A stretch of DNA of 42,604 bases from a virus: positions 1 to 42,604 of the IMG/VR virus record IMGVR_UViG_3300044732_000792. One strand, 5' to 3'. Both the position numbers and the translations under genes were made by a program. Shown here piece after piece: positions 1-42,604 of this stretch (positions within the stretch are counted from its first letter, which is position 1; each line of letters opens with the position of its first letter). The notes under the pieces are model-generated. The model had not been told where the DNA came from. It was given only the letters and a program-made list of their open reading frames with translations, and did no database searches.

Positions 1-59
1 ATAACTTTTGTTTGTCTTGAAGTTTCTTCCTTTAAGATATGTTTTATGATTTCTTTCAT
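1..59 (-). CDS. Tag-bearing small protein, N-terminus only (cut by window edge)
   Basis: Only the first 19 codons are in the window, starting at ATG 57-59. They read MKEIIKHILKEET followed by SRQTKV. This is the same N-terminal tag carried by the four genes upstream of it on this strand (89-1768) and by the two plus-strand genes at 4330 and 5288. The tag has an I-L-K-E step, fitting the (I/L)-x-x-E consensus cut by T4-type prohead proteases. The rest of the protein is outside the window, so nothing more can be said about function. Confidence 0.8.
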   Translation of the reverse strand, partial: MKEIIKHILKEETSRQTKV

Positions 60-88
60 ATCATATAAATATGGTGAATCTTAATTAA

Positions 89-427
89 TCAACTATTTAA
101 TATATGATTTAAGAAATGTCTTATTGTTTTGATAATTCCAATTCTTTTTGGATCTCTTTCATCCATCTGATATAGATAATCGGTTATATCATGCTCGTAT
201 AAAAACTCAATAATCTTTTTTTCCATATTTTTTTTGGATTCATAACTTGTAAATCCATATCCAGGGTATCCTTCAAAAGAATATAATGTCACTATCATAG
301 GATCACCAAAATTACCCAAATCTCTTTTGGTAACTTTAATTCTTCTCATTAAGAAGTTAAGGAGTTTTTTATCAATACCTTCAGGTTGAGTTTCCTCCTT
401 TAATATGTGTTTAATATACTCTCTCAT
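89..427 (-). CDS. Tag-bearing small protein (112 aa), unknown function
   Basis: A 112-residue protein that starts with MREYIKHILKEET, a variant of the tag shared by its neighbours. The body is mixed charged and aromatic with no motif I recognise. Its ATG shares one base with the stop of the next gene upstream (427), so the two are translationally coupled. It sits in a run of four complete tagged genes plus one cut by the edge. I infer that the tag is a targeting peptide, with the function lying in the variable body. It has no membrane segment or cysteine cluster. Confidence 0.85.
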   Translation of the reverse strand: MREYIKHILKEETQPEGIDKKLLNFLMRRIKVTKRDLGNFGDPMIVTLYSFEGYPGYGFTSYESKKNMEKKIIEFLYEHDITDYLYQMDERDPKRIGIIKTIRHFLNHILNS

Positions 428-912
428 TACAAAAATTTGTGTGCTAATGTTCCAATTATTGAATCAATTATGTGTTCATCTAAATCCTCGGTTTTAGCAT
501 ATCCTTCATCAATAAATTCGTCATATACGCTACCTTCGTTGTCATATTCGTAAGTGTAATAATAATAATGATCAATGCTATCAACATAATAAAGATGTGT
601 TGCAACAAAACCACCGTCAGCGTAAGTTTCGTGTTTTTCTAATATAATATCAAGATTATAGTCAGGTAATATTATTTCACTACGTCTACCCCCATATTCT
701 TCAGCAATTTCACTAATTAAAACTATTTTATCATCAAAAGTAAGAAAATCTTTACCTACAAACCTTTTAACATTATCAAAACCTCCAACAGATTTAATGG
801 TATTCAGGATTCCAATATCTTCAATCATTGAACGAATTTTATCCTGTCTTGAATTTCCTCCAACCACTTGATCAGTTTCTTCCTTTATGATATGTCTAAT
901 TAGTTCTTTCAT
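427..912 (-). CDS. Tag-bearing protein (161 aa), unknown function
   Basis: Starts MKELIRHIIKEETDQV, followed by a 145-residue acidic, tyrosine-rich body including a YYYYTYEYD stretch. The first 48 bases of the gene and upstream flank (866-913) are almost identical to those of the next tagged gene (1393-1440), while the bodies differ. That pattern points to copying or conservation of the tag alone. It overlaps the gene above by 4 bases (ATGA-type coupling). No catalytic motif is visible. Confidence 0.88.
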   Translation of the reverse strand: MKELIRHIIKEETDQVVGGNSRQDKIRSMIEDIGILNTIKSVGGFDNVKRFVGKDFLTFDDKIVLISEIAEEYGGRRSEIILPDYNLDIILEKHETYADGGFVATHLYYVDSIDHYYYYTYEYDNEGSVYDEFIDEGYAKTEDLDEHIIDSIIGTLAHKFL

Positions 913-1439
913 TTGTATTTATCCAACTTGTATTTATCAATAACCTGTTTGAATATCTGCATTCTCGCTCTTTTTCCTAATGTATTTCTTGTTGAAATCC
1001 ATCCATACCCAAATCCTGAATCACCACTTTGTCCTACAACTCTCCACATTATTTTACCACTAGCATATTCATTTAAATATAACCTCGCATTGAATTGATA
1101 TCTAATACCACCGCTTACCCAAGAAAATTTACCTAAATCTTTTTCTTTTTTGGAATAGGCGGTATCAGGTAAATCTAACATTTTAACTATTAAATCATCA
1201 ATATATAAGTTGGGTTGTGATGTTATTGTATATGGTTCCATTCCACTTTCTTGATAGAATTTTTTTAAATCACCATCAAAAACAATTCTAACATACCCAT
1301 CCATTCCTCCCACGGCTCTAACGGCATATTCAAATCCAAAATTATCCGCAATATTTTTTAACCTATCCTTTGCCGATAATTTTTTATTCTCAACTTGATC
1401 AGTTTCTTCCTTTATGATATGTCTAATTAGTTTTTTCAT
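909..1439 (-). CDS. Tag-bearing protein (176 aa), unknown function
   Basis: Starts MKKLIRHIIKEETDQV, only two residues different from the tag of the gene at 427-912. The body begins with a basic amphipathic stretch, then has beta-rich sequence with several glycines (GDSGFGYGW). I do not recognise a family. It overlaps both neighbours by 4 bases, so it is part of one coupled translation unit running from 2142 down past the window edge. The N-terminal I-I-K-E is a candidate prohead protease site (inference). Confidence 0.88.
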   Translation of the reverse strand: MKKLIRHIIKEETDQVENKKLSAKDRLKNIADNFGFEYAVRAVGGMDGYVRIVFDGDLKKFYQESGMEPYTITSQPNLYIDDLIVKMLDLPDTAYSKKEKDLGKFSWVSGGIRYQFNARLYLNEYASGKIMWRVVGQSGDSGFGYGWISTRNTLGKRARMQIFKQVIDKYKLDKYK

Positions 1440-1768
1440 TTCGTATTAGATATTTTTTTTGGTTGACACGCAAAATCGTCGGGACTCTTTGCATTAATAG
1501 GGTATAAGTCAATGCGAGTATGAAAAAGTTTTTCAATATCATCTTCAATGATAACTTTTCTTTCATCGGAGATATAACCATTAACCAAAACAGGAATACA
1601 CATAATATAATTACTATTTGGTACTATAGTTACGTGAACTCTACAAAGATTTTTTATATTGAGTGATCTCACATAGTTTTCCACTAATTTTGTAATCCTC
1701 TCAAGTCGTTTGAGGGTTTTCTCTTCTTCTATTTCGTTAAGTATTTTTTTAATGGTGGTTCGCATCAT
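1436..1768 (-). CDS. Tag-bearing protein (110 aa), divergent tag
   Basis: Starts M(M)RTTIKKILNEIEEEK. This is a looser version of the tag: it keeps I-K-K-I-L-N-E but lacks the E-E-T ending. Two adjacent ATG codons exist (1768 and 1765); either gives the same protein apart from one Met. The body has alternating hydrophobic residues consistent with a small alpha/beta domain (VHVTIVPN, CIPVLVNGY). Its start overlaps the stop of the gene at 1768-2142. Function unknown. Confidence 0.85.
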   Translation of the reverse strand: MMRTTIKKILNEIEEEKTLKRLERITKLVENYVRSLNIKNLCRVHVTIVPNSNYIMCIPVLVNGYISDERKVIIEDDIEKLFHTRIDLYPINAKSPDDFACQPKKISNTK

Positions 1769-2142
1769 TAATAAATATAACGATCATCAGAAATAAATTC
1801 TAATTGAACTTTATCTATTCCTTGATTTTTTAACCCAAAAATCTCAACAACCATATCCTCAATTTTAGGTTTTGTTACTATACTCCAATATATTCCTTTT
1901 GGTTTAGAGGTATAATAATAAATTCTAATCTCGGTTTCATCTATCATAAATTGTCTTTCAGAACTTAAAAATGAATTATTATATGGATATTTACTTTTTG
2001 AGATTTTTATATTTCTTATCAAAAAACTTTCATCCTCGTAAAATTTTTTTAAAAATCTTTCAATTAATGATAATTTTTTTAATCCAAACTTCTCCATTGG
2101 AGTTCTTGCCTCTATTTTTGGTGGTTTGAAATTGATACCCAT
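1768..2142 (-). CDS. Hypothetical protein (124 aa), no tag
   Basis: First gene of the coupled run ending at the window start, and the one member without the N-terminal tag: it begins MGINFKPPKIEARTP, followed by a lysine-rich helix (LKKLSLIERFLKKFYED). The C-terminal half looks beta-rich. It starts one base after the stop of the gene at 2144-2668. I do not recognise a family. Because it is embedded among tagged genes, it may share their role, for example as a scaffold or chaperone, but that is only a guess from position. Confidence 0.82.
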   Translation of the reverse strand: MGINFKPPKIEARTPMEKFGLKKLSLIERFLKKFYEDESFLIRNIKISKSKYPYNNSFLSSERQFMIDETEIRIYYYTSKPKGIYWSIVTKPKIEDMVVEIFGLKNQGIDKVQLEFISDDRYIY

Positions 2143-2143
2143 A

Positions 2144-2668
2144 TTAGTTTATCTTAATCAATGCTTGAAAAAATAAACCTGTTCCAGTTATACATAAACC
2201 CCCTTGTGGTATCCAATCGTTTTCCATATCTTCTTCAACCATTGAAGATAATTTGTCGGCACTAAAAGATGAAACAATCTTGTAATTCATTTTAGATTCT
2301 TTAATTTTGGTAGGTGTTGGTTCAACGATATCCATTGACGATAACACTCCAATACCATCTGGTGGTGACATAGGTTGTACCGGCAATACACCCTCATTTA
2401 CACCCTCATTAGTTTCGTCAACTTTGGTGTCAATAATCATTGCAACATCTTCATCCATTACATTGAACTCGGAATCTCCCATCGCAATTGTTCTCACCTC
2501 AAAGTGAACCTCATCATCAACGCCATACTTTGAACGATATGGATCATCATTAGTTAATTGTTCGGGATGAACTCTAACTCTACTTGGTTGGGGTAATTTA
2601 ACCCCATTGTCATCAACTATGGATTCAATAAACCATCCGTCACTATATTTCCTTAATCTACCTTTCAT
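2144..2668 (-). CDS. Hypothetical protein (174 aa)
   Basis: Acidic protein beginning MKGRLRKYSDGWF. It has a proline-rich middle (PVQPMSPPDGIGV) and a hydrophobic C-terminus (CITGTGLFFQALIKIN). The open frame extends upstream to 2773, but the only start there is TTG and the extension overlaps the 57-aa gene at 2688-2861. ATG 2668 lies 20 nt after that gene's stop, so I prefer it. The extension (ISLYDLFKSEF...) looks protein-like, so a real overlap cannot be excluded. Function unknown. Confidence 0.7.
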   Translation of the reverse strand: MKGRLRKYSDGWFIESIVDDNGVKLPQPSRVRVHPEQLTNDDPYRSKYGVDDEVHFEVRTIAMGDSEFNVMDEDVAMIIDTKVDETNEGVNEGVLPVQPMSPPDGIGVLSSMDIVEPTPTKIKESKMNYKIVSSFSADKLSSMVEEDMENDWIPQGGLCITGTGLFFQALIKIN

Positions 2669-2687
2669 ATCTTTTATTTTTAAATTA

Positions 2688-2861
2688 TTATCGTCTTTTT
2701 GAATCAAAATAAATGTATGTGATAAATCCGAAAACTCCGACTTGAATAAATCGTATAAACTTATTGTTTTCAAATGGATCCAATGTTCCTGATATATAAC
2801 TAAAAATCAGAAAAAGTCCGAACGCAATTAAAATTAAATTCCTAATATCTTTACTATCCAT
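2688..2861 (-). CDS. Small two-helix membrane protein (57 aa)
   Basis: A 57-codon ATG-to-TAA frame beginning MDSKDIRNLILIAFGLFLIF. It has two hydrophobic stretches, about residues 8-24 and 38-52, and ends with the positive tail DSKRR. By the positive-inside rule that tail would face the cytoplasm. A TATTTTTG box at 2877-2884 lies 15 nt before the ATG, so the gene appears to have its own promoter. Its 3' third overlaps a TTG-started extension of the next gene in another frame. A holin-like or superinfection role is possible but not shown. Confidence 0.6.
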   Translation of the reverse strand: MDSKDIRNLILIAFGLFLIFSYISGTLDPFENNKFIRFIQVGVFGFITYIYFDSKRR

Positions 2862-2876
2862 AATTTATGTTTTTAA

Positions 2877-2884
2877 CAAAAATA
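2877..2884 (-). promoter_or_regulatory. Bacteroidota-type -7 promoter box (TATTTTTG)
   Basis: On the minus strand TATTTTTG fits the TAnnTTTG -7 consensus of Bacteroidota. It lies 15 nt before the ATG at 2861 and after the stop of the gene at 2921-3523. Confidence 0.5.
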
Positions 2885-2920
2885 CGAATAAAAATATTAA
2901 TTATCCAAAAACTTTTTATA

Positions 2921-3523
2921 TTATTTAATATCTGTAGTTTCAATTAAAGTATATGTGAATGAATTTCCGTGAACGTTTCTAGCCTTTCTACAGATTGTCA
3001 TAAATTCTTCAAAATCTTTAGATTTTTTAAACACTTGACATCCTTCAGACCAATTCTCAACAAAAGTAGAGTTATCACCTGCCTTATGGATATTAATACC
3101 AAATAGACCCTCATCTATTTTGTTTTCATCATACTTCATATCTTTATTTGGATCTCTGAAAACTTTAACAGGTTTGTTTTGTCCAAGTGCTTCGTATTTT
3201 CCAGCATGTAATCTCATAGTATGAGAACCTCTGTATTGCCCCTCAACCAATCTTGCAACTCCGGCTTTGTTTCCGTATTGCATCACACCCTTTGTTCCAG
3301 GATCGGTAGTTGCTTGCCAAATGTGGAATTTCCATTCACCATTTTCTTTATAAGAAATTGTTAAGTAATCATCAAAAAGATTTGTTACTTTATTCCCTGT
3401 TGCAGAATTTCTAATTCCAACGATATTAACATCATAACCTTTGTTGTTGGTATCTTCAAACCATACATACTTTTTAGCTTTAACCGCCGCTTCAACTTGT
3501 TCTCTAGTATAAGACATATTCAT
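2921..3523 (-). CDS. YkuD-like (L,D-transpeptidase motif) cell-wall protein
   Basis: A 200-aa protein. Near the C-terminus it has G-I-N-I-H146 followed by N-W-S159-E-G-C162-Q-V-F. This matches the His ... S-x-G-C active-site layout of YkuD-type L,D-transpeptidases, in which the cysteine attacks peptidoglycan stem peptides. Related proteins occur in Bacteroidota phages and prophages among lysis or tail genes (from memory). There is no signal peptide, so export would need a holin, or the protein could be virion-borne. It may trim or modify peptidoglycan during entry or lysis. Two in-frame ATGs (3523, 3517) are possible starts. The spacing between His and Cys is a little unusual, so the fold assignment is moderate. 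Confidence 0.6.
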   Translation of the reverse strand: MNMSYTREQVEAAVKAKKYVWFEDTNNKGYDVNIVGIRNSATGNKVTNLFDDYLTISYKENGEWKFHIWQATTDPGTKGVMQYGNKAGVARLVEGQYRGSHTMRLHAGKYEALGQNKPVKVFRDPNKDMKYDENKIDEGLFGINIHKAGDNSTFVENWSEGCQVFKKSKDFEEFMTICRKARNVHGNSFTYTLIETTDIK

Positions 3524-3553
3524 AATTTTATTTATAAATATGTGCTAATTTAA

Positions 3554-4231
3554 TTAGTTATTATCTTTTAGATTTATTATTATATTTGGAGAACACTCTC
3601 TACCCTTTTCAAGGTTCCAAGTATGTTCAGCCCAAACTTCCTCTCTATTAAAAAAAACAGTTCCTTGTGATCCATCTTCTCTTTTCCATCCCTTAAAGTA
3701 TTCGTTAATAAATTCATCAGCAATTCTCTGAAGATTCTCATCACCAGGAATAACCCTACCATCATTAATTAACTCCATTTCCGAGGAAACACTTCCCCAA
3801 CCACCACTACCTTCATATGGTATTGCAATTTCACCGTTATAATTTAATTTATTAAACACATCATTAACAATCTTACGCCATTCATCAAATTGATATAATT
3901 CAAACGAAGCACTATCCGATTCATTATCATAATAGTTAGCCTTAACTCTCATAATAATTTTATAGTTTTTCAAATCAAAAATCATATTAACATCTCTGAA
4001 ACCAGTATCTTCACTATAAGAATCCTCGTATATTTCATCCATATACTCATAAAGAAGGTCCTGAATATAGGTATTAAATGGTGCTGGTATTGTAATTGAT
4101 TGTCCGTTTTCATTGGTGATATCTTCGTCCATATAATCCATCTCACCGCCCCATAATCCAAAATTAACCTCGGCATCTTTCATCCCAAGTTTATTTAAAA
4201 AATTAAATAACATTATGATTTTTTTATTCAT
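3554..4231 (-). CDS. Hypothetical acidic protein (225 aa)
   Basis: Divergently transcribed from the tagged gene at 4330. Acidic and rich in aromatic residues, with a glycine turn (EGSGGWGSVSSEM) and a C-terminal hydrophobic strand (NIIINLKD). It starts MNKKIIMLFNFLNKLGMKD; an internal ATG at 4213 would remove six residues. No cysteine cluster, P-loop or signal peptide is apparent. I do not recognise a family. Its place between a cell-wall protein and the tagged genes suggests a virion or late role, but this is only positional. Confidence 0.82.
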   Translation of the reverse strand: MNKKIIMLFNFLNKLGMKDAEVNFGLWGGEMDYMDEDITNENGQSITIPAPFNTYIQDLLYEYMDEIYEDSYSEDTGFRDVNMIFDLKNYKIIMRVKANYYDNESDSASFELYQFDEWRKIVNDVFNKLNYNGEIAIPYEGSGGWGSVSSEMELINDGRVIPGDENLQRIADEFINEYFKGWKREDGSQGTVFFNREEVWAEHTWNLEKGRECSPNIIINLKDNN

Positions 4232-4329
4232 TTTAAGATTTTTATAATAAATAGTGTTGATATAACTTATGTATTCGTTTTTTTAAGTATAATCATAATC
4301 AATTTGTTATTAAAGGTATATTTATACAT
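4232..4329. promoter_or_regulatory. Divergent intergenic region between 4231 (-) and 4330 (+)
   Basis: The only place in the window where genes diverge, so promoters for both directions should lie here. On the plus strand TATATTTA ends 8 nt before the ATG at 4330, one base off the TAnnTTTG box. No clear box is visible on the minus strand. The tagged genes may therefore use a different (late) promoter type. Confidence 0.4.
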
Positions 4330-5286
4330 ATGGAACATTTAATAAAAAAAATCATTAAGGAAGAATCGGAACAAAGTGTTTTTTCTCCAATGGAAATTAG
4401 ATTATTTAAATTCGTTAATAAATTCAAACGAGAACTTGGGACTGACACTAAAATGTATGATTTCTTTGAGAACTCAATGGCGACATTTAATTTACCAAAA
4501 TCTGAAGCAAAAAAGTATCAATTAATATACACATACAATTATAGACCTGAAGGTGATTATGAAAACGTCACACAATCAAATTTTAAAGATCCGAAAAAAG
4601 ATAAGCCACGAAAAACTTCAAATAGTGACGCCGGATCATATAGTCAGAGTAAAATCCCTTTTAAAGGTTCCAATCTTGAGGGTTATTGGAAAATGACTCG
4701 TGATAATGAATGGGCATATATTATTATGTCATATGGTTGGTATCCAATATATGTGTTTAAGTATGACAGATGGTTTGAGTCGGATAACACATATTCTTCA
4801 TCCACAGGTAAACAAATGAGATATTCGTATCCGATAAGTTATAGTAATGATTTAGGTCAAAAAACAATTAAAGTTAGTCGGGATGAAATGGAAAAAATAA
4901 TAAATGGTTATTTGAAACCTGAAGATTTATTAACAGGTAGAACCGATAAGTTCGTTGTTGATATGAAGAAAAAACAAAGAACAGGTGAAACAACAACATT
5001 TAGAGGTGGTTGGAATCCACGAGCAAGAATTAAATTTAAAATCTCAAGCGTTAGAAAAGCCAAAAATGGTTATAAAATTATTGTTGATGTTCTTGATGTT
5101 GATAAATTTAATAATAATAAATTGGATAGAGAATCGGGTAACTTCTTTGATGGTGGTATCGTTGGATTGGACAAATCCAAAGTTAAAGAATATCTAAACG
5201 ATTATTTCAGTCAAGAAACAAGACAAAAATTTCAAGGTTTAAATAATGATGTCTACCATATTGACGTATTATTTAGAGGACAATAA
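4330..5286 (+). CDS. Tag-bearing protein (318 aa), unknown function
   Basis: Plus-strand gene starting MEHLIKKIIKEESEQ, the same N-terminal tag as the minus-strand cluster at 1-1768. The body is basic in the middle (KDPKKDKPRKTS) and beta-rich, with several aromatic strands (WAYIIMSYGWYPIYVF). The C-terminal domain contains GYKIIVDVLDVDKF. The second tagged gene follows 1 nt after its stop. That the tag appears in both orientations in separate operons argues that it is a functional module rather than a single duplication event. No enzyme motif recognised. Confidence 0.88.
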   Translation: MEHLIKKIIKEESEQSVFSPMEIRLFKFVNKFKRELGTDTKMYDFFENSMATFNLPKSEAKKYQLIYTYNYRPEGDYENVTQSNFKDPKKDKPRKTSNSDAGSYSQSKIPFKGSNLEGYWKMTRDNEWAYIIMSYGWYPIYVFKYDRWFESDNTYSSSTGKQMRYSYPISYSNDLGQKTIKVSRDEMEKIINGYLKPEDLLTGRTDKFVVDMKKKQRTGETTTFRGGWNPRARIKFKISSVRKAKNGYKIIVDVLDVDKFNNNKLDRESGNFFDGGIVGLDKSKVKEYLNDYFSQETRQKFQGLNNDVYHIDVLFRGQ

Positions 5287-5287
5287 T

Positions 5288-5698
5288 ATGAGACATCTAA
5301 TTAAAAAAATATTAAATGAGGAAACCAATATAACCAAAAGGTTGACTAAATTAATTTATGGTCTTTTTCCCAACACAATGGTTTATGAGGATCATTTCAG
5401 TGATTATGATGGATTTGGTTATGATGTAAGAATAACTTATAAATTATCGGAACGCACTAAAATAGATAAAAGTCAATGGGTTGGTGGTAATAGACCATAT
5501 GATGGTGATATATGGTTTGACATATTAAAAATGGAATCTACCACTCAAGACGAAGACAATTATCAAAAATTTTATTATTATGATGACTTCCCCGAATTTA
5601 TATGGACTGGTTTACAAGATCATTTATATGAGACGACAGAACCATTGATAGGTTCATTTATGTATGTTGATATTGAGTTTAGTTTCAAAACAAGATAA
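5288..5698 (+). CDS. Tag-bearing protein (136 aa), unknown function
   Basis: Starts MRHLIKKILNEETNITKR at ATG 5288, one base after the previous stop. The frame stays open upstream to an ATG at 5246, but that would place the tag internally and overlap the previous gene by 41 nt, so I reject it. The body is acidic and tyrosine-rich (DSDYDGFGYDV-like stretches, a YYYDDFPEF segment). It is followed immediately by a strong bidirectional terminator. Function unknown; grouped with the other tagged proteins. Confidence 0.87.
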   Translation: MRHLIKKILNEETNITKRLTKLIYGLFPNTMVYEDHFSDYDGFGYDVRITYKLSERTKIDKSQWVGGNRPYDGDIWFDILKMESTTQDEDNYQKFYYYDDFPEFIWTGLQDHLYETTEPLIGSFMYVDIEFSFKTR

Positions 5699-5701
5699 AC
5701 A

Positions 5702-5729
5702 AAAAAGTCGGACTTTCATCCGACTTTTT
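5702..5729. terminator. Bidirectional intrinsic terminator
   Basis: Perfect hairpin with AAAAAGTCGGA / TCCGACTTTTT arms and a 6-nt loop, lying between the convergent ends of the genes at 5698 (+) and 5733 (-). The A/T tracts on both sides allow termination in both directions. Confidence 0.9.
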
Positions 5730-5732
5730 CTT

Positions 5733-5984
5733 TTACAATCCGTAAACTGCACGATACTTCTCACCCAAAACTTCCAAAGCTTTAGTAATCGCTTCGTCTT
5801 TGGTTTTCATACCTTTCTCCACCAATCGTTTTGAATGGTATAAATTATAAGCCGTTGATCCAACTTCTACCTCTGTAGATGATGCTCTACGATTTTTCTT
5901 TGGTCTCATACTATCGTTAGCATAGACATCCAAGTGTCCGACTTTACAAATATACCTCCCTTTCAATCCTGCTTTTGTTGCCAT
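5733..5984 (-). CDS. Small basic protein (83 aa)
   Basis: A basic protein starting MATKAGLKGRYICKVGHL, with a central RPKKNRR cluster and a predicted C-terminal helix. The basic patch could bind nucleic acid, but no known fold is evident. It is the last gene before the convergent terminator and has its own promoter box 31 nt upstream (6016-6023), giving it a longer leader than most genes here. Function unknown. Confidence 0.82.
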   Translation of the reverse strand: MATKAGLKGRYICKVGHLDVYANDSMRPKKNRRASSTEVEVGSTAYNLYHSKRLVEKGMKTKDEAITKALEVLGEKYRAVYGL

Positions 5985-6015
5985 TCTTTTTTTTATTTTT
6001 AGTTAAACATTTTTA

Positions 6016-6023
6016 CAAATATA
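6016..6023 (-). promoter_or_regulatory. -7 promoter box (TATATTTG)
   Basis: Perfect TAnnTTTG match on the minus strand, 31 nt before the ATG at 5984, giving a leader of roughly 25 nt. Confidence 0.6.
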
Positions 6024-6049
6024 CAAATTCTTTTTAATTAATCACTCAA

Positions 6050-6748
6050 TTATAAAAAATTAATTTCATTGGTGATTGGATCCCACTCAATTTGCCAAGG
6101 AGTATGTCCATATAAGTATTGTTCGTTCAATACAGATGCATTGAAGTAGTGTGTGGTTCCGTCAAAGTAGTGCCCATATCCTGTGTGAATATGACCGGAA
6201 ATGTGAATTTTTGGTTTAACCGCTTTAATTCTTTCCGCTAATAATTCACAACCCAAATGTATTCCTCTGTTACCTTCAACATCATCCAAGAATCCCCAAG
6301 CTGGTCCGTGAGTAATTAAGATATCAATTCCTTCAGGAATCATATCCCATTTCGCTTTCAACTCTTCACCATTCTTTGGTAAGTTAAATGCCCAATTATA
6401 AAATTCAGGTTGCCAAGGACTACCCCAAATTTTAATTTCAGGTTTGTCACCATCTTGGATTGTTATCATTTCATCCTGTATGTAGTCAATGGTTTTGTAT
6501 CCACTTAAAATACCTTTAATTTTTTCCACATTATTCTGAAATCCCCAATCGTGATTTCCCGCAATGAAAACTTTGTGATCGTAATTATTCAAATCATTAT
6601 ACCACTTCGCAAATTGTGTAATTTCGTGCTCGTATCCCATTGATGAAATATCTCCCGCGTGTAGGATTATATCACCACCAGGTAAATCACCATTTAACAC
6701 TTTGTGTTTAGTGTGGGTGTCGGATATCAATGTTAATTTATATTTCAT
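6050..6748 (-). CDS. Calcineurin-like metallophosphoesterase
   Basis: A 232-aa protein with the complete metallophosphoesterase signature: D10-x-H12 in LISDTHTKH, G-D33, G-N65-H66-D67 in IAGNHDW, H147 in LITHGP, and G-H186-I-H188. These bind two metal ions and hydrolyse phosphomono- or diesters. The layout and length resemble the MPPED/239FB-like group rather than lambda protein phosphatase. The substrate is unknown; cyclic nucleotides or RNA 2',3'-cyclic ends are possible given the RNA-repair genes elsewhere. A perfect -7 box ends 4 nt before the ATG, predicting a leaderless mRNA. Confidence 0.9.
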   Translation of the reverse strand: MKYKLTLISDTHTKHKVLNGDLPGGDIILHAGDISSMGYEHEITQFAKWYNDLNNYDHKVFIAGNHDWGFQNNVEKIKGILSGYKTIDYIQDEMITIQDGDKPEIKIWGSPWQPEFYNWAFNLPKNGEELKAKWDMIPEGIDILITHGPAWGFLDDVEGNRGIHLGCELLAERIKAVKPKIHISGHIHTGYGHYFDGTTHYFNASVLNEQYLYGHTPWQIEWDPITNEINFL

Positions 6749-6752
6749 ACTA

Positions 6753-6760
6753 CAAATATA
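6753..6760 (-). promoter_or_regulatory. -7 promoter box (TATATTTG), leaderless type
   Basis: TATATTTG followed by TAGT then ATG of the metallophosphoesterase. With 4 nt between box and start codon, transcription should begin at or beside the A of ATG. Confidence 0.7.
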
Positions 6761-6775
6761 ATAAATTTTTTTGTT

Positions 6776-7510
6776 TTAATCTATTTTTTCACCATTTTGG
6801 ATAACATTCTCAATTAATTGGGGAACACTATTAATTTTGTTCTCCGACATAAAATCCATTACCGATTCTATATCATTATTTCCACCTACTGGTATCGTTT
6901 GTTTCACACCATTTTTAATTACCTCATTAACAAAGAGGGGCATATTATTATTAATGTCAATACCACCCTCTTTAGTTAGTAAAACTCCATTTTGAATGGT
7001 GTCTTCAATTGGAAAAGGATTGTTCTCATTAGACCAACGGGTTTCTTTCACACCATTTTGAATGATTTCTTCCAACATAAATTTATTTACCCCGCTATGA
7101 GTATGAGTCGCTTTCACTCCATTTTGAATGGTATCTTTAACAAATTCATTTCCAATTAAGTTAACAGGTATTCCTCTAGTACTCCTAACACCATCTTCAA
7201 TTACGTGTTTAAACTCGGGATTACCATCCTCTAATAACCAATCAGTTACGTTAACTTTTGGATAACCTAAAAATCTTGACTCAAACCATTTTTGAATATA
7301 TTCCGTTTTTTTATCCTCTAATCCAACCCAAGTAAAAATGTCGTTAAAGAAATGGTAGTTAAACCATAAAATTTTACTATCGGTAAATTCAATTATCCAT
7401 TTTTTTTCTTCAGTTAAAATTAACCAAAACGAATCTTGATGTGAATAACTATCACAATTAACAATCATTTTATCAACCAATCTAAAGACAATTTCTTCAA
7501 ATTTACTCAT
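6776..7510 (-). CDS. TIQNGV-repeat protein (244 aa)
   Basis: The N-terminal ~95 residues are a hydrophobic/aromatic alpha-beta-looking domain. Residues ~100-244 hold six degenerate repeats of about 25-28 residues, each centred on [TVI]-I-[QKE]-[ND]-G-V-x-x-T: VIEDGVRST, TIQNGVKAT, IIQNGVKET, TIQNGVLLT, VIKNGVKQT, VIQNGEKID. Such repeats usually make a binding surface. I do not recognise the family. Promoter box 16 nt upstream (7527-7534). Confidence 0.85.
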   Translation of the reverse strand: MSKFEEIVFRLVDKMIVNCDSYSHQDSFWLILTEEKKWIIEFTDSKILWFNYHFFNDIFTWVGLEDKKTEYIQKWFESRFLGYPKVNVTDWLLEDGNPEFKHVIEDGVRSTRGIPVNLIGNEFVKDTIQNGVKATHTHSGVNKFMLEEIIQNGVKETRWSNENNPFPIEDTIQNGVLLTKEGGIDINNNMPLFVNEVIKNGVKQTIPVGGNNDIESVMDFMSENKINSVPQLIENVIQNGEKID

Positions 7511-7526
7511 AACATTTATTTTTTTA

Positions 7527-7534
7527 CAAATATA
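7527..7534 (-). promoter_or_regulatory. -7 promoter box (TATATTTG)
   Basis: Perfect TAnnTTTG box on the minus strand 16 nt before the ATG at 7510, between it and the stop of the 28-aa gene at 7541. Confidence 0.6.
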
Positions 7535-7540
7535 AACATT

Positions 7541-7627
7541 TTAATGATGATAATTCAATACATACATAAAAATTGTAATTGTTGCCAACATTACAACTAA
7601 CACCGCTTCAAAATCTTTCTGTTTCAT
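7541..7627 (-). CDS. Tiny membrane protein (28 aa)
   Basis: Short ATG-TAA frame of 28 codons starting 1 nt after the stop of the gene at 7629 (TAAAATG). The sequence has an acidic/basic N-terminus, one hydrophobic segment (VLVVMLATITIFMYVL), and ends NYHH. It is one of several tiny single-helix proteins tucked between genes in this window. Function unknown. Confidence 0.6.
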   Translation of the reverse strand: MKQKDFEAVLVVMLATITIFMYVLNYHH

Positions 7628-7628
7628 T

Positions 7629-7862
7629 TTAACTTATAATTTTAATTTCACTTTCTGTTTCAATAACAACTCTCGCACCGCAACTTAACAATGGTTTCTC
7701 ATCACCACTTCCACAATAAATAATTCTACTCGGTCCAAGTATTTCCACCTCATTACAATAGGTATTCTTTTTTCCTTGTTTGATGGTTATCACAGGAAGT
7801 TTTGTGTCCTTTGTTTTATTGGATCTAACGTGATGTTGGTTGACGTGGATTCTTGTTTTCAT
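7629..7862 (-). CDS. Hypothetical protein (77 aa)
   Basis: Basic N-terminus (MKTRIHVNQHHVRSNKTKD) followed by a beta-rich segment with GPSRIIYCGSGDEKPLLSCG. Three cysteines in the C-terminal two thirds are not arranged as a clear zinc site. The start overlaps the stop of the gene at 7862-8098 by one base. Not recognised. Confidence 0.82.
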   Translation of the reverse strand: MKTRIHVNQHHVRSNKTKDTKLPVITIKQGKKNTYCNEVEILGPSRIIYCGSGDEKPLLSCGARVVIETESEIKIIS

Positions 7863-8098
7863 TATACCTTTATAACAATTGTTATTCCAGCCATTCCATA
7901 TGAAATTTCATATGAATTATATCTGTTATCATTTATGAAACCATAAGGTTTGAATCTAAAAACGATTACCTCCTTATCTTCAAATCGTCCGTGAACACAA
8001 TTGGTCGCATAATCAATGGTGGGACTCTTTATTAATCCCGCCTTCCAAGGTTCTTTTAAACCTTCTTCAAATTCTTCAGGTAAAATATGTATTATCAT
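7862..8098 (-). CDS. Hypothetical protein (78 aa)
   Basis: Starts MIIHILPEEFEEGLKEPW and contains two predicted strand pairs (EVIVFRFKPYGF, GITIVIKV). No known motif. It lies 11 nt after the gene at 8110 and overlaps the next gene by one base, so it is co-transcribed with both. Confidence 0.82.
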   Translation of the reverse strand: MIIHILPEEFEEGLKEPWKAGLIKSPTIDYATNCVHGRFEDKEVIVFRFKPYGFINDNRYNSYEISYGMAGITIVIKV

Positions 8099-8109
8099 TT
8101 GGTATAATT

Positions 8110-8676
8110 TTAACTTAAATAATTTGACATATTTTTAGCTGCCTCAAATGCCTCTTCCATAGTCTCAATTAACTTTGAACCTCTTAATCTGTATGGTATA
8201 ACATATGAAATCCCGTCCATTTCCATCCATTTTTTGTCAAGTTCATCCCCTTCTTCGTGTTTCTCGTTAAATTCCGTCTCCCATTTTTCCCATTCTTCCT
8301 CGGTATAATCTCCCTTAACGGGTTTGTATTTTTCGTCAAATAATCTGTCACCAATTCTAAATATATTCCCACCTCTATGAGTATAACCATACATTCCTTC
8401 AATCACTGGATTATCTGTTCCATATGTTTCAGGTGTAATAACCTCAGCAACTCCTCTTGGATGTTTCTCATCAACCATCATTTTATTTTTTACATACCAT
8501 TGAGCTCGGTTTAAATCATCAATGTATTCTCCTTTTAGAGATAGGAATGAGCATTCCAATGTGTATTCATTGTTTGATCCAAATTTATGTGTTCCAATTT
8601 TTCCTCCTGTTAATCTTTCAATTTCTTGAATTTCTTCTTGGGTAATTTCTTTCCCTAAATCTTTTTTACTTTCCAT
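8110..8676 (-). CDS. Hypothetical acidic protein (188 aa)
   Basis: Acidic protein with a helical N-terminus (ITQEEIQEIERLTGGK), a central region with YGYTHRGGNIFRIGDR, a glutamate- and tryptophan-rich helix (TEEEWEKWETEFNEKHEE) and a helical C-terminus. It starts 4 nt after the stop of the HAD gene at 8681. No catalytic signature that I recognise. Confidence 0.83.
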   Translation of the reverse strand: MESKKDLGKEITQEEIQEIERLTGGKIGTHKFGSNNEYTLECSFLSLKGEYIDDLNRAQWYVKNKMMVDEKHPRGVAEVITPETYGTDNPVIEGMYGYTHRGGNIFRIGDRLFDEKYKPVKGDYTEEEWEKWETEFNEKHEEGDELDKKWMEMDGISYVIPYRLRGSKLIETMEEAFEAAKNMSNYLS

Positions 8677-8680
8677 TTTA

Positions 8681-9073
8681 TTAATTTTTAATCAATTTGT
8701 AAAACCCTTCAGGTCCGTCATCACCTAATAAAAATCCTTTTGTATTCTCACAATTAGTTCTGATATGAAAAATATCCATCATATCATCATCAATATGGTA
8801 TTCAATACCCAATTCATTAATTTTATTATATTTCCACTCTCTATTTGTGAAATGAATATTATCCGAATTAATTCCCAACATTTTTGCAACATCATAAACC
8901 ACCCTGTTTTCACTCATCATCGGATTACCATATCTTCTAGTTATGATATAAACATCATATCCTTCATTTACAAGTCGTTTAACAATATTCCGAACATCAT
9001 TCTCAAATGGGTTTGGTTGTCCCCCAAAATGTTGAGATAATGTCCCATCAAAATCAAAACTTATTTTTTTCAT
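8681..9073 (-). CDS. HAD-superfamily phosphatase (130 aa)
   Basis: Short HAD hydrolase. The nucleophile loop is ISFD7FD9GT, with D7 nucleophile and D9 acid/base; then VYIITRR (motif II Ser/Thr) and a C-terminal HIDDDMMDI acidic motif. No cap domain is apparent, which suits a small or macromolecular substrate such as a nucleotide or nucleic-acid 3'-phosphate. The ATG at 9073 follows the stop of the P-loop gene by one base; an upstream TTG in frame at 9082 is less likely. Adjacency to a P-loop kinase-like gene recalls split polynucleotide kinase/phosphatase pairs (inference). Confidence 0.85.
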   Translation of the reverse strand: MKKISFDFDGTLSQHFGGQPNPFENDVRNIVKRLVNEGYDVYIITRRYGNPMMSENRVVYDVAKMLGINSDNIHFTNREWKYNKINELGIEYHIDDDMMDIFHIRTNCENTKGFLLGDDGPEGFYKLIKN

Positions 9074-9074
9074 A

Positions 9075-9497
9075 TTAATCAATTACATCGGTAAGGTATT
9101 GTCCCTTATCTAATTTAACTTTATGACAACCTTCTTGATTGTCCATCTCATCCATCCAATTATCCCAATTATTTGTTAATAAGTCAACAAATGAATCGTT
9201 ATTACCTCTATCTTTATATCGTTGGATATATTCGTCCTTGATGTCTCTATTTGGATAAACCAACACATAAGGTATTCCTCGTTTAAGTAGTGCGTCCCTT
9301 ACATCTTTATGTGATGATACAAGAATCTTATCTACCTTTGGATCTTGAATGTTTCTTTCAATGTGTTCAATGTAGTTTGCGGGAAAGTTCTTTTTATCAA
9401 ACTTTGAACTATCACTATCCAACACATTGTTTTCTGTGGTGTTAAAATAAGTTGTTTTCCCCACACCTGGAAATGCCGAATATACTTTTGTTTTCAT
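9075..9497 (-). CDS. P-loop NTPase, small kinase-like (140 aa)
   Basis: Walker A at residues 8-16 (AFPGVGKTT), close behind the first beta strand. It is followed by LDSDSSKF and ILVSSHKDVRDAL (second strand with an Asp/His-bearing loop), then VYPNRDIKDEYIQRYKDRG, a lid-like Arg-rich helix. Size and order match small phage nucleotide or polynucleotide kinases. It overlaps or abuts the HAD phosphatase gene downstream, so the pair may act on the same ends or nucleotides. The substrate is not identifiable from sequence alone. Confidence 0.75.
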   Translation of the reverse strand: MKTKVYSAFPGVGKTTYFNTTENNVLDSDSSKFDKKNFPANYIEHIERNIQDPKVDKILVSSHKDVRDALLKRGIPYVLVYPNRDIKDEYIQRYKDRGNNDSFVDLLTNNWDNWMDEMDNQEGCHKVKLDKGQYLTDVID

Positions 9498-9498
9498 A

Positions 9499-10287
9499 TT
9501 ATTCTTCTTTTGAGTTTTCTTTTATGAAGTTTTCAATTTCTTCTTCGGTTGTAGTTGTAAAACTACCATTATCTGTGAACCTTTGAATAAATTTTTCTTT
9601 TAACTCTTTTGGAATTGATTTCTTTTTTAAACTAAATGTTATTTCTTCTCCCTCAACATTTTTTTCCATATAAAAACCAATGTAATGATTCGGATTAACA
9701 GGTTCGCCTGTGAAAAATGGTGGAGTTTCACTACCTTCTTTTTTTGTTTTAAAAATACCTCTCACCAAGACGCCTCTGTCTCCTTTTAATTCATATTCTT
9801 CAGGGTTTTCCAAAACATTATCAAGTAAATTATGAAGAATCTGTCTTTGTTCTTGTTCTGTATCAATATTAAGTATGTCTTGTTTTATTTCTGGATTCCA
9901 AGTTAATACAATTTTTTTCTTTGGTAAAAATGTCATTGGATCATATAATGTCGGTGTTATTAAAGCACCATCTTTTACGGTTGTATGAATTTTATTTGGA
10001 TCAAACATTTCGGGAGTGAAGAACATATTATATAAAGTAACTTTACCAACAAATTTAATATCATCACCCAATTTAATTGTTTGTGCTTGATATGTTGTTC
10101 CATCCATTTCTAAAAAAGGGAAATCCATAAAATCAATTCCTTCACATTCGGAAAACTCATCACATTTTAGTAGTTCATCCTTTAGTGGTTCCAAATCTAA
10201 CTTTCTATATTGATCAGTTGGATGTGTCAGGTGTCGTAATGGTTCGTCCTCCCCGAATTTTTCTAGTAATAATTCTTTTACTTTCAT
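9499..10287 (-). CDS. Hypothetical protein (262 aa)
   Basis: Starts MKVKELLLEKFGEDEPL and has a mostly soluble, proline- and threonine-containing body with beta strands (VLVRGIFKTKKEG, HYIGFYMEKN) and an acidic C-terminal helix (TTTEEEIENFIKENSKEE). It lies 1 nt upstream of the kinase-like gene. The first residues (ELLLEKFGE) contain an L-x-x-E step, but the sequence does not match the N-terminal tags elsewhere. Not recognised. Confidence 0.83.
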   Translation of the reverse strand: MKVKELLLEKFGEDEPLRHLTHPTDQYRKLDLEPLKDELLKCDEFSECEGIDFMDFPFLEMDGTTYQAQTIKLGDDIKFVGKVTLYNMFFTPEMFDPNKIHTTVKDGALITPTLYDPMTFLPKKKIVLTWNPEIKQDILNIDTEQEQRQILHNLLDNVLENPEEYELKGDRGVLVRGIFKTKKEGSETPPFFTGEPVNPNHYIGFYMEKNVEGEEITFSLKKKSIPKELKEKFIQRFTDNGSFTTTTEEEIENFIKENSKEE

Positions 10288-10502
10288 TCTTTAATATTAT
10301 TTTTTAGTTTATTTATATAACCCTCAATCAACACAATCTTTCTTCTGATACCAATCTTATCCATATCGGCTAATACCTTTAAATAATCATTTAGTTCGTC
10401 CAATTGATTTTGGGGTTTCACTTCCTTTTGAATTTCAATGTCGGGAAATGTATTTTTAATTGCGTTGTTATGTCTGTTTGATAGTTCTTCTATAGGTCTC
10501 AT
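10284..10502 (-). CDS. Small helical protein (72 aa)
   Basis: Highly charged, probably helical protein (QLDELNDYLKVLADMDKIG... KIVLIEGYINKLKNN). Overlaps both neighbours by 4 bases (ATGA coupling). Likely forms a coiled coil, perhaps with the next gene upstream. Function unknown. Confidence 0.8.
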   Translation of the reverse strand: MRPIEELSNRHNNAIKNTFPDIEIQKEVKPQNQLDELNDYLKVLADMDKIGIRRKIVLIEGYINKLKNNIKE

Positions 10503-10741
10503 CTTATTGATTCTAAAAATTTTTTAGCTGCTTGCTCTGTTTTACACAACTTTTCGTGATCTTGGATACTTCTTTCACATTGAGCAATCTTACTACTAAT
10601 CTTTGCCTGTAATTCATCCATTGTGTTTTTAGATAAACCCACATTTAAGTTTAGTTCATTAATATGCTCCCATAATCTGTGCATATTGTTCTTGGTTTCT
10701 ATTTTATCCTCTATGTGAGATTTGAGTTGTAAATTATCCAT
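10499..10741 (-). CDS. Small coiled-coil protein (80 aa)
   Basis: Predicted to be nearly all helix: MDNLQLKSHIEDKIETKN..., then LSKNTMDELQAKISSKIAQ and a Glu/Lys-rich tail with heptad-like spacing. One Cys pair (residues ~62 and 68) is not a zinc motif. Co-transcribed and coupled with the gene at 10284. Function unknown. Confidence 0.8.
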   Translation of the reverse strand: MDNLQLKSHIEDKIETKNNMHRLWEHINELNLNVGLSKNTMDELQAKISSKIAQCERSIQDHEKLCKTEQAAKKFLESIR

Positions 10742-10744
10742 TAT

Positions 10745-11152
10745 TTAAGAGTTTGCCATTTTATACATTTCACATAGATTAAAAATCATTTCTTCTGCTT
10801 GTTTTTTACGCTTGTCATAAGTTTCATTTGTATCACCAACTTTTGATGTTGAGTTAGCGATATCATCAGCAATACTTTTTATTTTTTCATTTACTTCTTT
10901 TTGTTGCTCTTCTTTTTTCATACCATTTGTTTTTTTAAAATATTCTTTTATCCCATCATCGTGGGGTTTATTTATTTCTTCCAATAAATCCGCAACTTGC
11001 CTCAAGGCTATTGGTGTCCATATCCCATTCTCCGATTTAAAATCAAAATAGTAATACCCGTCAATGTCCATAATGAAATGCCCGATTAATCTTTCACCAA
11101 TCATTACTTTATGATTAATCCCCTTGGTTGGTTCTATTGTTATCTGTTTCAT
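10745..11152 (-). CDS. Hypothetical protein (135 aa)
   Basis: ATG at 11152 gives a protein beginning MKQITIEPTKGINHKVMIG; a longer frame from TTG 11182 is less likely. The N-terminal half is beta-rich and ends in FDFKSENGIWTPIALRQVADLLEEI. The C-terminal half is a charged helix (KKTNGMKKEEQQKEVNEK). It could be a DNA- or protein-binding small domain with a coiled-coil tail. Not recognised. Confidence 0.8.
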   Translation of the reverse strand: MKQITIEPTKGINHKVMIGERLIGHFIMDIDGYYYFDFKSENGIWTPIALRQVADLLEEINKPHDDGIKEYFKKTNGMKKEEQQKEVNEKIKSIADDIANSTSKVGDTNETYDKRKKQAEEMIFNLCEMYKMANS

Positions 11153-11178
11153 AATTTTAATCTTTGTATTTATAATTG

Positions 11179-12009
11179 TCAAATCGCAAGTTCTAACTTA
11201 CCACTCAATGGTTTTAATTTATCAAAATCAAAAAACTCAAAATCATCAAGGGTATAATCATAAAAATTCTTATTACCATTTAATCTGAATGATGGACTAA
11301 TGTTTGTTGTTTCATTTTTCAACAATTCAGATACATAATCAAAATGTCTATCGTATATGTGTAAATTTTGAACCAAATGACAAAACTTGCCAACTTTATA
11401 ACCACAATGCCCAGCAACCATCATTTGTAATGCAAGATATTGTCCTTTATTAATTGTGTTTGCCGTCAAATAGTCTGAAGATCGTTGAACTAATGTCATA
11501 TCCAAAACTTTATCTTCTCCCACCTTTCTAATAGAACAAAGTATTTCATAAGCACAAGGAAATAAACCATTTGTTTCTTCTAAATCAACATACTGATACA
11601 TACTAATAATGTGTCTCCTACCAAATGGATCATTAACCAAACCATCAAGTAGTTTATTCATTAAATCATATCTTTTGATTGTTGCCCCATATCTTTGCCC
11701 GATACTATTATCACCGACATTCCATTCATCCCACCAATTAATACCCATCTCACGAGCAACCTCAAGTGATGAAGTTTGTTTTTGGTATATCCAAAGTATT
11801 TCTTTAATACCCGTTTTGATTGCGGTATTTCTTAATGTTGTAATTGGAAACTCACCTTTTGAAATATTATATTCCTCAAATACCTGTGTGATAAACTTTG
11901 AGTGTGCTGGTGTCCCATCAGAATATTTGGGTCTTGGGTTTTCATCCAAAGAACCTTCTGACATAATCTTTGATAAGTTCTGAATATAATATTTGTCAGC
12001 GTTGTTCAT
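11179..12009 (-). CDS. thyA: Thymidylate synthase (ThyA type)
   Basis: A 276-aa ThyA-fold protein that methylates dUMP to dTMP using methylene-tetrahydrofolate. Visible signatures: DPFGRR131-R132HIISMYQ (phosphate-binding Arg), catalytic C152 in LFPCAYE, QRSSDYL (175-181; Q-R-S-x-D), N187 in TANTINKGQY (the Asn that selects dUMP; dCMP hydroxymethylases have Asp here), and H217-x-Y219. Odd point: the residue after the catalytic Cys is Ala, where most ThyA proteins have His. It supplies dTTP for an AT-rich genome. It overlaps the gene at 11996 by 14 nt. Confidence 0.88.
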   Translation of the reverse strand: MNNADKYYIQNLSKIMSEGSLDENPRPKYSDGTPAHSKFITQVFEEYNISKGEFPITTLRNTAIKTGIKEILWIYQKQTSSLEVAREMGINWWDEWNVGDNSIGQRYGATIKRYDLMNKLLDGLVNDPFGRRHIISMYQYVDLEETNGLFPCAYEILCSIRKVGEDKVLDMTLVQRSSDYLTANTINKGQYLALQMMVAGHCGYKVGKFCHLVQNLHIYDRHFDYVSELLKNETTNISPSFRLNGNKNFYDYTLDDFEFFDFDKLKPLSGKLELAI

Positions 12010-12283
12010 ACTTTTCTATTGTTTTTTCTAATTGATAAAACATTTCTTTAATTCTCATTCCCAAATCGTATGGGTCAGCGTGTTTAACCGCATCTAATGT
12101 TAGAATATGATTGACTTTAAACCATTGAGGTGTTTTTGAGTGTGTTTCCTGTCCCCACATTCCCTTATGCTTTCTATACGCAACATCATGCATTGTTACC
12201 ATACAATCAAATCGTATCTCACAAACTCCTCTTGTATCGGCAACCACTTCGGGTACTGCTTCTATTTCAATTTCTTTATTCAT
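11996..12283 (-). CDS. Hypothetical protein (95 aa)
   Basis: ATG 12283 (MNKEIEIEAVPEV) overlaps the stop of the paralogue gene at 12276. A TTG start nine bases earlier is possible but less likely. The protein has a beta-rich first half with one histidine-rich stretch (TMHDVAYRKHKG) and a C-terminal helix. It directly precedes thyA and may be translationally coupled to it. Not recognised. Confidence 0.8.
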   Translation of the reverse strand: MNKEIEIEAVPEVVADTRGVCEIRFDCMVTMHDVAYRKHKGMWGQETHSKTPQWFKVNHILTLDAVKHADPYDLGMRIKEMFYQLEKTIEKYEQR

Positions 12284-12665
12284 AACTTTCAATTGTTTTA
12301 TCGTTGTATTTCATTGTGACTAGTTTGGTTGGGATGTTTCTTGTAGTTAATTTTGAATTTAACCAATTGTCATTTGTAATCTCTATACCAGGTGTGAACT
12401 CATCTTCGTATAATTTCTTTCTTTCTTCCAAACTCAATTCTCTTTCTTCAATCTTTAATCCCCACTTTTCAGAGAACTCTGTATCAGTTTTACATCGGTT
12501 AATAAAACCCCCTAACACATATTGTCTATGAACTTTCGTTTTTTCACCCGTACCTAAATTCATTCCATCTAATTCCTCAAGCCATTTATTGTCTGACTTA
12601 AAAAATGTTTCAGAATGATAATTCTTATAAGCCTCACCCAATAGTTCTTGTTGTTCTTTATTCAT
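12276..12665 (-). CDS. Hypothetical protein (129 aa), paralogue of 13205-13729
   Basis: Begins MNKEQQELLGEAYKNYH and ends PTKLVTMKYNDKTIESYE. The same blocks occur in the gene at 13205-13729: KEQQELL.[EG].AY at the start, then [IV]NRCKTD.EFSE.WG and LKIEERELSL in the middle, and PTKL[VI]...YND..[IL]E.YE at the end. The two are clear paralogues separated by two unrelated genes, indicating local duplication. Function unknown. Confidence 0.85.
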   Translation of the reverse strand: MNKEQQELLGEAYKNYHSETFFKSDNKWLEELDGMNLGTGEKTKVHRQYVLGGFINRCKTDTEFSEKWGLKIEERELSLEERKKLYEDEFTPGIEITNDNWLNSKLTTRNIPTKLVTMKYNDKTIESYE

Positions 12666-12922
12666 ATAAAATCCACATTAAGGTTTATTCTTAATTTATT
12701 TGCCAAAAATTCAAGATTATCTTTAACAATTGGATTATTTTTGAAGGGTTTACCAATGACTAATAAAGTTCTTATCATCCCATTATCATCATTTAGATGA
12801 TTATTCAAATAATCGTTAAAATTATTTAGTTTTTCAACTATATCTCTATCCCCTTTAAAAATTTCTCTACAATCGTTGTGGACCTTTTCATACCTCAACA
12901 TATTCTCCGTTTTTTTTATCAT
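12662..12922 (-). CDS. Hypothetical protein (86 aa)
   Basis: Helical, charged protein (MIKKTENMLRYEKVHNDCRE) with a short strand motif (RTLLVIGKPF). Overlaps both neighbours. No motif recognised. Confidence 0.78.
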   Translation of the reverse strand: MIKKTENMLRYEKVHNDCREIFKGDRDIVEKLNNFNDYLNNHLNDDNGMIRTLLVIGKPFKNNPIVKDNLEFLANKLRINLNVDFI

Positions 12923-13212
12923 TATTTTTTATTTAAATCAATTGTTCCTGTGTAATGACTTATTATTAATTTTAATATAAATTGTTTCATTTTAGTTTTG
13001 GCATCAATAGTGCTATAATCACCTAACCATTCATTCCACCAATTCTTAATACCATACGCATAACCACCTTCAAACACCAATAATGATTCACAAAATCTAT
13101 GACAAGACATTGCCCCCATAATGGATCCTGCAGCAACATCAATTGGTAACCACCAATCAACATATTTTTGATGAGCCGATTTTATAACTTCCATTCGTTC
13201 TTTTTTATTCAT
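12922..13212 (-). CDS. Hypothetical Trp-rich protein (96 aa)
   Basis: Begins MNKKERMEVIKSAHQKYVDWW. It has an unusual Trp-rich middle (YGIKNWWNEWLGDYS), an alanine/glycine segment (DVAAGSIMGAMSCHRFC) and a C-terminal helix. The hydrophobic parts are not long enough for a confident membrane helix. It overlaps the paralogue gene upstream by 8 nt. Not recognised. Confidence 0.8.
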   Translation of the reverse strand: MNKKERMEVIKSAHQKYVDWWLPIDVAAGSIMGAMSCHRFCESLLVFEGGYAYGIKNWWNEWLGDYSTIDAKTKMKQFILKLIISHYTGTIDLNKK

Positions 13213-13729
13213 ATCTTTCTAATTTAATGTCGTTGTATGATATTATGATTAGTTTGGTTGGAACTCCGATGTTATTGAAACTATTTATAAAATTCAAGTC
13301 GTTATTCATTCTCCATTCCATTTCTTCAACACTCCAGTTTTGCCAAGTCCATGAGTAACGCCTTTTTTCTCGTGATAAGTCCATTCGCTCTACCAAACTC
13401 AACTCTCGCTCTTCAATTTTTAATCCCCACCTTTCAGAAAACTCATTGTCAGTTTTACATCTGTTAACAAATTCTTCCATAGTAGGACATACAACTAATT
13501 GACCTGCTTGTGAACTCATAAAATCGGGAAAAGATTTAGCTTTATAATATGGATTATATATAAAATTATTATATGCCGATTCCAATAATTCTTGTTGTTC
13601 TTTATATAACTTTCTTTGATTAATAAGTCCCATAATTTCTCTCGTTAAAGATCCCGCAGTTTTTGTCCCATCAATATTCCATGCAATGATAAGGTGTTCA
13701 ATCTCCGAATATAATTTAATGTCTTCCAT
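13205..13729 (-). CDS. Hypothetical protein (174 aa), paralogue of 12276-12665
   Basis: Shares the KEQQELL.SAY, NRCKTD.EFSE.WG, LKIEERELSL and YND...ERYE blocks with the gene at 12276-12665, but has an extra N-terminal helical segment of about 45 residues and a Trp-rich insertion (RRYSWTWQNWSVEEMEW). I use ATG 13729; a TTG at 13768 would add 13 residues and overlap nothing, so it remains possible. Function unknown. Confidence 0.82.
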   Translation of the reverse strand: MEDIKLYSEIEHLIIAWNIDGTKTAGSLTREIMGLINQRKLYKEQQELLESAYNNFIYNPYYKAKSFPDFMSSQAGQLVVCPTMEEFVNRCKTDNEFSERWGLKIEERELSLVERMDLSREKRRYSWTWQNWSVEEMEWRMNNDLNFINSFNNIGVPTKLIIISYNDIKLERYE

Positions 13730-13742
13730 ATTACTTTCTATT

Positions 13743-13928
13743 TTATCTTTGATTATATTTTTTGACAAACCATTTTATTTTTGTTATTCTCCAAAGATAA
13801 TATAACACAATTTTTAATTTGTCTTTTTCCCATATTTTTCTGGTACCATTTTTATCCGATAAAAGAACATATGGTCTTTGAACCAAAATGAATGGTAAAT
13901 ATACTATTTTATTTTTATCTTCACTCAT
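13743..13928 (-). CDS. Small basic protein (61 aa)
   Basis: Begins MSEDKNKIVYLPFILVQR and ends WRITKIKWFVKKYNQR. Strongly basic C-terminus with alternating hydrophobics; possibly a membrane-peripheral or nucleic-acid binding peptide. Overlaps the gene at 13921 by 8 nt. Not recognised. Confidence 0.72.
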   Translation of the reverse strand: MSEDKNKIVYLPFILVQRPYVLLSDKNGTRKIWEKDKLKIVLYYLWRITKIKWFVKKYNQR

Positions 13929-14361
13929 CTTTGTTTTGTGTTTTTAATACCTTATTTATTTTATTGTCCTTAACTTTGGTCGGTAACTTACTCAAATACT
14001 TAATGAATTGTTCTCTACTCATATTAGGGAATGTTGATTGGGGGTATTCTCCTGAAGTTGAATCCCAATTCTCCTCGTCAACATTATCCCAATAAAAATG
14101 TTCAATTATTGTGTTAACAATACCATGCTCGTCAGATTCCCCCCAATAATCGGTGGTCATATAATGAACTTCGGGTTTATAGATAGGAAACCTGTATTTA
14201 CTATATTTTGATTTATATTTCTTTCTATTCATCCACCGATATTCCGCCCAATAAAAATCGGAAATCTTAAAACCATCTAATAGTCCTTTTCGGTATAGGA
14301 GTTTAACAATTCGTTTCTCCTGTTTAACCCATAACCTATTTTCCTTCGGATTTTTTGCCAT
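13921..14361 (-). CDS. Hypothetical protein (146 aa)
   Basis: Basic N-terminus (MAKNPKENRLWVKQEKRIVK) and tyrosine/lysine-rich stretch (NRKKYKSKYSKYRF), then an acidic Trp-rich middle and a basic C-terminus. Coupled to genes on both sides by overlaps (8 and 26 nt). No known motif. Confidence 0.8.
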   Translation of the reverse strand: MAKNPKENRLWVKQEKRIVKLLYRKGLLDGFKISDFYWAEYRWMNRKKYKSKYSKYRFPIYKPEVHYMTTDYWGESDEHGIVNTIIEHFYWDNVDEENWDSTSGEYPQSTFPNMSREQFIKYLSKLPTKVKDNKINKVLKTQNKDE

Positions 14362-14548
14362 CTTTTTCTATTTTGAAATTAATGAAAAACCATATCACCA
14401 TAAGTGATGGAATTGTCACCCACCATAACCATTCAAGATTATTGAACTTTCCTCCAACTAATTTTTGAACCGTGTATGATGTGGTTGGTATCATCCAAAG
14501 CATGCTAGATGCAATCGGATCTGTTAAAAATTTCTTCTTTATCTTCAT
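14336..14548 (-). CDS. Two-helix membrane protein (70 aa)
   Basis: Two hydrophobic segments, about residues 12-28 (weak, with IASSMLWMIPTTSY) and 42-58 (WVTIPSLMVIWFFINF), flanked by lysine-rich ends (MKIKKK, KIEKDGKKSEGK). Probably an inner-membrane protein with both ends in the cytoplasm. Overlaps neighbours on both sides. Function unknown. Confidence 0.78.
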   Translation of the reverse strand: MKIKKKFLTDPIASSMLWMIPTTSYTVQKLVGGKFNNLEWLWWVTIPSLMVIWFFINFKIEKDGKKSEGK

Positions 14549-14820
14549 TTGTAAACTCCCATTGCTCCTTGAAATTCATCGCTTGTCACTAAAGTAACTC
14601 CCGCAAGTTCTTCAAATTGTGTTATTTTATCTTCTTTAATTTCAATTATTACACTCACCAAATTACCACTGTTTTGTTTTCTTGTATATTTCTCAAGACC
14701 TAAATGGTGATGTGAATGTAATTTAGAATTTGTAATAAAAATGGCATATAACATATTGCTCATCTTCTTATCACTAACCGATACTTTAGTGAATCGGTAA
14801 ACTAATCCATCCTCGTTCAT
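14545..14820 (-). CDS. Hypothetical protein (91 aa)
   Basis: Begins MNEDGLVYRFTKVSVSDKK; contains a His cluster (SKLHSHHHLGLEKY) that may bind metal, then VSVIIEIKEDKITQFEELAG. Ends in the region overlapping the membrane protein gene. Not recognised. Confidence 0.8.
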   Translation of the reverse strand: MNEDGLVYRFTKVSVSDKKMSNMLYAIFITNSKLHSHHHLGLEKYTRKQNSGNLVSVIIEIKEDKITQFEELAGVTLVTSDEFQGAMGVYK

Positions 14821-14824
14821 TTTA

Positions 14825-15121
14825 TTATTTTTTTCTCATATAATCAAACCTTACAAACAATGCACTTTGTTCTATAAAATTGTTATCTCCATCTATAAAA
14901 CCACCTACAGGAATTACATCGTATAGGTAGAATCCTATTATATCTTCACTATTAGGTGAGCTTTTAATGTAGTTCCACTTATCTTCAAAGAACTCCTTCA
15001 ATGTTTGATTTTCTTTTGATGGACTTGTTCTGACATTCCACTTTGGAACGTGGTTGTTAATTATTTGAGGATTCTCTGTATTCTCATCCTGTGTGGGTGT
15101 GTTAACGTATACTATTTCCAT
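14825..15121 (-). CDS. Hypothetical protein (98 aa)
   Basis: Polar N-terminus with many Asn/Pro/Thr residues (TPTQDENTENPQI), followed by a helical segment and a hydrophobic strand pair (DIIGFYLYDVIPVGGF). Starts 13 nt after the gene at 15135. Not recognised. Confidence 0.8.
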   Translation of the reverse strand: MEIVYVNTPTQDENTENPQIINNHVPKWNVRTSPSKENQTLKEFFEDKWNYIKSSPNSEDIIGFYLYDVIPVGGFIDGDNNFIEQSALFVRFDYMRKK

Positions 15122-15134
15122 AATTTATTAATTT

Positions 15135-15572
15135 TTAATTTTCTTCATATCCGTATGATTTAGCCTTACGAAGGTGGTATTCCATATTTTTAATTCTAAT
15201 TAATTCATTAAAATTATCTTTAATTTCTTGTGATGTGAAAAATAATGCCTTTGCGTAACTACCATAATTAGTCCACTCAATATTAACATCAAAGATTGGG
15301 TTTACTTTAAATTCGCAAGAATGTATTCTGCGAGTATCTATATATTCCACACCAGTCATAAAATCTCTCTCCTTGAATCTACCCAATATTGTTACTCCAA
15401 ACCTATTGTTTTGATAACTAGGTTCATTAGACATTCTAGTCCCATCTTTATATGGTATAACCTCAATTACTTCCCCATCAATAAATCCACCCCAACCATG
15501 AGATATGTCTGCGTTAGCAATTACCTTATCTCCAACCTTTATTGGAAATTCTATTTTAATTTGTTCACTCAT
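15135..15572 (-). CDS. Hypothetical protein (145 aa), SH3-like start
   Basis: The N-terminal ~75 residues (FPIKVGDKVIANADI, GGFIDGEVIEVIPY, RFGVTILGRF) have the strand and loop pattern of a small SH3/KOW-like barrel. The C-terminus is helical. I infer a protein- or nucleic-acid-binding role, without a family match. Start overlaps the stop of the gene at 15569 by 4 nt. Confidence 0.8.
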   Translation of the reverse strand: MSEQIKIEFPIKVGDKVIANADISHGWGGFIDGEVIEVIPYKDGTRMSNEPSYQNNRFGVTILGRFKERDFMTGVEYIDTRRIHSCEFKVNPIFDVNIEWTNYGSYAKALFFTSQEIKDNFNELIRIKNMEYHLRKAKSYGYEEN

Positions 15573-15805
15573 CTTTGTTTTATTATTTTATTAATTTCAA
15601 AGTCACCCCAATATTTAAAGAAAATCGTAATCCTATGTTTTCCTCTTGGTGGTGAAAGTTTAATCAAGTGACTATCATCTACCTCTAAAACTAAATAATC
15701 TTCAGTTTTTTCAATTATAAACCAAACCTTACTATTATCTTTATGTCCAAATTTTTTAGATGTAACATTTACAACATCACCAACAATAGATTCTTCTTTA
15801 CTCAT
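15569..15805 (-). CDS. Hypothetical protein (78 aa), SH3-like
   Basis: Begins MSKEESIVGDVVNVTSKKF; strand-rich with alternating pattern (KVWFIIEKTEDYLVLEVDD, HRITIFFKYWGDF). It looks like another small beta-barrel related in style to its neighbour at 15135. Overlaps it by 4 nt. Function unknown. Confidence 0.8.
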   Translation of the reverse strand: MSKEESIVGDVVNVTSKKFGHKDNSKVWFIIEKTEDYLVLEVDDSHLIKLSPPRGKHRITIFFKYWGDFEINKIIKQR

Positions 15806-15888
15806 CTTTTAAACTTTGATTTAAATTTCATCCACACTATTTCAGGAAAATTCCATACCCACCAAAAAAATATATAAATTTTTTTCAT
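15802..15888 (-). CDS. Tiny aromatic membrane peptide (28 aa)
   Basis: ATG-TGA frame of 28 codons. The sequence starts MKKIYIFFWWVWNFPEIVW and ends with a basic tail (KFKSKFKR). Its ATG overlaps the stop of the gene at 15888 (TAATG) and its TGA overlaps the next ATG (ATGA), an arrangement typical of coupled real genes. The four tryptophans and basic end suggest membrane insertion. Function unknown. Confidence 0.6.
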   Translation of the reverse strand: MKKIYIFFWWVWNFPEIVWMKFKSKFKR

Positions 15889-16172
15889 TAATCAATCATT
15901 TTATAAGTTGTTGATTTAACTTCGTTATCTTTCTCCACCTGATGTTTATTTTTATAATTCTCAATAACTTTCAGGGCGTCTTCTTCATTACCATACTTTG
16001 CACCGATTGTAGTTGATATAGCAAATGATACCCCAATCTTATAGATATTATACCATACAAGTTCTTGTGTTTGTCTGAACGGTTTTTTTCTAATTTTTAA
16101 TTTACAAACCTGTGGTGTATAAAGTTTTTGTCCGTTATTTCTTTCTTCAATTACGATTCTATAATTACTCAT
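15888..16172 (-). CDS. Hypothetical protein (94 aa)
   Basis: Begins MSNYRIVIEERNNGQKLYTP, with a basic strand (CKLKIRKKPFRQ) and a C-terminal helix (EEDALKVIENYKNKHQVEKD). The layout recalls small phage proteins of unknown role that precede one another in early operons. Not recognised. Confidence 0.8.
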   Translation of the reverse strand: MSNYRIVIEERNNGQKLYTPQVCKLKIRKKPFRQTQELVWYNIYKIGVSFAISTTIGAKYGNEEDALKVIENYKNKHQVEKDNEVKSTTYKMID

Positions 16173-16181
16173 CTTTTAATA

Positions 16182-16394
16182 CTAATACTCAAGAAACACA
16201 TTTGTGGCGGCAACAGGAACTTTTAAAACCGGAGAATTATAGTCACCGAATTTTTGGTAAATAGTATACGATCCGTTCCATTCCATCATATCGTGAACAT
16301 CATTAACTTTTCTAATTAAATTGAAGGAATCTACATTAATCCCCTCGTATAGGAAAGCGGTACGTTCTTTCTTATTATAAATTAATGTTTGCAT
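16182..16394 (-). CDS. Hypothetical protein (70 aa)
   Basis: Begins MQTLIYNKKERTAFLYEG; beta-rich small protein ending AATNVFLEY. It lies 9 nt before the next gene and 3 nt after the AT-hook-like gene. Not recognised. Confidence 0.8.
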   Translation of the reverse strand: MQTLIYNKKERTAFLYEGINVDSFNLIRKVNDVHDMMEWNGSYTIYQKFGDYNSPVLKVPVAATNVFLEY

Positions 16395-16397
16395 ATA

Positions 16398-16553
16398 TTA
16401 TTTTTTTTCGGTTTCAATTTCTTTTTCGGTTTTAGGTTTACGACCTCGTTTTTTAACGGGTTCTTCATTAACCTCATCTTCAATAACAATTGTTATTGTT
16501 TCGGGAAAAAACATATTCAACCCGATTCCTACATTCACTTCAAATTTTTTCAT
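16398..16553 (-). CDS. Small protein with AT-hook-like tail (51 aa)
   Basis: A 51-codon ATG-TAA frame (MKKFEVNVGIGLNMFF...). The C-terminal third contains VKKRGRKPKTEKE. Arg-Gly-Arg flanked by Lys resembles an AT-hook, which binds the minor groove of AT-rich DNA. The N-terminal half is a hydrophobic strand pair followed by an acidic stretch. In an AT-rich phage this could coat or modify its own or host DNA (inference). It fills an otherwise empty 200-nt gap. Confidence 0.65.
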   Translation of the reverse strand: MKKFEVNVGIGLNMFFPETITIVIEDEVNEEPVKKRGRKPKTEKEIETEKK

Positions 16554-16592
16554 TAATTTTAACTTTATATTTATTTATATTTTTTTTAAGTA

Positions 16593-16832
16593 TTAACAAT
16601 TATGTCCTAATACAAAGCACATAATTCTCCAAATCATCAACAAACCAAACATTACTAAAAATATTATCGTCAATGGTTTTAAGATATATTTAGCCAAAAT
16701 TCTATCCATCCACGAATTTTCTTTGAAAATTTCTATCTTGAATATTGTCTCTATTAGAGAGATAAAAAATCCAACAATGGCAACTAATTGTAATATACCC
16801 GCAATTGTAAAAAATGTTATTATAAACCACAT
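16593..16832 (-). CDS. Two-helix membrane protein (79 aa)
   Basis: Long hydrophobic segments at about residues 2-32 (FIITFFTIAGILQLVAIVG...) and 49-72 (LKPLTIIFLVMFGLLMIW), separated by a charged loop. An inner-membrane protein. It starts 1 nt after the stop of the gene at 16834. No family recognised. Confidence 0.85.
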   Translation of the reverse strand: MWFIITFFTIAGILQLVAIVGFFISLIETIFKIEIFKENSWMDRILAKYILKPLTIIFLVMFGLLMIWRIMCFVLGHNC

Positions 16833-16833
16833 A

Positions 16834-17331
16834 TTATATTTTTTTAAGTATTAGACACCCGTTTGAATCTAGTTTTGTGATACCTGTATTAGTAGATTCT
16901 CCATTTTCTTCTACTGAAAACATACACTCAATTTCAACTTCAATTTCTATTGGTTGTTGTATTGATTCTAAACATTCCCAAAAAGAACTTTTATTATTTA
17001 TACAAAAATCCCAAAGCTTACCCATATCCTCAATAGTAAACAACTTATCTTTACTCAACTCCATTGCTTTGTTGAAACCATCAATGTATCCATGCAGTAA
17101 ACCAACTTGTTCATCTGAAAACCCTTCAGGACTTGGATGTCCTTGTCTTGCAGCATAATCTATCGCATCGCGATATACATCAAGTTTACCAAATACCTCA
17201 TCACAATTTTGTTTGGAGAGTTTACCTATTTTGTAATCACTTTGGAAATCTATATCATCGGATGCTATCATCTTATTGTCTTCCCCCAATAAAGTATAGA
17301 TGTCGTTAATTTTAATTAATTTAGTTTTCAT
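16834..17331 (-). CDS. Hypothetical protein (165 aa)
   Basis: Real start is ATG 17331 (MKTKLIKINDIYTLLG), because a perfect -7 box ends 4 nt upstream; the frame continues further but would run through the promoter. This family style (…YTLLGEDNKMIAS…, a helical middle with AARQGHPSPEGFSDEQ, then WDFCINNKSSFWECLES) occurs in Bacteroidota phages, as far as I remember, without known function. It begins the long minus-strand run that continues to about 5733. Confidence 0.83.
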   Translation of the reverse strand: MKTKLIKINDIYTLLGEDNKMIASDDIDFQSDYKIGKLSKQNCDEVFGKLDVYRDAIDYAARQGHPSPEGFSDEQVGLLHGYIDGFNKAMELSKDKLFTIEDMGKLWDFCINNKSSFWECLESIQQPIEIEVEIECMFSVEENGESTNTGITKLDSNGCLILKKI

Positions 17332-17335
17332 AGGA

Positions 17336-17343
17336 CAAATATA
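17336..17343 (-). promoter_or_regulatory. -7 promoter box (TATATTTG), leaderless type
   Basis: TATATTTG, then TCCT, then ATG at 17331. It lies directly downstream of the terminator at 17366-17390. Confidence 0.75.
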
Positions 17344-17365
17344 ATAAAAATTATTTATATAAAAA

Positions 17366-17390
17366 AATCCCACCTATAATTGGTGAGATT
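17366..17390 (-). terminator. Intrinsic terminator after the zinc-ribbon gene
   Basis: Minus-strand hairpin with AATC-x-CACC type arms (one internal mismatch) followed by a run of T. It ends transcription from 18468 and sits just ahead of the next promoter. Confidence 0.75.
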
Positions 17391-17421
17391 TAATATTGTG
17401 AAACCTTGTTGTTTATTTTTA

Positions 17422-18468
17422 TTAGTCAATTACTATCGCTCGGAATCCTTCTTTTCCGATTGAATTAGTTTTAATATAAATTAGTTTATTTTTGTGTAAT
17501 TCAAAGAATTTATCTAAACTCATTTTATAATCTTGCATTATATATTTTTTACCATTATAATCAACAAAACTAGAGTCAATATAGTTAATATCTGTTTTAC
17601 TTCTTACTAATTCATTACCACATTCAGGACAAAATTTCCAAGATTGTTTTTTAAGTTTTGTTGAACATCTTGGACATTTTTCAATTAAATCTTTTTTCTC
17701 AATTGGTTTTTGTGATTCAGGTAAAAGTTTCCATACCGAAGTAGATACCGCCCAAGCATTAAATTCTTTATTAACCGTTTTGAAACTTTGGTTACTTGAT
17801 GAACCTTGTTCCACTCTACCTGTCTCAACTGATTTTGATTTTTTTGCGAAACTTCTACTTCTTGGTTGTTGATCAAATTTTGAAAGATACTTACTTGAAC
17901 GAATATCTTTACTGAAACTTAATGAATCATTACGATTAATATTTGAAGTATTAGTTAAATTTATATCTCCAACATTAGTTGATGAATAATTAACACTTGT
18001 TGTGTAGAAATTATTTCCGATTGGTGTACCTACCCCACCGGTAGTTGTTGTGAATGTTCCGCTATTGCTAATATATGTCGGATTCCAAGTGGGATAAGAT
18101 GTTAACTTAAGATCAGGAACCTCTTGTTCTTCATAGAATAGAATCTCCACATCACCATTACTTGCAATTGCGTTCATCGTTTCGTTTGTTGAGTCCACGG
18201 TATAAGTTTCAAACTTAAATTTACGAGGAACATCAATATATCTCTCAAGAAATATTCTCTCACCTGGACGTAAGATGATTCCACCACCTTTAATAAATTC
18301 TCCGTTAATTTTGATTTTTGATAAGACGTTTTTTCTTGTTGGGTTATAGAGCTCAACTTCAAACTCCGATCCGTCTTTTAAATAAACATTCTGTCCGAAT
18401 TGTTTAATTCTTTGTTTTCCTTTTGTGATGTAAGCACAAGGCTCCTCACTGAATTGGTTGTAATACAT
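17422..18468 (-). CDS. Zinc-ribbon protein with N-terminal beta domain (348 aa)
   Basis: Residues 1-115 form a beta-rich domain (NVYLKDGSEFEVELYNP, ILRPGERIFLERYIDV, VEILFYEE). Residues ~125-235 are a low-complexity Ser/Thr/Asn linker. Residues ~265-290 carry a zinc ribbon (KCPRC ... FCPECG, two CxxC pairs 13 residues apart), and a C-terminal domain follows. Proteins with this start occur in other large phages; I do not know their role. The adhesive-looking N-domain and flexible linker suggest a virion surface or packaged protein. A ~145-nt structured leader precedes it and a terminator follows. Confidence 0.8.
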   Translation of the reverse strand: MYYNQFSEEPCAYITKGKQRIKQFGQNVYLKDGSEFEVELYNPTRKNVLSKIKINGEFIKGGGIILRPGERIFLERYIDVPRKFKFETYTVDSTNETMNAIASNGDVEILFYEEQEVPDLKLTSYPTWNPTYISNSGTFTTTTGGVGTPIGNNFYTTSVNYSSTNVGDINLTNTSNINRNDSLSFSKDIRSSKYLSKFDQQPRSRSFAKKSKSVETGRVEQGSSSNQSFKTVNKEFNAWAVSTSVWKLLPESQKPIEKKDLIEKCPRCSTKLKKQSWKFCPECGNELVRSKTDINYIDSSFVDYNGKKYIMQDYKMSLDKFFELHKNKLIYIKTNSIGKEGFRAIVID

Positions 18469-18612
18469 TTTTCCTTATTTTTATTTTTTATGTTTATTGA
18501 ACTCCGAATCGTTGGTATCTCTCCAACTCAAATGTCTCTCGGACACTCGGACCCCACTAACAAGGTTTCAGGTATAAATATATGGTAGTTTTGTTTTATG
18601 TAAATCTATTAT
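18469..18612 (-). other. Structured leader/intergenic region ahead of 17422-18468
   Basis: No open frame. Two perfect small hairpins: GTTGG/CCAAC with a 7-nt loop (18511-18527) and TGTC/GACA with a 5-nt loop (18533-18545), plus repeated TCCGAG. No T-run follows, so it is not a standard terminator. It could be a 5' UTR control element, RNA processing site or small RNA. Confidence 0.45.
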
Positions 18613-19023
18613 TTATTTTTTTCTTCCCCATTTATAATTCACAACTTCACCATTTATGTATTCCTTCCAATACTTCTTCCAAGGACCTGATAATAGTAGT
18701 GTACAACAACCATTACTCTTTGCAATTCTATGATATGAATCCCTTGGGAAATATTTAAAGAATTGGGTTCTCCTTTCGGTATGAAATTCACCCGTCTTTT
18801 CATTATCCAAAATGTGTTCATCATATTCCCCAAACAATTTAAACGACAATGCATTAAATGCGTGGGTATGGAATCTATCCTGACAACTATCTGATTTGTG
18901 GAAATAAAAAAATATGATTGATCCCAACCATTTACACTCAAATACCACGAATTGAGTAACTTTCTGCTCACCAAACTCAAATCTATTGAGCTTTAAAAAT
19001 GAAATATAATCCGTCTTTATCAC
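18613..19023 (-). CDS. Cupin-like protein (136 aa)
   Basis: Contains RFH52TH54AFNALSFKLFGEYDE and, 44 residues after the second His, PRDSYH98RIAKSNGC. This matches the two metal-binding cupin motifs (H-x-H…G and …H…N). Similar proteins occur widely in phages with unknown substrate (from memory). No ATG is available before the cupin motifs; the start is GTG 19023, shortly after a TTGAC/TACCTTTA promoter-like pair. It may bind a metal and a small ligand or act as a dioxygenase or epimerase; activity cannot be told. Confidence 0.7.
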   Translation of the reverse strand: MIKTDYISFLKLNRFEFGEQKVTQFVVFECKWLGSIIFFYFHKSDSCQDRFHTHAFNALSFKLFGEYDEHILDNEKTGEFHTERRTQFFKYFPRDSYHRIAKSNGCCTLLLSGPWKKYWKEYINGEVVNYKWGRKK

Positions 19024-19066
19024 GGAATATAAAGGTAGGTAATATATATTAATTAGTCAAATGAAA

Positions 19067-19091
19067 AAACCCACTCTTTTGAAGTGGGTTT
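19067..19091 (-). terminator. Intrinsic terminator of the NAD-salvage operon
   Basis: AAACCCACT / AGTGGGTTT hairpin with 7-nt loop right after the stop at 19096, followed on the minus strand by a T run. Closes the 23769-19096 operon. Confidence 0.9.
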
Positions 19092-19095
19092 AATA

Positions 19096-19347
19096 TTATT
19101 TTTTAATGTGTTTAATCATTTTAATACTGATTGTTGGTATCCTAACTTCGTTACCATCACATTGTCTGATGTTACTCACACCATTTTGATATGACGATAC
19201 TTGAGTTGCCTCAATTTGTGTTCCGTCATTCATAATAACTAATTCATCACAAACTTTACTTTCCGAATATAAAAAATATATTATCACACCATAGAGTAAT
19301 CCCGTTAATATCACAACAAAGATTACAAAACTAAAATTCCTTATCAT
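19096..19347 (-). CDS. Single-pass membrane protein (83 aa)
   Basis: One strong hydrophobic helix at residues ~6-27 (FVIFVVILTGLLYGVIIYFL), then a ~55-residue soluble domain with two Cys. The N-terminus (MIRNFS) is short and basic, so the soluble part probably faces the periplasm. It is the last gene of the NAD-salvage operon, 3 nt after NAMPT. Function unknown; linkage to the SPFH and lipoprotein genes suggests a membrane task. Confidence 0.82.
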   Translation of the reverse strand: MIRNFSFVIFVVILTGLLYGVIIYFLYSESKVCDELVIMNDGTQIEATQVSSYQNGVSNIRQCDGNEVRIPTISIKMIKHIKK

Positions 19348-19350
19348 TTT

Positions 19351-21051
19351 TTATTTTTTAAGTCGTTCACGAATTTCCGTTAAGGTTGTTAGGTTATAGA
19401 ATATACCATCTTCATAAATTGGTTTTAACTCACCTGTTTGTTCTTCCTCCCAAGTTTGACGATCCACTAATTTATAACCATCTTCACCTGTTGTTACACG
19501 AAGTAATCCTGTTGCCGATTTCTTTGTTCCATCATCAGTGATTGGATCTTTGAAGATTTCTCTACCAACGATTTGTCTGTTCAATCCTTGATCTGCAAAG
19601 TCACCATATGTTGGAACTTCTAATTCAACATACGTTGCTTTAACCGCACCACCTTGATTATCTCTTGTTGCGTACCCCATTGAATAAGATCCGACACCAA
19701 GAACAACATTTGTTGAAGCAAAACCTTTTGCTTCCAATCTTCCACAAATTTGGTTCGCTCTGTCAATCGTGATAGAATCACCATAGATTGCTCCAATGTG
19801 AGAATCAAGAACTTTGTAACCTTGTTCGTTGATTGTTCCACCGAATACATCCCAAAGTAATTCAATAACACCTTTATATTCAGGTGAATTCGTTGGTTGT
19901 ACTTTACTTTTTGAGATTACATTATGGTTTAACAAATCATCAAAATCTCTCAAGACATCAAGTGCACTTTCACCATACTCCATTAACAATTCTTCAACAA
20001 CCTCACCATCAAAATCATATAAAACACCTTGATAATCAAAAGTAAATGTATCGTGATCCCAAAATAATTCTTGATAATCATCATCCTTAAATTTAGGGTA
20101 AGAAATTGAATTTAACCCACAAAGAATGTCAACAGGATCACCTGAATCAGGACGAATAACCAATTTACCATCACGAGCCATAATCTCATCTTTTAATTCA
20201 GACACAAATTTTGTGCAAACTTGCCACAAATCAAATGAATCCGAAACCACACTTAAGATACCCGTTGGATATTGTTTCATCAATCTTTTGAACCCGTCAA
20301 TCTCGTTTTCCTTGCCATATGCCGTCATAACTGCGTGTTCTGATGCCGGAACTGAAAAAGCAACATTACTATCACCATAGTAATATTTCGCCGCTTGTAG
20401 TGTTGGAATTGTATCCGTCCCACTAAAAGAAGTTAAAAATCCAAGTCCTGAACTAATTGCTGATTCAGGATGTTGCATACCCCTAAAAGAGAAGTCGTGT
20501 CCTTGGAAATCAACAAATCCAATATTACCTTTATCGGTTTTATTTGCGTGTCCCAAAAGGACTTTTTTATACCCATACGCCAATGAAGCGGAATGTACTG
20601 GCTTCCATATTAAACTAGAAATTAATGTTTCCAAAAAGTTCGGTAACCAAAAGAAATCAGGATGAGTATTATAAATTGTCATCATCGGAATTTTTTCGGT
20701 AATAATTGACCCTTCAGGTAATGATTTAATTTTAATTGGTAAATACCCCAAGTCATGCAGTTTTTCAAAATGTGTGCAATCATAATCAACACCTAAATAA
20801 CTACTTAAAAATTGTTTAGCTTCACCAACAACTTCATTTTTCGGTCTACTAAAAAAGTTTTCATTATAAAGATCGTTAATATATTTGATAGTGTATTGAA
20901 TACCAAATACCACGATGTCTTTTGCCGTTTCCGGCATTCTTTTTACACTTCTTGGTGTAAAGTTTGAATAAACCAATGTTGTCCCTTCAGGATACATTTT
21001 ATGATGTGATGTTTTATAACCATCTGTCATCAATAAAGGATTGTTTTTCAT
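19351..21051 (-). CDS. nadV: Nicotinamide phosphoribosyltransferase (NAMPT/NadV)
   Basis: Makes nicotinamide mononucleotide from nicotinamide and PRPP. Key parts: N-terminal TDGYKTSHHKMYP, GFVDFQGHDFSFRGM, D213 in SGTDT, catalytic H239 in SVPASEHAVM, and VIRPDSGDP (R300, D302, PRPP/nicotinamide site). At 566 aa it is about 70-75 residues longer than typical NAMPT; the extra segment sits after the RPDSGDP motif (residues ~310-390, rich in acidic and aromatic residues) before the conserved GYKVLDSHIGAIYGDSI block. Operon with PRPP synthetase provides its substrate, the two-step NARP1-type pathway that refills NAD+ (from literature). Confidence 0.95.
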   Translation of the reverse strand: MKNNPLLMTDGYKTSHHKMYPEGTTLVYSNFTPRSVKRMPETAKDIVVFGIQYTIKYINDLYNENFFSRPKNEVVGEAKQFLSSYLGVDYDCTHFEKLHDLGYLPIKIKSLPEGSIITEKIPMMTIYNTHPDFFWLPNFLETLISSLIWKPVHSASLAYGYKKVLLGHANKTDKGNIGFVDFQGHDFSFRGMQHPESAISSGLGFLTSFSGTDTIPTLQAAKYYYGDSNVAFSVPASEHAVMTAYGKENEIDGFKRLMKQYPTGILSVVSDSFDLWQVCTKFVSELKDEIMARDGKLVIRPDSGDPVDILCGLNSISYPKFKDDDYQELFWDHDTFTFDYQGVLYDFDGEVVEELLMEYGESALDVLRDFDDLLNHNVISKSKVQPTNSPEYKGVIELLWDVFGGTINEQGYKVLDSHIGAIYGDSITIDRANQICGRLEAKGFASTNVVLGVGSYSMGYATRDNQGGAVKATYVELEVPTYGDFADQGLNRQIVGREIFKDPITDDGTKKSATGLLRVTTGEDGYKLVDRQTWEEEQTGELKPIYEDGIFYNLTTLTEIRERLKK

Positions 21052-21055
21052 ATTT

Positions 21056-21412
21056 TTATTTTTTTAGTTCTATAATTTCTTCTTCAATACATTCAGTTAA
21101 GCAGGTTCCCCCATTGTAAAATCTCATAATGAATGATAATGTTCCATCCTCATTTTGGGTTATTTGGTAAATGTCATCATCGCCATCAAGTTTCACATGA
21201 TCAAACGCTTCCCATATTTCATCTTCAACAAAAAAATAGGTTTCAGAAAGATTTAAGTGATATTGTAATGTTTCTTTCCAAGAATCGTAATGTTCTATCA
21301 TTGTGGGAACACCTGCGTCTTGACATTTTTCTCTACACCAATCTTCAACCGAATATCCTTCGTTTAAATCAACTTTGCGTAGTTTTCCTATGTGATGTTC
21401 AGTATTACTCAT
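21056..21412 (-). CDS. Hypothetical protein (118 aa) between prs and nadV
   Basis: Acidic protein starting MSNTEHHIGKLRKVDLNEG, with an aromatic, acidic second half (LSETYFFVEDEIWEAFDH, YQITQNEDGTLSF). It sits between the PRPP synthetase and NAMPT genes with 1-5 nt spacing, so it is stoichiometrically co-expressed. It could assist or regulate NAD salvage. I recognise no motif. Confidence 0.8.
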   Translation of the reverse strand: MSNTEHHIGKLRKVDLNEGYSVEDWCREKCQDAGVPTMIEHYDSWKETLQYHLNLSETYFFVEDEIWEAFDHVKLDGDDDIYQITQNEDGTLSFIMRFYNGGTCLTECIEEEIIELKK

Positions 21413-22344
21413 TATTTAAAAACATTTAATTGTTTAACCAATTCGTGAATTGTTTTGTGTTTACTGAAAGTATTAACGATAGTCCCGTCTTGAATATCCT
21501 TAATACTATTTGTCGTATATATTCTATCAAAATACTCTGAAAGTGTTTCAAATCCCGCACTGAATATTCCGTGAGTAACGATTAAATAAATTCTTCCTTT
21601 GAATTGTTCGTTTTCTTTGATTGTTCTTGCAAGATTAATGAATGTCCCACCTCCATCACATATATCGTCAACAATAAATAAATCTTTATCCATTAATTCT
21701 TCAGTTAAAGGGATGGTAGTTTTACTTAATTTACCATTGATGTCTCGGTGTTTTGAACAAACAACCACATCACATTTAGATTGGAAATTATCGGCGACTT
21801 TGTAAACTTTTTTAAGTGCTCCAGCGTCAGGTGATAAAAAGACAATGTTTGACATATCACTAATGATTTTACCATCATTAACCCAATAATGAAACAATGC
21901 GTCTTGAACTAATTTTATATTGTCAACCTTTTCAAAGTTGTTGATACAGGCCTCAATCACATCTGAATGACTATCCATTATTGTTACTTTTTCATATCCT
22001 TGAGAATTAATGATTGGTGCAATAACATTTTTAATGTAGTTGATTCCCCCTTCTTGGAACTTCCTATCACTTCTTCCACCAATACAATATGGAATATAAA
22101 GACGAATAGTTTTTACACCAATTTCTTTAAGTGCCTGTGTTGCACAGATAATCAACTCTAAATCTCTGAAGTCATTCAAACGAGATTTGATTGTAATCCC
22201 GTGAGTTTGTTTTCTAATAGTTTCAAAAGTTTCGTTATTGTGTTCAACAATTCTAACAGATTGTTGTCCGTCAGGAAATTTACTAATCTCGTATTTACAA
22301 GATAATGTGTCTTCTGGATTTACCAAATTTAATGTGTCTGCCAT
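21412..22344 (-). CDS. prs: Ribose-phosphate pyrophosphokinase (PRPP synthetase)
   Basis: A 310-aa enzyme that makes PRPP from ribose 5-phosphate and ATP. Signatures: FPDG (23-26), YIPYCIGGRSDRKF flexible loop region (83-96), D124-S-H126, SPDAGALKK (171-179), and the PRPP loop IVDDICDGGGTF (224-235). Several positions differ from bacterial Prs (for example SDRK in place of QDRK), as in other phage Prs proteins. It feeds NAMPT encoded two genes downstream, forming the NARP1-like NAD+ restoration pair. Confidence 0.93.
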   Translation of the reverse strand: MADTLNLVNPEDTLSCKYEISKFPDGQQSVRIVEHNNETFETIRKQTHGITIKSRLNDFRDLELIICATQALKEIGVKTIRLYIPYCIGGRSDRKFQEGGINYIKNVIAPIINSQGYEKVTIMDSHSDVIEACINNFEKVDNIKLVQDALFHYWVNDGKIISDMSNIVFLSPDAGALKKVYKVADNFQSKCDVVVCSKHRDINGKLSKTTIPLTEELMDKDLFIVDDICDGGGTFINLARTIKENEQFKGRIYLIVTHGIFSAGFETLSEYFDRIYTTNSIKDIQDGTIVNTFSKHKTIHELVKQLNVFK

Positions 22345-22347
22345 TTC

Positions 22348-22620
22348 TTATTTTTTTAATTCAATTTCGTCATAACGATTATCATTCTCCACCGAATTTA
22401 CACCATCATAATACAATGTCACATCATTACATTCACAACCTGGTTCGTGGAATCGTATTGTATCTGTAATTAAAATCTTATCCTCACTGACTTTATGTGT
22501 TACAAATTCGCCAGGTTTAAATTTAAATTTTTGTTTGTAATATTCTTCGTCACTACAACAACCTGTTAACAAAAGGATGGTAACAAATACTGTCACCATC
22601 CCGATAAGTCCTTTCATCAT
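22348..22620 (-). CDS. Phage-encoded lipoprotein (90 aa)
   Basis: Starts MMKGLIGMVTVFVTILLLTGC: a lipoprotein signal with lipobox L18-T-G-C21, so it should be lipidated and cleaved before Cys21. The mature part is charged and contains C-E-C. Lipoproteins encoded by phages often act in superinfection exclusion or envelope changes (general knowledge). It overlaps the SPFH gene by one base and lies 3 nt ahead of prs. Function unknown. Confidence 0.85.
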   Translation of the reverse strand: MMKGLIGMVTVFVTILLLTGCCSDEEYYKQKFKFKPGEFVTHKVSEDKILITDTIRFHEPGCECNDVTLYYDGVNSVENDNRYDEIELKK

Positions 22621-23567
22621 TATTTAATGTTTAAGAATGTTCCTGAACCACCTGCCACTGTGGTTGGTAAAACTCCGTCCCATTTACTTGCCTTTGTATA
22701 TTCAATATACATCGGAGTCAACTCCATTTGTTTCAACTTAATTGCCAATGCCGATGCTTTAGCGTTGATGATTGTTTCTGCGGAATCCGCTTTTGCGACT
22801 GCCACTTTTCGTTTTCCTTCAGACACCGCAGCAATTGCTTGTTGTTCAGACGCTTCGGCTTGTTGGATTGCCTTTGTTTTAGAGATAATCGCCTCTTGTA
22901 ATTCTTTAGGTGGTACAATGTTAGTTCGTAATTGAGAAACATTAAACCATTTAGCTAGTCGTAGGTTACATTCTGTTACAATAGCTCCTTCAAACGCTTG
23001 TCGGTGATTAAAAATACTATCAACTTCCCAAGTATTCGCAACATCATTAACTGCTCCGATAATTGCATTCTTTAACCAATTCTGTTCAATCTCTTTTATA
23101 TCTTTACGCAAATTAACAAACATATCGCCAATCGCATCTTCTCTTAATGAGTAGTTAAATGTTGGTTTAATCGTTGCCGAGAATCCACCTTTAAGAATCA
23201 CTGCTTGATCCTCATACTCAATGTGTTGTTGGTATGTAGGAAACTCTAATACTTGTTCTGTCCAAGTGTTATAAAATACCCAACCTGTTTTATATTGGTA
23301 ACTTGACACCCCTCGTTGATCACCAACTAAATTAATCTTCAAACCTTTGTGTCCCGCATCAATCTTTTCAACTGCGAATGGTTGAAACATTGAGATTACG
23401 ATACCCGCAACTACGATAGCGATTGGTTTAATAACCCAAGATGGATTAAGTTTTTCACGATTGTCACCCCATCTGTCTTGTTCTGTTGTGAACATACTTC
23501 CTTTTGTTTTTAATGCGGTAAGGATTCCCACAATTACAAATACTACTAATACTAATACACTAATCAT
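22620..23567 (-). CDS. SPFH/prohibitin-family membrane protein
   Basis: N-terminal hydrophobic helix (residues 1-18), a second (47-62, IKPIAIVVAGIVISMF), then an SPFH domain (IDAGHKGLKINLVGDQRG, ...FNYSLREDAIGDMF, RQAFEGAIVTECN, LRTNIVPPKELQEAI). The Ala/Glu-rich coiled coil (KTKAIQQAEASEQQA...) is typical of stomatin, prohibitin and HflK/C proteins. These form large ring-like membrane scaffolds around proteases such as FtsH. Phage homologues may protect or remodel the membrane or inhibit host proteolysis (inference). Co-transcribed with the NAD genes. Confidence 0.9.
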   Translation of the reverse strand: MISVLVLVVFVIVGILTALKTKGSMFTTEQDRWGDNREKLNPSWVIKPIAIVVAGIVISMFQPFAVEKIDAGHKGLKINLVGDQRGVSSYQYKTGWVFYNTWTEQVLEFPTYQQHIEYEDQAVILKGGFSATIKPTFNYSLREDAIGDMFVNLRKDIKEIEQNWLKNAIIGAVNDVANTWEVDSIFNHRQAFEGAIVTECNLRLAKWFNVSQLRTNIVPPKELQEAIISKTKAIQQAEASEQQAIAAVSEGKRKVAVAKADSAETIINAKASALAIKLKQMELTPMYIEYTKASKWDGVLPTTVAGGSGTFLNIK

Positions 23568-23769
23568 TCTTTTCTTTTTTATTAATTGTTAAAAATTTAA
23601 TTGTTTCGCTTATTACATAACCAAATAATACAACCATCCCAACGAAACCTAAAAGTTGGATGTATCCGTTTACCTCTCTACTTACGACATATTCACCGTA
23701 AAGTGATGTGAGGGCGATTAAACACACCCACATCAAAAATATTTTTAAATTCTTTATCCCATTTTTCAT
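23560..23769 (-). CDS. Two-helix membrane protein (69 aa), first gene of operon
   Basis: Hydrophobic helices at about residues 9-28 (IFLMWVCLIALTSLYGEYVV) and 36-57 (YIQLLGFVGMVVLFGYVIS), with a basic/charged N-terminus and C-terminal KKEKND. It overlaps the SPFH gene by 8 nt and starts 4 nt after a TAACTTTG box, giving a leaderless mRNA. Probably part of the same membrane complex as the SPFH protein. Confidence 0.85.
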   Translation of the reverse strand: MKNGIKNLKIFLMWVCLIALTSLYGEYVVSREVNGYIQLLGFVGMVVLFGYVISETIKFLTINKKEKND

Positions 23770-23773
23770 ATCA

Positions 23774-23781
23774 CAAAGTTA
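23774..23781 (-). promoter_or_regulatory. -7 promoter box (TAACTTTG) of the NAD-salvage operon, leaderless
   Basis: TAACTTTG then TGAT then ATG (23769). A TTG lies about 18 nt upstream of the box. It overlaps the last codon and stop of the gene at 23779. Confidence 0.75.
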
Positions 23782-24633
23782 CACATTTATTTTTAATTTC
23801 AAACGATTTAAGAGAATATCTAATTTTTCTTTATACTCTTTTCCTGCACCCTCAAAGTTATTTAAAGTATCTATATTTTTAAAGAAATTATCAAGATCAA
23901 TACTCTCTAATTTTGTAATAACTCCATTAATTTCTCCTTTAATTGTTTCTTTATAGCTTTCTTCATAACAATACGCTCTAATCTTTGAAAAAATTTCAAA
24001 TATCTCAAACGCTCCCCATCCATTCTTAATTAATGTTCCCTCATTACTAATTTCGGTATCCATTTGATTCCAAATTTTAATAGGATTAATTAATGTGTGA
24101 ACTTTACCTGTCAAAAAAGCAACTTTATTATAGTTTTTTGATCGTTCTTTTTTTGAAATCAAATAAATCAAAAAGGAACTCCTCATATAATCTTTAAAGT
24201 AGTTTTGATTTCGTCCTGTTGTACACCATTTAGTATTTGCACCATATTTATTAGAACCTTGAAATGTTTTTGGTCTCAATAGTAGAAAGTCATCGTTTTC
24301 AAATATGACATCAACATGATCCTCACGAATAAATTCCTTCTCTAATTTTATTTTTTCGGATTCATTAACAACTATCTCTAATTGGTTGATTGCTTCATAT
24401 TGTTTACTATATATGTCTTTATTTTGAATGTATGGTAATAACATATCAAATTTATTTACCATTTTTACAATATCTTTACTACTATACGGGTCAAAACGGT
24501 TTCTGTTTGCCCAATATTTGAACATATATTCCAAATATTTTTTTGTTGGTGTAACATCACCGTTAAAAAATGTATTGGATACCGTTGTTGTTACCTTTGG
24601 GTATTTTATTTTTAATTCATCAATTTTTGCCAT
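23779..24633 (-). CDS. TKWCT-motif protein (284 aa), paralogue of 31210-32322
   Basis: ATG 24633 is used (MAKIDELKIKYPKV); a TTG at 24672 lies in the promoter. The middle shows FLLLRPKTFQGSNKYGANTK, then WCTTGRNQNYFKDY, then FLIYLISKK. The same order (P-x-T, YG-x-x-TKWCT, YF..Y, hhIYhIxKK) occurs in the gene at 31210. I have seen this Trp-Cys pattern in many phage proteins but know no assigned function. The invariant Cys after Lys-Trp could be catalytic or structural. Flanks differ from the paralogue. Confidence 0.82.
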   Translation of the reverse strand: MAKIDELKIKYPKVTTTVSNTFFNGDVTPTKKYLEYMFKYWANRNRFDPYSSKDIVKMVNKFDMLLPYIQNKDIYSKQYEAINQLEIVVNESEKIKLEKEFIREDHVDVIFENDDFLLLRPKTFQGSNKYGANTKWCTTGRNQNYFKDYMRSSFLIYLISKKERSKNYNKVAFLTGKVHTLINPIKIWNQMDTEISNEGTLIKNGWGAFEIFEIFSKIRAYCYEESYKETIKGEINGVITKLESIDLDNFFKNIDTLNNFEGAGKEYKEKLDILLNRLKLKINV

Positions 24634-24647
24634 TTTATAGGTATTTT

Positions 24648-25025
24648 TTAAATTTCCTCCACAAATATACAATTTTTTAATTTATAAAGATGATTTCCTT
24701 TCGTTGATCTTACATATAAATCAATAAAATGTCCAATTACTTTAAACTTTTTAGGTTTTTCACCTTCTTTAATTGGTTTTAACGATTCCTGCCAGTTAGT
24801 ATAAATCCCCATATTTGGTTCAATACTTTTAACTTTGTCAGTCCAAATTGATAAACCATATTTACCTCTGTGTTTGAACTCCCTACCAATAAGTGTTGAT
24901 AAGTCAAAACAATGGTTGTCATTATTGTTCTCAATTGAGAATGGATTTTTATCTCCTGTTATTTCCTCATAGTATGGATTTAAGTCACCGGTATGTGGAT
25001 CGTGTGTTGGTATTCTTTTTTCCAT
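24648..25025 (-). CDS. Hypothetical protein (125 aa)
   Basis: Begins MEKRIPTHDPHTGDLNPYYEE. Contains DLSTLIGREFKHRGKYGLSIW and, in the C-terminal half, beta strands (KKFKVIGHFIDLYVRSTKG, YKLKNCIFVEEI) resembling small OB/SH3-like domains. Not recognised. The last codons overlap the promoter of the TKWCT gene. Confidence 0.8.
   Translation of the reverse strand: MEKRIPTHDPHTGDLNPYYEEITGDKNPFSIENNNDNHCFDLSTLIGREFKHRGKYGLSIWTDKVKSIEPNMGIYTNWQESLKPIKEGEKPKKFKVIGHFIDLYVRSTKGNHLYKLKNCIFVEEI
24662..24669 (-). promoter_or_regulatory. -7 promoter box (TATATTTG)
   Basis: Perfect box 28 nt before the ATG at 24633, inside the 3' end of the gene at 24648. The leader carries TGGAGGAA soon after the box, unusual because most genes here lack a Shine-Dalgarno-like sequence. 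Confidence 0.6.
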
Positions 25026-25035
25026 TTCAACATTA

Positions 25036-25293
25036 TTATTTAGCGGTTTTAGCTTTCTCCAATGTATTAATTAACACTTGGACTTTCTCCATTTGACAAA
25101 ATTTGATTGAAGGTTCTGTATTGAATATCTCAACCCACCATTGATCTCCTTTTAATTCTTGTCTTGATGGTGTAATAAACGTAAGTCCATTTACCACATC
25201 ATACACATAGTAATAGTCAGGATTTTCTTCACCTTCAAATTCATTAATTTCTACACTTTTAAATCCTAAAAGTATTAATTCTCTCTCTGTCAT
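25036..25293 (-). CDS. Hypothetical protein (85 aa)
   Basis: Starts MTERELILLGFKSVEINEFEG and contains YYYVYDVVNGLTFITPS and a helix at the end (CQMEKVQVLINTLEKAKT). This pattern (a short start 'T-x-x-E-L-x-x-L-G-F', Asp-rich beta strands) is common in small Bacteroidota phage proteins; role unknown. Confidence 0.8.
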   Translation of the reverse strand: MTERELILLGFKSVEINEFEGEENPDYYYVYDVVNGLTFITPSRQELKGDQWWVEIFNTEPSIKFCQMEKVQVLINTLEKAKTAK

Positions 25294-25298
25294 TTTAT

Positions 25299-25511
25299 TT
25301 AATTTTTAAAAAATTTTGGGTTGTTTTTATCTAATCTATCAATCTCGGGTAGTAACTCTTCTTCAATCTTGTATTTTATCTCATCAAGTTTGTCTTCTTG
25401 TTCTTCGTTAAGTTTTTCTTGATTTTTTTTAATGAACTCCAAATCTTCATCAATTTTTCGTTGGGTTACTAACGCCTCTTTGAGTAATCTATCTAATTCA
25501 CTATTTAACAT
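25299..25511 (-). CDS. Coiled-coil protein (70 aa)
   Basis: ATG 25511 (MLNSELDRLLKEALVTQR) is used; a TTG at 25520 is less likely. Highly charged helix with heptad-like spacing throughout (DEDLEFIKKNQEKLNEEQ-like stretch). Overlaps the gene upstream by 11 nt. Function unknown. Confidence 0.75.
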   Translation of the reverse strand: MLNSELDRLLKEALVTQRKIDEDLEFIKKNQEKLNEEQEDKLDEIKYKIEEELLPEIDRLDKNNPKFFKN

Positions 25512-25740
25512 CTTCCTCAATTTTGATTTTGTCGTGTTTATCTTTAAATTGTGTTAATAGATTAACCAAATCTTCAATACTATCAAACGCCCATCTTTGA
25601 GTTTCAATAACAAAGAAATCACCACCACCACCATTTTGGGTTTTAATGGTTATGAATTGTTCCTCACCTGAACAACAATCCTTGTCCTGTGTAAATGTGA
25701 TGTTAAATTCTTGTTCAATAATAAAAGGTTTATTTGTCAT
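25501..25740 (-). CDS. Hypothetical protein (79 aa)
   Basis: ATG 25740 (MTNKPFIIEQEFNITFTQDK) overlaps the end of the previous gene; the open frame continues upstream with no better start. Contains adjacent cysteines DCCSGEEQF and a Gly-rich turn (NGGGGDFFVIE) with a C-terminal helix. Not recognised. Confidence 0.8.
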   Translation of the reverse strand: MTNKPFIIEQEFNITFTQDKDCCSGEEQFITIKTQNGGGGDFFVIETQRWAFDSIEDLVNLLTQFKDKHDKIKIEEDVK

Positions 25741-25915
25741 TATCCGCCAATTTATTTGTGAATATGTTTTTATTAATATTGTGCATACCAAAATTATAAG
25801 TGGTATATGTCCCATCCTCATAACCAACACGAACCATAAGGAAACCTAACTCTGAAACATATATGTTTTCAATTTCACCAATACCTTTTGGTGTATTAAT
25901 TTTTGGATTCTCCAT
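25730..25915 (-). CDS. Small beta-barrel-like protein (61 aa)
   Basis: MENPKINTPKGIGEIENIYV... with GFLMVRVGYEDGTYTTYNF, the pattern of a small KOW/SH3-like barrel (initial P-x-G-x-G then strands). Starts 4 nt after a TATCTTTG box with a TTTG 19 nt further upstream, the clearest leaderless promoter here. Overlaps the next gene by 11 nt. Role unknown. Confidence 0.8.
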   Translation of the reverse strand: MENPKINTPKGIGEIENIYVSELGFLMVRVGYEDGTYTTYNFGMHNINKNIFTNKLADNDK

Positions 25916-25919
25916 ATCA

Positions 25920-25927
25920 CAAAGATA
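25920..25927 (-). promoter_or_regulatory. -7 promoter box (TATCTTTG), leaderless type
   Basis: TATCTTTG, TGAT, ATG (25915). A TTTG lies 19 nt upstream of the box, matching the Bacteroidota -33/-7 pair. Confidence 0.8.
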
Positions 25928-25938
25928 AATAAAAAATT

Positions 25939-26190
25939 CTAATGTTCAAACATATCTTCACACCAAATTGGTGTTTTTTCTCCAACATAAGCTCCACTAA
26001 CATTATAACCAAAGTGATCCAACGCATCTTCCAAAGTCATTTCCTGTTCGGTAATTAAGATTTCAATACATTTCCTAACAGAGTAAATCAATCTCATTGA
26101 TTTCTCATCTATACCAATCACCGCATCATCAAACCCATCTGCTTTCAGGATTTCCTCGTCCTGATAATATTCAACAATTTCTTCTAACAT
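25939..26190 (-). CDS. Hypothetical protein (83 aa)
   Basis: ATG 26190 (MLEEIVEYYQDEEILKAD) follows the 34-aa gene's TAA by one base. Earlier in-frame starts at 26214/26217 overlap that gene and are rejected. Acidic and mostly helical (LEDALDHFGYNVSGAYVG), resembling a small DNA- or protein-binding domain; unknown. Confidence 0.8.
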   Translation of the reverse strand: MLEEIVEYYQDEEILKADGFDDAVIGIDEKSMRLIYSVRKCIEILITEQEMTLEDALDHFGYNVSGAYVGEKTPIWCEDMFEH

Positions 26191-26191
26191 A

Positions 26192-26296
26192 TTATTTTTC
26201 TTTACCACACGCATCAAACGCCATTTGAGTAATTATCATTACAATTATTAATCCGATACCGGACATTTGAACAATTTGTTCTATTATACTTACCAT
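26192..26296 (-). CDS. Tiny membrane protein (34 aa)
   Basis: ATG-TAA frame of 34 codons. The hydrophobic core is SGIGLIIVMIITQMAF, starting MVSIIEQIVQM and ending DACGKEK. It is tightly packed: 5 nt after the gene above and 1 nt before the gene below. It probably spans the membrane once. Function unknown. Confidence 0.6.
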   Translation of the reverse strand: MVSIIEQIVQMSGIGLIIVMIITQMAFDACGKEK

Positions 26297-26301
26297 ATTT
26301 T

Positions 26302-26655
26302 TTATATTACAATTTTATTATTTACTAAAACAATTCGTGGTAGTCCATCTCCCCACTCAACATCTTCAAATGCTTTTGGGTTGGTAAATTCGTCCTCCAT
26401 CTCAATATCAAACTCACCACCATTATTTAGTATTTCGGTTATTTTTTTTAATGAAATCTCGTCGGTGGGTATTTGTTCAGGAAATGCCATAACTTTGTTA
26501 CAACCCTCTAATTGTTTACTAGATTCTTTCCCAACACAATACATTATTTTTAAATCGGGAGTTAAATACACATCCCCTTCCATTATTGGTTGTCTTGATA
26601 CAACATATAATAATTCATTTGGATTTACCTTTACCAACCTAACTCCTTTTCTCAT
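26302..26655 (-). CDS. Hypothetical protein (117 aa)
   Basis: Basic start (MRKGVRLVKVNPNELLYVV) then VYLTPDLKIMYCVGKES and an acidic helix; ends GLPRIVLVNNKIVI. Possible beta-domain protein. Overlaps the upstream gene by 4 nt. Not recognised. Confidence 0.8.
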   Translation of the reverse strand: MRKGVRLVKVNPNELLYVVSRQPIMEGDVYLTPDLKIMYCVGKESSKQLEGCNKVMAFPEQIPTDEISLKKITEILNNGGEFDIEMEDEFTNPKAFEDVEWGDGLPRIVLVNNKIVI

Positions 26656-26960
26656 TTCTCAATTTTTTTATAGATATGTCTCCAATTATAATTCCCACAT
26701 TGTTCACAAGAAGTTCCATCGTTAGAGTCCTCCACATCATAATCATATTCTTCAGATATAGTCACAACTATTTCAGCAATATAATGCCAATCATTCATAT
26801 TGATTTTATCTTTCAATGATTTTAATTCGTTAATTAATTCATCTTGTAAATCACCAATTAAATTAGGTTTTCTGTTATCAAATTCGTGTGTAAATAGAGA
26901 TTCATCATCAATCAATACATCAACCCCAAAACAATTCTCACTTAACTCAATTTTTTTCAT
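26652..26960 (-). CDS. Hypothetical protein with CxxC (102 aa)
   Basis: Acidic protein (MKKIELSENCFGVDVLID). A single CxxC (SCEQCGNYNW) lies close to the C-terminus next to a His (WRH), which may form half of a zinc site. Overlaps the gene upstream by 4 nt. Function unknown. Confidence 0.8.
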   Translation of the reverse strand: MKKIELSENCFGVDVLIDDESLFTHEFDNRKPNLIGDLQDELINELKSLKDKINMNDWHYIAEIVVTISEEYDYDVEDSNDGTSCEQCGNYNWRHIYKKIEK

Positions 26961-27265
26961 AATCTTAATTTATGTATTCTATTCATTTCCAAAATATAAT
27001 TTTTCAAGTTTTCAACTAAAATTTCGGCATCCATTTTTTTATATAATTCAGGATATCTTTCTATCAATATTTTATTCTCTTCCAACTCGTTACAACTTGT
27101 TAGTATGTCCTGTAACATTGATTTGAAGATGTCTTCTTTGTCATCCTCAAGATTTACCTCAAACACTCTTCCCTCAAGTTCTTGAGTATATTGAATTAAC
27201 TCCTCAACGGGATGTAAGTCCATTAACTCTTTGTTATCCTTGAATATCTGTCTTATATTTTTCAT
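26957..27265 (-). CDS. Hypothetical helical protein (102 aa)
   Basis: ATG 27265 (MKNIRQIFKDNKELMDLHP) preferred over ATG 27277, since it avoids a longer overlap with the upstream gene. It is predicted to be almost fully helical, acidic, with leucine-rich spacing; coiled-coil likely. Not recognised. Confidence 0.77.
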   Translation of the reverse strand: MKNIRQIFKDNKELMDLHPVEELIQYTQELEGRVFEVNLEDDKEDIFKSMLQDILTSCNELEENKILIERYPELYKKMDAEILVENLKNYILEMNRIHKLRL

Positions 27266-27623
27266 TATAGTGTTCATCACATAAGGTTGTATACCATCCG
27301 TTATTTTTTCTTAACTCCCCCTTTTCACCGCACACCTCACAAATTTTATAACTCTGACTTTCCGCCAATGTTATTCTTTCGTAAATTTTGTCGGATCCGT
27401 CATTGATGTAGAACCTCAATCCTCCAAATTTTTCTTTTACCTGACAGGTTTGTTTGTCCCATCCTAATTCAATTAAATCGGTTATTAGGTTCTTAATTAA
27501 TGGATACCACCCGACACCAACATCAAAAAACCCAGAGTTCTTAATTGGTTCTCTATCTGAATAGAATCCATTGGTAAGTCCACCAATGGATTCCAAGAAC
27601 TCATCCATTTCCTCTTTAGTCAT
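27234..27623 (-). CDS. Conserved phage zinc-binding protein (129 aa)
   Basis: Contains GWYPLIKNLITDLIELGWDK, QVKEKFGGLRFYIN and a zinc site CEVCGEKGE ... CDEHY. I recognise this as a protein common in phages and bacteria (GWxDLIxNLI…QVKEKFGGLRFY…CxxCG), but no function is assigned to my knowledge. It overlaps the HAD gene at 27616 by 8 nt, so the two may act together. Confidence 0.82.
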   Translation of the reverse strand: MTKEEMDEFLESIGGLTNGFYSDREPIKNSGFFDVGVGWYPLIKNLITDLIELGWDKQTCQVKEKFGGLRFYINDGSDKIYERITLAESQSYKICEVCGEKGELRKNNGWYTTLCDEHYNEKYKTDIQG

Positions 27624-28218
27624 CTTTCAAAAATTTTAATATTTTGTCTTTAACTCCAGATTGTTTAATACCCTCGTTTCTTCTCGGTGTTAATACAAAG
27701 TTATCTATCGCCCACGAATCTTTCCAATCTTCACCCGTCTTACCCATATTCAAATCGTCAACCGAAACCCAATGGGTAACTTCAGGATGTTCGTGTAAGT
27801 ATTGTTGAATTTCAATAGATCTGATTTGTTCTAATTCCCATTGTGGTGACCACATAAAGTGGTTACTATGAACATCGCAGTTCTGTATGTTTGGCGTCAA
27901 CGCAATTGGTTTTTTAATAATACCTTGCGATTCGTAATACTCACCAAGTTCCTCAAGAGTTGCGTGTAATTTCCAATCAGAACTTACAACAATTTCACAT
28001 CCCGTTTCTTCAATTATCTCGTTAAGAATCTTAATTGCCTTTTTATCAAAGTCATCAAATCTTACGAAAACAGGAGCGTCTTTTTTTTCTTCACTACTAT
28101 CGGGATTCTCCAATCTATATTTCTGCCATTTCTTTGTTCGTCCACCCCAATTGTTGGACAAGCAAATTACCGAATCGTTGTCAAGAAATAAAATTTTTTT
28201 TTTGTTATCTTTTTCCAT
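27616..28218 (-). CDS. HAD-family protein of the SAK (RNA-repair-linked) type
   Basis: HAD nucleophile region KKILFLD13ND15SV, motif II IVVSSDWKLH, and C-terminal acidic motif WVSVDDLNMG. The order and the 'SSDWK' motif match the HAD_SAK group, proposed to act with RNA-repair and conflict systems (Burroughs and Aravind). Predicted phosphatase or 3'-end processing enzyme; substrate unproven. Its gene overlaps the neighbouring zinc protein. Confidence 0.78.
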   Translation of the reverse strand: MEKDNKKKILFLDNDSVICLSNNWGGRTKKWQKYRLENPDSSEEKKDAPVFVRFDDFDKKAIKILNEIIEETGCEIVVSSDWKLHATLEELGEYYESQGIIKKPIALTPNIQNCDVHSNHFMWSPQWELEQIRSIEIQQYLHEHPEVTHWVSVDDLNMGKTGEDWKDSWAIDNFVLTPRRNEGIKQSGVKDKILKFLKDD

Positions 28219-28223
28219 TTTAA

Positions 28224-28457
28224 TTATATTTTTCCAATAAATGATCGTCTTTTATATGACAACATATCTTCAAGTGCGGAAACAATTGTATAATGATAAT
28301 CGTACCAATATTTGTCAGGATATTTTCTCTGTAATTGATCCCTAAAATTTTGAACTAATTTACGTGCCGTCATTGCTTGTTGGTATGTCTCGCAAGAATC
28401 AATTACCTTTTCAAGCCATTTTGCAACATCACCGTAGTGTTTACTTCTTTTTTCCAT
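28224..28457 (-). CDS. Hypothetical helical protein (77 aa)
   Basis: Charged helical protein (MEKRSKHYGDVAKWLEKVID) with a Tyr/Trp cluster (DKYWYDYHYTIVS). Located between the HAD and HD hydrolase genes with 3-5 nt spacing. Not recognised. Confidence 0.8.
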   Translation of the reverse strand: MEKRSKHYGDVAKWLEKVIDSCETYQQAMTARKLVQNFRDQLQRKYPDKYWYDYHYTIVSALEDMLSYKRRSFIGKI

Positions 28458-28460
28458 AAT

Positions 28461-29024
28461 TTAATCTTCAAATAAATTAATTAAATACTGATACATTTCT
28501 TCATACACATTACCAACTCGTCGTCCCAAACCATCCATAAAGTCAATGTTTTCTTTTTTATACTTCTCAAACATACTACTACCCGTCATCTTTGAATATT
28601 GTACATTCGCAATTCTATCACAAAGTTTAACAAAGACGGCACCTGGAGTGTTTCGGATTCCCGTGTAATACTTATCGTTAGCTCTTTCCTTACGATTCTT
28701 ACCTTTCTCATTGGTAACCGCATAAACAATATCTGCAACTTCCTGACCTAAAACATTTTTCACATCTGAATATGACACCCTCGTATCCTCAATTGTGTCG
28801 TGAGCCCAAACAGCAATTAAACAAGCTTCTCTTAATGTAACTTGTTCCTGCATTGGTCCTCTATATGTCTCTCCCGTGTAATAATCCTTAGTATCATCCA
28901 ATAAATGTTTGAACTTCTTTGCCACTTCAGCGACCATTCTTAAATGGAACTCATATGGAAGATACTCCGAGTAAAAATGATTCGTTTTTCTATGTTGTTC
29001 TATACACCACTTTTCTTTATTCAT
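28461..29024 (-). CDS. HD-domain hydrolase, SpoT/MESH1-like
   Basis: A 187-aa stand-alone HD domain: conserved His27, AVWAH75D76TIE79D80TRVSY, AVTNEKGKNRKERA, and VKLCD136RIANV. These correspond to the metal and substrate residues of (p)ppGpp hydrolases (SpoT HD, MESH1: HDxxEDT … KLxDRxxN). It probably hydrolyses a nucleotide, perhaps (p)ppGpp or another alarmone, easing the stringent response during infection. Other nucleotides are possible. Promoter box 19 nt upstream. Confidence 0.82.
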   Translation of the reverse strand: MNKEKWCIEQHRKTNHFYSEYLPYEFHLRMVAEVAKKFKHLLDDTKDYYTGETYRGPMQEQVTLREACLIAVWAHDTIEDTRVSYSDVKNVLGQEVADIVYAVTNEKGKNRKERANDKYYTGIRNTPGAVFVKLCDRIANVQYSKMTGSSMFEKYKKENIDFMDGLGRRVGNVYEEMYQYLINLFED

Positions 29025-29043
29025 AATTTTATATTTTATAATA

Positions 29044-29051
29044 CAAAGATA
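29044..29051 (-). promoter_or_regulatory. -7 promoter box (TATCTTTG)
   Basis: Box 19 nt before the ATG at 29024, just after the HNH gene at 29057. Confidence 0.6.
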
Positions 29052-29056
29052 GTTAA

Positions 29057-29791
29057 TTATTCAACAAATTCAAAATATACCTCATTAATTATTTTAGATT
29101 TCAAAACATAACGATAAAATGTGGATTTTGAGACTTCCTTACCATTACTTAAATTAAATTCTAAATTAGCATCTTTCATTGTGGTATATTCAGATAAAAA
29201 TTTTCCGTCATATGTAAACTTACAAACTTTTTTAGATCTACCATTTTTATCCCCAATAACTTTATTAGAATGATTAATTTTTTTTTCTTCGGACCATTTA
29301 TACTTACCCAACAAAGATTTTGATATATTTTCTTTATGTTCTTTTGTTTTTGTTTTGTTTTTAAGGGACTTTGAGATATTTCTAGAATGTTCTTCGGTTC
29401 TAACCATATTCTTGAAGACTTTACTTATATGTTCAATCTGTTCTTGGGAAAGTTTTTTACCTTTATGGTATTTTTTATTATTGTTAATAATAAACTCTCT
29501 TCTTGCTAATTTAGATTCTTCATAAATCCTACTTGATTTAATAGTTTGATTTTTACCCATATATGTCATTGCGTAAAAAGCAAATGCCATTTTTTCATTT
29601 CTATAAATTCTCCATAGCAACCAATGAGCAATGAAATGTTCTCTTGCCGTTAAATATATTAAATTATTCGGATCATCACTACCACCCATACTTTTGGGGA
29701 CAATGTGATGTTTTTCATAATATTCTCCGTCAATAATTATCCGTTCCTTTCTTGAGTTGATTAGTAATTCGTAATGTTTTTTATAGTCCAT
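29057..29791 (-). CDS. HNH homing endonuclease with NUMOD modules
   Basis: N-terminal HNH: EKH28H29IVPKSMGGSDDPNN43LIYL...EH52FIAH56. The middle has NUMOD3-like basic repeats (TEEHSRNISKSL, KEHKENISKSLLGKYKW). The C-terminus is a NUMOD1-like helix-turn-helix (VCKFTYDGKFLSEYTTMKDA). It cuts DNA at a specific site and spreads by gap repair. It is free-standing here: the flanking genes are intact and it is not in an obvious intron. Paralogous to the HNH gene at 33837. Confidence 0.92.
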   Translation of the reverse strand: MDYKKHYELLINSRKERIIIDGEYYEKHHIVPKSMGGSDDPNNLIYLTAREHFIAHWLLWRIYRNEKMAFAFYAMTYMGKNQTIKSSRIYEESKLARREFIINNNKKYHKGKKLSQEQIEHISKVFKNMVRTEEHSRNISKSLKNKTKTKEHKENISKSLLGKYKWSEEKKINHSNKVIGDKNGRSKKVCKFTYDGKFLSEYTTMKDANLEFNLSNGKEVSKSTFYRYVLKSKIINEVYFEFVE

Positions 29792-29826
29792 ATTAATAAA
29801 TATCTCTATCTACCATATGTGTTTTA

Positions 29827-29955
29827 TTATTTTTTATTTTCCAACTCTTTTTGGAATTTTTTGATTATATCCTCAATTTCTTCAATCGTGAACCATATCT
29901 TGTGTTCACCCTCGTGTATCTCACGAAAATACTTAATTAATTCTTCAACATCCAT
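29827..29955 (-). CDS. Small acidic helical protein (42 aa)
   Basis: ATG-TAA frame of 42 codons (MDVEELIKYFREIHEGEHK...). Strongly helical, acidic then basic tail (FQKELENKK). Its ATG overlaps the stop of the 26-aa membrane gene, so both are read from one mRNA. Function unknown. Confidence 0.6.
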   Translation of the reverse strand: MDVEELIKYFREIHEGEHKIWFTIEEIEDIIKKFQKELENKK

Positions 29956-30035
29956 TATATTTTTCCTTTATGTTTAAAAAAATACGAAATAACCAACATT
30001 GACACTACAAATGTTGTTAGTAGTAATAACTTCAT
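29955..30035 (-). CDS. Tiny membrane protein (26 aa), leaderless
   Basis: 26-codon frame: hydrophobic LLLLTTFVVSMLVISYFF then KHKGKI. A perfect TATATTTG box stands 4 nt before its ATG and a TTTG 20 nt further upstream, so the promoter is dedicated to this mini-gene. This strengthens the case that it is real. Single-pass membrane peptide; function unknown. Confidence 0.65.
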   Translation of the reverse strand: MKLLLLTTFVVSMLVISYFFKHKGKI

Positions 30036-30039
30036 ATCA

Positions 30040-30047
30040 CAAATATA
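30040..30047 (-). promoter_or_regulatory. -7 promoter box (TATATTTG), leaderless type, fused to terminator
   Basis: TATATTTG, TGAT, ATG (30035). The -33 TTTG is the T-run side of the terminator at 30069-30094. Confidence 0.8.
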
Positions 30048-30068
30048 ATAATTTTTTTTATAAAAAAC

Positions 30069-30094
30069 AAACCCCCAACTTACATTGGGGGTTT
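30069..30094 (-). terminator. Intrinsic terminator
   Basis: AAACCCCCAA / TTGGGGGTTT hairpin with 6-nt loop, followed on the minus strand by TTTG and a T run. Terminates transcription coming from 30711. Confidence 0.92.
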
Positions 30095-30273
30095 AATATG
30101 ATTTGTTTTAAAGATTAAAAATAGGCGAAAGAAGAGTTTTAAGTTTTAATAAAATAAATTTTGAGTATTTGAAATTTGAAATGGAAACTATTACATTATC
30201 GTTATCAATTATCATAGAAGATTCTATCTCAAGAATGTATACCTAAACTTTTTAACCTTATCCGCAAACCATA
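30095..30273 (-). other. Untranslated 3' region (~180 nt) after 30274-30711
   Basis: No convincing gene. A 35-codon frame exists (30108-30215, starting MIIDNDNVIVSI) but lacks a promoter or coupling to a neighbour. AT-rich, with a small palindromic stretch. Could be a long 3' UTR or a small RNA precursor ending at the terminator. Confidence 0.4.
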
Positions 30274-30711
30274 TTAGATTTCAGTAGTAGCATTAAATAC
30301 ATCCAACTTATCTTGGATTTCTTCAATTTTAACCTCCAACATTTTAATTTCTTCATTTCTACTAACCAAAGAAATTTCAGATGTCATTACCGATTCACCT
30401 TCCGTTCTGTAATATCTGTCACGATTTGATTTCCCTTCAACACATGCCATTTTTTTAAGGTTTACAATAGTTGATTTCATTTCTGACATCCAAAAGATGT
30501 CTTCCATTACAGGCACATTGGCGATGTGAATTTTTGACTTCAACGATGCCAATTCTTTGGTATCTTTTTCAATTTGTTTATACAACATTTGTGAACTATA
30601 TGGTCTTGTATTTCCCACCTCAACAGAGTTGTATTCTTGCATCAACTTTGTGTTCTCACCAATATTCTTGATAAGTTTATTTTTTAATTTTAACGCTTGT
30701 TTAATTGTCAT
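30274..30711 (-). CDS. Helical protein, possibly DIP1984-like (145 aa)
   Basis: MTIKQALKLKNKLIKNIGE start, then KDTKELASLKSKIHIANVPV and SEMKSTIVNLKKMACVEG. The 'IHIAN.PV … SE.KS…LK…EG' pattern reminds me of DIP1984-family proteins, whose role is unknown to me. Probably an elongated coiled-coil. It is followed by an unusual 180-nt untranslated 3' region and a terminator. Confidence 0.72.
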   Translation of the reverse strand: MTIKQALKLKNKLIKNIGENTKLMQEYNSVEVGNTRPYSSQMLYKQIEKDTKELASLKSKIHIANVPVMEDIFWMSEMKSTIVNLKKMACVEGKSNRDRYYRTEGESVMTSEISLVSRNEEIKMLEVKIEEIQDKLDVFNATTEI

Positions 30712-30768
30712 AATATTATTTTTTATATTGAAAGTTTAGTTATTTAATTTTGTTGTGTCAATAGGTAA

Positions 30769-30984
30769 TTAAGATTTTATTTCTTTAATAGTTTTTGGAT
30801 TGACAGGCCAGTATGGTGTTCTACCCACCGTAACTTGAAATTTATTATGTAATTTTTCGTTGATTCCGGCAAAATCCAAGATTCCACTTATTTTTTTACC
30901 CCGTTTATCAATAAATTCAATTTTTTTACCGAGTAAGTTTTTGAACTTGTCGTCGGTATTATTATACAAGATGTTCATTTCCAT
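30769..30984 (-). CDS. Hypothetical protein (71 aa), small beta barrel
   Basis: Contains LLGKKIEFIDKRGKKISGILDFAG and FQVTVGRTPYWPV, similar to small SH3/Sm-like folds. Start overlaps the upstream gene by 23 nt; an alternative ATG at 30978 shortens the overlap. Not recognised. Confidence 0.78.
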   Translation of the reverse strand: MEMNILYNNTDDKFKNLLGKKIEFIDKRGKKISGILDFAGINEKLHNKFQVTVGRTPYWPVNPKTIKEIKS

Positions 30985-31168
30985 TTAATATATTAACAAT
31001 TTTTCTGGCCAAAGTATGTTCTTCAGTGTGATAAAAGGATTCGTCATCATTTCGTAGGTATTTCCTACTCCAATAATTGCAAAACAAAAGATTCACTTTT
31101 TTTTCAATTATGAATCTTTTCTTTTGTTCATCAACAACCATCCTATATCTTCTTCTACCCATTATCAT
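30962..31168 (-). CDS. Small basic protein (68 aa), leaderless
   Basis: MIMGRRRYRMVVDEQKKRF: strongly basic N-terminus, followed by a Cys/Trp segment (LLFCNYWSRKYLR) and an acidic C-terminus. TACATTTG stands 4 nt before the ATG. Perhaps nucleic-acid binding. Not recognised. Confidence 0.75.
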   Translation of the reverse strand: MIMGRRRYRMVVDEQKKRFIIEKKVNLLFCNYWSRKYLRNDDESFYHTEEHTLARKIVNILNGNEHLV

Positions 31169-31172
31169 TTAG

Positions 31173-31180
31173 CAAATGTA
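31173..31180 (-). promoter_or_regulatory. -7 promoter box (TACATTTG), leaderless type
   Basis: TACATTTG, CTAA, ATG (31168), in the gap after the TKWCT gene at 31210. Confidence 0.65.
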
Positions 31181-31209
31181 GTAAAAATTTTTACTTAATA
31201 CTAATTTAA

Positions 31210-32322
31210 TTATGGTAAATCAATAAATTTTTCATTTTGTGTTGCATCATTTATTGAATCTTGGACTTGGTCTCTCAAAGTTCGTACACGATTACCAATT
31301 CTTTCAATATCCAATAGTGATGGCATCTGAATAATTCTTGGGATTGGTTCACCAAAATTATTTGTCACAATTTCGGTATGTATCTCATCTCTCTGCGGTC
31401 TATCTGGAATCATTAAATCTCCATTAGGAATCATTTCATTCTCCACATTGTAATCAGGCTCATACCTTGCCACAAGCCTAATTGGCGGCTCAATACCGAC
31501 TTCCTCATTCATCTCCTTCATTTCAAATCTATTATAATATAAACGACTTCTACTTTTTTCCGAATCGGTGAACAAATCATAGTTACTAACATTTGTTTTG
31601 ATATCTGACAAATCATAAAGTTTTTTAATTAATTCATTTGGTAACCCAGTTTCAAATGAATCAATATGATTATCTATTTCATCATAAATACCGATTCTAA
31701 CCTCATTATTACTATGTAATCCAAACTTTCTGTTTGTCTTTTTATTGATTACATAAATTAATACTCCTTGATTTGAATATCTATAAAAGTATTCAGGTTC
31801 GTGTTTCATTGAGGTACACCATTTTGTTCCAAAACCATATGTCATTGCAGCTTCGTGGGTTAATGGTTTAAAAAATAACCACTCATCATCATCGTGAACG
31901 ATCATAATATCCTTCTTGGATTTTTTCAACATCTCTTTAGTTGATGCGATTCCAATTTCAACCATAATGTCTTGAAAAGAATTATATGTTGTAACATCTT
32001 TATTATCAACCAATCCTCTTTCCAAATAGTCGGCAAATAATGTCAATCTTTCTAAATTAACCACCCCTAAACACTGAAAAATCCAATTGGCGGTGTTTAT
32101 TTTTATTAACGGAAATTGTTTAACTTTTGACAACATTTCCGTCATTTCTTTATGACCATCACCCCAATACATATGTAGTTTTTCCGCCTCAAATTGATTT
32201 TTTAACACCTTCAATAGAAATGGTGTCAATTTTTTTGTTTTAGTCGGATCAAATTCAGAAATTAAATCAATAATATTGATATTGAGTTCAGGATTTTGTT
32301 CTTTTAATTGTTTTAGTCCCAT
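31210..32322 (-). CDS. TKWCT-motif protein (370 aa), paralogue of 23779-24633
   Basis: Middle: WLFFKPLTHEAAMTYGFG, then TKWCTSMKHEPEYFYRY, then GVLIYVINKK and FGLHSNNEVRIGIYDE. It shares the order of motifs with the gene at 23779. The N-terminal ~140 residues are helical; the C-terminal ~100 are acidic with proline-rich DRPQRDEIHTEIV. Similar 'YG.GTKWCT...YF..Y' proteins are common in large phages, function unknown to me. The conserved Cys after Lys-Trp deserves attention. Confidence 0.82.
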   Translation of the reverse strand: MGLKQLKEQNPELNINIIDLISEFDPTKTKKLTPFLLKVLKNQFEAEKLHMYWGDGHKEMTEMLSKVKQFPLIKINTANWIFQCLGVVNLERLTLFADYLERGLVDNKDVTTYNSFQDIMVEIGIASTKEMLKKSKKDIMIVHDDDEWLFFKPLTHEAAMTYGFGTKWCTSMKHEPEYFYRYSNQGVLIYVINKKTNRKFGLHSNNEVRIGIYDEIDNHIDSFETGLPNELIKKLYDLSDIKTNVSNYDLFTDSEKSRSRLYYNRFEMKEMNEEVGIEPPIRLVARYEPDYNVENEMIPNGDLMIPDRPQRDEIHTEIVTNNFGEPIPRIIQMPSLLDIERIGNRVRTLRDQVQDSINDATQNEKFIDLP

Positions 32323-32326
32323 AATC

Positions 32327-32560
32327 TTATCTTAATACAATTGGATGGATAATGAAAAATATCTCTTCTACTCTACCGTCAACTTTAACAACTCTGTCGT
32401 TCTTTAATTCAAGGTTTTCCATCCCTGAATCTTCTTTAATTCTACCCATTTGAGATTTAAGTTCTTTTTTAGCATCTTCCTCAAATCTAAAAAATCCGGT
32501 ATACGAATCACATCCGTCTAATTTTTCGTATACACCAAAAATAATTTGTTTTGTTCCCAT
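32327..32560 (-). CDS. Hypothetical protein (77 aa)
   Basis: ATG 32560 (MGTKQIIFGVYEKLDGCDSY) lies 1 nt after the HAD gene stop; an ATG at 32569 overlaps that stop. Pattern of 'V-Y-E..D...Y-x-G-F-F-x-x-E-E-D-A-K' suggests a small regulatory domain common to phage genomes; function unknown. Confidence 0.78.
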   Translation of the reverse strand: MGTKQIIFGVYEKLDGCDSYTGFFRFEEDAKKELKSQMGRIKEDSGMENLELKNDRVVKVDGRVEEIFFIIHPIVLR

Positions 32561-32561
32561 T

Positions 32562-32987
32562 TTATCCATTTTTTCTGTTTTCTTTTACTATTGACAATGC
32601 TTCACTTAAATTCCAGTAAGCACATTTTATTCCCCCTCTATCATCCAAAAATATATTCGCATATATCTTACCATTCAAACCATACGGAACGGTCCATTCA
32701 GGATGCATTTCGTTTATACCGTGAACTTCAATCCCTAAACTCTCAACTTGTTCTTTTGTGCGTAGTAATTGTGATTTACTTCTTGCGGTGTTAATTAAAA
32801 ATATAATACCTTCTTTTTGACATTCCAAAATTAAATCAACCACTTTTTGACAATGTTCTTTTAATTCATTGTTATAAGGTATGATTGTATCGTCAAGATC
32901 ACAACCAATAATTAATTTACCATTCTTTAACCATTCGGTTACAAGTCGGTTGACAAAAAAGTCGGCATGATATCTAATTGGTTTCAT
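32562..32987 (-). CDS. HAD-family hydrolase (141 aa)
   Basis: Nucleophile motif IIGCD30LD32DTIIPY; motif II in IIFLINTARSKSQ; acidic motif IFLDDRGG. The short N-terminal extension precedes a compact core with no cap. ATG 32987; an earlier TTG is less likely. Likely phosphatase for a nucleotide or nucleic-acid end; specificity unknown. Third HAD protein of the window. Confidence 0.83.
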   Translation of the reverse strand: MKPIRYHADFFVNRLVTEWLKNGKLIIGCDLDDTIIPYNNELKEHCQKVVDLILECQKEGIIFLINTARSKSQLLRTKEQVESLGIEVHGINEMHPEWTVPYGLNGKIYANIFLDDRGGIKCAYWNLSEALSIVKENRKNG

Positions 32988-32988
32988 A

Positions 32989-33255
32989 TTATAATCTATT
33001 TGCAATTTTTTGTATTACTTCTTCTTCTTCTTTGGTTAATTGATAATATGAGTTCCATATTTTAGTTAGATCATCTCTCAAATATTTTTCACCATCCGAT
33101 TCTACATCACCTCTAACCATTTTTCTTATTTCAGGATCCGAATGATCATCTAAAATTCCTTCATCGTATAACCATTGGGCAATTGTTTTTTTATCCCTAC
33201 TACCCATTTCACTATAGATGTCATCTAAATCAACCTCAATACTAATGTAACTCAT
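32989..33255 (-). CDS. Hypothetical acidic protein (88 aa)
   Basis: Begins MSYISIEVDLDDIYSEMG and ends in a helical EEEEVIQKIANRL. Acidic; includes KTIAQWLYDEGIL (helix-turn-helix-like). Such short acidic proteins with a 'ISIEVDLDDIYSEM' start recur in Bacteroidota phages, role unknown. One nt ahead of the HAD gene. Confidence 0.8.
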   Translation of the reverse strand: MSYISIEVDLDDIYSEMGSRDKKTIAQWLYDEGILDDHSDPEIRKMVRGDVESDGEKYLRDDLTKIWNSYYQLTKEEEEVIQKIANRL

Positions 33256-33286
33256 ATTTTATTTTTTTATAAAGTTAAGAAAAAAA

Positions 33287-33311
33287 GGTGACTCCATCAA
33301 TGGGAATCACC
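33287..33311 (-). terminator. Intrinsic terminator overlapping the end of the RNA ligase half
   Basis: Minus strand GGTGATTCC / GGAGTCACC type hairpin followed by TTTTTTTC, overlapping the last codons and stop (33297) of the gene. Confidence 0.8.
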
Positions 33312-33809
33312 GAAATTGTGTTTTTCACTTGCTATCAAATATTCGGGATTTATTACTTTACTCACTTTTCTACGATCACCTGTAACAGATTTAACAACTA
33401 TACCTTCGTGGGGAACTTTAGTTCCTTTTATATAATTGTTGAAGACATATTTGTCTTGTTCTTCTTTACTCCAATTACCTTGATATAACAATTCAACCTG
33501 TGGTAAGTGTAGACAATCAAAATGAGTAGTTTCTTCAAGGTATGGTTGGTACACTCCATCAACTTCAACATCAAATCCTGCGAACTTAACATCGGTTAAA
33601 CCATATTCGTAATTTTTTTGTATTCCCGCACCATATATCTCACCATAGATTATAAATCCTTGAGTTAAATTAGATGGTTCGTAAGTATCTTTTACGTGTT
33701 CCCACAATTTTTCTTTTATATTGTGTTTTTCACTTATTTCGGACCACACATCTGTTGGATAAAAATGTGTTTGTTTTTTTTTAAAAATTTTGTTTAATAA
33801 TTTTTTCAT
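33297..33809 (-). CDS. RNA ligase, C-terminal half (separate piece)
   Basis: Holds the second half of an Rnl5-like RNA ligase: FYPTDVWSEI, FIIYGEIYG (motif III, 52-60), HEGIVVKS (motif IV, 134-141) and KVINPEYL (motif V). These are the nucleotidyltransferase motifs missing from the gene at 34612-35304. The HNH gene at 33837-34505 lies between the halves. It has its own ATG (33809) and its own TATCTTTG box at 33822-33829. Residues 8-14 (IFKKKQT) resemble the last residues of the upstream half (VLKKIQS), so the junction sequence is present on both sides. Confidence 0.85.
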   Translation of the reverse strand: MKKLLNKIFKKKQTHFYPTDVWSEISEKHNIKEKLWEHVKDTYEPSNLTQGFIIYGEIYGAGIQKNYEYGLTDVKFAGFDVEVDGVYQPYLEETTHFDCLHLPQVELLYQGNWSKEEQDKYVFNNYIKGTKVPHEGIVVKSVTGDRRKVSKVINPEYLIASEKHNFGDSH

Positions 33810-33821
33810 ACTTTTTTTATT

Positions 33822-33829
33822 CAAAGATA
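33822..33829 (-). promoter_or_regulatory. -7 promoter box (TATCTTTG) for the ligase C-half
   Basis: Box 12 nt before ATG 33809, between the HNH stop and the ligase C-half. It suggests that this half can be expressed on its own. Confidence 0.6.
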
Positions 33830-33836
33830 AATAATT

Positions 33837-34505
33837 TTATTCATATTTCCAAATAAATCCTCCGGCGGTTTTAACTTTATTTCTACAACAAGCATTAATA
33901 TTCTGTTGATCAATATTGAGAATTCTTGATGCTTCAGCTCCAGAAATCCATCTTTTTATGAAATTTCCGTATTTATCAAATTGACATATTGGTTTTGTAT
34001 TTTTTCTATTCATTTCTGAAATATCTGATCTCTTTATACCTTTATTACCATTAGGTTTTCCTTTATTCCAAGGATCTTTCCCTTTGGCATGTAAATTAGG
34101 TATTCCTTTATTCCAAGCAATACGACCTTTTAATGGACTTGGTTTTCCTTTTAGTGAGTTATAATTAGCTTTATTTTTTTCTTCTTTTAATCTTTCGTAA
34201 GTTTTTGAACTAACCTTATAATCTCTATTTTGACTACCGCTTTTACCAAATAACATAAACCACATTGCGTGTTTTAGTTTATGATTTTTTGGGTATATCT
34301 CTAAAAGTAATAAATGAGCAATAAAATGTTCTCTGGGTGTTAATAAAACGATATTAGGGTGTGTTCTCCATTGATGACATTCCCCTTCACCACCTAAACA
34401 TTTTGGTATTATATGATGTGCTTCATATGACACACCTTGTTTTTTCTTTCTATTTTCATTTTTTGCACGAAAGACTAATTGATTGTATATTTTTTCATAA
34501 TCCAT
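33837..34505 (-). CDS. HNH homing endonuclease inserted in the RNA ligase gene
   Basis: HNH motif: EAH30H31IIPKCLGG ... HPN51IVLL ... EH60FIAH64. NUMOD3-like Gly/Lys-rich stretches follow (KGKPSPLKGR, WNKGIPN, WNKGKPNGNKG), then a C-terminal NUMOD-like domain (ICQFDKYGNFIKRW ... GGFIWKYE). It shares its layout with the HNH gene at 29057. It lies exactly between the two halves of the RNA ligase gene, in the same orientation, either as an intron passenger or as an insertion that fractured the gene. Confidence 0.92.
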   Translation of the reverse strand: MDYEKIYNQLVFRAKNENRKKKQGVSYEAHHIIPKCLGGEGECHQWRTHPNIVLLTPREHFIAHLLLLEIYPKNHKLKHAMWFMLFGKSGSQNRDYKVSSKTYERLKEEKNKANYNSLKGKPSPLKGRIAWNKGIPNLHAKGKDPWNKGKPNGNKGIKRSDISEMNRKNTKPICQFDKYGNFIKRWISGAEASRILNIDQQNINACCRNKVKTAGGFIWKYE

Positions 34506-34611
34506 AAAAAAAGAAATCCCTAAAGAAACTAAAAAGGTACGAGCTTTTTAACTCAATAGGGGTTCTAATAAATTTATTTAAGTTCTCGTACAACCTATAA
34601 TATTATAAATA
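34506..34611 (-). other. Structured spacer (possible intron RNA) between ligase N-half and HNH
   Basis: 106 nt without an ORF. Two interleaved pairings: GTACGAG/CTCGTAC (34537-34543 with 34585-34591) and CCCTA/TAGGG (34518-34522 with 34557-34561). This order gives a pseudoknot-like fold on the minus strand. Together with ~50 nt after the HNH gene it is small for a group I intron core. Confidence 0.5.
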
Positions 34612-35304
34612 TCATAATGATTGTATTTTTTTTAAAACATTGTGGCTTCCTATGTGAAATTCATATTCACACCACTTCCATTTGTCACCACCAATACCAA
34701 AATTAGAGTTTAAAAATATTTTTATTTTTTCAATAAAAGTTATTTTTTGTTTTTTTAAAATTGCATAACGAGCGTTGGTTCCGTGTAACTTACGAGTTAT
34801 AACAACCTCATCTTCCTCATTGAACATATCAGGAACATTCTTTTGATTAGGAAACTTGTAATAAACGTGGAAGTTTGGGTTTTGGTGGTATTTCACTTTT
34901 CTACCTCCAACACTTAACTGAACGGTTTTAACTGGTGGTTCGTATTTGGTAACACGCAATACTACCATCATATCATCACCCTCAAATACATTATTCACCA
35001 TTGATCTTGGTTCCAAATATTTGAATGGTATTAACAAACATTCGGAGTAAACTCCACGAAGTTTTACGGTTCTAACTCGTTGTCCTTTACGGAGGTAGTT
35101 AGTAACTCCCATCAAGTCAGATAATGCTTGCGGTATAACCGCATCTGTAGTTGCAACAACAACTAAATCACCTACCTGATATTCTCCTTTTTGCGTTATG
35201 GCATTCCATCCACCGACTAACGCTAATTCTATATTATCAGCTCCTTCTATTGGTTTAACCTCTCCGATTCTCCCAACATAACATACACTATTTTGATTCT
35301 CCAT
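34612..35304 (-). CDS. RNA ligase, N-terminal half (Rnl5/DraRnl-like)
   Basis: Residues 1-125 look like the N-terminal OB-fold of DraRnl-type ligases (VGRIGEVKPIEGADNIELA). Residue K172 in ITRKLHGTNARY is the motif I lysine that is adenylylated; EYEFHIGSHN (213-222) is motif IIIa. The protein stops 8 residues later (VLKKIQSL), before motifs III-V, so alone it cannot be a complete ligase. The missing motifs are in the gene at 33297-33809. Start ATG 35304; TTG 35310 rejected. Such ligases seal RNA nicks left by anticodon- or ribosomal-RNA-cutting defence enzymes. Confidence 0.88.
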   Translation of the reverse strand: MENQNSVCYVGRIGEVKPIEGADNIELALVGGWNAITQKGEYQVGDLVVVATTDAVIPQALSDLMGVTNYLRKGQRVRTVKLRGVYSECLLIPFKYLEPRSMVNNVFEGDDMMVVLRVTKYEPPVKTVQLSVGGRKVKYHQNPNFHVYYKFPNQKNVPDMFNEEDEVVITRKLHGTNARYAILKKQKITFIEKIKIFLNSNFGIGGDKWKWCEYEFHIGSHNVLKKIQSL

Positions 35305-35620
35305 TTTCAAATTCTTTTTTAAGTCTTAAATAATTCTCATATCTACTTTCTTTTGCCCATTTTTCCAAAAGTTTATTATGGGTAGTTCTTCTTTCAAATT
35401 GATCATCAGTTTCTTCAACCATCCTGATAACTTGTCCTTCCCAATGACCATCCCAACTATCGTTTTCCGAATAGTGTGGTTCAACCCATTGTGAAACAAT
35501 CATATCGTCGTCTTCCAACTCAAGATGTTTAATATCTTCCCACTTCATTTGTCCATCATATGGATGATGGTAGATTACTTTCTCTACTTTAATCTTATTT
35601 GGTGATTGATTATCTCCCAT
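35288..35620 (-). CDS. Hypothetical acidic protein (110 aa)
   Basis: ATG 35620 (MGDNQSPNKIKVEKVIYHHP) chosen, with ATG 35626 two codons earlier as alternative. Has a His-rich start, a Trp-rich acidic middle (DSWDGHWEGQVIR) and a charged helix. Overlaps the ligase N-half by 17 nt and the tiny gene upstream by 11 nt. Unknown. Confidence 0.78.
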   Translation of the reverse strand: MGDNQSPNKIKVEKVIYHHPYDGQMKWEDIKHLELEDDDMIVSQWVEPHYSENDSWDGHWEGQVIRMVEETDDQFERRTTHNKLLEKWAKESRYENYLRLKKEFENGESK

Positions 35621-35702
35621 TAACATATTTTTTAATTAATTCATCCACATATGGTCTCAACATAATACCCATACAAATTCCTCCTACAACATATACTATC
35701 AT
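35610..35702 (-). CDS. Tiny membrane protein (30 aa)
   Basis: ATG-TAA frame of 30 codons: MIVYVVGGICMGIMLRPYVD..., one hydrophobic glycine-containing segment then a charged helix (ELIKKYVNGR). A TAATTTTG box ends 7 nt before the ATG. Overlaps the next gene by 11 nt. Function unknown. Confidence 0.6.
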   Translation of the reverse strand: MIVYVVGGICMGIMLRPYVDELIKKYVNGR

Positions 35703-35709
35703 AACTTCA

Positions 35710-35717
35710 CAAAATTA
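35710..35717 (-). promoter_or_regulatory. -7 promoter box (TAATTTTG)
   Basis: TAnnTTTG match 7 nt before the ATG at 35702. Confidence 0.5.
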
Positions 35718-35742
35718 ATATTTATTTTTTTAATAACCAAAT

Positions 35743-36360
35743 TTAATCCAAATTTTCAGGATAATATAAAAGAGTTGGGTTCTTTTTAACAATATCAGGA
35801 ACATCTCCAAACTCACCCATCTTCTTATTAAATTCTAAAACATCAAATCTACCGGTGATAAGATGGTATCCATTTTTGGTTGGGATTACCGATTCAACTT
35901 TAGTTCCTTCGGGTCTTAACGACTCAATTATGTGAACGGCTCGGTGAACCACTATCTCATCCTTTGTGTCAATATCAACAATCCATCTTTTCTCTCGTGT
36001 CTTAATCTGTCCAACCACAGAATCAAATAATCCTTTTTGGTTAGACACACCATCTCTAATTCGTTCAGCAAGTGTTGCCAACATATTTAACGATACGTCT
36101 TTATGGTTTTGTTTTTGAACGTGAATGTAAGCTCTTGCTTTAAACATTTCACATAGTTGTTTTATCTCATCATATCTCCTGTCAAGATGATCAATACTCT
36201 CAATACAATATGTTTTAATTGTTCTTACCGATTGATGATTATCTCTCTCACCTTGGGGTTGATCTTTTTTTCTTTTGAATATGTATAACATATAAAAATC
36301 CCCAACCTCACTGAAGTTAAGAAGTTTTTTTATTATATCTATATTATCAATCTTGTTCAT
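35743..36360 (-). CDS. Primase-like (AEP/PrimPol-type) protein (205 aa)
   Basis: ATG 36360 (MNKIDNIDIIKKLLNF); earlier in-frame starts overlap the upstream gene. RWIVD129ID131 supplies the D-x-D and IPTKNGYH166LITG the s-x-H motif of archaeo-eukaryotic primases. Large phages often carry this 'NGYHLIT' protein with the same start (LLNFxxxGDFYML.IFKRKKD), but its activity is not known to me. If a primase, it may start replication or lay short primers. The full AEP active site is not confirmed by eye. Confidence 0.65.
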   Translation of the reverse strand: MNKIDNIDIIKKLLNFSEVGDFYMLYIFKRKKDQPQGERDNHQSVRTIKTYCIESIDHLDRRYDEIKQLCEMFKARAYIHVQKQNHKDVSLNMLATLAERIRDGVSNQKGLFDSVVGQIKTREKRWIVDIDTKDEIVVHRAVHIIESLRPEGTKVESVIPTKNGYHLITGRFDVLEFNKKMGEFGDVPDIVKKNPTLLYYPENLD

Positions 36361-36370
36361 AATAAATTTA

Positions 36371-36877
36371 TTAATAATGTCTAATATTATCCATTGTAAC
36401 TGGTTCAACAAAATCCCAAGTTTTACCTTCAAGATTCTTAACCCATTCATCAACCTGTTCTTTTGTCCACAACGGTTTTGATGGTTGATACCTTAATGGT
36501 GATTCTTTGTTTTCCTCCCAATTATTAAGTTGTAAGGTAACATCGTCAATCAAATTTTTTTGTTTATTGTATTTAACCCACTCACGATAGTCGTATTCGG
36601 ATTTAATAAACTTAACATCACCATAATTGTAAAACTCCATTTCAGGAAATGCTAAATTGGGATTGTTAGTGTAAACATCAACAATACCATTGTCTCCATT
36701 ATATGAATCACAAAGTTCCCTCAAAGCGTATAAACTATTTGGTTTTTCTTCCCACACACTACCATATTGACGAACTGAACAAATATAGAGATACCCATCC
36801 TCAAAAGATTGTATTTTTCCATCAATCTCATTTCTTAATGAGATAAGTTCATCCATTGTTAGTTTGTTCAAGTTCAT
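36371..36877 (-). CDS. Hypothetical protein (168 aa)
   Basis: ATG 36877 (MNLNKLTMDELISLRNEID). Helical start, then beta-rich with LYICSVRQYGSVW, FPEMEFYNYGDVKFI and a Trp/Pro-rich C-terminus. No cysteine motif. Starts 13 nt after the next gene's stop. Unknown. Confidence 0.8.
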   Translation of the reverse strand: MNLNKLTMDELISLRNEIDGKIQSFEDGYLYICSVRQYGSVWEEKPNSLYALRELCDSYNGDNGIVDVYTNNPNLAFPEMEFYNYGDVKFIKSEYDYREWVKYNKQKNLIDDVTLQLNNWEENKESPLRYQPSKPLWTKEQVDEWVKNLEGKTWDFVEPVTMDNIRHY

Positions 36878-36890
36878 AATCTTAATTTTT

Positions 36891-37172
36891 TTATACCATT
36901 TTTTTTGGTGTTTCTGTAATTTTACTAAACATACCCTCACGCTTTATCATATAGATACACGCTTCCGTGATTTCAATGTCTTTCATTGCTTCTTCACCAT
37001 CGTTACCCCAAGCCTTATAAAAATAATGTTTCACATCGTTTAGGGTATAGTGACATCCAATACTATTCAACATTTCTACAACTTGTTTTTGTGAGGACGC
37101 CATAATATAGTATTGTGATCCCTTATTTTTACCGTGATCACTATAATAACTGAATTTTTTTAATTTTTTCAT
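36891..37172 (-). CDS. Hypothetical protein (93 aa), leaderless
   Basis: Basic start MKKLKKFSYYSDHGKNKG, then KQVVEMLNSIGCHYTLNDVKHYFYKAWG, and a short C-terminal strand. The pattern fits small phage regulators such as 'HDGKNKG...QVVEML' proteins that I recall without function. TAGTTTTG lies 4 nt before ATG. Unknown. Confidence 0.8.
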   Translation of the reverse strand: MKKLKKFSYYSDHGKNKGSQYYIMASSQKQVVEMLNSIGCHYTLNDVKHYFYKAWGNDGEEAMKDIEITEACIYMIKREGMFSKITETPKKMV

Positions 37173-37176
37173 ACGA

Positions 37177-37184
37177 CAAAACTA
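37177..37184 (-). promoter_or_regulatory. -7 promoter box (TAGTTTTG), leaderless type
   Basis: TAGTTTTG, TCGT, ATG (37172). TTTG lies 20 nt upstream of the box. Confidence 0.7.
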
Positions 37185-37208
37185 ATAATAAAAATCCAAA
37201 CCACCAAA

Positions 37209-38006
37209 TTATATTATCACAGTATTACCGATAACTAATGGTTCATCATCACCTAGAATCTTCATCCACTCTTCTTTGGATATGAAATGATTGGATCCAA
37301 ATGAACTTTTATTGATTGAACACCATTCACATAACTCGTCCAATGTCTCAAAGACAGGTGATTGTGGTGAACCTTCAGAAGTGTTTTCCCACATTTGGTA
37401 TCCTTCACCTGATGGTGGATCATATTTTTCAAAGTTCTCGGAAAGTTCTTTTATTTCATCACTGAACCAAATTTCCCCTTCACCATTACAACATTCACAC
37501 ATTCCGTAAACCCCAAGTTCTTTTGCCCTTGTTTCAACACAAACGCTTTGATTATATGAGTCGTGTCCCATTCCCGACAAACTCCATTTGTTAACCTCAT
37601 CGGTTGTTGGAAATGTTGGTTGTTCACACTCTACCCATTCTCTGTCTTTACGAGGTAATGTCCTATCCAATTTTTCCCATCTGTTTTTCTCATCATTAAA
37701 ATGATACCAACTATCCATCAAATCGGATAATCTACCTCTTCTAACCAATACCTCAACTTCACTATCGGTAATGTTATGATTATGAGCCATAATATTATAT
37801 CTTGCGTTAAGAAGATATGGGTTGGGTCTATATACCGCATTGTCAAAGTTATGCCACTCATCGTGAATTTTCTTTGTTTCTTGGTTGTATCCACCACCAT
37901 CACAAGCTTTACATTCAAAACTACGATAAGGATTTAAATATCCTTTCCATTTTTGATCAATTGTCCACTTAAAATCAAGTGGAACTCTTTTTAAAATTCT
38001 TCCCAT
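37209..38006 (-). CDS. DnaJ-type zinc-motif protein (265 aa)
   Basis: Two CxxCxGxG-type zinc motifs as in DnaJ: C32-x-x-C35-D-G-G-G and C170-x-x-C173-N-G-E-G, separated by ~135 residues of Asn/Asp/His-rich sequence. It lacks a J domain, so it is not DnaJ itself. The C-terminal third is acidic and Ser-rich. Proteins of this type are conserved in phages; function unknown. A chaperone-like or RNA-binding role is possible. Confidence 0.78.
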   Translation of the reverse strand: MGRILKRVPLDFKWTIDQKWKGYLNPYRSFECKACDGGGYNQETKKIHDEWHNFDNAVYRPNPYLLNARYNIMAHNHNITDSEVEVLVRRGRLSDLMDSWYHFNDEKNRWEKLDRTLPRKDREWVECEQPTFPTTDEVNKWSLSGMGHDSYNQSVCVETRAKELGVYGMCECCNGEGEIWFSDEIKELSENFEKYDPPSGEGYQMWENTSEGSPQSPVFETLDELCEWCSINKSSFGSNHFISKEEWMKILGDDEPLVIGNTVII

Positions 38007-38008
38007 TA

Positions 38009-38431
38009 TTATATGTTTAAATGTTTTTTTGCGTTTTCCAAAAATTTTTCAATGTTTTCTTTCCCCGCAGGATTTGCCGAATGGACGAGATAATTAGGTA
38101 ATGAAACATTCTCATCCACACAATATTCAACAAGGAATTTAGCACAATCAAGTCCTGTTTTTTCAATTACACCAAAATTTTTCAACATATCGTCATCAGA
38201 CATTTTTAAAATTTCATTTGCCGGTATTTCATAGGATAAATCCCCTAAATCGTGATCGAACGACACAAACTCCGGAACTCCATTATCTTTTATATATTGA
38301 ACGAACTCGTCGTAGTTTCTAACGATGTCCCAATCATTCTCCCAATAAGATTTATTAAATTTAGTCGGAACCAAATTTATTGCGTCCTTTGGGTTGCGAA
38401 AGTCATCTAAAAAGAGCTTACTCATAATCAT
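38009..38431 (-). CDS. cREC (cyclic-phosphate-processing receiver) protein
   Basis: KLFLDD10FRNP, FVSFDHDLGD, KTGLDCAKFLVEYC and LVHSANPAGKENI are the hallmark segments of the cREC family, a receiver-like fold proposed to act on 2',3'-cyclic RNA ends next to RNA-repair enzymes (Burroughs and Aravind). Here a split RNA ligase and HAD_SAK protein are in the same window. Adjacent to the gene at 38431, with which it overlaps by one base. Activity is predicted, not shown. Confidence 0.82.
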   Translation of the reverse strand: MIMSKLFLDDFRNPKDAINLVPTKFNKSYWENDWDIVRNYDEFVQYIKDNGVPEFVSFDHDLGDLSYEIPANEILKMSDDDMLKNFGVIEKTGLDCAKFLVEYCVDENVSLPNYLVHSANPAGKENIEKFLENAKKHLNI

Positions 38432-38739
38432 TATTTTTTATTTGTGTATTTCCTAATTAATTTAAATATCTCACTAATATCTGTAAATTCTGATGGTGGA
38501 CTATCGTTTCTAACCGGTAGGAAGATTAATGTAAACCCGTGATTTCCCTCAAACTTTTCTTTTACTCTGACACCACAGATCTCATTTATATAAACCCAGG
38601 GATAGTTACCCGTAAGTTTAACTTCAATACCAATCTTTTTTAATCTCTCAACAAACCTTGTGATTTTATCACCGGTTAGTTTTGAACTACTTTCTGTTTC
38701 CATTTTTATATATGTTCCAAATTTAGTTTTTACTTCCAT
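38431..38739 (-). CDS. Hypothetical protein (102 aa)
   Basis: ATG 38739 (MEVKTKFGTYIKMETESSS). Beta-rich with GDKITRFVERLKKIGIEV, VYINEICGVRVKEKF and HGFTLIFLPV, then helical end. Its upstream leader is a copy (38727-38767) of the end of the gene at 39672. Unknown. Confidence 0.78.
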   Translation of the reverse strand: MEVKTKFGTYIKMETESSSKLTGDKITRFVERLKKIGIEVKLTGNYPWVYINEICGVRVKEKFEGNHGFTLIFLPVRNDSPPSEFTDISEIFKLIRKYTNKK

Positions 38740-38767
38740 AACATTCAAGTTTTTTATCCGTTACATT
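38727..38767 (-). repeat. 41-bp direct repeat, copy A
   Basis: Matches 39679-39719 at 38 of 41 positions. In copy B it encodes the end of the DUF6283-like protein (NVTDKKLECYGSK); here the same reading frame is present but attached to nothing, and lies just before the gene at 38431. Confidence 0.85.
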
Positions 38768-39056
38768 AAAAAAACCAGCGAACCAAGTCAATTCCGCTTG
38801 ATTTATAATTTTGTTTCTCCATACAATCAAAAGGAATCTTTTTAACCATCACATTAGGTATCCTTAAATTAGAATAAGTTGTCCAATTTTCAAATTTAAG
38901 AGATCTACCATCTCCGGAACAAAATTGATAACAACTCCCATTATAGAGAACATAATCACCTTTTTTAATTTCATACTCCTTACGACCAACCTTAATCACC
39001 GACAATACGGGTTTCACATCAACAAGGTTATCATTATTTAAATTATCATTATTCAT
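38766..39056 (-). CDS. Hypothetical protein (96 aa), leaderless
   Basis: Asn-rich start (MNNDNLNNDNLVDVKPV), then KEYEIKKGDYVLYNGSCYQF, a SH3-like pattern, and LRIPNVMVKKIPFD. TATATTTG stands 4 nt before its ATG. The 3' end adjoins the 41-bp repeat. Not recognised. Confidence 0.8.
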   Translation of the reverse strand: MNNDNLNNDNLVDVKPVLSVIKVGRKEYEIKKGDYVLYNGSCYQFCSGDGRSLKFENWTTYSNLRIPNVMVKKIPFDCMEKQNYKSSGIDLVRWFF

Positions 39057-39060
39057 TTGA

Positions 39061-39068
39061 CAAATATA
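39061..39068 (-). promoter_or_regulatory. -7 promoter box (TATATTTG), leaderless type
   Basis: TATATTTG, TCAA, ATG (39056). Follows the tRNA-like element by ~80 nt. Confidence 0.7.
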
Positions 39069-39131
39069 AGAATAATATTTTAATATAATAAATAATCAAC
39101 AACATTAAAACGATTTTATAACAAAGTATAT

Positions 39132-39220
39132 AAGTAATGGTGGTGTGGACTCGAACCACCTACTCAAGTGTCACCTGAAATTGAGGACTCGAACCTCCTA
39201 TCTTGAAGTCTCACCTGATC
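39132..39220 (-). ncRNA. Tandem tRNA T-arm-like element
   Basis: On the minus strand two 38-bp repeats (39145-39182 and 39183-39220) each hold a T-arm-like hairpin: GTGG-TTCGAGT-CCAC and GAGG-TTCGAGT-CCTC. The stem changes T to A and A to T together, preserving pairing. Outer sequences (GTATAAGTAGTGGTG upstream, CACCACCATTACTTAT downstream) can also pair, closing a long stem. I cannot fit a full cloverleaf with D arm and anticodon. Likely a structured RNA derived from tRNA 3' sequence. Confidence 0.45.
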
Positions 39221-39264
39221 ACCACTACTTATACACCCATTTATAATGGAGTTATGTGTAAGTG

Positions 39265-39477
39265 TCACCACCACTTGTTTAAAAGATATATTCCCAGTTT
39301 TAAATCCCTTGAGCATTGTGTATAGTTTGAAAGTCTATTGGTAGAATTTTCGTGTAAAATATCATTTGTGTCAGTCAAGTTTTTTCGTAGTTCTTCCCAA
39401 TATTTTGCTTCGTTTTCAAGAAATGTGTTTAAATCTTTTACACGAATTAATCCAAATGTTCTTAATATGTATTTCAT
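39265..39477 (-). CDS. Hypothetical protein (70 aa)
   Basis: ATG 39477 (MKYILRTFGLIRVKDLNTF); the frame continues upstream only through AT-rich sequence. This start followed by a helical acidic segment (LENEAKYWEELRKNLTDTND) is typical of small hypothetical phage proteins. The region upstream holds the previous gene's 3' end. Unknown. Confidence 0.75.
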   Translation of the reverse strand: MKYILRTFGLIRVKDLNTFLENEAKYWEELRKNLTDTNDILHENSTNRLSNYTQCSRDLKLGIYLLNKWW

Positions 39478-39496
39478 CTTTTTAAATTTAAAATTG

Positions 39497-39679
39497 TTAA
39501 TAATCCACACCTCCCCCATCACCATCAATATAAATTAACTTCACAACTTCATCACCATTTATAATGGAGATAGTTGGATATTCATCGTCAGGTACTGGAT
39601 GTGTGGGTTTAATTTCCATTTGATATTCCCAACATAACAAATCCAACTTATTAATGAACTCATCTATTTCTTTAGACAT
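39497..39679 (-). CDS. Small acidic protein (60 aa)
   Basis: ATG 39679 (MSKEIDEFINKLDLLCWEYQ) overlaps the stop of the DUF6283-like gene. Ends DGDEVVKLIYIDGDGGGVDY-like acidic glycine tail. A frame open further upstream starts at TTG inside the repeat. Not recognised. Confidence 0.72.
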   Translation of the reverse strand: MSKEIDEFINKLDLLCWEYQMEIKPTHPVPDDEYPTISIINGDEVVKLIYIDGDGGGVDY

Positions 39680-39848
39680 TTTTACTCCCATAACATTCAA
39701 GTTTTTTATCTGTCACATTCCATAAATCCTTTTTTCCTTCCGTCATATGACAATTGTGTTTCTTACCGGTTCTCTCACCGAACTCCACAATCATATCATT
39801 ATGACGATTACGGATAAGGTGGGGACATTCTTTACAGGGTTTTTTCAT
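39672..39848 (-). CDS. DUF6283-like small zinc protein (58 aa)
   Basis: MKKPCKECPHLIRN ... KKHNCHMTEGKKDLW ... LECYG. The order C-x-x-C-P, H-x-C-H-M, and C-x-G fits the DUF6283 family, predicted to bind zinc; function unknown. ATG 39848; TTG 39863 rejected. The 3' part duplicates at 38727-38767. Overlaps the gene at 39832 by 17 nt. Confidence 0.75.
   Translation of the reverse strand: MKKPCKECPHLIRNRHNDMIVEFGERTGKKHNCHMTEGKKDLWNVTDKKLECYGSKNV
39679..39719 (-). repeat. 41-bp direct repeat, copy B
   Basis: Intact copy within the 3' end of the DUF6283-like gene (see 38727-38767). Three mismatches. Confidence 0.85.
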
Positions 39849-40197
39849 TCTCAACAATTTCAATTAGTTTTTTAAGACAATCAAGTTCCGATTCTTCATA
39901 GGTTTTATATTCACCAATACTAATATAATCATCATGTCTTACCATTTTTAGTGAACACCAATTATTCCAAATATCTTGTCTAATATAAAATTTTAATCCA
40001 TACTTCTCTCTAAACCATCTAAATGCTTGTGAGAATGTTGGTACTTTAACCTCTTCCGTGTATTTATTTTCTAAATTTCTAACATCTAATATAAATGGAT
40101 AATCTTTGTCATTTGTATAATACCCAAAAACTTTTTCATCAAACCCAAGTTCTTTGAGTTTAACCGCTAACCCATAAGGTATAAATTCTTTTTCCAT
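39832..40197 (-). CDS. Conserved Bacteroidota small protein (121 aa), paralogue A
   Basis: MEKEFIPYGLAVKLKELGFDE ... VPTFSQAFRWFREKYGL ... YKTYEESELDCLKKLIEIV. This 'ELGFDEP.FGYY … TFSQAFRWFREKYG … TYEEAELACLKKLIEI' family is common in Bacteroidota genomes and their phages; function unknown to me. It is a tandem paralogue of the gene upstream. Confidence 0.85.
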   Translation of the reverse strand: MEKEFIPYGLAVKLKELGFDEKVFGYYTNDKDYPFILDVRNLENKYTEEVKVPTFSQAFRWFREKYGLKFYIRQDIWNNWCSLKMVRHDDYISIGEYKTYEESELDCLKKLIEIVENEKTL

Positions 40198-40198
40198 A

Positions 40199-40585
40199 TT
40201 ATTTAATATTTTTTACAATTTCAATTAGTTTAGTAAGACAAGCAAGTTCCGCATCTTCATAGGTGTCATAATCTATAGTTGAACTTATCATTCCGTCATT
40301 ATCTCCCAATCTATATTTAAAAATTACAAAAGACCAACTTTCATTATCTTCTTCCCAGTCAGTAGTTTCATGAATTTCAACACAAATACTATATTTTACC
40401 CTAAAAAACCTAAATGCTTGTGAGAATGTTGGTGCAAGACATTCTGAATCAAACAAAGATTTTTTACCATTTGTTCGTCCAATAATTAAATCATATATTG
40501 TTGAGTAAAACCCAAAACAAGGTTCGTCAAATCCAAGTGCTTTCATTCTTAAAGCCAAATCCATCGGTATAAATTCTTTTTCCAT
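40199..40585 (-). CDS. Conserved Bacteroidota small protein (128 aa), paralogue B
   Basis: ATG 40585 (MEKEFIPMDLALRMKALGFDEP) chosen because TATCTTTG ends 4 nt upstream. Same family as the gene at 39832-40197: APTFSQAFRFFRVKYS and TYEDAELACLTKLIEIV. The pair is a tandem duplication separated by one base. Function unknown. Confidence 0.87.
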   Translation of the reverse strand: MEKEFIPMDLALRMKALGFDEPCFGFYSTIYDLIIGRTNGKKSLFDSECLAPTFSQAFRFFRVKYSICVEIHETTDWEEDNESWSFVIFKYRLGDNDGMISSTIDYDTYEDAELACLTKLIEIVKNIK

Positions 40586-40589
40586 ACCA

Positions 40590-40597
40590 CAAAGATA
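40590..40597 (-). promoter_or_regulatory. -7 promoter box (TATCTTTG), leaderless type, fused to terminator
   Basis: TATCTTTG, TGGT, ATG (40585). TTTG 19 nt upstream is part of the T-run of the terminator at 40619-40649. Confidence 0.8.
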
Positions 40598-40618
40598 ATA
40601 AATTATTTGATATAAACA

Positions 40619-40649
40619 AAAAACCCCCAAGATTTAACAAGGGGGGTTT
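40619..40649 (-). terminator. Intrinsic terminator after the tagged metallopeptidase gene
   Basis: AAACCCCC / GGGGGGTTT hairpin with ~12-nt loop, followed on the minus strand by a T-run. Ends the transcript coming from beyond the window edge through 40653. Confidence 0.9.
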
Positions 40650-40652
40650 AGA

Positions 40653-41885
40653 TTATTTTTTCTTAAATTTAAGTTTGGTTTCTATTTTTTTCCTACCGTA
40701 TTTCTTTTCCATCAATTGTTGGTGTAGATCCCAATTAATAATTGATTCGTTCATTTCAGTGTTATCTTTTGCCATATCATATAGTTTTCCAATTTTTTTA
40801 ATCATTCCCGTTGCAATATAATTAAATCTTTCACATTCGTCTTTGAAGAACTGAATCTCTCTCCCTTCATATTTAGCGACGTGATTTATAAACTTCCTTC
40901 TAACATTATCTTTGGGATCATCTTTGTCGTTAAAACTATCACCAAAAATACCACTAAATAAATTACCAAGAGGACCCGTTGTATATTTATCAAATATATT
41001 AACTTTTTCATTAGCAAGACTAGAATAAACAATTTCCAATACTTTTTTTATCTTTCCTGAATCATTCATATTATCGGTATTAATTTTAGCATGATCCAAA
41101 AGTCCGTCAATTTCATCCATTTGTTCTTTTAACTGATTAATTAAGTATTCAAATGAGAAATTTTTAATTTGTAATAATTCTTTATACACCGCATCATTCT
41201 CTAAAAAGTTTCTGAAGTCATCTTTTGTAACATTTGTTTGTTTCATTCTTGATGCCAATTCAACAGGTCTAACCAAGTTTTCCGCTTGTTGTATAAAATA
41301 ACTATATCTCATAAAATCTCTTATCACAGGAATACCAAATTCCAATCCCGAAATGAGTGATTGATATTCGGCATCTCTACCAATCAAATCTTGAGTTTTT
41401 TTGGCTTTATCAAACCTATGTTTTAATTCGTGAGCTAATATTGATTCAGTTTCTACCCTGTCTTTAGTGAATCTATCATACAATTCAGATACCACCCAAT
41501 CTTTGGAAACTCCATAACTTAAAGTTAATTCAATTTTATTACTTTTCTCAATTATTTTCATTAAAATCTTATTGTCAAATCTGAACCTACTACCAACACC
41601 CATTGATACAAGTTCAGCTTTACCTTCGTAAAAATCAAACACATTTACATTGACATCAAGTTCAAGCCTTTTTAAGATAACATCCTCAATTTGTAAATCT
41701 ATATTAGTCGCATAAACATATTCCTCACTCTCGTAGTTAAGTCCTCTCAAATATTGTGCAATAATGTCATATAATATTGTGGCACTATCAAGAATATTCT
41801 CCGGCACACCAAGTTTTTCTGTAATTAGAAGATTGTTTACAATAACTTCAAATTGGTTTTCAGTAATGATTAAATTTTTTTTCAT
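40653..41885 (-). CDS. Tagged putative zinc metallopeptidase (410 aa)
   Basis: Starts MKKNLIITENQFEVIV, sharing the (I)ITENQF tag with the repeat protein upstream. Residues 149-157 read ILAHELKHR with H152-E153-L-K-H156, the HExxH zinc-binding motif of metallopeptidases; the third ligand may be a Glu in GRDAEYQ. The C-terminal half is helical and ends in a Lys-rich tail (KKIETKLKFKKK). No signal peptide. If the tag targets the capsid, this would be a packaged or injected protease (inference). Confidence 0.8.
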   Translation of the reverse strand: MKKNLIITENQFEVIVNNLLITEKLGVPENILDSATILYDIIAQYLRGLNYESEEYVYATNIDLQIEDVILKRLELDVNVNVFDFYEGKAELVSMGVGSRFRFDNKILMKIIEKSNKIELTLSYGVSKDWVVSELYDRFTKDRVETESILAHELKHRFDKAKKTQDLIGRDAEYQSLISGLEFGIPVIRDFMRYSYFIQQAENLVRPVELASRMKQTNVTKDDFRNFLENDAVYKELLQIKNFSFEYLINQLKEQMDEIDGLLDHAKINTDNMNDSGKIKKVLEIVYSSLANEKVNIFDKYTTGPLGNLFSGIFGDSFNDKDDPKDNVRRKFINHVAKYEGREIQFFKDECERFNYIATGMIKKIGKLYDMAKDNTEMNESIINWDLHQQLMEKKYGRKKIETKLKFKKK

Positions 41886-41888
41886 ATG

Positions 41889-42551
41889 TTATAAATATAT
41901 ATCACCTTCAATATTAACAATCTGTTTAATTTCTTGACTGGTATGTTTATTTGATATTGGGGTATCTTCTAAATATAAACTACCTCCAACCGATGTTAGA
42001 TTTCCCAATGATTCAATTGGAGTATGTCGTAAATATAAATCACCACCAACTGATGTTAAATTTCCCAATGATTGAATTGGAACATTTTGTAAAAATAAAC
42101 TACCTACAACCGATTTTAGATTTCCTAATGATTTAATTGAAGATTCATATAAATATAAATCACCCCCAACCGATGTTAAATTTCCCAATGATTTAATTGA
42201 AGATCCATATAAATATAAATCACCCCCAACCGATGTTAAATTTCCCAATGATTTAATTGAAGATCCATATAAATTTAAATTACCCTCAACCGATTTTAGA
42301 TTCCCCAATGATTTAATTGGAGTATGTCGTAAATCTAAATGACCTCCTACCGATGTTAGGTTTCCCAATGATTCAATTGGAGTATGTCGTAAATCTAAAT
42401 TACCTCCAATTGAATATAATGGATTTCCTTTTCTATCCAAATATTTTTGTAACTTGTTCCAATCATTGTCAAAAATTTCAAATGATGGAATATGAAGAAC
42501 TTTTGGTTCTTTTAATTTTTTAAATTGGTTTTCCGTGATGATAATTTTCAT
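41889..42551 (-). CDS. 20-residue LRR-like repeat protein (220 aa) with ITENQF tag
   Basis: Begins MKIIITENQFKKLKEP, then from residue ~45 to 205 eight repeats of 20 residues of the form SLGNLTSVGGxLxLxxTPIx. The Leu spacing is typical of leucine-rich-repeat-like beta solenoids. It ends IKQIVNIEGDIYL. The repeats are nearly identical in DNA too (60-bp period), so the array can expand or shrink by recombination. Possible binding or adhesion role. Stop lies 3 nt before the metallopeptidase start. Confidence 0.9.
   Translation of the reverse strand: MKIIITENQFKKLKEPKVLHIPSFEIFDNDWNKLQKYLDRKGNPLYSIGGNLDLRHTPIESLGNLTSVGGHLDLRHTPIKSLGNLKSVEGNLNLYGSSIKSLGNLTSVGGDLYLYGSSIKSLGNLTSVGGDLYLYESSIKSLGNLKSVVGSLFLQNVPIQSLGNLTSVGGDLYLRHTPIESLGNLTSVGGSLYLEDTPISNKHTSQEIKQIVNIEGDIYL
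41945..42420 (-). repeat. 60-bp tandem repeat array inside the LRR-like gene
   Basis: About eight units with 60-nt period, coding for SLGNLTSVGG... Copies differ at few positions, indicating recent or gene-converted expansion. Confidence 0.9.
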
Positions 42552-42554
42552 ATC

Positions 42555-42604
42555 TTATAAATATATATCACCTTCAATATTAACCATCTGTTTAATTTCT
42601 TGGA
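42555..42604 (-). CDS. Paralogous LRR-like gene, C-terminal end only (cut by window edge)
   Basis: The last codons read QEIKQMVNIEGDIYL and stop (TAA at 42555-42557). The gene at 41889 ends QEIKQIVNIEGDIYL, so this is a tandem paralogue. Its stop is 3 nt before the next ATG, the same spacing as for the following gene. Confidence 0.85.
   Translation of the reverse strand, partial: QEIKQMVNIEGDIYL

Follow-up and report, generated by a model that had tools for sequence, protein, structure and literature searches.

The viral DNA analysed here (the window, 42,604 nt) carries an RNA ligase gene that is split in two by an HNH endonuclease gene. From the sequences compared below, we think it probable that a free-standing, MobE-like HNH cassette with its own promoter-like box and leader divided the ligase by homing, and that the two halves still pair into an active enzyme. 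All three genes lie on the minus strand, and the features are as follows.

34612–35304, minus strand: RNA ligase N-half (from the ATG at 35304 to the stop at 34612), with the OB domain, motif I (KLHGTN) and the Ia region (GSHN)
34604–34611, minus strand: promoter-like box TATTTATA, directly after the N-half stop; TATTTAT is enriched upstream of genes in the window
34506–34598, minus strand: structured leader RNA of the HNH gene, in which hairpin 1 and a linker are followed by an outer helix around hairpin 2, a U-run and then the ATG
34585–34591, minus strand: hairpin 1 apical loop GUACGAG, complementary to the hairpin 2 loop
34537–34543, minus strand: hairpin 2 apical loop CUCGUAC, complementary to the hairpin 1 loop
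33837–34505, minus strand: HNH homing endonuclease gene, MobE-like by best hits, 222 aa, with C-terminal NUMOD-type DNA-binding motifs
33822–33829, minus strand: box TATCTTTG of the TAnnTTTG type, 12 nt 5' of the C-half ATG
33297–33809, minus strand: RNA ligase C-half (from the ATG at 33809 to the stop at 33297), with motifs III, IIIa, IV and V; its new basic N-terminus of 15 residues, MKKLLNKIFKKKQTH, follows a pattern shared with a second split allele, L039
33735–34764, minus strand: stretch acquired together, made up of the cassette and the exon sequence beside it, about 150 nt from the N-half and about 30–40 nt from the C-half (co-conversion tract)

One ligase gene in two reading frames

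On PHROG 968 (RNA ligase, 398 positions), the N-half covers positions 4–226 (E 8e-41) and the C-half positions 225–394 (E 3e-13). The Pfam matches of the N-half are the PHA02142 OB domain (PF21189, E 1e-15) and the start of RNA_ligase, while the C-half matches RNA_ligase (PF09414) over positions 37–171 (E 9e-11). The nearest solved structure to an intact relative is the RNA ligase of Naegleria gruberi, both by sequence (E 8e-15) and by Foldseek with an AlphaFold model (E 1e-20). Since the halves are complementary on both PHROG 968 and Pfam, and the intact relative is Naegleria-like, the two reading frames are the exact split of one ligase. The OB domain and the nucleotidyltransferase motifs I, III, IV and V that mark an Rnl5-type ligase are all present, divided between two ORFs. 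In what we take to be the usual nomenclature, KLHGTN is motif I and GSHN the Ia region, both in the N-half, and YGEIYG is motif III, FDV motif IIIa, HEGIVVK motif IV and KVIN motif V, all in the C-half.

The original prediction had described a ligase gene split by an HNH gene in the same direction, and both the complementary halves and the uninterrupted relatives described below bear it out, the HNH frame running from 34505 to 33837. It had also placed motifs III–V in 33297–33809, where III, IV and V were found, and the OB domain with motifs I and IIIa in the N-half; there the OB domain and motif I stand, and the supposed IIIa gives way to the Ia region, motif IIIa being in the C-half. The C-half does have its own ATG and the promoter box ascribed to it, and boxes of the TATCTTTG type are over-represented upstream of gene starts in the window, although the motifs are short and the enrichment modest. 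The 42.6-kb record, which may be a fragment, was scanned for a second ligase, and no other match to the N-half was found within it. Shortly downstream of the C-half lies a gene for a HAD-like hydrolase (32562–32990, minus strand), which may belong to an RNA end-repair set.

Intact relatives and a second split allele

Two scans of IMG/VR gave 159 loci with a readable ligase gene, several of which share a contig. About 150 of these loci span the site of the split, and all but L039 read through it with two extra codons and no insert, thereby supplying the uninterrupted copies in related phages that the original prediction had proposed to look for. Because the intact relatives run through the site in this way, the split is real and more than chance. 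The exception, L039, comes from a different metagenome and is split at the same point by an HNH gene (gap of 898 nt), its N-half, leader, HNH gene and C-half following one another as they do in the window. Identical residues between the two amount to 69% in the N-half, 58% in the C-half and 52% in the HNH protein, the split ligase alleles thus differing at 31–42% of their residues. The N-terminal extension of the C-half is MKKILSKFFKKKEKKH in L039, recognisably related to the MKKLLNKIFKKKQTH of the window, likewise basic, and absent from the intact relatives; 10 of 15 aligned residues are conserved, with a pN/pS of 0.25 (15 codons only).

At the point of the split, 52 intact relatives carry the octapeptide EKGSDSQG, in which E215, K216, G217, S218, Q221 and G222 are invariant and D219 and S220 nearly so. 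The octapeptide is missing from both split alleles, on both sides of the insert: the N-half ends in NVLKKIQSL and a stop, and the split alleles go on with ..QTHFYPTDVW. In an AlphaFold model of the intact L001 ligase, the break falls in a loop-like segment of low confidence (residues 213–226, pLDDT<50). With EKGSDSQG lost from both split alleles, the divided enzyme may work less well or differently.

The endonuclease and the traces of homing

Over 197 residues the HNH protein aligns with PHROG 655 ('homing endonuclease'). Among cultured phages its best matches (33%) are homing endonucleases encoded next to nrdA in T4-like phages, the position of T4 mobE, and for this reason we call it MobE-like, an assignment by best hits rather than by a tree. 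A scan of the genome contigs for the HNH protein gave no match. The window holds a second HNH gene (29057–29791, minus strand), the start of which is about 40% identical to the first; it has TATTTATTAAT immediately before its ATG and lacks a structured leader.

Over much of its length the window ligase hardly differs from an intact allele, the best being L096, on the same contig as L001. DNA identity to L001 in 60-nt blocks of the N-half is 82–100% up to nt 540. At about nt 541 of the joined gene, in which the insert lies at nt 690, this identity drops to 45% from 98%; it rises again past about nt 720, and the C-half with its downstream flank is again close to intact L001 (88% over 195 nt). 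The blocks around the insert have identities of 45, 45 and 56% to L001 and of 65, 82 and 77% to L039, so that identity to L039 peaks around the insert. At the protein level, the window and L039 agree at 78% in columns 200–225, and the intact relatives all reach 28% or less.

Co-conversion is the copying of exon DNA beside an element together with the element itself during endonuclease-driven homing (PMC2988022). Because about 180 nt around the insert are L039-like and the remainder closely resembles intact alleles, the sequences indicate that the cassette arrived by homing from a related phage, with co-conversion replacing this flanking exon. As the tract differs from L039 by about 20%, L039 need not be the donor. 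The endonuclease between halves of the same direction, the uninterrupted allele in relatives and the co-conversion of the flanks are together the marks of the mobE type of Aeromonas phage Aeh1.

The sequence of events that we propose is as follows. An HNH cassette, equipped with a promoter-like box and a 5' leader that folds, entered the ligase at one of the most highly conserved loops; the endonuclease would have cut an intact allele near GSHNVEKGSDSQG, and flanking exon was replaced in the repair from the donor. The N-half would now be translated as far as the new stop at the edge of the cassette, and the C-half expressed from its own promoter and ATG. The endonuclease would be translated from its own leader mRNA, in which the kissing loops and the start-codon helix could time or limit synthesis. 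The two ligase polypeptides would then pair to form one active ligase, by analogy with the split NrdA of Aeh1.

The leader RNA of the cassette

The original prediction did not include the structured leader, the co-conversion tract or the second split phage L039. From the N-half stop to the HNH ATG there are 109 nt, 79% identical to L039 with gaps counted, against 52% for the HNH proteins. In the minimum-energy folds of both sequences, the two 7-nt loops are fully complementary and hairpin 2 lies inside the outer helix. The stems differ and yet pair, with AAAAAG/CUUUUU in the window and AAUUA/UAAUU in L039. Compared with shuffled sequences, the fold is modest in the window (z −1.3), and z ranges from −3.4 to −4.9 in L039, L196, L202 and L180. 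The full architecture (hairpin 1, enclosed hairpin 2, complementary 7-nt loops, U-run and start) is present in the window, L039, L196 and L202, and was seen at 9 of the roughly 45 different HNH starts examined, where about 0.24 would be expected from the control rate. A loose kissing-loop descriptor alone was not discriminating (51 matches vs 41 in a Markov control) and was informative only by position beside HNH starts.

An exact-pattern scan with the window leader (GTACGAGAACNTAAATAA) gave L039 as its only real match; L161–L164 were rejected as chance hits that share no common context. Matches to the leader pattern in genome contigs were mostly chance, BLAST of the leader in cultured phages gave nothing convincing, and a MAFFT alignment of the window-type leaders was of too low quality for pair counts. 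The box TATTTATA also occurs elsewhere in the window: inside the coding repeats of an ORF with repeated SLGNLTSVGGDLYL units (41889–42551, minus strand), and just before the ATG of some of the several small, apparently paralogous ORFs at 89–1768 and 4330–5698, which start with MKxLIRHIIKEE or similar.

A larger family of leaders

Several HNH relatives have a second, sequence-conserved version of the leader (GTAGAG..CTAC hairpin), modelled here as R1. A pattern scan gave 34 non-redundant leaders with 24 pairs, 95% paired, of which 16 were changed on both sides. Covariation in these 34 was 0.562, compared with 0.183 when shuffled (0 of 500 shuffles reached the observed value) and at most 0.114 when slid. 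Loop complementarity had been a requirement of the first scan set, and a second scan therefore left hairpin 1 free. It gave at least 95 unique leaders with at least 34 distinct loop 7-mers, and the upstream hairpin loop held the 7-nt complement in 90 of the 95 listed (swap control, 1.9%). The idea that the complementarity was a selection artefact of alignment A3 was dropped, as this independent pattern carries no constraint on hairpin 1. The family has no match in Rfam 15 and, going by that database and the literature searched, appears to be undescribed. Model R1 matches the window leader at 10.2 bits (E=6, not significant) and does not match L039; the window leader would thus belong to the family by architecture only, and common descent is not established by sequence. 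A sequence-only leader model, R2, was also built.

In 29 of 55 leaders TATTTAT stands exactly 4 nt before the hairpin, and TAnnTTTG stands 4 nt before it in 14 of 55; in a variant subfamily TAnnTTTG is 5 nt before the hairpin in 13 of 13. This fixed spacing makes a transcription start at the hairpin likely. We take TAnnTTTG to be the Bacteroidetes promoter element, and the hosts are therefore probably Bacteroidota. The variant leaders (CCTTATTACTTGCGAC..GTAGTAGGG; L248, L249, L250, L252, L259, L276, L277, L348 and L368), always with TAnnTTTG 5 nt before hairpin 1, precede DUF6291, Prim-Pol/DUF3987 and other replication-type genes.

Among the matches listed, which come from uncultured phages, about half of the genes downstream of leaders are homing endonucleases (NUMOD4-HNH, GIY-YIG and HNH) and the other half includes replication-type genes such as Prim-Pol and DUF6291; the leader is therefore not endonuclease-specific. 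Whether it is a new class of phage RNA, a portable expression switch built on kissing loops, carried by at least three endonuclease families and used by replication genes, we judge to be evenly balanced. Such a switch, spanning the transcription start to the helix and U-run at the start codon, could act by attenuation or by translational timing.

A cassette with a related leader splits thyA likewise in L177, where the pieces match Pfam Thymidylat_synt at 1–82 and 81–265. In the window, the thymidylate synthase gene is uninterrupted (11179–12009, minus strand). One contig, L425, has two copies of the leader pattern on its minus strand (3472–3509 and 7304–7341). Known RNAs accompany two other cassettes: a GOLLD RNA (RF02032, E 6e-43) at 591–1077 of L319 shares the contig with a leader-endonuclease cassette, and a DUF805b RNA (RF02914) lies at 3731–3763 of L166, just downstream of a leader-HNH cassette.

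Alternative explanations

The insert lies on the same strand inside a conserved gene and has a structured RNA at its 5' edge, as would a self-splicing intron, whether of group I or of some new compact kind, that carries an endonuclease and whose splicing yields a continuous ligase mRNA; the last nucleotides of the N-half, CAAUC, could form a P1-like pairing with UAGGUUG just inside the insert. However, no Rfam intron family, and with it no conserved ribozyme core, matches at E<=10, while the 3' side has neither conserved nucleotides nor a G (omega-G) near the start of exon 2. Splicing could not rebuild the normal protein either, because EKGSDSQG is encoded on neither side. Furthermore, related leader-endonuclease cassettes lie about 12–40 nt past the stops of complete genes (recA/uvsX-like, DNA polymerase), sites where an intron would be meaningless. 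We therefore rejected a group I or other intron as very improbable, in line with the original prediction, which had preferred an Aeh1-like gene in pieces. An assembly chimera of unrelated pieces is likewise very improbable: the contig is metagenomic and its identity breakpoints are sharp, but the same gene order recurs in L039 from another metagenome despite the large divergence, and the C-half and its flank continue in L001-like sequence.

The loss of the conserved octapeptide, and the fact that homing elements can enter non-essential genes, would also fit a ligase inactivated by the insertion, its halves decaying as remnants beside a selfish gene. We consider this unlikely, since both frames are open in two phages that have diverged widely, pN/pS between the window and L039 is well below 1 (0.32 in the N-half and 0.43 in the C-half), the catalytic motifs are retained in the C-half and its new N-terminus is conserved in pattern. 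Between the C-half and intact L081 pN/pS is 0.17, with 0.23 in an intact-intact control; the window copy looks like a recent transfer, so that a large part of the low pN/pS relative to intact alleles could be older than the split. A split by homing into two halves that pair remains our preferred reading.

Relation to known systems

The closest parallel is nrdA of Aeh1, where, as in the window, a free-standing HNH gene lies in a conserved phage gene, the two halves are separately encoded and an RNA structure is found at the start of the endonuclease, which is of the same family by best hits. The halves of the mobE-split NrdA can be fully functional (PMC2988022). In the window, the host gene is an RNA ligase with putatively functional halves, and the RNA is a two-hairpin kissing-loop leader after a promoter-like box, whereas that of Aeh1 is a simple hairpin hiding the ribosome-binding site. 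Gene 43A/43B of phage 25 and gene 60/39 of T4 (mobA) are essential genes split by or near free-standing homing endonucleases (PMC2988022), but these are other genes, with other or promoterless endonucleases. The Naegleria gruberi ligase (Rnl5 type; PDB 5cot and 6vt series) shares with the phage protein the N-terminal OB and nucleotidyltransferase domains, at about 22% identity, but is a single polypeptide, and the EKGSDSQG loop between motifs Ia and III belongs to the phage family. The PR1 phage ligase (PDB 9hu3), a weak structural match of the same superfamily, is described in its entry as heterodimeric, that is, two polypeptides, and as a DNA ligase, unlike the RNA ligase of the window.

To the small set of phage genes that are known to have been divided by free-standing homing endonucleases, the window adds an RNA ligase and L177 adds thyA, and co-conversion can be seen here in natural sequences. 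A question that follows is how a ligase tolerates the loss of a conserved loop and an active site divided between two proteins, and the leader offers a handle on the way in which mobile endonucleases carry gene control of their own with them. Elsewhere in the window, nicotinamide phosphoribosyltransferase-like and PRPP-synthetase-like genes lie near each other (19351–21051 and 21412–22344, minus strand), a pair that we presume to resemble the NAD+ reconstitution gene pairs of phages.
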